A stretch of 64,000 nucleotides of DNA from Favolaschia claudopus (taxonomy: Eukaryota > Basidiomycota > Agaricomycetes > Agaricales > Mycenaceae), in NCBI GenBank assembly GCA_037176885.1, contig JAWWNJ010000049.1, positions 744,001 through 808,000 on the forward strand, given 5' to 3'. A program made the position numbers and the translations under genes. Below the pieces are notes generated by a model. That model searched no databases and had not been told where the DNA came from. It saw only the letters and a program-made list of their open reading frames with translations. Shown here in pieces: positions 1-64,000 of this stretch. Every line of letters begins with the position of its first letter. The stretch's first letter is position 1.

Positions 1-285
1 AGGAATGGCGGTGAGTTGGGTTCAGAATCTTTTCGGAGAACTGTCTTACCGGCGCGTCTAGCGGGAGCAACGCGTCCAACGCGTCCGTCGGTGGTGGTGG
101 AAGGCAAGAAGTACGCGATCACCTGATCGGCCTCCACCCCTGCCATTTCTTCACCCAATCCTCACCGCTGGCTCGCCGCTCTCCTTCCACCGCCACGAGA
201 ACAACAATACAATAACCCAAAAAACAACATCGACGTGCTTAAATCTACAAATACATTGCAAAACATCCACTATAAACCTCAGGTT
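1..285. other. edge region, no gene seen
   Basis: No convincing coding exon. Short repeats of a CGCGTCCAACG type occur near position 60-90. The stretch probably holds the 3' flank of the chromodomain gene and the edge of a neighbour outside the window. Confidence 0.4.
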
Positions 286-3200
286 TTATTGCGAGCCGTA
301 CGAAGAATCCACCACAGCGCGTGTGACGTGCATCGAAGCATGATCAGTGAGGTCCTAGTAGAAAGAAAAGTGATTAGTGACCGCAATCATGAATGTGAGA
401 AGGAGCGAGAAACCGACCTGCTGTATGGTAAAAAACGCTCGACAAGCACCATGGACCCCACCCCGCCACCCACATCGATACACCTGCGTATCCCCAGTGA
501 CGAGTTGCTCCGCCTTGAGATTGGCAATCTCCTCATTAGACTCGTTCAGCTGCTGCTCCAGTCTATCCAACTCATCCTGTTTAACCCGCACCTCTTCCTC
601 CAAAGTGTCCACTTGCTTGTTTAGATCCTCCTCGTTCTCAGCGAGATCCTTATACTTCGCCAACAGCTCCGGATGCTCCGCTGCCCTCCTCCTCAACTCA
701 TCATCATTCGTCCGGATAGCCTGCTCCCGCAGGAAAATCGCCTGATTCCGCCAATCCCGAGCCTCCATCTTGAGTGTCTCCTCCCTTGCATCAAACGTCG
801 CCTTCACAAGCGCCAACCCTTCCTTCGTCTGCTCCTCCGCAATCGCCAGCCGCCTCTGCAGATCCTTATTCGTGGCGCTGTTCTCGTCCGCAAAATGCGA
901 CGCCTTCATGTAATATTCCTGGAACACCTCGCGCTGCTGCTCAGCCGCCGCCTTCTCGCGCTGTGCAGCATCGCGCTCTGCTTCCACGGCAGCTCGCATC
1001 TTGCGCTCGGCCGCTAGGAGCTCCTCCGCCGCACGTAATCGCTTTGCGAGATCGCTGTCCGTGTAGGATGCGGCAGCGAGTGCGGGTGCTGGGGCCTGCA
1101 CCTCGGCTGCTTTCAGACGACTTGTTAGAACGACAATCTGTGCCCGTGCTGCAACGAGCATATTGCGCTCTTCTTCGAGTGACCTCTCCAAACGGAGATT
1201 CTCCTCTGACTTGACATTGAGCAAGGACATCGCAGCATCGAGCTGGCGCGGGTCAGCAACCTAATATTGACAATACGTCTTCTCAGTTTTCATTGCGCGG
1301 CTACATATAGGACAACGCACCGCGGGAACGGGCTGAGACTCCGGGGTATTGTGTCGAGTGGAAGCAGTTGGCGGCAGCTCCTCAACCCTGTCAGCCATCT
1401 TGGGCACAGATGTGGATCGCGACTTCGACCTGCCATTCGTCATGACGGTCTGCTTAGTTGCAGGTGCAGCTGAGGCTCGTTCGGAGGCTGCTCGTTGTTC
1501 TTCATTTGACGGGTGCATCTATCCGACGAATAAGTATCGCAGACAGTTAATGCTAGAATAAGGATAAATTACCTGCGCCTCCAGCGATGCACCTTCTTGC
1601 GAATAATGCACCTCGCCCTCCTCATAGTCAGCCTTAGTCCGCTGAATCTCACCATCTTCGAGCAGCCCGTTCTGGGATGGCTCATCATCAGAAGGCGGAT
1701 ACATCTACAGCACGAGCAGGGTCAGGTCTCTGCGCCTCAAGCAACGATGACAGGAATTTGCACACCAATTCGCTATTCTCCAAATCGTCGTCCAAATCCT
1801 GATCTTGCGTATCCAGCTGAGATTTTGGCGCGCCTTCACCCACAACTATATTCAGCTGCGACGCACTCTCCTGCCGCCACGCAACCTTCTCAGGACCGTC
1901 AACATCGTATTCCCCATCCACCTCCGTTTCACGACCCGCCGAACTGCCACCACCAACACTAGGCGCTGCATCCTCCATACTCACATCTCCGTCCGCACCG
2001 GGCACACCGTCATCTTCAGACGGCGGTTCTGCATCCCCCCGATCTTCTTCTTCCTCTGCTTGTTGCCTGTAGAACGCATTAACATCCTGCGTATTCTCCT
2101 CCTCCTCTTGCCTCAACTCGTCCACATCCCCATTCAACAGATGAGGTCGCGGGTGTCCAAAATGCCCGTTCGTCGAAGGCAAAATCACATCCGACTCCGT
2201 CACCATGCTGTCGTCCGCATTGTGAGCTTGTTCTGGTTGTTGTTGTTGCTGCTGCTGAGTCTGCTGTTGCTTGATGATCTGGCTAATCGTCCGCTTGCCC
2301 GGTCTCTGCCGCATATACTCCGCCATCTGTTCCCGGCGAAGATTCCTCTCAGCCGCCGCCAGCTCCTCCCCTCGGCGCCAACGTTCCTGATGCTCCTCGT
2401 CGTCGTCGCTGCAATCCCCCTCGCGCGCCCGCCCTTTACCCTTCTCCTTCTTCTTATCCGCCCCCTTGATCGGCGAGCTAAACTGCTCGATACTGCTCAA
2501 CGGCGCATCTTCCTCACCACCCTCCTCCTCAGCTACCTCGCGCACAGCACGCTTAAACGCCGACCCCGTCATCGCCGGGATGCGCATGAGCGGCTCGACC
2601 GCCGGGGATGGGGGCATCGACGACTTCGACCGCGGGCGCATCCGCGACTTGTAACTCTGCCTGGAGCCCGGAACCACCACGGGGACAGGCGGGGAGGGCG
2701 TCCTCGTGTGCATAGAGCGATCGTCCGCCACAGACTGCGTCTCGGGCACATCGCCGACGCGGTACGAATCGTCATCATCTGCCTTGCGTCTTGACCGTGT
2801 TGCTGGTGGGAGACTGGGCCCGGGAACGTAGTCTGACACCACGGGGGACGGGCCACGTTGCGCGGGGGAAGCAGACGGCGATGGGCTGCGTTCAGGCTCT
2901 TCTGAGCCCGCAGGGTGCTCAGGCTCTTCCGAGCTCGCAGGAAAGAAAAGCGGCGTTTGCGTCGGTTCCGCGATGTCGTGGTCAAACTGGTCCAGGCGAG
3001 CTTGATCGCGCGGGGAGAGAACGGGATGGCGGTCGAGGGAGAACACGCCTATGGGTTTGCGGGGCGAGGAACTTGGTGCCAACTGGTCTTCCTGCTCGTC
3101 GTCTTGGTCAGGAATGTGACTCTGAGGGGGTGTGCGTTTTTTGCGTGGCGGGTCCGACCGTTGGCGGGGAGGTTCAATCGACCGTTCTTTACCCTTTCCT

Positions 3201-3897
3201 CCACTACCCGTAACGCGATCCTGGATGAGTCGGTGTTTCTGTTTGGGTGGATCGAGGAACACAGCGACTTCCTTTTCATCGTCGGAAAGAACCGCGGGGC
3301 GTGATTCCTTAGCAGTTGAGCTCCTTGTCTTGTTTGTCCTTGCACCGTTTCGTTCGTGATCTAATTTGCGCTTCTTGTGAGGTGGTGGAGAAGACTCGCT
3401 GTCAGAAACATGGACCGGAGTCCGGGAGAGCTGGCGCTTCCTTGGAGTTCTTGAGATGGATTCGTGGTCTTCGGGTTTTACGGTTGTAGAACGAAGAGAA
3501 CGCGAACTAGGAGCAACTGAAGGTGCTTGACGCGACGTTGACGCAGAAAGTGTCGATTTGCGCGGCTTGCCACCTTTACTAGCTGTTATTGATTGTGAAT
3601 GATCGAGATGCGGAGAGAATACATATAAATGAACACACCCTTGCGCTGCTTGTCTTTTTTAGCCTGTGCTTTCTTAAGCTTCCATTCCTGAACCGTATCG
3701 TCTGTTACATCGTGCTTGCTGACCCAGCTAGGCTTCCACGGTTTACCGTGCTCGTCCTCGCCTGCCCATTCAACAAGATATTGACCTTTCCGCTCCTTTA
3801 GTATTCCTTTTGTTGGCCAGAGAGTTTCTTCATCGTCTTCCCGGGATGAAAAGGGCGTTTCGCGGTCCGAAATCTCAATGATTTCGGCTTCCGACAT
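286..3897 (-). CDS. chromodomain protein with long disordered middle and C-terminal coiled coil
   Basis: Six exons: 3897-3639, 3582-1766, 1704-1573, 1518-1321, 1260-418 and 354-286. The introns are 54-63 nt, and the joined exons give 1105 aa. Residues about 26-75 form a chromodomain (LWPTKGILKERKGQYLVEWAG, then KPSWV), the methyl-lysine reader fold of heterochromatin proteins. The middle (about 90-700) is charged, Ser/Pro/Glu-rich low complexity with a poly-Gln run near 2230-2270. The C-terminal third is a long coiled coil with heptad-like Glu/Arg/Leu repeats. The last intron has an alternative 5' site at 483, also in frame, giving a protein 22 residues shorter. By family knowledge it should act on chromatin. 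I know no named protein with this layout, so the partner and role are open. It shares a 295 bp divergent promoter region with the gene at 4193. Confidence 0.75.
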
Positions 3898-4192
3898 CTG
3901 AAGTGGATCCCCGGGTGGCTAATATGTATTTCTTTTGTTGACAAGGGGCCAGAAAGGCTGAGAATGAGCGCAAGATCCAAGTTAAGCGCCGCGAAGTGTG
4001 TTGAGCATGTCCAAGTTCGAGTGTCACAGACTGTGACGCGTGACATTCGAAACTTGAGCCCACAACTCTTTTAGCTTGAACAACTCTGAGTCTTCACTGA
4101 CTCCAGCAAATACAGTTTTACCCAGCCTCACCCCAAATCTCCATCCTTGCTCTTGATATTGAGGCCCCAGGGAAGCTCTGTTTCTACGAGAA

Positions 4193-4564
4193 ATGTCGCC
4201 CGCGCGAGTACCAAAGCTTCGATCCCAAATTTTGCGGGCTTCTCTGACGCCGCCCAAACCACTGCCATATCATCTCGCGGACTCCGTCGAAGACCAAATA
4301 AAAAACGAAAAGCACTTGCGGATGCAGCAAATACGCAATCAGCGGCAAAGGGTCAACTCTGGGGCCGATTTTTTGTCAAAGTTGTTGGTAGACGAAGAGA
4401 GGTTAAAAGATTTGTCGAGGCGGGCGAATGAGATGACAACGATGATTGAGGATGCGAAGAAAAACAACCGGTACGCTGGGGGTACTGAGGATGCAACCTC
4501 TGCGGTGGGTGAGACGGCCGATGTGACGGCGCCCGGGGGAAACGGCCGCAAAGACACGGCTTGA
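4193..4564 (+). CDS. small coiled-coil protein, function unknown
   Basis: Single-exon ORF of 123 aa starting at ATG 4193. The N-terminus is basic and Pro-rich. Residues about 30-90 are a charged amphipathic helical stretch (EDQIKNEKHLRMQQIRNQR, then LLVDEERLKDL), probably coiled coil. The tail is acidic, Gly/Thr-rich and disordered. There is no signal peptide and no catalytic motif. It is divergent from the chromodomain gene across 295 bp. I do not recognise the family. The coding assignment rests on ORF length, amino-acid composition and position. Confidence 0.55.
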   Translation: MSPARVPKLRSQILRASLTPPKPLPYHLADSVEDQIKNEKHLRMQQIRNQRQRVNSGADFLSKLLVDEERLKDLSRRANEMTTMIEDAKKNNRYAGGTEDATSAVGETADVTAPGGNGRKDTA

Positions 4565-5641
4565 CCGCGATTTGTTGTCTGCGAGGTGTGTCTGCAAACT
4601 ACTACAAGAATCATATCCTCATAACTCTCCTTTTGCAGCCGCTAATTCGACGCGCTACCCACTGCGCTGCATATGCAGCGGATTTCCCATTCGCCCGAGA
4701 AGGAACTCTATTCATTTGTGGGGCCATTGCATTACTCGAATATTCAAGCCACCTCCACCGACTTGTCCGGATACGGCGTCTACTTCATATTCCTCTGACC
4801 TTCACGGCGATCTCCTACTCAAGTGACGCTGTATCTATTCACCCCTGCTCTTCGCCAGTCCGTCTAGTCCTTCGTGACATCGCTCCCAATCCAGCGGAAG
4901 CTCTCCATGTCGCACGGATGAAGGAGAGGGACGGCAACATGAGCACATTGATGAATCACCCCTCCCATTCAACTCCGCACGGCTTCTCGACGGAAACCTC
5001 CACTTTGTGAGCCGAGCTGCTCCGTTGGAAGCTTCCACTTGGCTGTATGGTACAAACTTCAGGGTCAGTTCTGGGTTGGGGCTTGTGGGACGGTCAGGCC
5101 AACATACATGCTCTACTGCAGATGTGTCACAAGGGCTTGATGGGCTGGTACACTTTCAGCATCTCGATCCTGCCCAAGATATTGAGGTGGGACGTGGCAG
5201 CAGTCTCAATGATGAACAGCTTGTCACCCGTTCCCTCAATGGCCAGAGGGAGTTCTGACCTGCTACAAAGGATACAAGTAATCCATAGATCTATAGCAAT
5301 CACAGAAAACAACAGTATTTAATGGGCTCACAATTGACTGCTGGTGAGGAATGCCCTGTATCTGTATTCTGCGCACTCGGACTATGAAATAGCCCTCGGA
5401 ATGCCAAAATCTGATATTATTTTCACCTTCGTTTTGTTTTCTCAATGGGGTTAGGGTTAAGTTTTTAGGGTTAGCTTTGGGGTTAGGAACCAACCTTAAC
5501 TGTAACCACCACCTTGTCGCGCGATTTACTCGTGTTCTACCTTTCATTCCACATCTGCAGTGCATTCGACGCGTGCATAGTCCACTGTATTGTTAGGAAA
5601 TCCTTGAATCACCGATTTTTCTCTCTCTGGCGACCTGATGC
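4565..5641. other. intergenic region with telomere-like tract
   Basis: No gene recognised. The ORFs here have no coherent composition and no family match. The only notable content is the degenerate TTAGGG tract listed separately at about 5446-5488. Confidence 0.5.
5446..5488 (+). repeat. interstitial telomere-like TTAGGG tract
   Basis: About 43 bp with three spaced copies of GGGTTAGGG or TTTAGGGTTAG type sequence. TTAGGG is the telomere repeat of most basidiomycetes. The tract is short and degenerate, and it lies inside a gene-rich region. Confidence 0.6.
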
Positions 5642-8355
5642 ATGTCTACTACATCCTGGCTCCAGCGCAAAGTTCGCCTACGAACGCTTCTCAAGACCAC
5701 AACGGACGGTGAGGAGGAATGCGGCCGTGCGCTCGATCGTATTCTGCACGGACAGAACGTCATCGGCAAGACTGGTTTGTCCCTGGCCTATACACTTCAA
5801 GAAATGTCCAATCTGAACACGGTTTGCGGCAGCGAAGACCGCAGAGATCGATGCGCTACGCTTTCAGGACGCTGACTTGCAGCTCGTTGGTGCGTTGGAA
5901 AGAGGACAGTTTGGTTTGGTGCGTTTCCACGAGTTGTATAGCATCCTCTCCGATGTTGATCTATGCATCGGTAGATTGACGTCGTAAAATGCCACCTCGA
6001 TGGCAAGATGTACGTTCGCAAGGCCGTCGAGCGGCGTTTTGCGATGCGTGTGCGGGAGGTGCGTCTCATCGACTCAGATTCTCCTCTCGAGAGTTGATCA
6101 CACGACAGCAATGTTCCCCGCAATTCGAGCGCGACATCCTTCTCCGGGCACGCCTCAGCAATTCCATCTGCGCGCCCCATCTACTCTGTGCATTCCAAAC
6201 CCCCACCCATCTCAATCTCGTCATGACATACGGCGAGGGCGGCTCGCTTTGGGATGTCCTCGAATCGAGCCCCCTAGGCGGACGCGTCACGGAAGAGGAC
6301 ATGGCATGGTGGACTCCGCAGGTCGTCAACGCTATCAATTGGTGTCACGAGCAGGGGTTTGTGCATCGGTACGCATACTTGAGTATCTCGTCAATCTCCG
6401 CTGCTGATGCGCAGACAGCGACATAAAACCTCACAACTTCGTTCTCACCCCCTCCGCACACGTTCTCCTCATCGACTTTGGCTCAGCTGCGCCGCTCGTG
6501 GGGCCGGAAAGACGCGTCCCCAAGAGACACTGCTTGGTGCCCTGTGGCACCTGCGACTACATCGCCCCAGAGATCTTGCACGCACATGAGCAGGCGCTCG
6601 TTGCCCTCGAGATGGAATTGGCGGCCGAAGAGGAAGGCGTGTCGAGAGTGGCGGAGAATTCGCGGCAAGATGAAGACGGGTATGGGTTCGAGGTGGATTG
6701 GTGGAGCACTGGCGCGATGTTGTACGAGATGGTGTACGGGGTTGCACCGTTCTTTGCCACGGACATACGGCAGACGTACCAGCGGATCGTGCAGCATGAA
6801 GTGTGTTCATTTTGTAATCATGCGTGTCTTGCCTGACTGGTTCGAGTTAGAGGAGTTTGCGCTTCGATTCAGCCGTACACGTCTCCGCTGTATTCCAGGA
6901 TTTGCTCCGTCGGTGAGTGTTTGTGGTCTTGGTCTCTATTGCGTGTGCTAATCAGACATCAGCTTTCTCACTCATGCTGACCGCCGCATTGGACGAGGAG
7001 GCGTCCACGAAATACATCACCATCCCGCTTTCGTAGAAGTCAATTGGACCACCCTGGGAATAGGTAAATGAATTATCATTGCTTTGCTCTCGTACACTCT
7101 CGTCTCATGGATCGTTCTGATAGAAGTCGCACCGCCTGTTCTCCATCTCCCCCAATTTACATACGCTGAACCCTCGATCGTGTCGCAAGTCGAGCAAGAC
7201 AGCTCAGTTTCGCAACCCTTCGCGTTTTCCGCGTTATTTCAGTCCTCGCCGATGAGTGTTGCCTCCCCTGCCGTTGCATCTCAGGCCACGCCGCAACGAG
7301 CGAGTGTTAGTAGCTCTGCCGCGCCTGACGATGCGTTCATTGGATTTTCCTGGGGTCCGCCCGACAACGCGTTCTCAGAAGCTTCGTTCTCTAGCGAACG
7401 CTCCATGTCAAGCCTCCTACGAGAAGCCGATATCGACGATCAAGCGACGCCTCGCCCTCCACGATTAGGCAAAGTCCTCGTCACTCCCAATCCCCGACTT
7501 CTCAGCGTACCAAACCCTTCAACGATCACCCCCGCTCCCACTCGCCTGCATTCCTACCCATTCGTTACGCCCATGCGTCCCGGTATGGGAACGCACCCGC
7601 CTCAAACGATCGCGCGTAGTACTGTGCGGCGCACCACTGGCACTGGTACGGGTACCGCGCGACGTCCTGTTTCAGATCGCGAGGCGATGAAGCAGCTGGC
7701 GGATTGCGTTGGAATGAGCGCAAGAAAAAGGGTGCTAGCGAGTGGAAGGAAGCCGCGTGTTTTACCCGCGATGACTGCGACGACGTTTGCACCGCCGCTG
7801 AATCAGCCCCGGCGGGCGAGTACTTCGAGACGGTCGCTACCACCGCCTGTGCTGATTCCGACGTATGGCGAGTCGTCGCAGGGGCGGGCGCGTCCTGCGC
7901 GTGCGTTGACGGGGCCGTCGTCATCTGAGCGGGACACGGAGACGGAGAGCGAGGGGCCGCCGAGCCCGAGCCCGAGTCCGCGGCCGGGTAGCGCGATGTC
8001 GAGGAGGAGTGCGACGCCTACGTTGACGGGGACGTATAATCATACTCCGCGTAGTGCACACTCTGCTGCGATGCTGAGCGGGGCGGCGGCACATTCGGGG
8101 AGTGGCAATTCGCTGAGTGTGCCTGTGCTGCGTTCGCGTAGTGGGAGTGGGAGTGGGAGTATTGGCAGGAGCGGGAGGAGCGTGGAAGTGACAGAGGTGG
8201 TGGCGGCGGATAGTCCGACTTGGGAGGATACCACATTTGATGCGTTGGAGGTGAAGCATGCGGCTATGATGGAGGAGATTATGCTGCTGGAGGAGAGGTT
8301 GGATCAGTTCTCTTCTGCTTTTGTTGAGGGGCGCCGGCGTCACTCGAGCAGGTGA
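5642..8355 (+). CDS. AGC-family serine/threonine kinase (DMPK/NDR-like)
   Basis: Eight exons: 5642-5774, 5833-5918, 5975-6058, 6109-6368, 6419-6800, 6851-6912, 6963-7063 and 7124-8355. The introns are 50-60 nt, and the total is 779 aa. The kinase domain (about residues 60-440) has a Gly-rich loop GALERGQFG, the ATP-binding Lys in MYVRKAV, catalytic HRDIKPHN, a DFGSAA metal site, CGTCDYIAPEI for the activation segment and APE region, and an acidic insert before EVDWWSTGAMLYEMVYG. The C-lobe ends with DRRIGRGGVHEIHHHP, the AGC signature, followed by PxF-type text. The catalytic residues are all present, so it should be active. DFGS and GGSLWD favour the DMPK/ROCK/NDR branch over PKA. Residues about 450-740 are Ser/Pro/Arg-rich and disordered. 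The C-terminus ends in a short amphipathic coiled coil (MMEEIMLLEERLDQF). Confidence 0.85.
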
Positions 8356-8822
8356 AGGGAGCAAGGCGGTGTGTTTATGGGAATGGTTGTATCGATAACA
8401 TTTCTGCCGTCTGGTGCGTTTAGAACAACGCTTTCTCTCCTTTACAATGATGATGCAGTGTAATTTAGGCTCCGAATAATGCTGTATCCGCCTAGAGATT
8501 GTACTATATACATGTACGCCTCTTGTAATATTATGCTAACTTTCAGGGACGCTGCTAGCCATCTTCAAGTCGAAGCAACCTCGAGGGTCACAGATTTCTT
8601 CTGATCTTCCTTTCTTCATCTACAGCTGTGATGCCTGTCTTCGCCGTCGAGTCGTGGAAACAATAGTCTCCCTTGGGCCCAATATATACCCACCGTCGAC
8701 AGCTTCGAACTCTCATGGAATCCGGCCGCCTGTAGCCAAGCTTCCGAGCTAGGAATGGAGCCACGCCGCGCAGCACGACAAATGGGCTGGGCAGATCGTA
8801 CCACTAACCTCCTCCACCCAGC
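8356..8822. other. intergenic region
   Basis: No gene seen. It holds the 3' flank of the kinase gene and the 5' region of the membrane-protein gene. Confidence 0.4.
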
Positions 8823-9824
8823 ATGCCTCGGTACACAACCCGCGTACGCAATGTCGTTCACAGGCTCGTACACTCTGAGCTCCCGCTGGCTGCGCCTCGC
8901 GTTGTGTTCTCGCTCTTGCTGTTCGTCTTCTCGATTGTTTCGGGCGGATTGTGTTTGAAGGTCTGGACGAAGTGAGTGTTGAGGGTGATCTAGCCTGCGG
9001 ATTCTGCTAATGGGGCACAGACACCATACCTCACAAAAGCATCTCAACGAGAACCTTCCGTCAGGGATCTCTGCTGGGCTTGCATACCAGGGTCGGCTAT
9101 TCATTATCTATGTGACTGCCAGACTGACGCGCTGCACAGATGTACGAACAACCTCTATCCTGCTCTTCGTTTCGAATCACCTAGTTACGTTCCTCTCCTC
9201 CCATATCGCCATCATCATCCTGCACGATGTCTTCAAGATCATCCCGCCTTTCGTCCTCCGGCGGGTCGTTAAGAAGCCTCCGACGAAACCCTTGTCCAGT
9301 GTCACTCTCCCATATCAAGTGGCTGGGTTGTTGGGTAGCAGCATTTGTCTTGTAATGTCAGCATCGTTCCATACCCAGTTCGTGTTCACCCGCGTCGGGA
9401 AGCTCGTTGTGCGGCAGGATGGGATTGAGGCAGTCCCGGAGACGGTGGCGATGGTACAGAGTATCCTTGATCGATTGGGTTTTGGGTTGAGGTATCGTGA
9501 TGTGCAATACAGTGAGTTCTCGCATTCCTCTGCAGCGTTTGAGGAGGCGCTAATCACGGGAATGTAGTCCGAATTTCTGCGGAAATGCCTTGGCCGGCGG
9601 TGTTCTTTGCGGTTGGTGCGAATGTATTGACGGGCGTAGCGTGGTACAGATTCAGATGTGCATGTGCTACCGCCACAAGCGCCGAACAGGATGGAGAGGC
9701 GGATAGGGAGACCGCGACGAATTCGGAGATGTCGGAAAAATCGCTGCCAGTCGGAATTGAGGACGTGGACCCGGAAAAGAATCTGAAGGGCGGGAAAGTT
9801 GAAATTCATGCACAAGAAGTGTAG
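8823..9824 (+). CDS. four-pass membrane protein, function unknown
   Basis: Four exons: 8823-8971, 9021-9091, 9140-9511 and 9568-9824. They give 282 aa in continuous frame. Hydrophobic segments lie at about residues 27-49 (VVFSLLLFVFSIVSGGLCL), 78-108, 125-147 and 213-233 (PWPAVFFAVGANVLTGVAW). The tail is acidic and charged and probably cytosolic. I see no catalytic motif and recognise no family. The start at 8823 is the first ATG that keeps the first membrane segment in frame. The coding call rests on four clean introns with preserved phase and on hydrophobic periodicity. Confidence 0.65.
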
Positions 9825-11460
9825 ACTGCTTCAGGACCTGTGAATTATGGAGTTCGGCTTTGAACTACATTTCCCTGAGGTGAAGGCGGGACCTCATGCA
9901 GAGTGGGCACCCTCCCAGCCGCCGGCCAGCGTCAATTTTTGTTCGCCGCGGCAAGTTGTGATCATCGCGCAAACTTTGCTCAATGTTGCCTCTTCTTTCT
10001 TGACTCGGCTCAGCATCTTGTTTCCCTCTCTCGCCATCTGCTTTGAACCTCGTCTGGTATATGTATCTGAATACGGGCTCATGTTCTGGGCGTATACTCT
10101 TGTCGATGACATTGTATTCTGATTCCTGTGGCGGGAGAAGTCGACGCGGAGTTGGAATACCGCCTACGAGCACATGAGTGGTGCTACAGAAGGTTTTTCT
10201 CTGAGACAAAACTCACCAATTTTGTCTAGTGTATCCGATGACTGTAGCCGTTGTACAACCCGTCACCCAACATCAAGCACCCAGAATATATAAATTGGGA
10301 CCAACGTTCGCAGAAATTCTCTCTCTTCGGGTTACGGAACATGGCAGATGGTCTCCGGCCCTGAGAACTGGAGCTCTGCCGCTCTGGCTCATTGATTTGT
10401 GTACGCCTGGTCTTTCTACCTTCAGGCTAACATCAACTCAGACGCTATCATGTTTTTCAACCTTAGGCGCTTGTAGCGAAACTGAACCACTTTGCGCTAG
10501 CTTTCTGGCTTTCGAATTAAGGACCCCGTGGCTCGTACTTTGTCCTTGGCTATGACTGTCTATGCTAGTCAGTCCATGACAAATTCAACAGTGAACATCA
10601 AGGTGAACATGCCTGCGAGACTTCCTTCAACTCATTTGCTTTCAAAGCTGGCGATTTAATGTTTCGCTACGCAATACTCAGGTGATATAAATGTGAGTGT
10701 TTGTCTGCTCATACCGCCGTAGCAATAAACGAAGAAAGTAGAACAACCGCGCAAGATGCAAGGAAGATGTCAGAGCTGAGGTCGAGTGTACATTAGATTT
10801 GTTGCTGCATCCAGACACTCCCACTTTGTGTTCAGCTTCGCGCATCAACTCACTGACTCTGCTCACTTGCTGAATTTTTGTGTTTCTAGGTCACTCGACG
10901 CACATGAACTTCATCTCATGATGTCATTCAAGTTCAAATCTCCTGGTGCGAACTTCGAGCGATCTCATCTTGAAAATGATGTCTTACAGGCAAAGGAATA
11001 TTTTGCCTACCAACGTCTCTTTCTGAATTTCTGAAGTACTTTTTGGAGCCGACCATAACACCTCACGAAATTACACGGTGGATCCTGGTCAGTGGCGGAT
11101 CCCAGAGATCGCCAAATTTAGCAGCGCAAGTTGATGGCCTGCCTTGGCCGCGGCCCGGTAAGCCAAGACAATGATGTGATCAGTATTGACTTCCTTCGGC
11201 CGTATGTGCCGAGTAGTTGCACAAGACTCTAGACGGACCCCTAAATTGCGCTTTGACCCTAGTCTTCATCCCTGCCAGTTCCCTCTGTATGCCCCGACTA
11301 TCTTTTTGTCTCTCCACCCCGCCAACCTACCTGGGAGCCGCTCAATTGGATGAACTGTGTTTGATGATTCAACCGGCTACATGCGCGGAGAAGAGATAAG
11401 GAGTGTATTCCCAGATAACACACCTTTTTAGCGCTTGTTCTTTACCTCAGCCTTCAAACT
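9825..11460. other. intergenic region, 1.6 kb
   Basis: No gene recognised. An isolated TATATAAAT box at about 10286 has no supported ORF behind it; the next ATG at about 10340 opens only seven codons. The rest looks like ordinary spacer leading to the SRPK gene at 11461. Confidence 0.4.
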
Positions 11461-13716
<2,256 letters not shown>

Positions 13717-13859
13717 TAGTCGGTGTAGAGAATCTAGGCCGGAAATGTTGGGCAGCATCGTGCTCGGCTGACATTACCGCTTCGCATCCTCAAGACAGTG
13801 GCCTTGGGCGCGAGATGAGAGGCAAATTTACCCTGCGCAACGAAAAAATGCAAAAACGT

Positions 13860-13948
13860 GGACACACAGGGAGTTGAACCCTGGACCGCTTACAATACCT
13901 TACATTGTGAGTGCAAAGCAAGAATGATAACCACTACACCATATGCCC
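13860..13948 (-). tRNA. tRNA-Ala (anticodon TGC) with about 17-nt intron
   Basis: Read on the minus strand: a GGGCATA acceptor pairs with TGTGTCC, then come a D-arm, an anticodon stem CTTGC with loop TTTGCA, an intron of about 17 nt, the closing stem GTAAG, a five-base variable loop and a T-arm CAGGG-TTCAACT-CCCTG. Without the intron it is 72 nt. The loop gives anticodon TGC (Ala). A shifted loop would give TTG (Gln) with poorer stem pairing and a pyrimidine at position 37. The intron sits after position 37, as in nuclear tRNAs. No CCA is encoded. Confidence 0.8.
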
Positions 13949-14596
13949 ATGCTTCTGACTAGCCCGTTGTATCTGTGTAGCGCATTGGAAATCTTATGCG
14001 GACCTCTAAATCCCCGAGAATCTCCAAAAAGCAACTAACTTTCAGGAAGTGACAGAGAGTCGAGAGATCGAGATCGACTCGATAGTTCCGGTACTGCCTT
14101 TCAGAATCCTTCCACAAGAAAATGGACAGTGACATCACTGTCTGACCCCGGACACCAATATTGACATCAATCACGACAGATCACGACGCGCGGTTCGGGA
14201 TGATCGCCCATGTCCCGCAGCATCCGCGCCCAAGAACCTACACCCTTGGCAATAGAATGGCCCAAAGCCTCTCAACGCCCTGTAATCCGTGTTCTCCGGT
14301 GGTCAAGGGCCCTCGGAGGCTCAAGCTCGGGCACAAGCTGTTACGTGGAATACCTGGATGGGGGATCGAGGAAGTTCAACCAATCCGTACCTGGAGGATA
14401 TCGAAATTTCCCCAACAACGTGCGTCCCAATATCGGACTCGGCCCGCGCTGTTAACCCGAGCTTGAGTGTCGAAAATGATTGCCAGTATCGCTTATGGGG
14501 ATGTCGACTATCTCTTGTCCTCCGCTCTCATCTCATAATCTCAATTCTTCTTGACCGACGAATATCAGCAACGTCGACCACGGAAAAAAGGAACAG
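13949..14596. other. intergenic region upstream of the MFS gene
   Basis: No gene supported. Short ORFs overlap on both strands without recognisable content. Confidence 0.4.
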
Positions 14597-17500
14597 ATGA
14601 GCAACGTCGAGCCCGAGAAGGAGGAAAAAATCCCCGAGGGCATTGTCGAGAAAACAGGCGATGACCGCAGCGACCAGTTATTGCTAGAGAAAGCCAAAGA
14701 AGAAGGCATAAAACCGATCTTTTTGGCCAAGTACGTGTTGGAGATCCAGGTCTGAATGTGCTGCTGAGACGGACATGTATAGAGTCAAGGTTCTCAACGA
14801 CGCCATTGCGGAATGTGGATTGGGACGGTATGTGTTGAATCTTCTTTCTCTGGTCCAATTGTACCCACGTTTCATCCAGATACCAGGTGTGCTTCATTTG
14901 CCCGCTGAAATAGAGTGCCCGTCGACATCTCGTTCAACCTTTTTTTTCGATTTCACGTGGCAAGCTCGGCCATGTTCTCGTGGGCGGATCGTGTGACTGA
15001 CTGTATTGCGTAGTATGAATTATTTCTCAGTGCTGGTATGTTACCGCTTCGTCGTTTCCTATCCACAACTGACTGTGTTCATCATCATTCCTTTACAGGC
15101 TTCGGGTACGTATTTCAGGCATTCGTCCATTCCTGGAGCATGTTGTAATCGTATCACTTCATTTCAGCTGGTTCGCAGACAGTGAGCCAAGACCCTTCCT
15201 TTCATTCCCGGCTATTTCACGTTGCTGACGGCGATCATCTTTCAAGATATATGGCTTCAAGCGATTGCCATTCTGATGCCTGCTATCGCAAACCAAGTTT
15301 GTCCCGCTCCTCCTGTCAATTTTTCGTGAACAGTTTACCTTGGACATTCAGCACAACTTCCCGGACTATTCAAGCAACATCCGTATGGCGACTTTCGCAC
15401 TTTACACTGGACTCATCGCGGGAGTAAGCCGTTTTCTTCGGTTTCCCGCGTATCGGCTGCTCACATTCGACTTCGCAGGCAACCTTCTGGGGAATGACAT
15501 GCGACGTGATTGGTAGACGAACAGCGTGGAATGCGACACTATTCCTTTCTGGAATCTTTGGCGTGGCGTGCGTGACTGCCGTGTGCTGGTTTATTCGTCC
15601 ATTCTTAATCTCTTCAGTGCTGGTGCTGCACCAAACTTTGTCGGTCTATGTGGTTCGTGGAAATTCATGAACATGGGAATTCAACATCACTAATTTTTTT
15701 GAAAAAAAAAAGTCTTACTTGCCTTGATCGGTGCGTGGATCCTACAATTAGACAAAACTTGTTGTTCATGTTCGACGTATATAAGGTTTCGGTGTCGGAG
15801 GCAAGCTCTATTGCTTCGCAAGTGAATGTTTCATGCTCAATTTCATTGAAATAGGAAATCTCCCCGTCGACGGCGCTTTGTTCTTGGAATTCCTACCCGG
15901 AAAATATCAGTATCTTCTCACACTGCTTTCGCTTTGGTGGGCAGTTGGCCAAGTCGTCGGTTCGTTGATTTCCTGGGTGTTCTTGGCCAAGTGTGTTTTT
16001 GTACAACGATAATTTTCCCCTCATATTTCTCATTCGCACTCATAGATACTCGTGTGATGCGTCTTTGGTCGGGACCGTCGTCGACGGCATCGTGTACCGA
16101 TGCGATAACACGAACAATAATGGCTGGCGGTGTATGTCTATTTTCTTGTCGTCGATTCAATGTTACTGATTCATGCAATTCAAGACTCATACTACACTCT
16201 CGGTGCGATGATGATATTCCTCGGTGTCGCGCGTATTTTCCTCTTCCCCATGGACGAGTCGCCCAAATTCCTCGTCAGTGAGTCTCTCATTTATTGCCGT
16301 TTTGTTCGGCAGATGGTTGACATGAGATGAACAAAGGTATCGGGCGGGACCAAGATGCCGTGGATGTCATCCATCGTATCGCAAAGAAGAATGGAAAAAC
16401 TTCGACACTGACTGTCCAGAACCTGCGCGATGCGGCGAAACCGTATCTTGATCCCAACGGCCCAGAAGAGCTTGACGTTTCCGAAACGCAATTTTCTACG
16501 ATGCAGCTTATTCGGAACAGCTTGTGAGTTTTTCTTTCTTCGGAATAGAATCGTTCAAGTCAACTATGCTTGTGATAGTGACCACTTCAGTGGCGAGAAC
16601 GTGAAAGGCTTGTTCGCCACTCCGCGTCTGGCGTATTCGTCCAGTCTCATCATTTTCATTTGTATGACATTCTGTCTTTTCCGCTATGCAATCCCATTAA
16701 GAACATACAGATGGTGCTTTGGGTCTCGCGTACCCTTTGTTCAACGCCTTTTTGTGAGTAATATTCAACATTGAGAAGCAAGATTCCTCACCTCACCCAT
16801 CATCTTTTGCATCCAGGGGCTCTTATCTGGCATCGCGCCAAGCAGAGACCGGCAACACTGGTATCGATGCAACCTACTGTAGGTCCTTTGTTGCTTTTCT
16901 TTCGTATTGGGCGATTGAATTTTGCGTGAAGCTGCATACACCTACCAGGCCGTCACGGGTGTGGGCGGATCCATCTTAGCAGCGGTTATGGTTCAGTGGT
17001 CACGCACGGGACGTAAATTCTCGATGGCCTTCTTCACGATCATGTCGGGAGTCTTCCTCTTTGCGCTTACGTTCGTGTCATGTTTCGAGTCGCTTGAGGT
17101 GTTGCTCATTATAATTGTCGTGTTTAGCCAAGCGAAAACCTCTGTCCAGGTGAATGCTTTGGTCTCGATTGCGAGTTTCTGGGAAAATGCTTTCTATGGG
17201 GTACGTGACGTGTATCGTGGCTGTTCAGATCCTGCGATTGATTTACTTGACGATCAACTAAAGGTTCTTTACGGCTATGCGCCCGAGATCTTCCCGACTC
17301 CTCGTCGCGGGACCGGTGATGCTTTCTGTGCTGCCTCCAGTCGGGTAACTGGTTTGTTCGCTCCGAGTCAGTCTTGTCCCATGGCTTCGCCAGATGTTGA
17401 AGTAATCCGACGTCCTTTCATACAGTTATCGCGGTATACAGTAACGCAGGAAAGACACCGAACGGGTATGTCCTCATATTGCTGTTGCTGATTTTCCTCT

Positions 17501-17606
17501 CTCAACAATCCGTTGCAGCCCTGTCTTCGCTAGCGCCGCTATCTTCATATTCACGGGTCTCACCATGCTCGGATTGCCCATCGAAACCGTGGGAGTCACT
17601 GCGTGA
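14597..17606 (+). CDS. MFS transporter, SVOP/synaptic-vesicle-like (sugar or inorganic-anion carrier type)
   Basis: I reconstruct 23 exons with 22 introns and continuous phase, total 1347 nt and 448 aa. Early exons are 14597-14730, 14783-14827, 14880-14886 (7 nt), 15014-15035 (22 nt), 15099-15105 (7 nt) and 15168-15181 (14 nt); the last is 17519-17606. About twelve membrane segments run from FGWFADNIWLQAIAILMPA to IFIFTGLTMLGLPIETVG. Family motifs include the loop after TM2 (DVIGRRTAWN), GFGVGGNLPVDG in TM4, PMDESPKFLV, and GYAPEIFPTPRRGTG before the last two helices. These are typical of fungal SVOP-like major facilitator proteins, which import small solutes across the plasma membrane. The substrate cannot be read from sequence. 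The intron at 15801-15854 begins GCAAGC and is a GC-AG intron. The intron at 15297-15333 is only 37 nt. Confidence 0.88.
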
Positions 17607-19136
17607 GTAATCAACTGCGGTTCAATCGAATTCTCGCATTTGCTGATTTTCCTTCGCCGGGGATAGTTTGTGATTCATTGAACCCGAAAACAATCTTCAT
17701 GAGCGATTTTGTCCCCTTCACTCAACCAACCACGAAGTTGACAAGAACAACTTAATGCTTACTTACGAATTGAATATATATCGATGTTGATTAACGAATC
17801 ATTACTTGGATGGCTTCCGATGACCTGCCAAATCCCACAGAGTTTGGACTTTGTTTAGTCGGTTCCCTGCCTCCAATACGCTGCGACCCACTGCGTACAA
17901 AGAGCAGGGATCTTTGTCAAGAATATTATCAACGGTACGATGTGATTTAACTCTCCAGTCTCTCTTTCTCGCGCTTTGAACGCGGCCGATAGTCTTCTAT
18001 CCAGATCCAGTGCATTAACCCTTAGAGGAGCCGTTCGATAGCGACCAATTCGGCATAAGGGCTGTAGACTAGAGCAAAGTGAGTCTCCGCCGCTATCCTT
18101 TCCCAGCATATACAGCTTTACATCTATCAGTGGTAGCAAACACCGCATTAAACTCATAGATTGCGTCTTCCTGGTTCAGAGTTCCCTATTGAAGTAGGAG
18201 AGGCTACGCCTTGGCAGTACTTTCGGGTAACTCCAACCGCGCTGGCCGAAAGATTTGGGTAGAAAAGCGCGAATGCCACGGACTATGCCTTCGAAGAAAG
18301 GTGATTCTCACGCAAAGCTTGTGCCTCTGAAATCCCTCTGGGTATTGTTGATCGCTTGGAAACTTGAACCATTTTTTTGCTGCATGTGAATACGAATGAC
18401 ATGAAAGTTCACTTTCTCAATGATGATTCGACTTTCAAAGAAGATTGGCCGTAAAGCATTCCTTCCCGCTAGTCGGCGTAATAGTCTGCACTTGCGCGTG
18501 GATGTCAGCTCTAAAAGGTCCCGGCTGAACTTTGTACTGGTTTCTCATGTCGCGGGAGGGGCAAAGTCTGAGAAAACCTTCGGGCATACTCCACCACACA
18601 GCCATTGAGATGACGATAGGCGCTAGTTTGCGACACTTAGAATTGCCTGAGGCTGCAACATTTGCTGGCGATTTGAAAGGGGTCTGTGTCGACAGCGTAC
18701 TTTCCTGATAAGTACCCTGGAGTGCACAAACAGAACAATTGGGGTGAACTGCCGTAGCGGCCCATCAGTCTCTACAACTCAGCATGGCAGTCATTGAAAG
18801 AACTGAACAGAAGATCGAGAGCACTCGGCTATCAATCGCATCAAAGAATGTCGCCATAAAAGGAAGTTATTCAACTTGGAAAGAATTCGGACACACACGC
18901 ACATCGCCCTCGGTGTTTACGGTACATAATCTGCGGTATCAGTACGTCAAAGCATAGAGAACAGCAAAAGGATAGCAACTGGGGTGAGACTATAGACGCG
19001 ACGTAGTTTATACGTATGATATATCATTAGACACACAAGACACTCCAAGCCGGCGGCGAAGCCACAACTGCCTAGAAGGAGATATTCCTGCTGGTACGGC
19101 TAGGTCAGAGTCATGTTTCTTGAATTCGATGAGTAG
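17607..19136. other. intergenic region, 1.5 kb
   Basis: No gene seen. A 100-codon minus-strand ORF at 17855-18157 has no family features. I checked it by eye as a possible rRNA fragment and could not support that. Confidence 0.4.
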
Positions 19137-19664
19137 CTATGAAGTGATTTTCTTTTTTTTCAGTAGATGTCGCTGACACTGTACTTGGTGAGTCTAACCT
19201 GCGTTTTGTTTTTGAACGCCTTGGTTCTGGACAGGCAAACCCAGATCGCAAATGAATGACCGCTGAGCAGTCCGTAAATTTGTTGGATAGTCCCAAGAAT
19301 GTGAGGAGCGGCGAGTGCCAGGGTTTTCAAGCGCAGCTGGCGTGCCCGATTATCCAACCTTTAAAACGTTGAATAGGCAAACCTAAGACTAGAATTCTGC
19401 CACATACGCCAAGAAATCTCCGGGCAGTTCAGACTCCGAGACCTCAAACAAATAATTCCCGATGGCTTCATCATACAGCAAAGCCGCTCGCTGAAGCTCC
19501 CGGTCCAATGAGTCCATAAGGCAGGTAGGGAGACAGCGGCCAAGCAGCCCACCCAGGAGCACAACAACGAGGACAATGAGAGGTAGCTGATAGGTGCTCG
19601 AGCTAGGAATATATGCGGCTAAAATAGATGCGACGGAGCTTGAAGCTGAGTTGGAGTCCGACAT
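19137..19664 (-). CDS. small single-pass membrane protein of a mushroom-type family
   Basis: Three exons: 19664-19408, 19358-19199 and 19151-19137. They give 143 aa. The Ser-rich N-terminus precedes one hydrophobic segment (LPLIVLVVVLLGGLLG) at about residues 30-45, then an amphipathic helical domain with SLDRELQRAALLYDEAIGNY and, across intron 1, DNRARQLRLKTLALAAPHIL and AIWVCLSRTKAFKN. Short proteins with one N-terminal helix and this kind of Leu/Arg/Glu helical tail recur in Agaricomycetes; their role is unknown to me. The last exon is uncertain: an alternative 3' splice site after 19137 would replace the last four residues with a slightly longer tail. Confidence 0.6.
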
Positions 19665-20874
19665 TACTGGTTGCGTCAAAAAATGACCTAAAAATGTGCT
19701 CGAGGGGGTCAAAAATAAGGAAGATAGGTGCCTGAGAAGATACTTATAGGTCAAAGAACAAATAAACACTCCAAAAGTCGCGCAATGTTCGATCCAGATC
19801 TGATATTCCACATCGGACTTCCCTCTACGGTCCACCAAACGGCCGGGATGCTGGCCGCAAGTTGTCAACGCAGGCAGAGCCTTTTGAAATGGTTGACACG
19901 AGATTGGGGCCAACACGGACAAGCATATTCTAGAATCTCGACCACATCGACATTACGAGGGTGGTTGGAGGTGAGTTTCCGATCCGACATCTGGCTGTAG
20001 AAACGGAGAGAAGCCTTGAAATTGGCGAGCAAGAGAATTCTCTCGAGCACTATTCATCAGTTCACCGCAAATGCAATAAATCTGATTGTCAACTTGAAGT
20101 CGCCCAAAATATTGATATTCTTGACGCTGGAGCATCCGGCAAGTATTGTCTTCGAGGGACCGACCGTCGGTGACGAGGGCTGGCGCTACTTAGACGTAAA
20201 ATTGAGCGCGCAGACTAACCGCATACTCAGGGACCGGGTAAATTGAATAACGGAGGAGGCCTACAAGTTTCCACAGTCGTGAGATATTGTGAAGCCAGTC
20301 AAAGCCACTAAGCCGCCCAGAGTCCGAGTCTGAGTCGGAGGATTGGCAGGTGCAGATATTGAGAGATATTGGCATCAGTGCACACCGCAATATTTGCGCC
20401 AAAGATTCAATGTCCACAAGATAAATATTGACTGAAATAGAGTGGGGTCCAAGGTGGGGTCCAAGCCCAATAAGTACTTACAACGCAAGCGGATTCCGAT
20501 CACTGTAAGCGAGCAGCAATTACGTGTTACAACTAGATCGTGGTTGAAGTTGAGATTGCGGCGCGAGTTGGCCCTTGCGTGTAAGCAGGTGTAAGCTGGG
20601 TTTGAACTTATTGAAGAGGGTGCGAGTCACAGGGTCACTGGAATCTGTCATTATCACGTGCGCGCGTGCCGACTTGTTGCCCCCCCAGCTGATTCGGCAC
20701 GTCAACGGCACGTAGCTACTTGGAGAAACTGTAGGCACTGTCCTAAAACTTCCTGAAAAAAATTACTGGTACCTAAGAGATCTCGCAAACCACTCTTTAC
20801 CTGTCGTCCTCTCTGAGGCTCTCAGGACTCGTTCAAGTTCCCAGCATGATTTCATCCGAGTCAGCGTGACCACT
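19665..20874. other. intergenic region, 1.2 kb
   Basis: No gene supported. ORFs of 60-90 codons occur on both strands, none with a start, domain or splice pattern I can defend. Confidence 0.35.
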
Positions 20875-22183
20875 ATGTCACGCCGCTGCCGAAGCCCGGC
20901 ACCGCGATTTTTCCTCTCAGTTCTGTATTTTCGTCTGCCCGAGTCAGGACAACGTTTTTATATGCTTCGAATCCCATTCCGCCTGATCAAGCCATTATCT
21001 TTCACTGGAACTACTTTGAGAACCGCCAGCACTTTCAGAATGGGCAAGAAATCAAAAACAATCGCAGAATCTTTTTTTCGAGTCGCCCACCCATCTGTGT
21101 CGTCTACCGCGCCGATTGTGGACACCCACACTCATCTTGCGTCGACATTCGAAGCTTACCGGCATAAATATCCTGCAGGAGAATTCACAACTGTCTACGA
21201 GTTTGTACGAGGACTATATGTTCCTGCTGGTGTGACGGAGATTGTCGATGTCTGGTGTGAAGGCCCAGTACGCCCTTTGTGGCGGGAGTTTGCCGATTCC
21301 GCGGTCACGGAGGAGCAGCGAAGGGACCTCTGGGGTGGTATGGGGTACTGGTTCGTCATGGGTGTGCACCCGCACGAGGCGAAGCATTATAACGATGCAG
21401 TGGAGGCCGATATGTTTGTGGTCCTTAGCTTGCTTTCTCTGGTCATTGACACGAGTCCCCGGCAGTCTCGAGGCGATGGCGCATCCCCGCTGTGTTGGCT
21501 GGGGTGAGATGGGTTTGGATTATCATTATGACAACTCTCCCCGGCCGGTCCAGCAGGAGGTCTTTGCGCGGCAGCTCCGCTGTGCTGTACGACTGAGAAA
21601 GCCCCTCACCATCCATACACGGGAAGCGGATGATGATACCGAACGTCTATTGAAGGAGATAGTGCCCAAAGACCACAAGGTGTGGGTTTCATGCTCATAC
21701 CTATCTTCTTCATATTGAGAAAACTCAGATACACATCCACTGTTTCACGGACTCTCCGGCCTTCGCTCAGCGTCTCCTGGACTGGTTTCCCAACCTCTAC
21801 ATCGGAATAACCGGTAGCGTTTCCTCCATCTCCTTTCGCGCTCCCACTGACTTGCATTAGGTGTAATCACCTACTCCTCCAACACGGATACCTCCACCAC
21901 CGTACGCAACATGTTCGCACCCGAAACGGCATCCCGACTGCGCATCGTCCTTGAGACCGACGCGCCATACATGGTCCCCGCACCAATATACACCCTGCCT
22001 GCGTTTTCCACCCCGGACGGGAAAGGAAAGAAGCTCCCGCTATGTCACTCGGGCATGGTGCCCTGGACAGCGGACTTTGTCGCGAATCTGCTGCCACCGG
22101 CGGAAGGGGAGCGCGAAGGCTGGGACGCAGCACGCGTCATGACAGTCGCCAGGGAAAACGCCCGCGCTGTTTACGGCGTATGA
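20875..22183 (+). CDS. TatD-family metal-dependent hydrolase (deoxyribonuclease-like)
   Basis: Four exons: 20875-21413, 21466-21679, 21729-21813 and 21861-22183. They give 386 aa from the first in-frame ATG. Later in-frame ATGs at 20962 and 21040 give shorter forms. The stretch after 20962 is rich in Arg/Ser/Thr and could be a mitochondrial presequence, so start choice may decide location. TatD motifs run in order: VDTHTHLAS (metal-binding HxH), GVHPHEAK, GWGEMGLDYHY (metal-bridging Glu), LTIHTREADDD, IHIHCFTDSP and LETDAPYM (late metal Asp). TatD enzymes are amidohydrolase-superfamily nucleases active on DNA ends and in apoptotic or oxidative-damage DNA clearance. All metal ligands are present. 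Confidence 0.88.
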
Positions 22184-22498
22184 GCCATCTTTTACTGGTA
22201 AATATTGTCAAAACGTCGGAATTATAATACCTCTACTCAGCTAGTTACAATAGAGTATGTGTCCCAGCGAAGCGTATGATAGCCAGGGATATCCGTATTG
22301 CCCCTCCTCCCACCTTGGCTTTGACCCTTTCACCCGACTGGCTTGCTCTAGCGTGCTCGTGCGTCCCTATGAAGCTCAAGCTAAAGATGAGCGAGGTTTT
22401 TTCTAGAGAACGAATCAGGTCGTTGAGATAGCGGTCTAACTCGGTGTCTCGGTGTCGACAAAACCTCCGAGTCTTGACTCTCACTCCGCGCGGATGTT

Positions 22499-22528
22499 AC
22501 CGTGGTCCTTGGGGCCAAGGACCACGGT
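22499..22528. promoter_or_regulatory. perfect 14-bp inverted repeat with 2-bp spacer
   Basis: The arm ACCGTGGTCCTTGG (22499-22512) is followed by GG and its exact reverse complement (22515-22528). It sits 25 bp before a TATA box and 109 bp before the kinase-like ATG. It could be a dimeric activator site or, if transcribed, a hairpin. The symmetry is seen; the function is inferred. Confidence 0.6.
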
Positions 22529-22553
22529 CGTTGTTGTTGCCAAATGAGCGTTG

Positions 22554-22561
22554 TATAAATA
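22554..22561 (+). promoter_or_regulatory. TATA box of the kinase-like gene
   Basis: TATAAATA, 77 bp before the ATG at 22638, a normal distance for a fungal core promoter. Confidence 0.5.
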
Positions 22562-22637
22562 GCCGACTTTGACATATCATCACGCCTGGATCTTCATAAA
22601 AACCTCCAAGTTCCGGCCATGTCTTTTCTTTCAGCCC

Positions 22638-24027
22638 ATGGCTCCCGCTCCACTGCAACCGCTTACTGTGGACGATGTGGAGCGAATCGTTTATCATGTT
22701 TACTTGGCTTGCATCTCTGCAAAAGATTTTCATTCTAACAACTCAGACCGTTGCGCTGGCCGCCATTTCTGTTCCCCATCCATGCCCTGCAGAGGGGCTC
22801 AAAATTTGCTTGCACCTATGCTTTCGCTACGACTAGTCGACACGACGTGGAACGACGCTGTGAAGAACTTCCAAACCTCCCAGCGAGAAACATTCTTTTC
22901 CCCGGTTGAGGATGGGGTGTATTATCCCCATAAATGGCACCTCAATACGCGTATGCGAAAAGCCTTAGTGCTTGCGCGCTACCGGATCTTTCAAACCATC
23001 TCGTGTGAGGATGGTGTGTTAACTATACATCGGCCTCCTCGTCCTCCACTCACACAACTCATCAGGGAAACGAGGCGTATTCCTCGCATATGACACAGGC
23101 GGGGCACATGGATGCGCGGCCACTTCACGTCCAGTAGTTATCAAGGCCTGGGTTACAGATTCCGATTTCGAGTTTCAAAATGAAATTTCCGCATACCATG
23201 CACTTCTGGGCGCATCCGTCGCGTGTCCGGGCATTTCACTTCCTCAAAACCATTCCAGCGAATCCGCTGCTTACGACGAGATCTGCGACGTTTTCGTCCT
23301 GGTTCTTCCACAACTGGGGCCGACACTACAAGATCTCGCTGTACGCCTGCCCAATCAGCGATTCGACGCCCCCATGGTCCTCACGGTAGCAATCGAGCTG
23401 GTACTCCACCACTGCCTTATTTTAGGACCTACCAACGGGCTTACATAGACTTAGATCGACCGATACCGCGATATTCATGCGCGCGGAATCATCCACAACG
23501 GTGTGAAACCAGCCAATATATGCATGGCACCCGCTGGCTCGAACAGTGATTCTCCGTCAATGCTCTATGTAATCGATTTCGGGTTTGCTTCGATTCTGGA
23601 AAATACAGGATCGTCCCCGCTGCCGAGCGCGCATCGAATAGACACAGTTGGTTCTCGGCAGTATATTAGCGTTTTTGCTCACCATGGCATCAGTACGTCC
23701 GAAGTCCACTTCATTTCGAAGAACTTGCTGAACGATCTTCCAGGTCAATCTCAGCGGGACGACCTGGAATCGCTTGCCTACCTCTTTTCATATCTGTTCC
23801 ATGCAAAGTTGCCTTGGGACTCGAGTCCAACGAAGCTGAATGGTCGAGCAAGCGACCGCTCCCAAATCACCCCGCACATATGGCGCGTCAAAATCGCCAC
23901 ACCCGCTTCGGTCCTTTTCCAGGATATGGATGACTGCTTTGTCGAGTTCTGGAAGGACGTGAAGGGTCTGGCATACGGAGAAGTTCCTGACTATGATAAG
24001 ATGAAAAATCGGTTCATAGAAATATAA
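22638..24027 (+). CDS. kinase-like protein (CK1-like, mushroom type) with altered catalytic loop
   Basis: Four exons: 22638-23013, 23066-23400, 23455-23692 and 23744-24027. They give 410 aa. The fold can be followed: GKRGVFLAYD (degenerate Gly loop), RPVVIKAWV (ATP Lys present), a conserved Glu-rich helix, LPQLGPTLQDL (hinge), IHARGIIHNGVKPANI (catalytic loop), YVIDFGFAS (DFG present), IDTVGSRQYIS and QRDDLESLAYLFSYL, the CK1-type helix with SLAY and PWD after it. The catalytic loop reads HNG where active kinases have HRD and mushroom CK1-like proteins usually HND, so the proton-acceptor Asp is replaced by Gly. I infer a catalytically weak or dead pseudokinase. The N-terminal 120 residues match nothing I know. 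Confidence 0.75.
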
Positions 24028-24411
24028 CACAACAACTCCAACCCCTACTAATGAATCTAGGTGTGATTGGTGGAATATCTGGGATAACTGTTAGAAATGG
24101 GCTTTCTTTTGGGATAGACGTAGTATCTGGGTCTCGGGTATCAATTTTTTTGGGTCGCTGTATAATGAGATGTATCCGCCTCTTTCATCTTTGAAAACAG
24201 AATTGCTCCGCCGACTTGGATCCAGCAAGGGGATCAAGGACCATGAACTCGGATCAAGTTGGCGTGAATTTCAAGTTCGAGTTACTTGAACTTAGAAGCT
24301 ATCTATCTCACGCGGAGATGGCGATGTGTGGTACTATACTAATACTCCCTTTTACTTATATAGCAATTGCCTCAAGCTATGTACATACAAACGACGATGC
24401 ATACAGCGTAT
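24028..24411. other. 3' intergenic region between convergent genes
   Basis: Shared 3' flank of the kinase-like gene (+) and the GH3 gene (-). No gene seen. Confidence 0.4.
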
Positions 24412-27400
24412 TTAAATGCCTCGCCATTCAAACCCTTTATCGATAACAAAGCTCGCGCTCAAAGGCAACTGGTCGCTAGCGGGTCCTGCGCGAATCAGAT
24501 ACTCTCCTTTCTCGACCGCCCAGGTGGAGAACCGATCATCCCAGTACGATACGGCGTACTTATCCAGCTGAATCTCGACCACCTGACTGGCCCCAGGCTC
24601 GAGATTCACCTTCGCAAATCCTTTGAGTTGTAATGGTGGGTGAGTGAGCGCAGAGGTAGCCGGGAGCGTGATATATAATTGGGCGATTTCTGAGCCAGCG
24701 ATGGAACCTGTATTCTCGATTCGCAGCGAAACGGCGAGGTTGAACTGGTTGGCTGATACGCTTTGGTTCGAAAGCTTGAGATCGGAGAATCGGAAAGTGG
24801 TGTACGATAGGCCATGACTAGATGACCAGGTGAGGGGAATTGGGATCGCGATTGAATGAGGTCGACTCACCCGAACGCGAAGAGAGGTTTGATTTTCCGA
24901 TGTTGATAATGTTTGTAGCCCTGACGAATTTTGTCAGAAGTCAACGGCAAATGGATCGGCGGCTGTAAACATTTCTTACAACGTATAGGTCCTCCGCGTA
25001 GCGAACCTAGAATTCGATAAGTCTCTTGTATCCCGAGAGTTCATGTTCGACTCACTTTGCCATTTTCCGAATGGAAATGTCCGAAAGATGGAACATGTTC
25101 CTCAGCGTTGGGGAACGTGAGTGAGAGCTTTCCGCTGGGATTCTGCTGGCCAAACAATACATCGGCAATGGCGGAACCTGTTGCGTTCCCGAGATACCAC
25201 GAATGTACGATGCTTGAAACCTTGTCGGCCCAAGGCATAAGAATAGACGATCCCTGCATCGAAATCAGAACAAGCATTAAGAAAATTAATTCAACAGACC
25301 GCTTCCGTAACGACAACAGTCTTTGCGTTGACCGCAACCAGCTTTTCAACGAGCTCATCGGTGCGGCCTGGAAGTGCCAAAGTTGTACGGTCGTTTCCTT
25401 CCGTCTCCCAATCGCCGTTCAATCCCACCACCGCAATCACAGCATCGGCTTCCTTGGCAAGAGCAACAGCTTCTGCAAGTAACTCATCTGAACCGACCAA
25501 TTCTGAGCCGCCGAGTCGTATCCCAGGATTGCTAATTGTTCATTAGGGAAGAAAAAACTTGAAAGCGTCAAATTTCATACCTGTCCATAACCGCCTCATC
25601 CTCATCGCCGTCGGCAGGTGCACGTACGTTGCAGAATTCAACATAGATGTTGTGCTTTACGCCGGCCTTGAGGTTGAACACTCCACGTTCTTCCTCGGAT
25701 CCGCTACCAAAGAAAGCATCGCCGCGTCTCTGGCGCGTCCAGTTATCAATCAAGAGCTCTCCATCAACGTATAGCTGTAGAATAAATTGAATATGATTGT
25801 TCACACATGCTGATCGAATACCTACTCTTGCGCGACCTGCAGAAATGAGCCCGAATTCGAATGGGGTATCTTTGTCGCGGGGACGTAGTTGCCCGCGAAG
25901 TTTGAGCGTCCAGCGTCTTGTCAAGGCTGAAGGAGCCGATGTACTGATGAATATCCGGGTCTCGTCAAGATGGTCTACTTTCACTGGCTCGTCCAACGGC
26001 GTCATACTATCGTCGTCGAGATGAGGGTACCACGATCCCGTCCACCCACGCTTCCCATCTTCGGTGAATAATTCATAGTCGAGCGATGGCGAAGTCAAAA
26101 ATGCTACATCTGTGTCAGCCTATTAATTGATTGTATGACTTGGCATATGATTACCTCGAGCGCCTTCAGAGTATGTGACTTCCACGTCTGGATTCGCAGC
26201 GAGAGCGTCCACGATGCCTTGATAGGGTGATACGAAATACGAAGCCTTGAGCGCAGCAGATCCACCGCCACTCAATACTATGGCTTTGGCATTAGGCCCG
26301 ATGACAGCAATCTTCTTAAGGTTCTGAGCGCGGAGTGGGAGCAATCCAGTCTCGTTCTTTAGAAGAACGATTGATTGAGCTGCGACGCGGCGCATTAGGT
26401 CCTTGTCCGCATCGCTCTCGAGCGTTCGTTCCTCCCCATCACCATCCAGAACCTGGACGCAAATCAGCCGTTAGAGCGATCTTTACGACTTGATAACTAG
26501 AGAAAAGACAAACCTCAGGAGCGCCATTAGCGCATTTATGAACAAGCTCTAAAACCTTGCGCGCTCGCTCCTTAATTACGCGATGAGTCAATTTGCGGGA
26601 TTGGATGGAGCGATTGACGAGATCGAGCGACCGCCATTTGTTCGTTCCAGGCATTTCCAAGTCCAGACCAGCCTTGATACTTAGATCTACGCTGTAAACA
26701 CCGAACCTAAATCGATACAATTACTGATGAAGCCAAAAAAAAAAAGTCGAACAAAAAGTCGAATTACCAGTCACTCATTATCTAGCACACTGTAAGACGG
26801 TGTAATAGAACGCGTGAAACGAGCAAAACACACCATGCCTTCATATTTCCATTCTTCACGGAGGATCTTCTGCAGAATTTCAGGGTTCTCGGAGACATGC
26901 GTGCCATTCACACGGTTGTAACTGGAAAATAGGCTGGGTAAGGTTCAGCATGGAAAGCTGTTGGACTGACGCCGTCATGATAGACCATGGGTTCGCAAAT
27001 TTCTGTGCAAGCATAAACGGCATCAAATATACTTCACGCAACGCGCGTTCGCTGATAATGCTGTCGTATGCGTTCCGATCGTCCTCCTTGTCATTTCCGC
27101 TATTGAGATTAGTTGGGCGACGAAAGACTAGAATGAAAGTCAACTTACACGAAGTGCTTGATCGTTGTTCCGATACCGCCGTCCTGAACTCCATTTACAT
27201 AGGATGCAGCAATCATTCCCGAAAGGTACGGGTCCTCCGAAAAACTTTCAAAGCTCTAGAGTCGAAGTCAGAACGTACACGGACTCGGTTGGAATGATAT
27301 TCACTCGACCACCGAGAGGGCTCTAAGTAACTGTGTTTCAATAAGGATGAACACACAGACATTGGAATGCTCACCCGTTGAATGTTGCAGGTCGGCGCAA

Positions 27401-27763
27401 GAATCACAGAAGCGGCGCGAAGCTTCGCCTCGGGCGCGAGAAGCTTAAGACCGACTTCGTAAATAAGCTTGGGATCAAAGGTAGCACCCAAAGCCGTCGC
27501 TGAAGGCAGACATTTCGCTGGCGTCCCCATAACGAAGTGGTTTCCTCTGATACCGTTTGGACCGTCGCTGACCTGCAAGAAAGACGTTTAAGATTGGGAA
27601 TGTCTCAAAAGGCGTCAAAGACCTTGATAGCAGGTATACCAAGTCTCTCCACCGCATGTGTCTTCCAGAAACCCACACCTGCGATGAGTTGGATGGATTC
27701 ATCGGTTGTTAACTGGTCGACAATCTCTGGGACGTTTGCGCGCGCAAAATCCGATGGAGCCAT
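24412..27763 (-). CDS. beta-glucosidase, glycoside hydrolase family 3 with PA14 insert
   Basis: A multi-exon gene starting at ATG 27763. The GH3 N-terminal barrel runs through [28 protein letters not shown] (across an intron), [17 protein letters not shown] and [13 protein letters not shown]. The nucleophile Asp lies in VMSDWFGVYS. The second domain carries [20 protein letters not shown] and [20 protein letters not shown]14 sugar-binding insert follows ([10 protein letters not shown] to [10 protein letters not shown]), then [23 protein letters not shown], and a fibronectin-III-like C-terminal domain ending DKGFEWRGI. The final exons join as [20 protein letters not shown] and [12 protein letters not shown], both family signatures. 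It hydrolyses terminal beta-glucosides such as cellobiose. No signal peptide follows the start, so an intracellular enzyme working on imported oligosaccharides is likely. Confidence 0.9.
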
Positions 27764-28787
27764 GGTGATTCGAGACAATGAGCAGCGTTATGGGCACTGG
27801 CTGCAAATGTGGACCGAAAGTGGGGGGATAAAGAGTTGGGTAGAGGCGCGGCGTTCATTGTATATAGTCAACGTGGTTTTACCGAAGAAACCCCGAACAA
27901 TCACTTGACCATTTTTGGAATTCACGTGTTGTCGGGACCATTCGGCACGACAAGAGCATTTACACGGTGGCGGTCATTGGATGCTTGTAACAAGGCCATC
28001 GAGTCGCTGAAAGGCGTATAGATGATTGTTAAAGTGAATCGGGACGATTCATCGCGACGGCGTTCGTATCGATAGGATTTTCTATTTTTCAACATTCTTG
28101 AAGTTGAAATCAATCTAAAATTCAACTAGAAATCTGCCAACGAGGATTTGCCAAGTTTGTCCTTGCCGAATCTTAGCTGCAGCAGAAATTCTAGGCACCG
28201 GTAGAACGTCGGTCCTGTGAGGCATGATAGCGCGCGCCGGGCGGCAAGGCGGCAGACCGCGAAATTAAAAGGAGACCCCAACTGACAGCACATAGCTGAA
28301 CGGTGCGGTTATCGGGCTTTGCAACTTCGTTGACGGCGCTCCGACTCGTGAGCTGTCGCGGAGGCATCCCCAGTGATAGAAGCAGTTACCAAGTCATGCG
28401 ATAGAGCCGGTGCATTGGGTCAGGATTATTTCTCTTCCGCGGAAAGGCATGTCCATACAGTCAGAAGTCCTTGCTACTATCGAACGAGATGGTTCAGAAC
28501 CTCAATTCGCACCTTCTGAAATTGCGACAGTACAAAACCAAGCATATGCGACTCAGCTCGGGAAACGTTGAACGGATCGAGGATTGGAAAAATTCGCAGA
28601 TTCGGTTTCGATGGCCTAGTTTGGAAAGTCATAGGACCAGTGAGTTAATTCGAGCGGATGAGAGTGCCTTGACGATTAGCTCTGTCGACAACACTATATC
28701 GAAGGTTGAGATTCAGCGCATGCATCGATTAGAGATATTTGACCACGCATACCTAATTGAAATTTGGGATCGCCGGCGAAGCTCAGC
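27764..28787. other. divergent intergenic region, 1.0 kb
   Basis: Lies between the GH3 gene (-) and the PhzF-like gene (+). An ORF of about 100 codons at 28471-28791 has ordinary composition but no recognisable domain, and it overlaps the likely 5' leader of the PhzF gene. I do not call it. Confidence 0.4.
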
Positions 28788-29732
28788 ATGACTCATCTCA
28801 AAACCCTTCCTTGTACCATCATGTCACGACAGCTCGCCTTCACCAAGCTCGACGTGTTCACCAACACCCCGTTCATAGGAAACCCGCTGGCCATCGTCCA
28901 CGTACCAAACACCATCCAGCTCACCCAAAACGAAAAGCAGCTGATCGCGCGCGAATTTAATCTCTCCGAAACGGTCTTCCACCACCAGCAGAGCGAGATC
29001 GCTGCCGATTCCCCTGTGGCGATCGATATTTTTACGACCACTGAGGAGCTGCCTTTTGCGGGCCACCCCACCATCGGCTCGGGATTCTACCTCCTCTCAC
29101 GCGCGCTACAGCCCCAGACGGTCACCCTCCGCACAAAAGCGGGAGACATACCCGTCATTCGCGGGACCAGTAGTCCCTCCAGCGTCCGCCTTCAGGTCCC
29201 AATCGATTTCAAAATCCACGCACCGCTCAATATTGCATCGGTCAAGCAACTGCAGCCACGATTGGGAGAGAAGGACTTTGTAAATGGAACAGGCGGAGCA
29301 GAGGCATGCGCGTCCATAGTGAAGGGAATGACCTTCCTGCTCCTCGCCTTAACATCCGAGGACGCGCTCGCGCGTCTCCAGCCGTATCCCATCCGTCTCG
29401 TCATACCCGACATTACGGAAAAACTCGGTGCCTGGGGCGTCGGGTTTGCAGGTATATACGTTTTCCACGAGAGACCTGACGGTAGCGTGCGCACGCGTAT
29501 GTTCGACGGACCAATCGAGGATCCTGCAACGGGGTCGGCGGCGTCGACACTGGGCGGGTATCTTGGTCTTCAGCGGGGAAATGGGATCCATACGATTGAC
29601 ATCGAACAAGGCATTGAGATGGGGCGGCGAAGTGAGATTCGGGTGGTTGTGACTGTGAGTGAAGGCGTTGTTGAGAAGATTGAATTGGAGGGCTCTGCGG
29701 TCTCTGTCATGCAGGGTACAGTCAACATCTGA
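28788..29732 (+). CDS. PhzF-family protein (phenazine-biosynthesis-like epimerase/isomerase fold)
   Basis: Intronless, 314 aa from ATG 28788. A second in-frame ATG at 28821 gives MSRQLAFTKLDVFTNTPFIGNPLAIV, which fits the family's usual N-terminus, so it may be the true start. Motifs are LSETVFH with the conserved catalytic Glu, ELPFAGHPTIGSG, and MFDGPIEDPATGSAASTLGGYL, the PhzF C-terminal signature. The two halves form the duplicated diaminopimelate-epimerase-like fold. PhzF of bacteria isomerises a phenazine precursor; fungal homologues are common and mostly of unknown substrate, so no phenazine pathway should be read from this. It lies next to a GST gene on the same strand. Confidence 0.9.
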   Translation: MTHLKTLPCTIMSRQLAFTKLDVFTNTPFIGNPLAIVHVPNTIQLTQNEKQLIAREFNLSETVFHHQQSEIAADSPVAIDIFTTTEELPFAGHPTIGSGFYLLSRALQPQTVTLRTKAGDIPVIRGTSSPSSVRLQVPIDFKIHAPLNIASVKQLQPRLGEKDFVNGTGGAEACASIVKGMTFLLLALTSEDALARLQPYPIRLVIPDITEKLGAWGVGFAGIYVFHERPDGSVRTRMFDGPIEDPATGSAASTLGGYLGLQRGNGIHTIDIEQGIEMGRRSEIRVVVTVSEGVVEKIELEGSAVSVMQGTVNI

Positions 29733-30094
29733 AATTCCTGAATGGGATGTAGAAAATAAATGGGGGTTTCGAGATGATATAAGTTTTTTGAGCAAGTGCG
29801 AAGTTCAAAGCTTCAAGCTGGACAACATTGTGGAACCTGAACACGCGATGTCGAGTAGCTGAGGAGCTTGTCTGATTCGATGTTGAAGGTTCGAGTCTGG
29901 AACCAGTAATCACGAGATCGTGTGGCGGCATGACAGAGCATGACTAACGCAAACGTGACCGCGTTCTTTCGCCGGGCTCCGCGCGTCACCCCGCCGACGG
30001 AATTGTTTACTGTCATTGATATATTCGTGCCGAGTATTTAACGCATTCACCCTACACTCTCCACCATCCCACACTTGTCCCACACCAAGCCAAC
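29733..30094. other. intergenic region between PhzF-like and GST genes
   Basis: No gene seen; presumed GST promoter. Confidence 0.4.
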
Positions 30095-30790
30095 ATGCCT
30101 CTCATCGTCCACCATCTCAATGTTTCCCAATCCGAGCGTATCCCCTGGCTCTGCGAAGAGCTCTCCATCCCCTACACCCTCAAAACCTACCGCCGCGCCC
30201 CTGTCCTCGCCCCGCCTGAATACAAAGCCCTCCACCCCTCCGAAACCTCCCCCATCATTCAAGACGGCGAAGGCGACGCCCTCATCACGATCGCCGAGTC
30301 TGGCGCCTGCATGGAGTACATCGCCCATCGATACGGCAATGGCGGGCTATTCCTCCCGCCAACGCATCCCGACTACGCACAGTTTCTGTATTGGTGGCAC
30401 TGGGCGAACGGGACCTTCCAGCCCGCGATGCTCCTCAACGCGATGGTAGGCAGGATGGGTGTCCCCGACGACAATCCGCGTATAGTGATGGGGAGAGAGC
30501 GGATGAATATGATGTTGCGTGCGCTGAACGAGCGCGTGAAGAATAACAAGTGGCTCGCTGGGGAGGAGTTCACTGTGGCAGATATCATGCTCGTGTTTTC
30601 GTTGACGACGATGCGGTACTTCTTCCAGTATTCGCTAAAGGAGTATGAGGGCGTGGTCGGGTACCTCGAGCGGATCGGGGAGAGAGAGGCGTACCAGAGG
30701 GCGATGGAGAAAGGTGACCCTGGGATGGAGCCTGCGTTGGGTGCCGATCCGCCTTCGAAACCGTTCGGCGCTCAGCTGCCAAGCAAGTAA
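30095..30790 (+). CDS. glutathione S-transferase
   Basis: Intronless, 231 aa. The N-terminal thioredoxin-like domain has HHLNVSQSERIPWLCEELSI (Ser in the early active-site position) and ETSPIIQDGEG, whose cis-Pro binds the glutathione backbone, then TIAESGACMEYIAHRYG with the Glu-Ser that contacts the gamma-glutamyl group. The helical C-terminal domain includes WLAGEEFTVADIMLVFSL, with the N-capping and hydrophobic-staple motif typical of cytosolic GSTs. The enzyme conjugates glutathione to electrophiles or reduces peroxides. The class is probably one of the fungal GTT-like or Ure2-like groups. Confidence 0.93.
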   Translation: MPLIVHHLNVSQSERIPWLCEELSIPYTLKTYRRAPVLAPPEYKALHPSETSPIIQDGEGDALITIAESGACMEYIAHRYGNGGLFLPPTHPDYAQFLYWWHWANGTFQPAMLLNAMVGRMGVPDDNPRIVMGRERMNMMLRALNERVKNNKWLAGEEFTVADIMLVFSLTTMRYFFQYSLKEYEGVVGYLERIGEREAYQRAMEKGDPGMEPALGADPPSKPFGAQLPSK

Positions 30791-31825
30791 ACGGAAAGTT
30801 GCAAAACAGATGGAAGAAAAGGCGGACTGCTTACTGTGTAAAAGTGTAAACTAGCCTGGAGTCTATTCCCCACTCAACGAATGCACCCCACTTCATTGGA
30901 AAGATATATATACCGTGCGAGTAGGGAGCCGTATCGGATTGTCCCTCGCTATCCAGCGATTGGACGCGATCTCCAAGACGCTTGTTCTAGCCGGCTGAGG
31001 CTGTACGAATGCCTACGAATCTCACACGACAGGGCCACCTTTCTTACAAGGGAGCGAGTGATTAAGGAGAAAGCGGGCCACTGTTCGTAGTGATTAGCCA
31101 AAGCATCGCATAGAAGCCAAGTATTGTCCTACCCACAAGAAGGCGAGTGCAACAGACAATGGGGGCTCTGAAGCCCGCGGGGGGATTGCTTGCGACAAGT
31201 AAGTTGCTGGTCTCTTTTGAGCCTTGTCATCCTGAGACTGCGACAACCTGTCGCCAGATGCTAAGGACATGTCAAGAGGAGGCAGTGACACGAGCGAACC
31301 TCTTGAAGCGCGCGGGGCTGAGCGTTGTTACGTTTGCTCGAAGAAATCGAAAGAAACGAAGGAATAGGTACTGCCAGCCGCCAGCCGCAAGAATATGCCG
31401 CTTGGAGATATCCACTGGGATCTGAAGCTCAAGGTGGATTTCCTAGAGCGGCTGATATTGAAAAATGGACGAGGACAGCTTGCGAGTGGCCAAGGAAGCC
31501 AATCCGTTCACGGGTGGTACTATTCCAAGTTATCAGCATACCAACAAAATCAAGCGACATTGAATTCGTACCCATAAAACAGCTCAGGAAAGCATCACCG
31601 CATCGGTGGGCTGCGGCGTTGGCCGCTGAACTATTTGGATAAAGGGGAATCAAAAGCATATTTTAAGCTTGAGGCTTGGTCTGAAAACAAGCGAGCCGAA
31701 GGCCGCGCAGATACAACACAAGGTAGCCTTTAGATTTCAGTCGTACTCAATACATACATACATCTATAGTTTTCAGCAACTTCTTCTTCTTTCGTATTCT
31801 CTTCTTGCCTTCGCACCGCCAGCGA
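30791..31825. other. intergenic region, 1.0 kb
   Basis: No gene seen. It separates the convergent GST (+) and triosephosphate isomerase (-) genes. Confidence 0.4.
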
Positions 31826-32903
<1,078 letters not shown>

Positions 32904-33114
32904 TGTGGTAAGTACTGGGAGATGGAGGACGCGGACAAGATTGTGGTGCAAGAGCAAGTGGCTGTGCTGAAATTTTGCGGCCGAAACACCAAAGCCGACT
33001 AACGCCGAGTTGAAGTTGAACGTTGAATTTTGCTGGAGTCTCTCGCATGGAACATGCGGAGATTATTCTCGGCCTGCCTCTCAAGTTTCAACGAAATTGT
33101 TTGAATCGGCTGCG

Positions 33115-33400
33115 TTACTCAGAGCTACCCAAAGTAAATTTTAAATTGTGGAGAGAGTCTGCCAGAGACAACTTAGAAACTGGCGACTCCGACGCCGGTG
33201 AATTCTTGCGAAGCGCAGCGGGACACCCATCCCTGACGGTTGTGAAGGGTAGGTAGGTAGGTAGTATTCATACCTCTCAACCTCTCAGAATTGCCAAGAA
33301 TTTTGTAAATTTGCTCCATTACTCAGAGCTACCCAAAGTAGATCTGTGGAGAATCTGCAAGATCTCAAGACAACTCAGCGAAATTGTCCACTCGGACGTT
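33115..33400 (+). repeat. diverged tandem duplication, period about 204 bp
   Basis: The 22-mer TTACTCAGAGCTACCCAAAGTA is exact at 33115-33136 and 33319-33340. After each copy the sequence stays recognisably similar (GTGGAGA, then AGTCTGC or ATCTGC, GACAACTYAG, and GACG..GGTGAATT or GACGTTGAATT), so a whole segment was duplicated and has drifted. Confidence 0.65.
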
Positions 33401-33476
33401 GAATTTCTGCGGACTCGCCAGCGCCTGCATAGATGCGAGCTCCACGGCCTAAATCCCCACTGCAATTCAGAATCAC

Positions 33477-33484
33477 TATATAAG
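33477..33484 (+). promoter_or_regulatory. TATA box of the small secreted protein gene
   Basis: TATATAAG, 45 bp before the ATG at 33529. Confidence 0.6.
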
Positions 33485-33528
33485 AACCCTCAACGCTGGA
33501 CAAGCTCTCCAGAATTCAACCAACCAAC

Positions 33529-33916
33529 ATGGCGAACTTCAGCAAACTCCCATCCTCCATCTTTGCGATTGCGATTTCCCTGCTGCTTGCAGGCACAGCG
33601 AGCGCGCAGCAACAGTGCGTTGATCGCGATAGCTGTCCCGGGTCTCAAGTATGCTGCATCGCGATCGTGAGTTTTTTCACAATTTTACTACTTATAATGT
33701 AGTCTTGTCGCAACTTACATTCATATAATAACCTTCAGACAAGCGGCGGCGGCGTGGGCAACGTTGGCACTGTATCGATCCTGCGAAGTGTGTCAACGTG
33801 AGTTTCTCTCAAATGAAGCTTTTGTTCGCGGGTGGTTTACTTATCTGTGTCTGAAATGTCAGGGAAGTTGCAACGACAGTAATGGCGGAGATGAAGGAAG
33901 CACTTGCGACGCGTGA
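33529..33916 (+). CDS. small secreted cysteine-rich protein
   Basis: Preferred model has three exons: 33529-33666, 33744-33797 and 33863-33916, 81 aa. The first 26 residues are a clear signal peptide (SIFAIAISLLLAGTASA). The mature part carries cysteines at CVDRDSCPGSQVCC, WHCIDPAKCVN, GSCNDSN and STCDA, an even number (eight) that could form disulfides. The exon-2 start is ambiguous: the nearer CAG after 33738 would give a Gly-rich frame that stops at 33800-33802 (TSGGGVGNVG type tail), while AAG after 33743 opens the Cys-rich frame. I favour the latter because it keeps Cys spacing and uses the next intron. Role unknown; such proteins act as fungal effectors, antimicrobials or wall proteins. 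Confidence 0.65.
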
Positions 33917-34091
33917 TGTTGGGCAGGAAATCAATACTCTCAGCATTTGAAAAAGTGACTGTGCACGTAGAATACGAGAAATGAAGCAGATAAATTAGCA
34001 CCACGACTGAGATATACAACAGATATCCAATCCAATCCGCTTGATACAAAGGCCTCCGGTCCATCCATCCACGTTGAGTAGTCCTACATCC

Positions 34092-35016
34092 TCAATTTTT
34101 CTTGCCCGACGCGGTCTTGACGGACGCGGCATGGGCAAGGTTCAAGCTCCCGACAAGGTCTTTGCCCAATTGCCACACAATCAAAGTCGGGACCACGATC
34201 CAGAACCTGCATTCCATCATTAGCCTTCCTTCAAGAAAGTAGTAATCCCTCCACGCACCCGTTAGGGATGAGCCAATAAACCGTCAGGTCATAGAGGCTG
34301 TTGTGCCCCACCGCGCAGTAGTTGCAGAAGTACTCCTGCGCCCAGTAGAGGATGGTTTTGGCGAGGGTGAGGGAGGCGGCGGTGAAGCCGATGAGGGGGG
34401 CGGGGGGCCATGCGCTGACGTGCGCGGTGTAGAGGTAGAAGAGGTTCATGAGTGTCTCGAGGACGTTCATGAACGCTGGGGTATTTGTCAGCACAGGCAG
34501 ATAGAGAGAGGATATGCGAGGACGTACATTGAGCGTTGGTGAAACCGTCACCCTCCTCGAGGGCTGGAATACCATAAACCTGCGGAATTTCCGGTAAGCA
34601 TGCGGATTACATCTTGGGTATCTTTGGAAGACGTGCAAGATCAACCTGGAAGAAACAGACCCATTTTAGCACATCGGAGAGAAGCAGCATGAAGACATGC
34701 ACGTACGCGTTGGTATATGCTATAGGGCGACCAAAGCCAATGTAAATCTCCTCCCTGTTTTCGCGTCGTCGTCAGGCTTCGTCGTATGGTATGCTTCAAG
34801 ACCTCTCACCTCCATCGACCGAGGCCTACCCTCCGCCGTCAGATACGCCGCAAAGACAAGCGCAAAGCTCACCTCATAAAACAGTATCCTACATCCCACG
34901 CAATAACCTGCACCCATCGTAAGAAAAACACCTTACACGGCACAAAAACCACTAGTATTCACCGGGGCAGTAATCAAGAACCAGAGAGAGATCCAGCTAT
35001 ACGTCTTAACGGCCAT
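34092..35016 (-). CDS. multi-pass membrane protein, EXPERA/emopamil-binding-like
   Basis: Starts at ATG 35016, with about seven introns; about 210 aa. Text in order: MAVKTYSWISLWFLITAPV (TM1), IAWDVGYCFMRPRSMEGGDL, VDLVYGIPALEEGDGFTNAQ, SFMNVLETLMNLFYLYTAHV (TM2), APLIGFTAASLTLAKTILYW (TM3), GHNSLYDLTVYWLIPNG and FWIVVPTLIVWQLG (TM4). Acidic and aromatic residues inside the first loop and helices resemble the EXPERA domain of sterol isomerases and TM6SF-type proteins; the assignment is tentative. The intron at 34636-34580 starts GCACGT (GC-AG) and is required to join VDL to VYGIP in frame. Confidence 0.7.
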
Positions 35017-37848
35017 TGTCCTCGTCGTCGAATGCGGGGAAGCAGGGTGTATGAGAAAATGTGGTTCGATGTCGGGAGATATAGAATTTGCGGTTTTCTC
35101 ACATGTGTCGATCAATTGCGCGGCGCGCCGAGTCCGTTGCCGGCGCTCTCCTCTTGCCGCCGCTCTTGCGTCAACGTCGACGGTCGATTCCGTAGTTTCA
35201 GCTGGAAAGCTATTAGCGGGTCTTGTCGTACGATTCCGACTACGTTTTCCAATTTTCCTGTCGCGCGCCGTCTCTTCGGGAGTAGAAGACTCGATTCGGG
35301 CCATGTACGCGGCGGATAATATTGGGAGACCCATGAAGACAATGGAAGAGAATTCAGAACAGAATTGTGGTGGGTGTGGATTCAAGAGTCAAGTTCAAGC
35401 CAAGTTGCAGTGGACAGGCCGCCTTGGAGCTTTTGAGTAGGATGGTGTGGCATGAGCCCGCAACGTGCCGGCAGAATGCCCTTTGTCTTGCTTGTTTGCG
35501 TGCGATGTCTTTGAGGCTGGCTCATCTTTGTCTTGCTCTTTGTGCGGCTTGAATATGGGCGGGAGAAGAAACGAGACAGCCCAGCTGTCGAACTCAGCCG
35601 CACCCAGGTCTCAAACTGTACTAGACTCTGCTCGGATTTTACGCACGAGGCAAGTGCGCGGTCAAATTATCAATGACATACGTTGGTACTAATGCTCCAG
35701 CTTAGTGTAGTTCTTCTATTACTCCGACCTGACCACGTCAGGGACAGAATTTAATGCCCGACGATGCACTTTCGCCGTCGTTACGCGTCTTTCAAGGCCA
35801 TGCAAAAATATGGTCACGGCCCCTGGTTCTCGATGAGCTCGTCCGAACTCTTCGTTTCAAGCACTTGAAAAGAACGGTGACTCTTGCACGGACATCTCGC
35901 CCACGACAAACGATAAATGAATCCCGCATTTACCTTAGCTGTCGTCGCGGTACCTGGCATCCCGTACCTTCTGCTTGTTGCTGCGAGCTCAATTCATTTC
36001 CTTCTTCCTGCTCCTCGACTGGCACACACGGAAAGGGTGTCCCCCTTTGGGCACTACCTACGTCACTCGCATTGCTACCAGGCCTAGTATGAGATCGAAC
36101 GCAAGAGCTTTGCCACTCCTTTCTGATGGTCGCCTTGAAGAACAGCGTCTCCTTGGGTAGTCGGCTGGCACCGAGTATCTGCTCATGAGATCAAGCCTGA
36201 GCGTCTTGGGCTACAGCTCACTTATTACTTGGCGGACTATACAGTTCCCTAGAGTTATCTCAAAATGCAAGCCTCCTCAATCACGCCAGTTTTCATTGTC
36301 TCTTGTCTCTCCTCAAGTCTTCTGTTCTCCGCGTCCGAGAATGCCTGCTCTTCCCCGCTCAATCCGGCACACCCCTACCCGCTACGGTTCACCAAGCTTG
36401 AGGTTGCCCAGTTGCATCCAAGAATACTCGAAGCCGCCGCGACCTGTGCCTGGGCTCGTACTTCATCTTTCACCCGATGACCCGAGCGCTTTCTCCTTGA
36501 AGAACGCCACGTGCAAAAGCGGGGTCTCCCGCCCCAGATTCCCACTGAGCCGCACGCCTCTGAATCCATTCAGCAGCTCAGAATAACACGCCGTCCACTT
36601 GGGCGGGCGGTCCGGGTGAGTGCTGAGCCTCAGATATCTATGCCCAGTGCTTTTTTGGGCATGATGATACAGTAATTCAAGCCCGTGCGTCCTCTTTCAC
36701 GTCGTTCTCCCCATTCGACAGTTTCTGATTAGCCTTTTCTTGCTTTTCAGTGACAGGTCGATCGTGGCTTTGAAACAATTCGCCAGGATATTGTATCCCT
36801 GAATCAGTGGCGCTTGACAATGTGCTACATATGCACAACTCGTATCTTAATGTAAGAAACAGCTTCCGAGGATGTTGAGTTTATCCCTCGAATTCAGACT
36901 CGGACTCCAGACCGCATCAAGTACTGGGAGGAAAAAAAAACCCCTGAAAACATTGCTTTTGCATCGACAAACCCGTCCAGTCCTGTCAATTTTGTGCATA
37001 GCAACAAGAGCAACACATTCTTGGTTGACTCGCGCGAACGTTTGCACAATCTGCCAGTGTCGAAGTGTCCTTCAAGCCCCTTGACGTGCTACATCGGCGT
37101 TTCACTCTGTCACGGAGTTGGTGTAGGTTGGTGTGCGGTCTTTGCTCAAATGCCAGTCAATTCACGACACGTATATACCTCCAACTGCAAGACTTTCCAA
37201 GAATCTCCCAAGCTTGGTCGCCGTCCGTAAGACTACCAAGAACTTAGAAGGATGTGCCACGCCCTAGCTGCAGCTGGAAAGCCCAAGAAAAACCTTAGGC
37301 CTCCAACTCCGGGTAATAGCTAGTATGACCGCCACCCTAGCCCATAGACGTGGATAGGGACCTGGATACCAACGTTTGACCCCGTCGCTGGTCTTCCGTT
37401 TTCCCGCTCTCATTTCGCTCTTGTTCCTTGAAGTCGTCGGGGACTCCGGACGTCGACCCTGCATGACGACGATTCAAGAAATTTCTGGAATGCGATCAAT
37501 CGCATAGTATCAAATGATCAAACATATCGTTTCGTTTCGTCCTAATGGAGAAGTACCTACTCACCTCATAAGGCAACGCATCTTTGTTCACAGACTCTTT
37601 GCCCTCCGTCTCGTCCAATGAATGACCAAAAATAACAGCTGGGCAGCCCTGGATGTCCGATTTGGCAGCCGTGTCAGGTAAAAAACCTGGAAAAAACAAG
37701 ATGTTCTGTGATTTTCCGGAAATGCGACATCTCCACAAAGCAGCATGACCGCGTCGGTTGTGATGCCCTGGTGCCTGGAACTTGGCATCACGTATATAAG
37801 GCAAGCGGTTCGGGTGGCCCGACGCATTCTATTGCTGCCCTCCCCAAA
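35017..37848. other. gene-poor region, 2.8 kb
   Basis: The second longest stretch without a defensible gene, on either strand. ORFs up to about 130 codons lack domain content and splice continuity. It ends in the TATA box of the peptide-precursor gene. Confidence 0.45.
37793..37800 (+). promoter_or_regulatory. TATA box of the peptide-precursor gene
   Basis: TATATAAG, 49 bp before the ATG at 37849; a strong core promoter of the kind used by highly expressed fungal secreted-protein genes. Confidence 0.65.
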
Positions 37849-38729
37849 ATGCGCTTTCAGTCATTAATACTTGTTTTTGCTGCCGTCGTCGCGGCCTCTG
37901 CTCAAGTCGAGGTGCGAAATCCAGATCCATTCATCTACTCAGTTCATGACTGACACTGGTTATAGCGCGCCGCCCCCGTGGTACGTCTCCACTCCTTGAT
38001 AACAAGCGTTCTTCCGACTGAGTGTTCGCGATCTAGTCCAATGGTGCACCTGGGTGGAAGCGGGATCCGTCTGGCCCTATCGCTGAAGATGGGGCTCCGG
38101 GATGGAAGAGAGATCCTTCTGGTCCTATCGCCGAAGATGGCGCACCTGGCTGGAAAAGAGAGAATTCCGACGGCGCGCCTACTTGGAAAAGAATCGTGAT
38201 TCCTCCCTCCGTACGTATCAGATCCTCATCAACAAGTTGTTCTCTAACCTTCATTGCGATTCAGAACGGTGCGCCCGGATGGAAGAGAGATCATTTTGGT
38301 CCTACTGTCGAAGATGGCGCACCTGGATGGAAGAGGGAGGACTCCGACGGGGCGCCGCCATGGAAAAGAATCGTGATTCCTCCTGTACGTCTCACATCCT
38401 CGTCAGCTGATCATTTTCTGACATTTCCGATGTAGTCCAACGGCGCGCCTGGATGGAAGAGGGATCCTTCTGCTCCCATCGCTGAAGACGGGGCACCCGG
38501 ATGGAAACGGGCGACTCCACCTCCCGGAGATGTTAGTATTTCGAGTTTTTCCTTCCTTCAATGACTTACATTCCCCCAGGCGCCGCCGGGGAAGAGGGAA
38601 CACCCCGGTATGAACAGGGCTGAGAGCCGCGCTGCCCGTGCTGTGAGTCCTTGTCGTCTTGTCCTACCATCCGCCATGCCGACTCCAGCTTAGAACGCAC
38701 GCAACGGCGACGGTGCACCTGGGTGGTAA
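37849..38729 (+). CDS. secreted Kex2-processed repeat-peptide precursor (KEP-type)
   Basis: Seven exons: 37849-37911, 37966-37980, 38037-38210, 38265-38384, 38436-38531, 38580-38642 and 38694-38729. All introns are phase 0, and the product is 188 aa. Residues 1-18 are a signal peptide (MRFQSLILVFAAVVAASA). The rest is a chain of units ending in Lys-Arg: ten KR sites, eight GAPGW cores, one GAPTW, one GAPPW and one degenerate DAPPG. Units include SNGAPGWKR, DPSGPIAEDGAPGWKR (twice identical), variants with DHFGPTVE and DPSAPIAE, ENSDGAPTWKR, EDSDGAPPWKR and IVIPPSNGAPGWKR (twice). The final copy, DGAPGW, is followed directly by the stop codon. This is the layout of precursors cut by Kex2 and trimmed of KR by a carboxypeptidase, as in alpha-factor and dikaritin (UstA-like) precursors. 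Expected products are 9- to 14-residue peptides ending in Trp. Function is unknown; a secreted signal or a RiPP are the main options. Confidence 0.9.
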
Positions 38730-39191
38730 ACGAGCGCATTGCGACGCCGTATTGCAAGTCCTACCCTTGTCTACCAATCTTTGTTCCCCTGTTGTCTTCA
38801 AATATTCGGGTTACACGACGCTCCCTACATGGTCTAATATATGCTACCTTCGCCGTTCTTTGATCTAGTGTACATACGATTCTCGCAAGGAAATCCTTCA
38901 AGAATACATTATTTTTTCTGCCCTACGCTCCCAATCCGTACCTGTCGACGTCATCGTGATCAAGCTTTTTCTTGTCGATCGCCGTCGACGTTCAATTTTG
39001 GTACTCGCTCAATGCTCCCTCCGGCGTTGACGCTACTCGGTTGCCCACCGTCGCCTCCACAATATTTGACATGACAGCCAACAGCGAAGCGCATGGTATT
39101 TTGAATGTGTTGGACAGCTTCAGCCCGATTTACGCGTATGCAATTCCTCAGCTTGTCTATCTGCCACCAGACTCTTTCATTACCACCATCC
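38730..39191. other. intergenic region
   Basis: Presumed terminator of the precursor gene and promoter of the Dabb gene. An 80-codon open frame at 38972-39214 starts at TTG, runs out of frame into the Dabb start and has no family features, so it is not called. Confidence 0.4.
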
Positions 39192-39608
39192 ATGGCCGTC
39201 CAGCTCTTCAGTGAGGCTCTACCTTTTTTCTAGCCATCGTCGTGTCGTGCTTAACCCATTCCGAAAGCGTTTGCGAAATTCCGACCCGAAATGACTGCTC
39301 AGCAAAAGAAAGACGCGTATAGAACGGTGTACTTGCTTCTGGCTGCAGGGCTAGCGATTCCTGGATTTAAAGACTTCAAAGTCGGTCCCCCGTTGGACAA
39401 GAGAGGCACGAGAGGCTACGAGTTCGGTAAGTGGTCGACAATTTTTTGAGCTCCATCTGGTAAGATCGTAATTTTGCAGCACTGACTGTCGAGTTTGAGG
39501 ACATGAAGGCGTATAGGTGCGCTGCCTCAGAGGTTGTTCGGATTCCCAATTCAAAGAGCTGACATGGCCTCCAGCAATTATATTCCGCACGCACATCACA
39601 TTCTGTAG
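39192..39608 (+). CDS. Dabb-domain (stress-responsive alpha/beta-barrel) protein
   Basis: Four exons: 39192-39210, 39268-39426, 39480-39516 and 39575-39608. They give 82 aa: MAVQLFTFAKFRPEMTAQQK, LAAGLAIPGFKDFKVGPPLD, GYEFALTVEFEDMKAY and SNYIPHAHHIL. The pattern (beta strand with KF, helix, FKVGPP, FEFALTVEFED, then AY..YxxHxxH) is that of small dimeric Dabb proteins, some of which act as cyclases in polyketide pathways or in stress response. Family members usually run about 100 residues with one more strand. A strand-like VYQGVSIDFRI lies just downstream in another frame, so either the last exon is wrong or the C-terminus is frameshifted. It is 462 bp downstream of the peptide precursor on the same strand. 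Confidence 0.6.
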
Positions 39609-39841
39609 GTCGACACTTGTCTACCAAGGCGTCTCGATTGATTTTCGAATCATCAGTGTCTCCGAATTCATCAACGGCTTCTCAGAAGGCACACCTCTGG
39701 CGTACCAAATCGACACCACCCGAGTCGTGAAACTGTAGGAGAAAGCCCACCGCCTGCTATGGAACCCATAACTATCGTACACCGCATTCAATTCTACATA
39801 CACACACTATATCGGCCAGCATTATCGTACTCTAGCTCTGT

Positions 39842-41009
39842 CTATTTGTCGTCGATAGCTTCGAGCTCTTTTTTGCATCGATCGCATACACAATCGAAGT
39901 ACCAGTTCGCGGCGAGCTCCTTCCTTCTGTCCGTAACGGTGTCCTTTACGTCGATGTAGTTGGTGCAGAGTTCTTCGCCCGGCGCAATGTCTCTGGTCGC
40001 GAAGAAATGCAGTTCACGCCCCACGCGCTTCTTGCGAACGTTCGGCGCGCAGTCTGTTCCGGCATGAGCTTGCGTGAAGCAGTGAGATGCCAAAGACATA
40101 CCGTGATTGAAATACGAAGCTGGAATGGAAACACGCCATGAGCGACAACGGGCGAGCAATAAGCAATGGTTTCTGACCTGAGACGTACATGCACCATCCA
40201 AGCATCTCGCTGTCTCCCTCCTCATTCATCTCGTACATCCCGAACACATTGCCGGGGTCCCGAGCGAGGACCGCGCGCACTGTCTCGGACGTCGCTAGAT
40301 ACCCAGCAAGGGCTGGAACGTCAGTCAAGACGATGCGACGGATGAATGCGTAGACACGCAGGTTGGAGGGGAGTGCGTGAGGACGGGCGCGATAGAAGTG
40401 AAGCTCGTTATTTTGGAGCTCTAGAAGAGCTGGCCAAGAGTCCAGAGGCGAAGGCATGGTTGTCTGCGTTCCGGAATCCTCTGCGTGTCGCCTGATAATT
40501 GCGGACAAGACGAACCGGACGGTGTCTGATTCCATCTCACTGAGCGTAGGCAGCTGAGTCGCCGGGCTGTTTTCAGCAATGACCCACGCCTCATCGATGA
40601 AATCCTGAGTCAAGGATTCGACTTTGGGTATTTCAGTGAGTATCTGAGCACTGTCAGCAGCGACGGACCGCTGTTTCTTCCCCGCCATCTTGACCAATTT
40701 GTCGATAGCCGCATTCATCGCTGGCACGATCTCAGAGTTCTCCTCCCGAATCCAGCGATCTCGACAGCCTTCGCTGCAGAGCCAGATACCGGTCCCATTG
40801 TCCAGCTTGATGTTCCAGGCGTTGCGCCCCGCATCGAAGGCATAGGAAAAGCAAAGACCGCAGACCTCTTTGCGGAAGACGCGGTAGATGACTGAGGCGT
40901 ATGGGAAGGGACAGGTGTGAAGCAGGGTATCGTTCGAGATGGCTTGAGTAGCAAAGAGGCCTCTACCACCGTACCACGTAGCTTGGCGGCGGAAAAGATC
41001 AGATTCCAT
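39842..41009 (-). CDS. SET-domain protein (SMYD-like lysine methyltransferase family)
   Basis: Three exons: 41009-40178, 40119-40102 (18 nt) and 40053-39842. They give 353 aa. The N-terminal SET half has GGRGLFATQAISNDTLLHTC. A Cys cluster CGLCFSYAFD with WLCSEGC replaces the MYND finger seen in SMYD proteins. The C-terminal SET core reads SASYFNHDCAPNVR, the NHxCxPN cofactor and pseudoknot motif, here with Asp for the usual Ser, then IAPGEELCTNYID (GEEL plus catalytic Tyr) and the post-SET zinc cysteines FDCVCDRC. Members methylate lysines on histones or other proteins. All key residues are present. It ends 0.1 kb from the TFIIIC-type gene stop region on the same strand. Confidence 0.85.
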
Positions 41010-41118
41010 CCGCTACGAAAATCTTGCCAAATGCATCGTGCAAAGAGTAGTGCTTCCTAATCGGGTAGATCACTGATGCTCATATTCGAAAAATCCCATG
41101 GACCAGATGATAATTCCT

Positions 41119-44070
41119 CTAGAGCATGCCAACAAAACTATTGCCACAGAACAAGCAACGATGTACCGCTTCTAGCAGCTCTTCAGCGATCCACCCTCTG
41201 CCCGCTTCGGGCAACCACTCTTCCGTTGTGGAAGCATCGCGTCTCGAAGGCGGGAGGAAAGCCTTACGACTGCAGCCGACACACGTCTGTACGCGCGGTG
41301 TAGACAATATGAAGGTCGTGATAGAGCAGCGCGCTGTGATTGCACGTTCAGTATGAAACAACTTGGAGTATATAAGCTGTTGATAGAGGAACCTACTCCA
41401 CGAATGACCTCGAGGACAAACGCCGTTCGTTATGGTCTGCAACGGTACATCCGCCCCGCATGCAGGACACGCTTCATTGAGACCTGTGTCCTGGACCGAT
41501 TCGACAAGGTCGGTGTTGTGGAGTGCATCAGTAAGGCGTTGTCCGTCTGATTTGAGGTCGTCTGGTGAATTGGATAAGAACGATTGGATGACTAAACGTA
41601 GGACGAAGGGGACATCATTGGCTGTCATCGAGCTGAGCTAGTTGACCACGAAGAAGAATCACTGAAAATTTACGTTTTATACAGGGAACCACCGCTTGGA
41701 CATGTCGAATTATCGTACGCAGAACCCGGTGCGAGATTGCGTTTAGAAGAGTTTGTGCGGTCTGGCCACATTGATTGCGTTTTTCTTGGGAATCTGACGA
41801 TTTCTGATGGAGAGAGATGAGCGATCATATAAGCAGATGTTGAATGAAGTAGTTCCGTACCCAAGCAAAATCCGCTAGGGATAGTCGCATTCTAAGTGAC
41901 AGCATGACGTCGAATCCATATAGATGCCGAGCTAGACTGTCTCTGAACTCTTTCCGCATCTCAGGATTCAATTCGCCCGTCCAAGGCTCTATGTTTATGT
42001 TAGTTGAGTGGTCGACAGTGTCTGGGGCGAGGATGTTCAAAATTCGAGGAAGCAGTTGGTTTAACTTTTTTGGATACAGATTGTAGAAGATAGGACGAAG
42101 AAGATGCGCTGGCGAGAATCCCGAAGCTGCCAAATGATGAGTAACATGTTGACGAACAGGAGGCTTGGGAACATACAACAGCGACAATTTTGTAGGATGT
42201 CAGATAGATTTTGCAACAGGCCTTCGTCGTTAGTATCATCCCACATACGTGCGACAAGAAAGACGCTGTTGTGTTTCGAATCATGTTTGTAACTGAAATC
42301 CCCAGGACGGTTCGCTCTACGAAAACAACCATGAGCGAAAGAACAAGAGCTAATGCAAATCAAATACTCATGAACCCAGGTCACTGTAGCAGACCCATCG
42401 TAAGAAGTCATCCCACTGACCCGGTTCTCCAGCTCGGCATCCACAGATCCAGGTTCCGATCGCGTGAATATCGAACGCGCCATCAACGACAATTTCTGCG
42501 TGGAGATGTCGTCTTCAGGATCTGCCGGAATCCATGATGGGTTGGTTGAGACGTTGTGAACTACATGGAATGAGCCGTCAAAGAGGGAGAATACAAGGGC
42601 GTTTCTTCCGCGTAGGTAATGCATGCCAGACAACGGATGGAAAGGGGATGTTGCAGCGGATAAGTTTGCCTGGTGGACAATGGGCAGAGCGCGCAAGCCG
42701 GACCATTCGTCGGCGGTGTTTGATGGGCGCCAGAGATAAACTACTCCGACTTTGTGGTAGACAAGGATGAGCTGGCGGTTTTGTTCGTTGAAATTTCTTT
42801 GAAAAAACAAACTGCACGCTCACACTTCCGGAAATTTCGATCCATTGAAGCGCGGTACAAGGTCGTTGATCCGCAGGACATACTTCATGCGGAGTGTTGT
42901 CGACTTCGAGGCGGATGGACAAGTCCAGACCGAAGGGGGACGTGGATGGGGTGTGTTCAAGGGTCTGTTTGATGTTTAACACCCCGACAACACCGTCGTC
43001 AGTCGCATATGCGACGTAGGCATCACATTGCTCGTGCGCGGCTAAAGCCCACGAAGAGACGCTGACGCATACGACCCAGTGTTTCGAGACAGTGGTCGTT
43101 TGTACCAGTTCGACGACGGCATTACGATAGCTAATCCCAAAAATCAGCGCAGTGTAAAAAGTCGACGTCGACACTCACCGAAAAAACATGAGCATGCCGG
43201 CTCGATTACCAGCCACGAGGAGAGATCCATTGAGGAGTGGTGTAGGAGTGAGGCCAAAGTCAGCCTGACGAGACCAGTATATACCTTTTGCGGCGAATTA
43301 CTAACTCGATCAGCGTATGTGTGTTGAGGACTCACTAATTATCTGTGATTTTAGTGCTCGAACTGCGTTGCTTTCCTCCGAAAAATGGTTTAGTAGAAAG
43401 GGTGTGATATCGAAGACCTTCGGGGATCGTAACTTGTGCATGTTGTTTCAGCTTTTGAAACAAACCTTTATCCATTCTCCTTTGATTCCGTTCCGACCAG
43501 CGGTCCACAGGGTTACATCCATACTAGAGGTGAGCGCCGCGACTATGCACCTTTGAAAAGGTGAGTCAGAGTGAAAATTCCTACTACTTGAGATGTACCC
43601 TGCTTCGGCAGACATATTGCTCGGAGACAAGGTCACAGCCCATAGCGCAATGTCCACAGAACCTAACGAGATAGCGCTCCAATCTATCGAGAATTGAGCA
43701 AGAAAAATGGGTGGGGTAGCAGATCGGAAACCTTGGGAGTGTTCCGGCCACAGATACTCAACCGCGCGGTCGAACTGAATGAGGGTTCGGTACCACCCAA
43801 TAGGTTCTACGCCGTCCTGTTTTCCCGGAATGGCTTTGATGGCCGTAGTGGGCTCAAAATTCAATCCATGGTCTGGAGTCTGAGAGCGTTTATACTGGGG
43901 TTTCATCGGCGCTTTCAAATCCCTCTCACCATGATATATAGTGCAGTTTTGGTGAGAAAACACGCTTGACCATCCGCAGACCATTGGAAAGCAGTCGCAG
44001 ACGGCACACAAGCAACGACGGGTACAGTGAGACTGGTATATATTGGGCAGCGGAACGTGTTAGCTGGCAT
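41119..44070 (-). CDS. transcription factor IIIC subunit, WD40 plus TFIIIC zinc finger
   Basis: A multi-exon gene from ATG 44070 (PANTFRCPIYTSLTVPVVAC) to TAG 41119; about 750 aa. The N-terminal part is a WD40-type propeller with segments such as CVPSATAFQWSADGQACFLT, DIALWAVTLSPSN, SKHWVVCVSVSSWALAAHEQ and LVYHKVGVVYLWRPS. The C-terminus has two Cys/His clusters: ACPACGADVPLQ with CPRGHSWSRF, and TCVGCSRKAFLPP with HRCLFCGNSFV. That pair is the putative zinc finger of the TFIIIC 90-kDa-type subunit (Tfc8/GTF3C4), which helps recruit RNA polymerase III to tRNA and 5S genes. Middle exons are assigned by frame continuity rather than by individual splice checks. It shares a 445 bp divergent region with the oxygenase gene. 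Confidence 0.8.
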
Positions 44071-44514
44071 TATGGTTTTTGAGGCCGCGTTATATCATGG
44101 GTGAGTTCTAAGTTTCGTTGAAGGTCAATCGCAGATTCTTCCGGCAACAGTTCAAATGGTCTGCGACTCTGCGCGTGGCACTAGGACGAGATCTGAGTGA
44201 CAGGAAAAAACTGGAGATTTATCTTACACAGACACCCGGGCGGGGCTTGGATGAACAAAGCAGACGCGAGGTGGTGGTTGAAGCAAAAGAGGGAGAGTGA
44301 CAATGTCACGCGATTATCACAGACCTTCCCGATTAGGCAGGTGCATGTCCAAATATGGCAGGAAGTCCGAAGCCCAGCCAGGCCCAGCCGCAACTTGCTC
44401 CGCACGTCTACGAGCTTTGAGCCGTTCTGAGCTTACGCTGCGGTTTCGCACTCTCATTCGGCTCTTCTTTGGCTGCCTTACTAGATTGTTATTTGGCTCA
44501 GAGGTGTCTGCAAA
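44071..44514. other. divergent promoter region
   Basis: 445 bp between the TFIIIC-type gene (-) and the 2OG oxygenase gene (+). No gene seen. Confidence 0.5.
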
Positions 44515-46161
44515 ATGGCCAAGACTGGGAAAAAACGAAAGCACAATAACGACCCATCTTCCAGTTCGCAAGCTTCAGCGTCGAAGAAGGCGAAGAAAGA
44601 CCTTGTAGTATCTGGGGAGGCTCAGTCTCCCACCGAAAATACGGCTGAGATCGGCAATCTCATCTACGCTGACGAACTTGAAACGACGACTGATACTCTG
44701 TGGACACTGGCAAAACACCCTCAACTCATCTCCTTGAAGTCTCTCAAAGCATTCCGTACCGCCGTTCATGACTATTGGCGTGTAGCCGCGGAAGTGTCCC
44801 ATACAGGTGCGTCTGTCTTGATATCGTCTTGTGCCGTACTCATGAGTCCTCGCCAGGCACATCGCTAACTTCCCGGATATCCTCAGCTCTAGTTGATCAG
44901 CGGCATGTTGATGCTCTGGTGCTGCTTTCAGAGATGGAGATACGCGGACACTTGCCGAAACTTGGCGCTCTGCAGAGATGGGTTCGCGAATGCGACGCTG
45001 TTCTAGCGCCATCTATGTCACAAGAGGAGGAAAACTTGGTGTGGCAGGTGCTGTGCGCCATCTTGCGGACGACTCAACCGGAATGCATCTCTTCCAGTCG
45101 CGATGATGATGGGATCTTGAAGTCAGGTAGTCGACTCCGATGGTATCCACCGTACACCCAACAGCCTTCAGCGTCACCCCCTTCTCCTCCTCGCGAGCTG
45201 GCTGCCTCCATTGGTTCATCTGTCCTGAAGTCTCTTCATATCACACCGGGGCCTGATAGACGTCCTCCAAACAAGCACCCGGCTGTTGTTTACTATTCTC
45301 CGCCGAATACGTTTCCTCTCCTATCTTCTGCAGACCGAACGCGGCAGCCCCAGCGTTTTGACGTTCCTGGTGTCCCCGGTAAGGCTCCCCCCCACCAACT
45401 CTGCATTCACGCTCAACTTCCCAGGGGCCTTCATCATCAACGATGTCTTCGAGGTCTCAGAATGCCGAGCGCTCATCGATGCAGCAGAGGCGGTGGGGAT
45501 GCTCCCTGACGAGCCCGTTGCCGGCTCAGCTGCACAACTTGCCTCCGTGCTAGCACACAACTTCATCTGGCTTGCTGACGCAGACTTCATCTCCACCTTG
45601 TACGACCGCGTCGTCCCGCATCTTCCTCCTGCCGTGCACGGTGGAGCCGTCAAGGGGATCAATCGACGATTCAGACTCTACCGCTACCGCCCAGGAGCCC
45701 TGTATCGACCTCATGTACGGCACTCATTGCCTGTCTCCCTTGTTTGCTTACCGCTCGCAGATTGACGGTGCATGGCCCGCATCAGCGCTAGACGAGACGT
45801 CTACCCCGCCTTCGTACATCTACGACTCGGACCCGACGGTCTACTCGCGGCTGACGTTCCTCATCTACCTCAACGACGACTTTGACGGCGGATGCACCAC
45901 ATTCTTCCTTCCTTCAGCCGAGCACGGCATCCTCGAGGCGCGTCCCGTCAAGCCCCGCACGGGCACCGTCTGTGTGTTCCCCCACGGCGCTGCGCAGGGC
46001 AGTCTATTGCACGAGGTAAGCGGCGAGGTCTGCTTTATACATTCTCTTGATTTACGCGTTTCCGGGGGATGTAGGGCAGCGGGGTCACCGAGGGGGCGAA
46101 GTATGTGATTCGCACCGAAGTTCTGTACGAGGTAGACAAGTCGGAACGTGTAGAGAGCTGA
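44515..46161 (+). CDS. prolyl-4-hydroxylase-like 2-oxoglutarate/Fe(II) oxygenase
   Basis: Five exons: 44515-44806, 44887-45378, 45425-45714, 45761-46015 and 46075-46161. They give 471 aa in continuous frame. The N-terminus is a basic, nuclear-localisation-like stretch (TGKKRKHNND, KKAKKD). The first half is helical and unassigned. The catalytic double-stranded beta-helix covers about 240-465: FPGAFIINDVFEVSEC region, RFRLYRYRPGALYRPHIDG with the metal HxD split by an intron, LTFLIYLNDDFDGGCTTFF, GTVCVFPHGAAQGSLLHEG with the distal His, and KYVIRTEVLYE with the 2-oxoglutarate Arg. The complete triad suggests an active P4H-type hydroxylase. No signal peptide, so a cytosolic or nuclear substrate is likely rather than collagen. 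Confidence 0.87.
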
Positions 46162-46292
46162 AAAAACATACGCTTTGCACCTCACGCAGTCTCCGAGGTC
46201 CGACTTCCCAAACGGGTCGTAGTTTCGCGATATTTGACAGCTGCAGCCTGCAGTCGATCGCGACCGTCACTCGTCTCTCTCATCCCGCCACC

Positions 46293-47822
46293 ATGACAGT
46301 GTTGCTGGATCTTTCGCCGGAGCTGGCCACCGTTGTCCTAGACTCTCTGGTGTCGTATCCGCAGACGCTGGACAATCTCTGCCTCGCTGGCAATCACAAT
46401 CTACTGACTCTTGCTCGGCCGTATACCTGGCGGGAGGTAGACATCACGCTCAGCGACAATCGCCAGACAAGTGTAGCGCTTGCGGAAAGACTGCTCGCCT
46501 TCTGTGCAGACTCGGCCAAGGTGTCTGCTGTACGCTCGCTGAACATCACCTTCACGGGCTCTTTTGACTACCATACGCCCGCTATCACGACGCTCAGTGC
46601 AAATCAATTTCGGTTAACGAATCTGACACACATGACGATTAACTGTGTCAACAACACCCACAACTCCTGGACCCAGCCGCGATATATTCAGAGCTTCATC
46701 GAAGAGCTTCCATCGTTGCTAAGTCTCACGATAGATGGCTGCATCGACACATACCATGCAGGAGGCCAAGATCTCGCAGATCTCCCCATCCCGCCGCTCA
46801 AACATCTGGCCGTACGGTTCTGTGGGGTCGATGACGGGATTTCAAAGATCTGGAGCAATTGTTCCAACCTCGAAGTTGTAGAGTTGGCTGGTGGTCTCGT
46901 GGAGAGATTTTTCAGGGAGAATAGCTCCCTCCCTCTCGACGAGATTCATGCTAAAGTGGACGGTATTTTCAGGAATGTTTTGATGCAGACCAATGCGACC
47001 TAATGTTACGCAGGAATTTCCGAATATTCGACGGGAATGTACTACATCTTGAATCCTCCTCGCAATGCACCAGACCGACCCGCCATTTTCCACACTGCCA
47101 AGACGATAAAGCTCATCTCCGACGATGCCAATGCGTCTACTGTTGACAGTGATTGCTGGGGCTTGACTAACTTCTTCGAGGTACTGTTGTCGCTTGTACT
47201 ACAGCGGTCCCTCACTCCGATTCTTCCCATACACGAGGACCATCCAGATGAGCCGTCTGAGACATTAACGGAAATCTTCTGGGAATTGTCCATCGATGTA
47301 TACTCCTTCAGTGTCTTCCTCACGGGCATTCGGTCGGCAATCCTCGAAAGAGTGGGTGTGGTCGCACTTGGCGGGGTATGGATTCCAAGCAAGTTCGACG
47401 AATTCCTTGTCGAGCTGACCCACACTGGCGGCTTGTTCTTCGATGGGTTTGAGTCGCTCGAGGAGCTCGTCCTCCCTTGCGACGGGATATCACCCGAAAC
47501 CCTGGTATGTGCGGGGTATCTTCTTCACGCTCATCTCTCTGACCGTCAGCTGCAGAGGCTACTTCCGCGTCTCCTTGCCCACGCCCCGGCACTGCAGCAC
47601 CTCTATTTTGCTGTTGCCGACTGTGAAGACGGAGACTTGGCTGTGGCGGCTAAAACATACGCCGAGGCTATTTCGACACTGGCATCCGTTTCGTGGCGAA
47701 ATAGATGTTGCTTCAATGTCTCCCTGCCAGCCGGCATCTCGCCCGTGCGGCTCAGAGAGCGACCATACCAGGCTCCGAGATGGCAGGGGTGGAATGGGAT
47801 TGGGGAGTGGTGGGAAATATGA
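46293..47822 (+). CDS. F-box/LRR-like protein, paralog 1
   Basis: Two exons: 46293-46962 and 47014-47822. They give 492 aa. The first 45 residues (LLDLSPELATVVLDSLVSYP, then NLCLAGNHNLLTLARPYTWR) have F-box-like spacing of Leu/Pro and a Trp, and the rest is a series of leucine-rich segments (VSAVRSLNITFTG, LTNLTHMTINC, LPSLLSLTIDGC, CSNLEVVELAGG, FESLEELVLPC, APALQHLYFAVADC). Agaricomycetes carry large families of such proteins, thought to be SCF ubiquitin-ligase substrate adaptors. It starts 131 bp after the oxygenase gene. A close paralog lies inverted at 58838-60377. Confidence 0.8.
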
Positions 47823-48671
47823 TACGGCATTGAAACCCTTCCACGGAAAGAAAGTACAAATGGTTCTGTCAAACTCAATTTCGTCTTTTATCGGCTAGTT
47901 GGGGTAATAAATGGTCTGTTTTGTCGTTCGTTGGGCGGTAGGATTTTTGAGCCCACATGGTTCGGCCGATGATTTGGTCAAACTGTGAAGCCGAAAATCG
48001 GCCGAAACCGATTCTCTGCAAGGCAATCATGTTGAAGGCCTCCTCTTCGAGTCCGACCATTGGTGGCTACATTCCATCCAGCAGATTTTCACGAGATATC
48101 AGGCAACGCGCTGACCCTCATCTATAGTCATTTTTTCTTGTCACACAAACTGGTTTGGATGATCAGGATTCAGGTTAGTAGTTACCAACTGTCAAGCCCA
48201 GCACTCTCCCTCAGGCTCCCGAACATGTTGGCCATCTTGTCCAGATTCACAGGTTCTCCGGTTATCGTCTCAGTTCCTCGCACCGAGTCTATCTGGAAGC
48301 TCCGCAGCCCGCCTCGGAACAACGTTGCTCCGTCGAGGCAAAAGCTCCAAGCTACTGAGTGAGCCAAACTAGATGGATTGAGGGAAAGAGTATAAAAAGA
48401 AAGGTGTCGAGCGCTGGGGTTCCGCTTAAATTAATCCACTGCTGCGCATTCTGCAGGCCAGATTTATCAGTCGTATCATTCGATGCATCACTCTTGAACG
48501 GTTAGCATCCCGTTCCAAACTTAGAACAGCTCATTTTTGTCAACAAGGTTCGCACCGTCATAAGGCCGTCCTGTCCGCAACTCTCCTGCCTGTTTCCACG
48601 TCGTCATTTAGCCCTTCTTCGCACCCCACCTACAGCTCGTTACTGCGCACTTACCTTTGTCTCTTACCACC
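47823..48671. other. intergenic region, 0.85 kb
   Basis: No gene seen. A GTATAAAAAG box occurs at about 48390, some 280 bp before the protease ATG. Confidence 0.4.
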
Positions 48672-50697
48672 ATGGTCTCATTGACCGTTTTCATTTTGCT
48701 GTTCGCTCCGGCGTTGTGTAGCGTTGCTGAGCCGATTCACCTGCCGCTTACCCGACGATCGGGGCGCGTCAGAACGGCTCAGGACCACTTTGCTGCTGCT
48801 GATAGAGCTCGAGCACGGTTTAATTTTCCTACCGCATCGTCCAACTTGAAGCGCATTCGAAGAGACGCCACAAACTTTGTGGTCACCGACCAGGTATGTG
48901 GGCTTCATTCCGGATTTTTGTTGTTGTGTTAATTGACGAATGCGCTCAGGAAGGAGATGCCAGCTATTTTTCGACGGTCAGCATAGGCACACCGTTCGTG
49001 TTCCAGTCCGGTTCAAACCTGTAAACGCACTAACATCTTTTCGATTTATTCATATCAGGCCTCAGACATTCAACGTAATCCTGGACACTGGCTCGTCCGA
49101 CCTCTTCGTTCTCGACTCTACCTGTTCTCAATGTTCCAACGCCCCGCTCTTCGATTCCTCCAAATCATCGACCTTCACCCAACAACAAACCACCAAACCC
49201 ACCGTCATCTCCTACGGCTCCGGTTCGGTCGAGGGATTCATAGGAACCGACACTGTCACTATGGGGTCATTCACTGTGTCGTCTCAGACCTTTCGTACAT
49301 TTGTTTTTCCTCCATGCAAAAATACCCTCTTTGACATTATAATTTATTTAGTGACGGTTGAAGCGCTCGACCAAGGCCTCATCGAAGGATCCGTCTCGGG
49401 TTTGATCGGCCTCGCCTTCCAAGGCCTAGCGGAGACAGCCTCACCTCCATTCTGGCAAGCCCTCGCCACAGGCAACAAACTCAGCACCCCCGAAATGGCG
49501 TTCCAGCTCTTACGCTCACAAAGCGCGGACGACCAGCCGGGAGGCACCTTCACTTTGGGCGGCACCAACTCCTCCTTGTTCACAGGCAGCATCGAGTTCC
49601 ACGACCTCGTCAACGCGTCGCCGCCCACGTTCTGGCAGGTTCAACTTCAAGGTAAGGGTTTTACGTCGTGTTACCATTTTTCAAGAAAAAATTGCTTATG
49701 ATTGACCTGAAACAGCGGTAACGGTCCAGGGCAATTCCGTTTCGATATCCACAGGGAACGCAGCCATAAGCGCGATTGACACCGGGACAACTGCCATAGG
49801 TGGGCCGACAGACGATGTCAAAGCCATCTATGCGGCCATACCCAATTCGGCGCCGGTTAATCAACGAGGTGGACAGGGCTTCTTCCAATTCCGTCAGTCA
49901 ATTCCATCTCATTCTTTTTTTCTTTTGTATCTCGGGGGGGAAAATTAAACATCGTTCTGCAGCTTGTTCGACGAACGTCAACGTGACGCTCTCGTTCGGT
50001 GGTCAAGCATGGCCGATTAGCTCGCAGGATATGAACCTGGGGCCCGTGGAACAGGGCAGCTCCATGTGCGCTGGGGCAATCTTTGACCTCACACTCGGCT
50101 CGAACGCAGGCGGCGGAGGCCCGAGCTGGGTCATCGGAGACACATTTTTGGCGCGTATCTAATCTACTTCCCTAATCTCTCAATCAACGAAAACTAACTT
50201 CACTGCGACTTTTTTCCTTCCTACAGAAAAACGTCTACTCTGTATTCCGGCAGAATCCCATGGCGGTTGGATTCGCTCAGCTTGCTTCGCCCGGCGCTCC
50301 AGCCGGCACTGATGGTGGAGCCACTTCGGCGCGCCTACCTGGATCCCCGCCTCTCCCATCCGGATCCGGCTCAAGTGCGTTACCCAAGTCTTCCTCCGGA
50401 AAAATCAGCACCGAATTGACGTCGCCCTCTTCTTTTTCTTCACCAACCTTTACCGATCCTCTCCTGCCCACTTCCGTCGACCCACTATCTCCTTCTACGA
50501 GTGCAGACTCTTCAACCACACCGAACTGTGAGTTGCATTCAATTTATCTATTCCTGAGTTTCGAAGCGGGCTATGGATAACGACTAACGATGTTCTTTCT
50601 TATCATGATAGCGTCGAGCAAATTGCACGCAACGACGGTATCAGGGCCGCTCTCTGTCTTGGTCGCCTTGGTGTCGATCTTTGTTGCTGTTCTCTGA
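48672..50697 (+). CDS. GPI-anchored aspartic protease (family A1)
   Basis: Eight exons: 48672-48893, 48950-48993, 49059-49294, 49352-49651, 49716-49892, 49963-50150, 50227-50527 and 50612-50697. They give 517 aa. It has a signal peptide (SLTVFILLFAPALCSVA) and a basic propeptide with RR and KR-like sites. The mature domain has both catalytic Asp motifs, ILDTGSSDLFV and SAIDTGTTAIGG, plus SYGSGSVEGF (flap) and SWVIGDTFLKNVYSVF. A Ser/Pro-rich linker of about 80 residues follows, then a hydrophobic C-terminus (SGPLSVLVALVSIFVAVL) of the kind removed on GPI attachment, so the enzyme should sit at the cell surface. The intron at 50151-50226 starts GCGCGT (GC-AG). Reading through it instead gives a stop within four codons and would remove the last catalytic strands, linker and anchor. 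Confidence 0.9.
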
Positions 50698-50914
50698 GCG
50701 GGGTTTAGAATAAACACGCATGTATATATAGGACATAGGACGCACAGACTGTACAACATGTAGCAACGTTACCGTATCTACACAAAAATATACTGATTCA
50801 TCGAGGAAACCGTCAGTCGGGAGATCCAATGTTGAACAGTTACTGTTCCGCCCTCGGTGAGGACAGTTTGACTTCTATGTATATGTTCGACGATTATATA
50901 TACAGTAGGGTGAG

Positions 50915-52573
50915 TTATAACAGATCCACACGATAGCCTGGTGGTAAACCGCCGCTCATCTCTGCATTCTCTTCAGTTCGATCTCGACGATCAATGCGCT
51001 GAGCAATCAACTCTATAATCTGTTCGACGTCCGGTGCACCGTTCGTAGGTGAAACAGCGGGGCCCCGAAGCTGGGCTGCACGATCGGAAGATGGGAGCCC
51101 GCCTCTGAAGGCCGCTCGAGGTGAAGGAGGGGACACGGTGGCGCGCTGCCGTTTACGGGGTCTAGGTATCAAGTCCGTCTCTGAGTTGATCCTGTCTAAA
51201 TCATTGCGCTGGTTTGGAACCTCTGACGGAATCCAAGGTGTAACGGTGGCTGCAAGGTTTATTCTTGACTTTCGAGATCGAACTCTCCAGAGGACAACAA
51301 GAAGTACGCCGATCAGCCCGACGCCAGCGATCGGAGCTGTGATTTTCACGATTTTGGCCAAGTGTGAGGATCTGGAAGTCACAAATAAACCATACTGCGC
51401 CTGCACAAGAGAAAAAAACCTACGACAAAGTCGTCGAACCAGAATGGATCTCGTATATAATCGCAGAAGATATCATGAGCTTTGATCCACCGCTCTGATT
51501 AGTTATGTTGAGATAATGTGTCCTCTCGGGATCAAGGCCGCATTGATGAAAGAGTAAAGTATTCGCAGCAAGCCAGAGGGTGCTCCCATTATAAATTCTG
51601 GGGTCTTCGTTATCAAGAGACTGGGTCAATCAGATTCAGTTTACATTCAGAGGCATCATTGTAGATGAAACAACTCACGACTGAATATAATCCGTTACTA
51701 TAATTCGTGGCTCCATACAGGGCAATGGCTCCCGCGCGGGAGAAATTCATTATGATGCTGGCACCATAGTCAAGCGTCTGATGAAAGGGCGAAGTGACGG
51801 ATGAATTAGGAATTCCCTGAACCGCGTCCGTTGTCCAATGACCGGAATACGAGAAGATGCTGTCAGAATTGTCGCGAAATACTTGTGTAGGCATTTTCTG
51901 ACTGGAGAAAAGCCTCAGTTTCGGATCAGTACGAGCAAAGGCAGAGAAACGCACTCCGAAGTGGTCACCTCTGCACGCCCAAAACCCATCAGATATGATA
52001 CATGAGAATCTTTTGGTTTCAAGGTGACTATCCGACCTTGATTCAAGATTTTCTCCCATTTGGCTTGGGTATGGCAAACTTACGATGGTGAGACTCCTCA
52101 ACCAAGTCTTGCTTTGAGTAAATTAACCCAGTATTTCCGATGAATGATTCCACGTCATTGTCCAGGATGACCTCGTAACTCGCATTCATTGTGCCATATA
52201 GGTATACAGCACTTCCTGGATGAATATGATCAATAGACGGCTCCGAAACTTCAGCTAGGTTAGGCTTCACCATAGAACTCGAGGGACAGTTCAGCGTCAG
52301 GCAGCGTCGTAACATGATATGAGTCGCCTCTTGGAGTATCACCAGGTTGTTTGTTGAGTTGGGAAACGCTGTAATAAGTTTGCCAGCTATTCTCGATGCC
52401 ATAGCCATCCACTGTAAGCAAGTCAAGTCGACTGTCCTAGATTTGTGGAAAGGTAATACCGAAAGGGTCTGCATTGTCAGAAACGTAGGCAAGGAGAATA
52501 CAGAAACAAAAGAATGCTCACGATACGAAAACATGGGGCTGGTGTCGAAAATTGTGTAGTTCCAGAGCGCCAT
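50915..52573 (-). CDS. single-pass membrane protein with two beta-sandwich-like ectodomains, paralog A
   Basis: A multi-exon gene from ATG 52573 (MALWNYTIFDTSPMFSY) to TAA 50915. The ectodomain has two repeated modules. The first contains ELSLEFYGSAVYLYGTMNAS and VILDNDVESFIGNTGLIYSK. The second contains NDSIFSYSGHW-like text, FHQTLDYGASIIMNFSRAGA and IALYGATNYSNGLYSVV. Alternating hydrophobic strands, As-Ser-rich sites and GxxxYLYG or xALYG motifs match the lectin-like modules common in Agaricomycete membrane proteins. One transmembrane helix follows (ITAPIAGVGLIGVLLVVLW), then a basic RVRSRKSR and a cytosolic tail ending IIELIAQRIDRRDR and GGLPPGYRVDLL. No signal peptide is evident in the called start. 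Function unknown. The first intron region is long (about 117 nt) and may hide a microexon. Confidence 0.6.
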
Positions 52574-53624
52574 AAGGTGGACAGTCGGACGAGAATGGAT
52601 CGGAATTGGAGTACAATACGTTGCTGAGGAATTATATACCCACCAACGGACGTCTGAGAGGCCGCTCCTCCCTGTGCGATCGCGTCGAACTACAACACCG
52701 CCCTGCGCAGTTTGACTCAATCAAACAACATATCGCCGACTCGGGATATTTCTAACAAGTCAAGACTCAATTCAATTGAGCCGGATTCTTGAAACTGCGC
52801 AGAGCCTCACCTTGGGAAGTATGGGCCAGTTCCATGTAGGTCACAGCGCTGTTGCGATTGGCTGCAAGGTATACTTAGTCGAAATTCGCGGAAATTCAAC
52901 TTGAAAACTTACAGTAAATTGGTCTGAAAATGGGTCCAAGCCGTAGGTTTTCTCCTGAAGCGTTCGGGTATTGCCGCTTCACAGCTTCAGACCCAGGTAA
53001 ATCACTTGGTAGGTGGATTCCACTTGAACAGCCATCCCAGGCTGTTCATCACGAACTTGGGGGAAGAAGTTGGGAAGAACTTGAAGGAAAGATTGTCGGC
53101 ATCTCTTGCGGCATCCCACGCAGCTCCAAACAGCCCATATATGGAAACACTGGCGATTTTCCTGTGAACAGGACTCGAATACAAACACGACGACCAGAAG
53201 ACAAAATATGTTGGACATGCACACACCGAAAATACTGAAATTTTGAACTGCACGTGATGGGGCGAATTTTGACCCGAAATTTTTCAATCCGGGGCGCATT
53301 GGGCCCGAGGTTTTTCCCATTTGTCCGGTAGTTGCCGCACCAATAGGAAGAATCTCGGACCCAACACGCAACTCAGATTGAAAGAATTCGGGTCAAAGTC
53401 CAGTGGATGGGAATCCATGGTGGTTTGATGTACCGTAATCCGCTAACGAGCGCCTAAGCGCTCAAAAGCGAATTTTACAATGTTAGTAAGTACGGTTGAC
53501 TCCAAGTTGACTCGGTTGAACAGTTCAAGTTCGATTCCGATGATGGAATCATGGAACAAGGGATGTAATTTACATTATTGTACACGATTTATACACTATG
53601 TGAGTATGATGATATTACAGGATG
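52574..53624. other. intergenic region, 1.05 kb
   Basis: Lies between the two membrane-protein paralogs. A minus-strand frame at 53002-53253 (83 codons, non-ATG start) has a hydrophobic beginning but no partner exons and no recognised family. I see nothing firmer. Confidence 0.35.
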
Positions 53625-55354
53625 TTTACACGATAGTCTGGAGGTAGAGTCCCGTTGTCTCGACGCTCCTGGCCTCTTTCTCGACGATCAATATGTTGAG
53701 CAATTAGCTCTATTATTTGGTTGACATCCGCAGGACTTGAAGGCGACAGAGCGTTGGACACCGCAGGGGGAGACACTGTCGGCTGGATGACTGGTGGTGG
53801 AGCCAGAAGAGGAGCTGGGGGTGCAAGGATGCGCTGCCTTTTACTGGAGGCAGATATTAAATTTGGGTTGGAATGAATACTGTGGAGTTCGGCATAGGAA
53901 TGTGAGCGTTCTGGCAGAACCAGAGGCGTGATGGTGGCTTCGAGATTTTCTCGACGTTTTCGAGATCGAATTTTCCACAGTAAGAGTAGGATGACACAAA
54001 TTAATAAAACGCCCGCGATGGCAATGGGAGCTGCTATTTTTGCAATTTTGGCGGAGTGAGAAGAGCCGGGTCGACTTGAAGCGCTGAGATAGCGCGCAAT
54101 CCTGAGTACAACAAGTTACAGATTTTCAGAGAGGACTCACGAAGCTTCCGGAGCTGAACCTAGAGTTGAACTTGGAGATTGACCGGAGCTTATTGAAATA
54201 GTATCGTCTTCGTAGGTGACAACGGACGACAGTGTGAGTTTGCCTCCGCCACTCAGATTAGTTATGTTGAGATGATGTGTACTGTTGGGATCGAGACCAC
54301 TCTGTAGGTAGAGCAGAGTGTCGGCAACAAGCCAAAATGTGCTCCCGTTATAAGTTTTCGGGGCTTCATTGTCAAGAGACTGGTTTGAAAAATTCTCTAA
54401 GACGCTATCGAAGGTAACAAAAATATAGAGCTTACGACGGAATACAGCCCGTGGCCGAAATTTGTAGTGCCGTGAACCGCTACAGCTCCCGCCCGAGAGA
54501 AATTCATCGTAACGCTAGCGCCAAAGTCAAGCGTCTGATGAAAAGGCGCCGTGACCGATGAGTTCGGAATGCCTGCGACAGTGTTGGTGGTCCAGCCTCC
54601 GGCATATGAAAAGACACTGTCAGAATTATCGTGGAAAACCTGGGTAGGCATTTGTCGACTAGATCACAACGAAACATAAGCCAAACCCACCCGCGAGGGT
54701 AGACGGAAGAGATACGAACTCTGAAACCGTGACTTGTGCCTGCGCAAATCTCAGCAAAAATCTATCACTCGAAGCCTTCGCTCTCAAGGTTACTATTAGA
54801 ACTTGTTAGAAATATCCTCCCTTCTTCCCGAGTCATATATACTTACACGAGTGAATTTCTTCGGTCAAATTTTGGTTCGCATACAATAAGCCAGTGTTTC
54901 CCGCCATGGAGTGGACGTCATTATCGAGGACGACTTCATAGGATGCGTTCATTTGGCCGTATAAGTAGATCCCGATACCTGGGCAGCGCTAATATCAGTG
55001 AACGGCGCACGAGTCGACCCGAGATCAAAATTGATTGCACCATAAAAATCGAGAGACAGTTCAGCACTGGATAGGGTTGTAACATGAGACGAGTCGCCCT
55101 TCGGGCTTTCACCAGGCTGTGTGTTGAATCCAGAGTCACTGTAAAATGTTTGCCACCCGTTCCTAAGATCAACGCCATCCGCTATAAGGCTAGTCAGGTC
55201 ATTCTTCCTACGTTCTCATTGACATTAAGCTGATACCGTAAGGACCTGCATGACAGAAAGACGGTCAATTTGAAAAATCAGAAACAAGCGTTTAGGGCTC
55301 ACGATATGTGAATATTGGGCTTGTGTCTGGAATAGTGTAGTTCCAAAATGCCAT
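53625..55354 (-). CDS. single-pass membrane protein with two beta-sandwich-like ectodomains, paralog B
   Basis: A multi-exon gene from ATG 55354 (MAFWNYTIPDTSPIFTY) to TAA 53625, parallel to paralog A over its whole length. Module 1 reads ELSLDFYGIGIYLYGQMNAS and VVLDNDVHSMAGNTGLLY. Module 2 reads DNSDSVFSYAGGWTTN, FHQTLDFGASVTMNFSRAGA and VAVHGTTNFGHGLYSVV. Next come a transmembrane helix (IAAPIAIAGVLLICVILLLLW), KIRSRKRR, and a Pro-rich tail ending IIELIAQHIDRRER and GTLPPDYRVNIL. The linker between modules differs from paralog A while the tail motifs are kept. Function unknown. The two genes are tandem and probably arose by local duplication. Confidence 0.6.
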
Positions 55355-56190
55355 GAAACCCGCGGAGTGGCTCCAAGTGCACGGCAGTCTCGAAAACATA
55401 CGCACCGGAAAGGTTATATACGCTGCGTACGCGGCACCAACGTCACCATTTCTTCTGTGTAAGCGCTCAACCATCCGGTATCATCGTTTCGCAGTGGATA
55501 CCTCGCAACAGTGCTTCCCCGTAAATTCACCGAGCTTTGGAGAAGATCACAAATTGAGCTGGATGAGTCGGATGATCTCCTACAACAGCTCTCAGTGAAA
55601 CGAGCACAGTTGCCGCGCGTCGTCCGAGTTGGCCTGCCGCTCGTCTGCCGCATCATAAGCGACAAACGCGCATCAAGTTGGAATATCTGCTCTAACTTTA
55701 TTCGAGTTTTCACGGGAGAGAAAGAAAAAAATCCGAGAGGAAAAAATGGCTAGTGCCAAGTAGAGAATACGCAGTTCTAGAGTTGCGTACCCAGGTAAAT
55801 TGATTGAAGACACAAATGAGCAAAACAGTATGTACTCACCTCCCGAGTCGTCAATGTAACAACAGAACAGCCATCGACTCACATCACGGAGAGTCGTCGT
55901 CGGCATCACCCGCACTTGCCGGAAGGGCAAAGTTGTGTTGAATTTTCGCTGATTAGAAGAAAGGCGAACTAAGTTACGGAGTCAGTTCATGTAATGCGGA
56001 GTCACCGAAGAAGCCTGCGAATTTCCTAGGATGTTGCAACTGCGTTGTTCACTGGCAGCGAATCAAGAAACACAGTTACCCTCGGCGAAACAATGTTTGA
56101 TCTGCCCCACTGCGGACGCTTACCTTGGATATGCTTCCAAGAGTTATGTACAAAGCGGACAAGACCGGGCATAGACGATTACGGTGCCTA
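55355..56190. other. intergenic region, 0.84 kb
   Basis: No gene seen. It covers the 5' region of paralog B and the 3' flank of the coiled-coil gene. Confidence 0.4.
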
Positions 56191-57566
56191 CTACCCCTCC
56201 TCCAACACATCGTTCGTCAGTTTCGAAATCTCAATAAACGCATCAAGAAGCGCAGGAACCACAAAAGGCTCCCTGCGCTCCCGCCGGATATCCTCAATAA
56301 CACCTTCAAGTCTCTTCCTCCTGTCCCGCTCGGCCTGCAACTCCTCCTCCAAATGCTCGAGTCGCGCTCTTGTCACTGCAACCAACAGCCTCGTCAGAAA
56401 AAAAGACATATTACTCGTAGAAGATAATAAGTGAACCGACCAAAATCCATCTCCACGGCATTCGAATCCACGTCCGTCCCAAGCTCACGAAGTTTCTCGA
56501 TAATCGTGCGTTCATGAGCAATGTCAGCCGACAGCTGTTGCCGGATATCTCTCAGCTCGCGTCGAAGTGACTGGATCTCAGGCGGATCGCGTGGGCTAAA
56601 ATCGGGGATATGTTTGTACCGGCTCCGATCCAGAGGCTTGCGGGCATCACGGAAAGGGCTGGGGGTGTCGATTTCCTGTTAAAAGTATACCCTTGAATAC
56701 CGAGTTTGCTTAAATGCTTCGAAACGCACCATGTCCAGTTCCCCGTCCTGACGGGGTGTTCGAAATAGCTGTCCGCAGAAAAATGATAACAGGTCAGCTA
56801 TCTGAGCAACGCGATCGAAGACGTATATTACAGGTGGGGGAATCGTATCTTGCACGGGTTCCAGTTTGACTCTAAACGTTTCGGGAGGAGGCTGTTTGAA
56901 CCGTCAATGTGGTAAACAGTGACCTTTGATTTGACAAAAACTGACGAGATTTCGTTCATAAAGCGAAGTTCTTGCTCCGGGATATTCAGCTTTTGGCTGC
57001 AAAGACTGTTATGTGTTAGTGAAAGTTATTTGCAGCGTTGTAACTTGTAAGTGAACTGACAACGTCCATAGGCGAACGGCCATATGATCCCGACAAAAAC
57101 TGATCAGGATTTGGTGAATTTTGCAAGCTTATCGGAGTTGCGTAGGAACCGGCATCGGGCCTATACGGCGGCTTCCACGACTTTTTCGAGGAGCTGGGTG
57201 GCATGAATTACAGGTTTGATGTGAAAGAAAGAAGACTTACGAGCCATTAGAAGTGGATGCGGGAGATTCTCTGAGGTCGATAGACTTGCTGTATGAAGTA
57301 ATTAGCAATTGTCGAAACCGCAAAAAGACATTGGTACATTGAAAGGTTGCGGAGGAGTTCGCGGTGGGCACCGCTCTCGTCCCGTGGTTCTATCCCATTG
57401 ATCAAAGTTTTACGGATTAACTGTGGGAGTTGAGGGTTCACAGTGCTCTTGCGGCAACAAGAATGGCAATGATTCGCACCGAGTTACGCAAGGCTACCCA
57501 GAAAAATCGTACAGTGCCAGGATAGACAACGCTGACGTTGTCTTTCTTGGGATGTGGTATTCCCAT
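56191..57566 (-). CDS. coiled-coil protein, function unknown
   Basis: About nine exons from ATG 57566 (MGIPHPKKDNVSVVYPGT) to TAG 56191; about 300 aa. Exon text in order: LIRKTLINGIEPRDESGAHR, IDLRESPASTSNGS, SKKSWKPPYRPDAGSYATPI, QPKAEYPGARTSLYERN, PPPETFRVKLEPVQDTIP, LFRTPRQDGELDM, EIDTPSPFRDARKPLDRSRY, then a heptad-rich coil (IQSLRRELRDIRQQLSADIA) and RLLVAVTRARLEHLEEELQA with VIEDIRRERREP near the end. The middle is Pro/Ser-rich and disordered. No domain recognised. The first exon is the least certain part. Confidence 0.55.
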
Positions 57567-58012
57567 CGTAGTGAGATCTGAAGGGTCCAGAGAGTACTGT
57601 TGGTACTATTCGTGAATTGTGGTAAAAACCGTGTTTGCCTTGTCGAACGATCGGAACAGCCTCTTCAGCTGTTTCGATGCGGGACTTGGGGCCTTCGTAT
57701 GTTATAGTCACTGTCAGCTCCAGCTCAGACCCCATATTGTGTTCAGTGTAGTCCTGAGGAGTCGTGGACGGTCTTGAGGTGGTCAAGGTCAAGTTCAAGA
57801 AATGTACGTAATTGACAGTATATTTACGTAAGATGACGCCGCCTTTGACCGAAATGCCGAATTTCGAATATTTTTCTTTGAGGATGAGAGATTCCAGCAA
57901 ATGTGCGTAGAGCAGGACGAGCAATATAAGTGTGCGTCCGAATGATTCAATTCCGGGCAGGATAAGATACAAGATACTGTTTGCTACTTCTGATTCCCCT
58001 ACAACTCTGAGT

Positions 58013-58554
58013 CTAATAATCGACACCGATCAGGTAGTCTGCGAGTGGCTCAGCGACACCAACAGCTTCCGGGGCTTGAGTAGGGGCAGAGTACTCTGCG
58101 ACGATAATGGCCTGCTTCGTAGGGACTATTACATAGCCGTCACTCTGTGTGCGCAAGTGGTGAGTGAGCGCAAGACCAAGATAAAGTAAGGAGGCGACGC
58201 ACCCCCTTCTTCCCGTATATACTCCGTTCGTCCGCCTTCGTGGTGAAGTATTTGACGCCAGCGAGATGCAAACCGGAGCCCCGCACACTGTCTAAGTCGT
58301 TGAAGGCGCCGAGGATAGCTTTCTGCTCATCGGGGGAGAGCTGGAGTCATCGTCAGCCTCTAGCTCGAAGGGCACCAGATCAGAGACGCACGGTGTAGCC
58401 TGCGCTGGTCGCCCATACACCGCCCTGCTTTCCGAGGATGGCTGCCCGCGAGATCTTGCCACTGGCGACCAGGTTGGTGTCGACGTATGCTGAGGGCGGA
58501 GAATGGGCGCCAGGGGGTCAAGGGGAGGACCACGGACTCACATTGCCAAGACAT
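58013..58554 (-). CDS. profilin
   Basis: Four exons: a 13-nt first exon MSWQ, then SYVDTNLVASGKISRAAILG with GGVWATSAGYT, then LSPDEQKAILGAFNDLDSVR with KYFTTKADERSIYGKKG, and finally SDGYVIVPTKQAIIVAEYSA ending EPLADYLIGVDY. The total is about 126 aa, the fungal profilin length. Profilin binds G-actin and poly-Pro ligands and feeds ATP-actin to formins in the cytosol. The aromatic N- and C-terminal residues (Trp3, Tyr6, the final Tyr residues) that form the poly-Pro site are present. Introns are about 50-55 nt. Confidence 0.93.
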
Positions 58555-58837
58555 GGATGGAGAGGATGAATGAGACGATGAAAAAGGGTCGATGTAGGTG
58601 ATAGTACAAGTTAAGCTGAGGTTTGCGGAATAAGTAGGTCGGCGATATCCGACGATTACCCAAACATGGAACTTCCGATCAGTGTTTGTTTGTCTGCCTG
58701 AAACCTCCCCGCTTTTAATTAATTTCCTTTGCATAACCTCGAGCAGCCGCTCGCGTCGCTTGACGCGGTCAGGAGCACACCAATTGGTGTCTTTTCTTTC
58801 CTTCTTTTCTGTGAAAAAAACCCAGACATTTCGTCTA

Positions 58838-60377
58838 TCAAATTTCCCACCACTTCCCAATCCCATTCCACCCCTGCCATCTCGGAGCCTCGTATAGGCG
58901 CTCTCTAAGCCGCAGAGGCAAGGTGCCGGCTTGGCGGTAGATATCGAAACAGCATCTCTTTCGCCACGAAACGGATGCCAGTGTCGAAATAGCCTCGGCG
59001 TATGTTTTAGCCGCCGCAGCCAAGTCTCCGTCTTCACAGTCGGCAACAGCAAGATAGAGGTGCTGAAGTGCCGGGGCGTGGGCCAGGAGAGGCGGAAGTA
59101 GCCTCTGCAGCTGATGGTCAGAAAGATGCGGGTGAGAAAGACACCCCGACCGCACCAAGGTTTCAGGTGATATCCCGTCGCAAGGGAGAACGAGCTCCTC
59201 AAGGGACTCAAACCCATCGAAGAACACTCCACCAGCGTCGGTAATCTGCACCAGGAATTCGTCGAACTCGCTGGGAATCCAGCACCCGTCGCCAGCCGCT
59301 ATCACACCGATTCTTTCGAGGATCGGCGAGCGAATGCCCGAAAGGATGACGCCAAAGGATTTCACACAGATGGACAAGTCCAGGACGAATTCCGTTAAGG
59401 ATTCGGATGGCTCGTTTGGGTTGGCCTTGCGCGGAGGATGAGTTTGAGAGTCAAGCACCAGAAGATGTCGAGCAAGCGATAGCATCCATACCTCGAAAAC
59501 CCAGGTCAAGTCCCACGAATCACTGACAGGACTCGTAGAGGAGTTGACATCGGAGATGAGCTTGATAGTCTTTGCAGTGTGATAGATAGCGGGTCTTTCC
59601 GTTCGCTCGTACAGGATGCTGTTCATCCCGCACGAGTATTCCAATGTCCCTGGGCGGGCCATCAGCGTGACCTACACCAACATCGCACAACGACTCACCC
59701 TCGAGTTTTGCCTTGATTTTAGTGTCAGTGAGCAAGCTATGTTGTTTGAGAAACTTCTCCGCGAGACCCCCAGCCAGCTCAACGACCTCGAGATTGGAAC
59801 AATAGCTCCACACCGTCGAAACACCCTCGACTATCTCGGGCTGGCAGAACCGGGCCCTGAGATGCCTGAGCGGCGGAATGGGGTTCTCCCCCATATCCTG
59901 AGCTCCGTCGTGGAAGCCGTCAAGGCATCCATCCACGGCGAGGCTCAGCAAAGACGGGAGTTCTTCGATAATGCTTTGAATATATCGTGGCAGAGCCCAG
60001 CCGAATGCGTTGTAGCTGTTGACGCAATTGACTGTCGCGTGCGTCACGTTCACGAGGCGCGGTAGATTTTCAGCAAGTGCCTCGATTGCGGGCGTATGAT
60101 AGTCGAACGAGCCCACGACGGTGATGTTCAGTGAGCGTACAGCAGACACCTTCCTCGAGTCTGCACAGAAGGCTAGCAGTCTTTCCGCAAGCGCTGCGCT
60201 GGTCTTGCGATTGTCGCTGAGCGTGATATCTACCTCCCGCCAGGTATACGGACGGACAAGAGCCAGTAGATTGTGATTGCCAACGAGACAGAGGTTATCC
60301 AGTGTTTCTGAAAACGGCGCCAGATAATCCAGAACAGCCGTTACCAGCTCAGGCGAAAGGTCTAGCAGGACTGCCAT
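58838..60377 (-). CDS. F-box/LRR-like protein, paralog 2
   Basis: Two exons: 60377-59699 and 59649-58838. They give 496 aa. The whole protein aligns by eye with paralog 1 at 46293: LLDLSPELVTAVLDYLAPFS, RPYTWREVDITLSDNRKTSA, LAERLLAFCADSRKVSAVRS, CSNLEVVELAGGLAEKF, SLEELVLPCDGISPETLVRS and RWQGWNGIGKWWEI. The single intron lies at the same place and phase. Divergence is concentrated in the middle. It is in inverted orientation to paralog 1, about 11 kb away. Both copies are intact, so neither is a pseudogene. Confidence 0.8.
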
Positions 60378-62745
60378 GGTGGTAACAGAACGAGTTAGGC
60401 ATCAATGCACTAAACTATATAGCGAAACCAGTCAAGACTGTTGGCGTCGGTGTCAAGGGCGGAGGAAGCGGGTGGCCCGTTTTGGAAGTTGGACCTCGGA
60501 GACCCTATGACTCAGCACAAAGCCTCAGTATTTTTTTTACGCATCAGTAATTCCCTCCAGGCTTTTGCACCGTCGTAACATCAAGTTGATCAACGCCCAT
60601 GGCCGGAGTCCAGGGAGCTATCACATGAATTCCCATTTTTTTTAATACCCAAATTGTCTGGTGATTCAGAATACAATCCCCCGTTCCATTGACACTCTTG
60701 CCATCTCGGTGCCGCCTAGGCTTTCTCTAAAAGACGCACAGCGACGGACTCGCGCCGTCTCTGATCACACTGAACTGGATTGGAGCGTTTGCCGGTGAAC
60801 CAGATGTGAGCTAAGGCAAGCCGAGCTTGCGAGGCGGCCTAAGTGGGAGGCAAGGAAGAGAGAAGCGGAAAAGGTATCCGATCATTATAGCCCATATGGG
60901 GCTGCTTGTATAGCCACCTCTGAGCTCCTGCTTTCTCCCTCGATCATCGTGAATTCGACGCGTTAATCCGACGCGTCGCCTCATATTTCTTGTTTCATTC
61001 TTCTGCTGCCTCAATTGTACTACTCTGCAACCACTTCGTGGCCCGTCAAGTCTTGTGCAAAGTCTTGTGTCAAGGCTCATTGCGTCCGAGTCCGCCGGCT
61101 TGAGGCCCTACTATTGCGGGTTGTCTAGAGAAATCTGGGACCATCTAGCTTGGAAGGATCAAGGGAGAAGCATAGAGCTCTACAACTGCGCTGGCGCAAT
61201 GGTTGGGCATGAGCATACTCCATGATGTTTAGGAAGGTGAGTTCTCTAATATGACCTTTGCCCCCATTTCCTTCCCTTTCTTCGGCTGATCGAGGCGGGA
61301 CTGCCGACCCAGCGATGCTAGTCGTCACTGATAAAGCGGGACCGCTGAGAGAAGTCGCGCATCGTGCGCATTTATTTCGGGGGTTTCTTTCCCCTCCTCA
61401 CCGGCGTTTGTATGGCTGGCAGGGGTTTGGAGGTCGCTCCTTCAGTTCCTGTTATGTTACACCTCGCCCGAGTCGTTGCCGCCGTCGCACACTCGCTTCA
61501 TCATCATCTGGCGCGTCGTTCGCCCGAGGCGTTGCCATCGTCGCACACTCGTATCATCATCACCTGGCGCGTCGTTCGCCCGAGGCGTTGCCATCGTCGC
61601 ACACTCGCATCATCATCATCTGGCGCATCGTTCGCCCGAGGCGTTGCCATCGTCGCACACTCGAATCCCCATCATCCGGCGCGTCGTTCGCCCGAGTCGT
61701 TGCCGCCGTTGCACACTCGCACCATCATTGGCGCTCACGTAGCTAGCATAGAATTTGGAGGGCCTCGCCATCTAATTTATGTTAAGTTACATGTCGTCCC
61801 GTCCCGTCTTGGATTGTCGCGTCGTACGCGCATCCAGTCGCACTTGTTACCTGCGTCAACGCCATTCGTAGCATGGGTTTGGAAGGTCGCGCCCTTCAAT
61901 CCATGTTCATGCGTCGCCTCGTTTTGTCGTACCTTGATTACATACATCCTCGAAGTATCGTGCTTAAACTTAAGCAGCTCAAGAGACATCGCAGTCTAAA
62001 GGGCCCCCCAGGGCCCAGTGTGCATTTGATTCGAGCTCCGGCAGTTGTGATAGGATCGGACAGATGAGCAGCAGCGTCCATCACGAGCTCCCATCCTCTG
62101 TGCTGTATGCCCGCGAACAAGTTGGGGCGGGCCTGTTGCGGTGCAATGTGTTTCCTCATCACCGTCCTTCGGGTCGATGCACGGGCAACGGTGGACTTCT
62201 AAGCCAAAGATGCCATCGGGTCCACCGTTCATCGTCGGTAACGGAACTCCTGCTGCCCATCGGGCGCCCTAGACGACGATTATATGCTCCCCGTTCACAT
62301 GGACTGTCGTGTCTATTTCTTCTGATCCTTACCGTGATGGATCTTGGATGGATCCGACAACTCTTCTTCGTCCCCTGGGTCAACAGATTGCTCGAAAACG
62401 AAACTCTGCGTGCAGGGAGAAGATATATGTCTGTTTAGACTAACACTAATTCACCCTCTGGCCTTGGAAGTGAGAGGATACCTGCTTTCTCCAAGTTGAA
62501 TTCAAGTTTTGCCCGAGGCTGTTGGTGGCGGCGCTGGAGGCTATTTTAAGTACCAGATGCTTCTCAGGCGAGCTCGAGTTGATTGGTCGGCGCTGCCTCT
62601 CTCGTTGTCGGGCCGTCCAACCTCCATGTGCGTTCACGCACGTTGTCACCGTTATGTACAACGTCCGGGTTTTAGCGGCGCTGAGCGCCCTTCATAAAAG
62701 GTGCTGTTCGGTTGGTGGTTCTCAAGCTTGCGAGTCTTCTCCCCA
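60378..62745. other. gene-poor region with a minisatellite, 2.4 kb
   Basis: No gene supported. The 56-bp tandem repeat at 61465-61732 keeps several frames open and produces long but meaningless ORFs of up to 211 codons. The rest shows nothing recognisable. Confidence 0.45.
61465..61732 (+). repeat. 56-bp minisatellite, about 4.8 copies
   Basis: Units start at 61465, 61521, 61577, 61633 and 61689, an exact 56-bp period, each beginning CGCCCGAG(T/G)CGTTGCC and containing CGCACACTCG and a CATCATCATC run. Copies differ at a few positions; the last is partial. The period is not a multiple of three, so a translated product would not be a simple repeat. Confidence 0.85.
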
Positions 62746-64000
62746 ATGAAGGCTAACACTACCTTGCTCGGGCTTCTGGCCACCACGACCACCTCCATTC
62801 TGGACAATGCCTCGCTCTTTGGTAGCCGTGCACAGGAACAGGCGGCCACCCCACCTCCCTTTAGGTACAAAGCTGGTTCAGTTGCGTCCGTCGCCAACAT
62901 GAAAGACAAAATCAAGCATGTTGTTTGGGTTCTGCTCGAGAACCGCTCTTTCGACAACATCCTCGGAGGCGTAAAGCGTCCTGGCCTTGATAACCCGGTG
63001 AACAATGGCCAGGCGTGCAACCCCGTCCACGTCGCCAGCCCAAACGGTCCCACCCTCTGCACGAGGAGCAAGGATTTCGACTCGGTGGCCAACGACCCCG
63101 ACCATTCGGTGACGGGCAACAACTTCGAGTTCTACGGCCAATTCTCCCCGGATAATGCAGCCATCCAAAGCGGTAAAATCACCGCGACGAACCAGGGCTT
63201 TGTCGAGAAGCAGACAATCTCCTATCCCTCCATCACAGCCGACTTGGCCGCTGCGCAGGTCATGGGTTTTTACGACGAGGCTGAGGTGCCCACCATGGTC
63301 AATATCGTCGACGAGTTCACCACTTTCAACTACTGGTTCTCATGCATCCCAGGGGTACGCTTCCCATCCCATTATTCTAAAATAACTGCCTGAGCAAGAA
63401 CCATTTTAGCCCACGAACCCTAATCGTGCCTGTGCTCTTTCAGGCACCTCAGACGGCCACGGCTCCAACGACAACGACTTCAACATCGCCGCCATCAACA
63501 CCAACAGCATCTTCGAAACCGCCAGCTCGAAAAACATCTCCTGGCTCAACTACGACGGCACCAACGGCGCCTTCCCCCCCGACGCCCTCTTCTACCCCTG
63601 GACCGCCGCCAACGCCAAAAACAACATCGTCCCCATCGAAAACTTCTTCCAAGACGCCTACCTCGGCACCCTCCCCGCGCTCTCCTACCTCAACCCCTCC
63701 TGCTGCGGGCTCAACACCAACTCCATGCACCCTGACGGCAACGTCTCCTTCGGGCAGGTCTTCGTCAAGCAGATCTACGACGCCGTGCGCCAGGGCCCGC
63801 ACTGGCGGGACACGCTCCTCCTCCTCACGTACGACGAGAGCGGCGGGTTCCACGACCACGTCCCCTCCCCTCTTGCCGTGCAGACGGATAATAAGACGTA
63901 CACGGAGGTCGCGCACGACGGGTCGAGCTATACGTTCCACTTTGACCGTCTTGGGGGGCGGATGCCGACGTTCCTTATCTCGGCGTTCACGCCCAAGGGC
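62746..64000 (+). CDS. phosphoesterase-family secreted enzyme (acid phosphatase/phospholipase C type), 3' end outside window
   Basis: Exon 1 is 62746-63354, the intron is 63355-63409, and exon 2 continues past the window end. The N-terminus (TLLGLLATTTTSI) is a likely signal peptide. The phosphoesterase family (PF04185-type) shows IKHVVWVLLENRSFDNILGG with the metal or nucleophile region, GFYDEAEVPTMVNIVDEFTT, then SWLNYDGTNGAFPPDALF, MHPDGNVSFGQVFVKQIYDA and LLLLTYDESGGFHDHVPSP, whose Asp-Glu and His pair binds metal. Fungal members act as secreted acid phosphatases or non-specific phospholipases C. At least 400 residues are in view; the last part is missing only because of the window edge. 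Confidence 0.88.

Follow-up and report, generated by a model that had tools for sequence, protein, structure and literature searches.

Trp-ended peptides released from KEX2-processed repeat proteins (KEPs) of Coprinopsis, Lentinula and Pleurotus have been detected by mass spectrometry, as given in passages of Vogt and colleagues (2022, PMC9769878). In these passages, GPPAPSW and DDDPEGPPAPSW were detected as products of the C-terminus of Coprinopsis KEP 447393, expression of Coprinopsis KEP 490115 in Pichia gave QYKAPSW, and many basidiomycete KEPs are stated to bear Ste13 motifs together with a C-terminal Trp. Synthetic KEP peptides had no antibacterial activity, and the function of mushroom KEP peptides is described there as largely unknown. 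Among the genomic surveys, Umemura 2020 counted 1680 basidiomycete KEPs (part of PMC7329392), and Le Marquer 2019 described Ste13 signatures and a conserved XSDW motif in KEPs of Basidiomycota (part of PMC6339444). The same part of the latter states that a conserved Tyr is essential for cyclisation in dikaritins and that basidiomycete sexual pheromones are a-type.

The gene described here lies in a 64,000-nucleotide stretch of Favolaschia claudopus DNA (the whole stretch analysed, hereafter the window). Its precursor is like Coprinopsis KEPs 447393 and 490115, Lentinula KEP 2599 and Pleurotus KEP 1091723, as these are characterised in passages of PMC9769878, in its dibasic-separated repeats and in its predicted secretion and linear Trp-ended products. 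The A-P-x-W end of GPPAPSW and QYKAPSW is common with the window precursor, which also has a C-terminal copy at the position from which the reported peptides of KEP 447393 derive. The window core is GAPGW, whereas the published KEPs have APSW or AADW, a comparison judged from published peptides and not from precursor sequences; the repeated Ste13 dipeptides reported in those passages for KEP 490115 and the Pleurotus KEPs are absent from the window precursor. GAPGW is absent as a string from the main texts of PMC9769878 and PMC7329392, as is APGW from the main-text passages of PMC6339444, and we found no literature treating Mycena, KEX2 and peptide together. As basidiomycete KEPs have been surveyed (PMC7329392, PMC6339444, both in part) and their Trp-ended peptides detected (PMC9769878, in part), a precursor of this kind is not new for mushrooms. 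The class is already published for Agaricomycetes, and the assignment of the present precursor, with its APxW core, as an additional KEP member is well supported. The precedents that an earlier, sequence-only reading of this DNA had named were ascomycete only, and were thus too narrow.

A more distant likeness concerns molluscan APGWamide. Amidation needs a Gly donor after the Trp, as in APGWG-KR. Molluscan APGWamide precursors contain many dibasic-separated tetrapeptide copies, APGW being the gastropod core, and their peptide is amidated, whereas KR comes directly after Trp in 9/9 internal Trp copies of the window precursor (molluscan data from part of PMC4200219). Since KR directly follows Trp, there is no Gly amide donor in the window, and we read the likeness as convergence. 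Mimicry of the molluscan hormone was rejected on the same grounds (free acid, no amide donor) and is retained only as a parallel.

Structure of the precursor gene

The spliced ORF extends from the ATG at 37849 to the last stop base at 38729 and joins seven exons into one open frame of 188 aa (Table 1). The six GT-AG introns are 48-56 bases long, and 6/6 are in phase 0. Splicing bore out the arrangement given by the sequence-only reading: ten Lys-Arg sites, eight GAPGW copies with one GAPTW and one GAPPW, and a last GAPGW copy that terminates at the stop codon TAA. The precursor begins with MRFQSLILVFAAVVAASAQ. Judged by eye, this N-terminus is signal-peptide-like, with a basic beginning, a hydrophobic core and A-S-A ahead of Q, and it is resembled by MRLQSLILVFAAVVAASAQ in P0001 and MKFQSLLVVFAAMAAASAH in P0002. 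No Pfam family was returned for the precursor with an E cut-off of 0.01.

The back-translated GAPGW-K-R pattern was found seven times in the window, 7/7 within the precursor gene, and in none of 100 dinucleotide shuffles; the eighth GAPGW, which precedes the stop and not KR, is missed by this pattern. Intron 5 interrupts an eleventh core copy, which has lost its Trp.

Table 1. Features of the precursor gene and its nearest neighbours (positions are those of the window)
Feature	Position	Strand	Remarks
TATA-box-like TATATAA	37793..37799	+	~50 bases 5' of ATG; read in the sequence, likeness to consensus only
Exon 1	37849..37911	+	signal-peptide-like MRFQSLILVFAAVVAASAQVE
Exon 2	37966..37980	+	RAAPV; residues identical in P0001
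Exon 3	38037..38210	+	SNGAPGW-KR, DPSGPIAEDGAPGW-KR (two copies), ENSDGAPTW-KR, IVIPPS
Exon 4	38265..38384	+	NGAPGW-KR, DHFGPTVEDGAPGW-KR, EDSDGAPPW-KR, IVIPP
Exon 5	38436..38531	+	SNGAPGW-KR, DPSAPIAEDGAPGW-KR, ATPPPGD
Decayed eleventh core copy	38529..38597	+	DAPPG-KR; DAPPW-KR in P0001
Exon 6	38580..38642	+	end of decayed core APPG-KR (APPW in P0001), then EHPGMNRAESRAARA
Non-repeat module EHPGMNRAESRAARA	38598..38642	+	continues as NARNGD in exon 7
Ala/Arg-rich non-repeat module HPGMNRAESRAARANAR	38598..38711	+	precedes last core copy
Exon 7	38694..38729	+	NARNGDGAPGW and stop; last core abuts stop codon
Small Dabb-domain protein	39291..39738	+	PF07876, E=1.1e-8; approximate model, introns removed by eye; between precursor and SET genes
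SET-domain protein lysine methyltransferase (SET6-like)	39842..41009	-	1.1 kb downstream, other strand

Predicted processing of the precursor

From its sequence, the gene is likely to encode a KEP from which linear peptides, with a free APxW at the C-terminus, would be secreted. The putative signal peptide would direct the precursor into the secretory pathway, where a Kex2-type protease would cleave after every Lys-Arg and a Kex1-type carboxypeptidase would strip the Lys-Arg. About ten linear peptides would be secreted, most of them with a free C-terminal G-A-P-x-W; ENSDGAPTW, EDSDGAPPW, IVIPPSNGAPGW and DPSGPIAEDGAPGW are examples. The predicted Trp-ended peptides are mostly of 9, 12 and 14 residues, in agreement with the range of 9-14 from the sequence-only reading, whose view of the gene as a basidiomycete Kex2-type repeat precursor is likewise supported. 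Kex1 is not required for the last copy, as it finishes at the stop, and this suggests that the mature peptides end in the free Trp. The APxW end may be the part recognised by a partner.

Basidiomycete mating pheromone precursors end in a CaaX box. As the window precursor has no Cys and its C-terminus is GAPGW, a CaaX mating pheromone was rejected. Our guess is that the peptides act as an extracellular signal or in biotic interactions, in a role other than that of a mating pheromone. A hormone role is unproven, because six Coprinopsis KEP knockouts gave no phenotype (passages of PMC9769878).

The layout of putative signal peptide and KR-separated copies is like that of ascomycete alpha-factor-type precursors. 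If the peptides were alpha-factor-like, a Ste13-type dipeptidyl aminopeptidase would, after Kex2 and Kex1, trim N-terminal X-Pro/X-Ala dipeptides and a seven-helix receptor would read the shorter signal. The peptide sequence itself looks to us unrelated to ascomycete alpha-factor, and the Ste13 signature is weak. The likeness to alpha-factor drawn in the sequence-only reading is partial: an X-Pro after the cut is present in 3/10 units (DP after KR), the remaining 7/10 begin with EN, IV, DH, ED, AT or EH, and X-Pro/X-Ala runs are absent from all units. Among the fragments of more than two residues in the 28-protein set described below, the second residue after the cut is Pro or Ala in 37/124. 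In favour of trimming, Ste13-trimmed Trp-ended peptides are reported for Coprinopsis KEP 490115 in Pichia, and the Pleurotus KEPs with detected Trp-ended peptides have Ste13 motifs (passages of PMC9769878). On this evidence we regard alpha-factor-like trimming of the window peptides as improbable.

The sequence-only reading had also allowed for a dikaritin-type RiPP. In such a case a UstY-type (DUF3328) oxidase with its gene nearby would cyclise the cores. The UstA-like layout, with its putative signal peptide and KR-separated repeats, is indeed shared. Ustiloxin and phomopsin cores, however, contain Tyr, and the precursor has neither Tyr nor Cys. HxxHC, the motif of DUF3328 oxidases, is usually doubled; a single isolated HxxHC was found in the six frames of the window, and none of the 48 frames scanned, out of 69 of at least 150 codons, gave a DUF3328 Pfam match. 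In favour of cyclisation, a DUF3328 gene is situated near 103 of the 1680 surveyed basidiomycete KEPs (part of PMC7329392), and a weak 2OG-Fe(II) oxygenase match in the window (see below) could represent some tailoring enzyme. A dikaritin-type product is very unlikely in our estimate.

Comparison with the deposited F. claudopus protein

The best match in the single-sequence search was the deposited F. claudopus protein P0001, which is identical to the window precursor at 160/168 positions outside one disturbed stretch. In this stretch P0001 has 30 residues in place of 20 and is out of the repeat frame; the flanking units are intact. Loss of frame in homologues, which the sequence-only reading had held would count against it, is therefore seen in this one place, with intact units on either side. 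Its sequence looks like a different frame of the window joined to part of intron 3, and may stem from a genuine indel, a fault of the assembly or an incorrect gene model. It counts against the KEP reading, as does the window copy that lacks Trp.

At the protein level, P0001 agrees with our model over 5/6 exon junctions. Judging from these differences, the window copy is probably distinct from the deposited P0001 allele. As 86.8% of BUSCO genes are duplicated in the F. claudopus assembly (from part of PMC10905254), the window copy could also be a second haplotype.

Relatives of the precursor in other Agaricales

With a threshold of E=10, the single-sequence search gave 13 proteins. A profile built from the window precursor and 11 of the single-sequence matches was scored against the 7997 candidates sharing most words and gave 27 proteins, 11 of them already in the profile; the scores of these members are high by construction, because those matches built the profile. 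Some members had scored weakly when the precursor alone was the query: Lyophyllum shimeji (E=0.016), Termitomyces J132 (E=0.018), M. epipterygia (E=0.22), M. crocata (E=1.0) and Leucocoprinus (E=1.3). For Lyophyllum and Leucocoprinus, weak singly, membership is based on the profile and the repeats that can be seen in them. Two of the 29 distinct matches, P0013 and P0028 (the latter named YcnI), were rejected as they have other Pfam domains and a chance GAPGW or APGWKR. The window precursor and the remaining 27 relatives form a 28-protein set that spans Favolaschia, Mycena and, with weaker matches, Termitomyces, Lyophyllum and Leucocoprinus, as well as four metagenome proteins. A scan of IMG/VR for relatives gave two stretches that fit the pattern and none that was confirmed; records near the Favolaschia genome were perhaps excluded from it.

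We cut the 28 proteins at dibasic sites and left out the first fragments. Of the 125 fragments obtained, 98 end in Trp, with Pro at -3 in 96/98 and Ala at -4 in 76/98; these counts are partly ascertained, because the relatives were found via core words. Some of the other 27 have no Trp end because KKR leaves a Lys. In 11/28 proteins, the window precursor included, a Trp stands at the stop.

The Ala/Arg module was tested against the 27 relatives and is matched in P0001, P0002, P0011 and P0014, where 0/500 shuffles were as good. These four relatives, three of them from Mycena, share the pattern M-x-R-A-[ED]-x-R-A-A-R. The match in Lyophyllum P0007 is borderline (8/500 shuffles), and P0003 (1/500) was not counted as a carrier since its alignment falls on its KR repeat. 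In the annotated M. polygramma P0014 the module lies close to the N-terminus, and its position relative to the repeats seems to have shifted.

Selection on the core and origin of the repeats

The number of differences among the repeats was counted over pairwise-summed sites. For the Gly-Ala-Pro-Trp codons of all 11 copies, we observed replacement differences at 21.5/493.3 sites versus silent differences at 109.5/166.7, a ratio of 0.066. With the ten Trp copies alone the figures are 0/405 and 90/135; the 11-copy ratio is the fairer one, because the ten Trp copies were chosen as core matches, which favours 0/405. Over all five core codons the ten Trp copies have 117.8 silent differences in 180 sites (~2/3). 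The five-codon ratio for all 11 copies, 0.184, is not far below the 0.26 of the four longer spacers, so that the case for constraint specific to the core depends on the four fixed positions.

Among the 15 intron pairs, introns 3 and 4 score highest, and 0/300 shuffles were as good; the shuffle test is not very specific, because introns 1 and 3 also reach 0/300. The likeness of introns 3 and 4, along with the matching units around them, suggests duplication of an exon plus its intron. As these introns are alike and all introns are in phase 0, the frame would survive the gain or loss of whole exon units.

A recent duplication of this kind could also mean that the array is decaying or non-functional, its frame and repeats being kept by recency and not by use. 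The copy without Trp and the out-of-frame stretch of P0001 would fit such decay. However, about two-thirds of the silent sites differ among the copies, Gly-Ala-Pro-Trp is altered only in the decayed copy, and the core is kept in other genera. We therefore consider a decaying array very unlikely.

Neighbouring genes and shared contigs

The SET protein encoded downstream of the precursor gene is identical to P0030 of F. claudopus at 328/368 aligned positions; 16 of the other 40 come from an intron retained in the model, outside which the identity is 328/352. Sixteen named species have a precursor-like match, and 10/16 also have a SET match at E up to 1e-30. In 5/10 of the species having both (F. 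claudopus, M. galopus, M. crocata, M. polygramma and Lyophyllum shimeji), the SET gene and one precursor-like match are on the same contig, contigs of equal length being taken as identical; the shared contigs are 1-3 Mb long, which means linkage and not adjacency. The remaining precursor-like matches of M. galopus, M. crocata and M. polygramma are on other contigs, and the other 5/10 species have no precursor-like match on the SET contig. The module carriers P0001, P0011 and P0014 are among the SET-linked proteins; the species of the fourth carrier, M. venus, has no SET match listed.

Mycena also has other-looking precursors (P0010, P0017, P0019-P0023, P0025-P0027 and P0029), with PPPW or APGW repeats, often ADAPGW-KK, and a non-Trp tail. 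In the species with a SET hit, none of these is on the SET contig. The split into a SET-linked type and this Mycena PPPW/ADAPGWKK type was made by eye.

A broader extension of the KEP reading is tentative, and we think it rather unlikely. The SET6-linked gene would predate the split of Mycenaceae and Lyophyllaceae and encode a non-mating peptide signal whose free APxW is read by a receptor; spacers and copy number would drift, and the Coprinopsis APSW peptides would belong to the same system. Drift of mushroom KEPs presumably makes their orthologues hard to recognise, and a neighbour shared in some species, combined with a nearly fixed APxW end, offers a handle for finding them. In other Agaricales, a search next to the SET gene could reveal the KEP gene, which is perhaps unannotated or misannotated there.

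Pfam scans in the window covered the above 48 of 69 open frames and two spliced proteins. Matches above the Pfam cut-offs were to PhzF, GST, TIM, TFIIIC zinc finger, aspartyl protease, PA14, Fn3-like, Dabb and phosphoesterase families, and the Pfam-matched families near the precursor gene are SET, Dabb, TFIIIC zinc finger, TIM, GST and PhzF. The occurrence of PA14 and Fn3-like together is suggestive of a GH3 enzyme. The 2OG-Fe(II) oxygenase match (45554-46105, + strand; E=0.00039) has 21.8 bits, below the 27-bit cut-off, and a weak NAD:arginine ADP-ribosyltransferase match at 12920-13441 (+ strand; E=0.0028) is also below its curated cut-off. A tandem array of a 56-base unit in 4.7 copies is present at 61464-61728.
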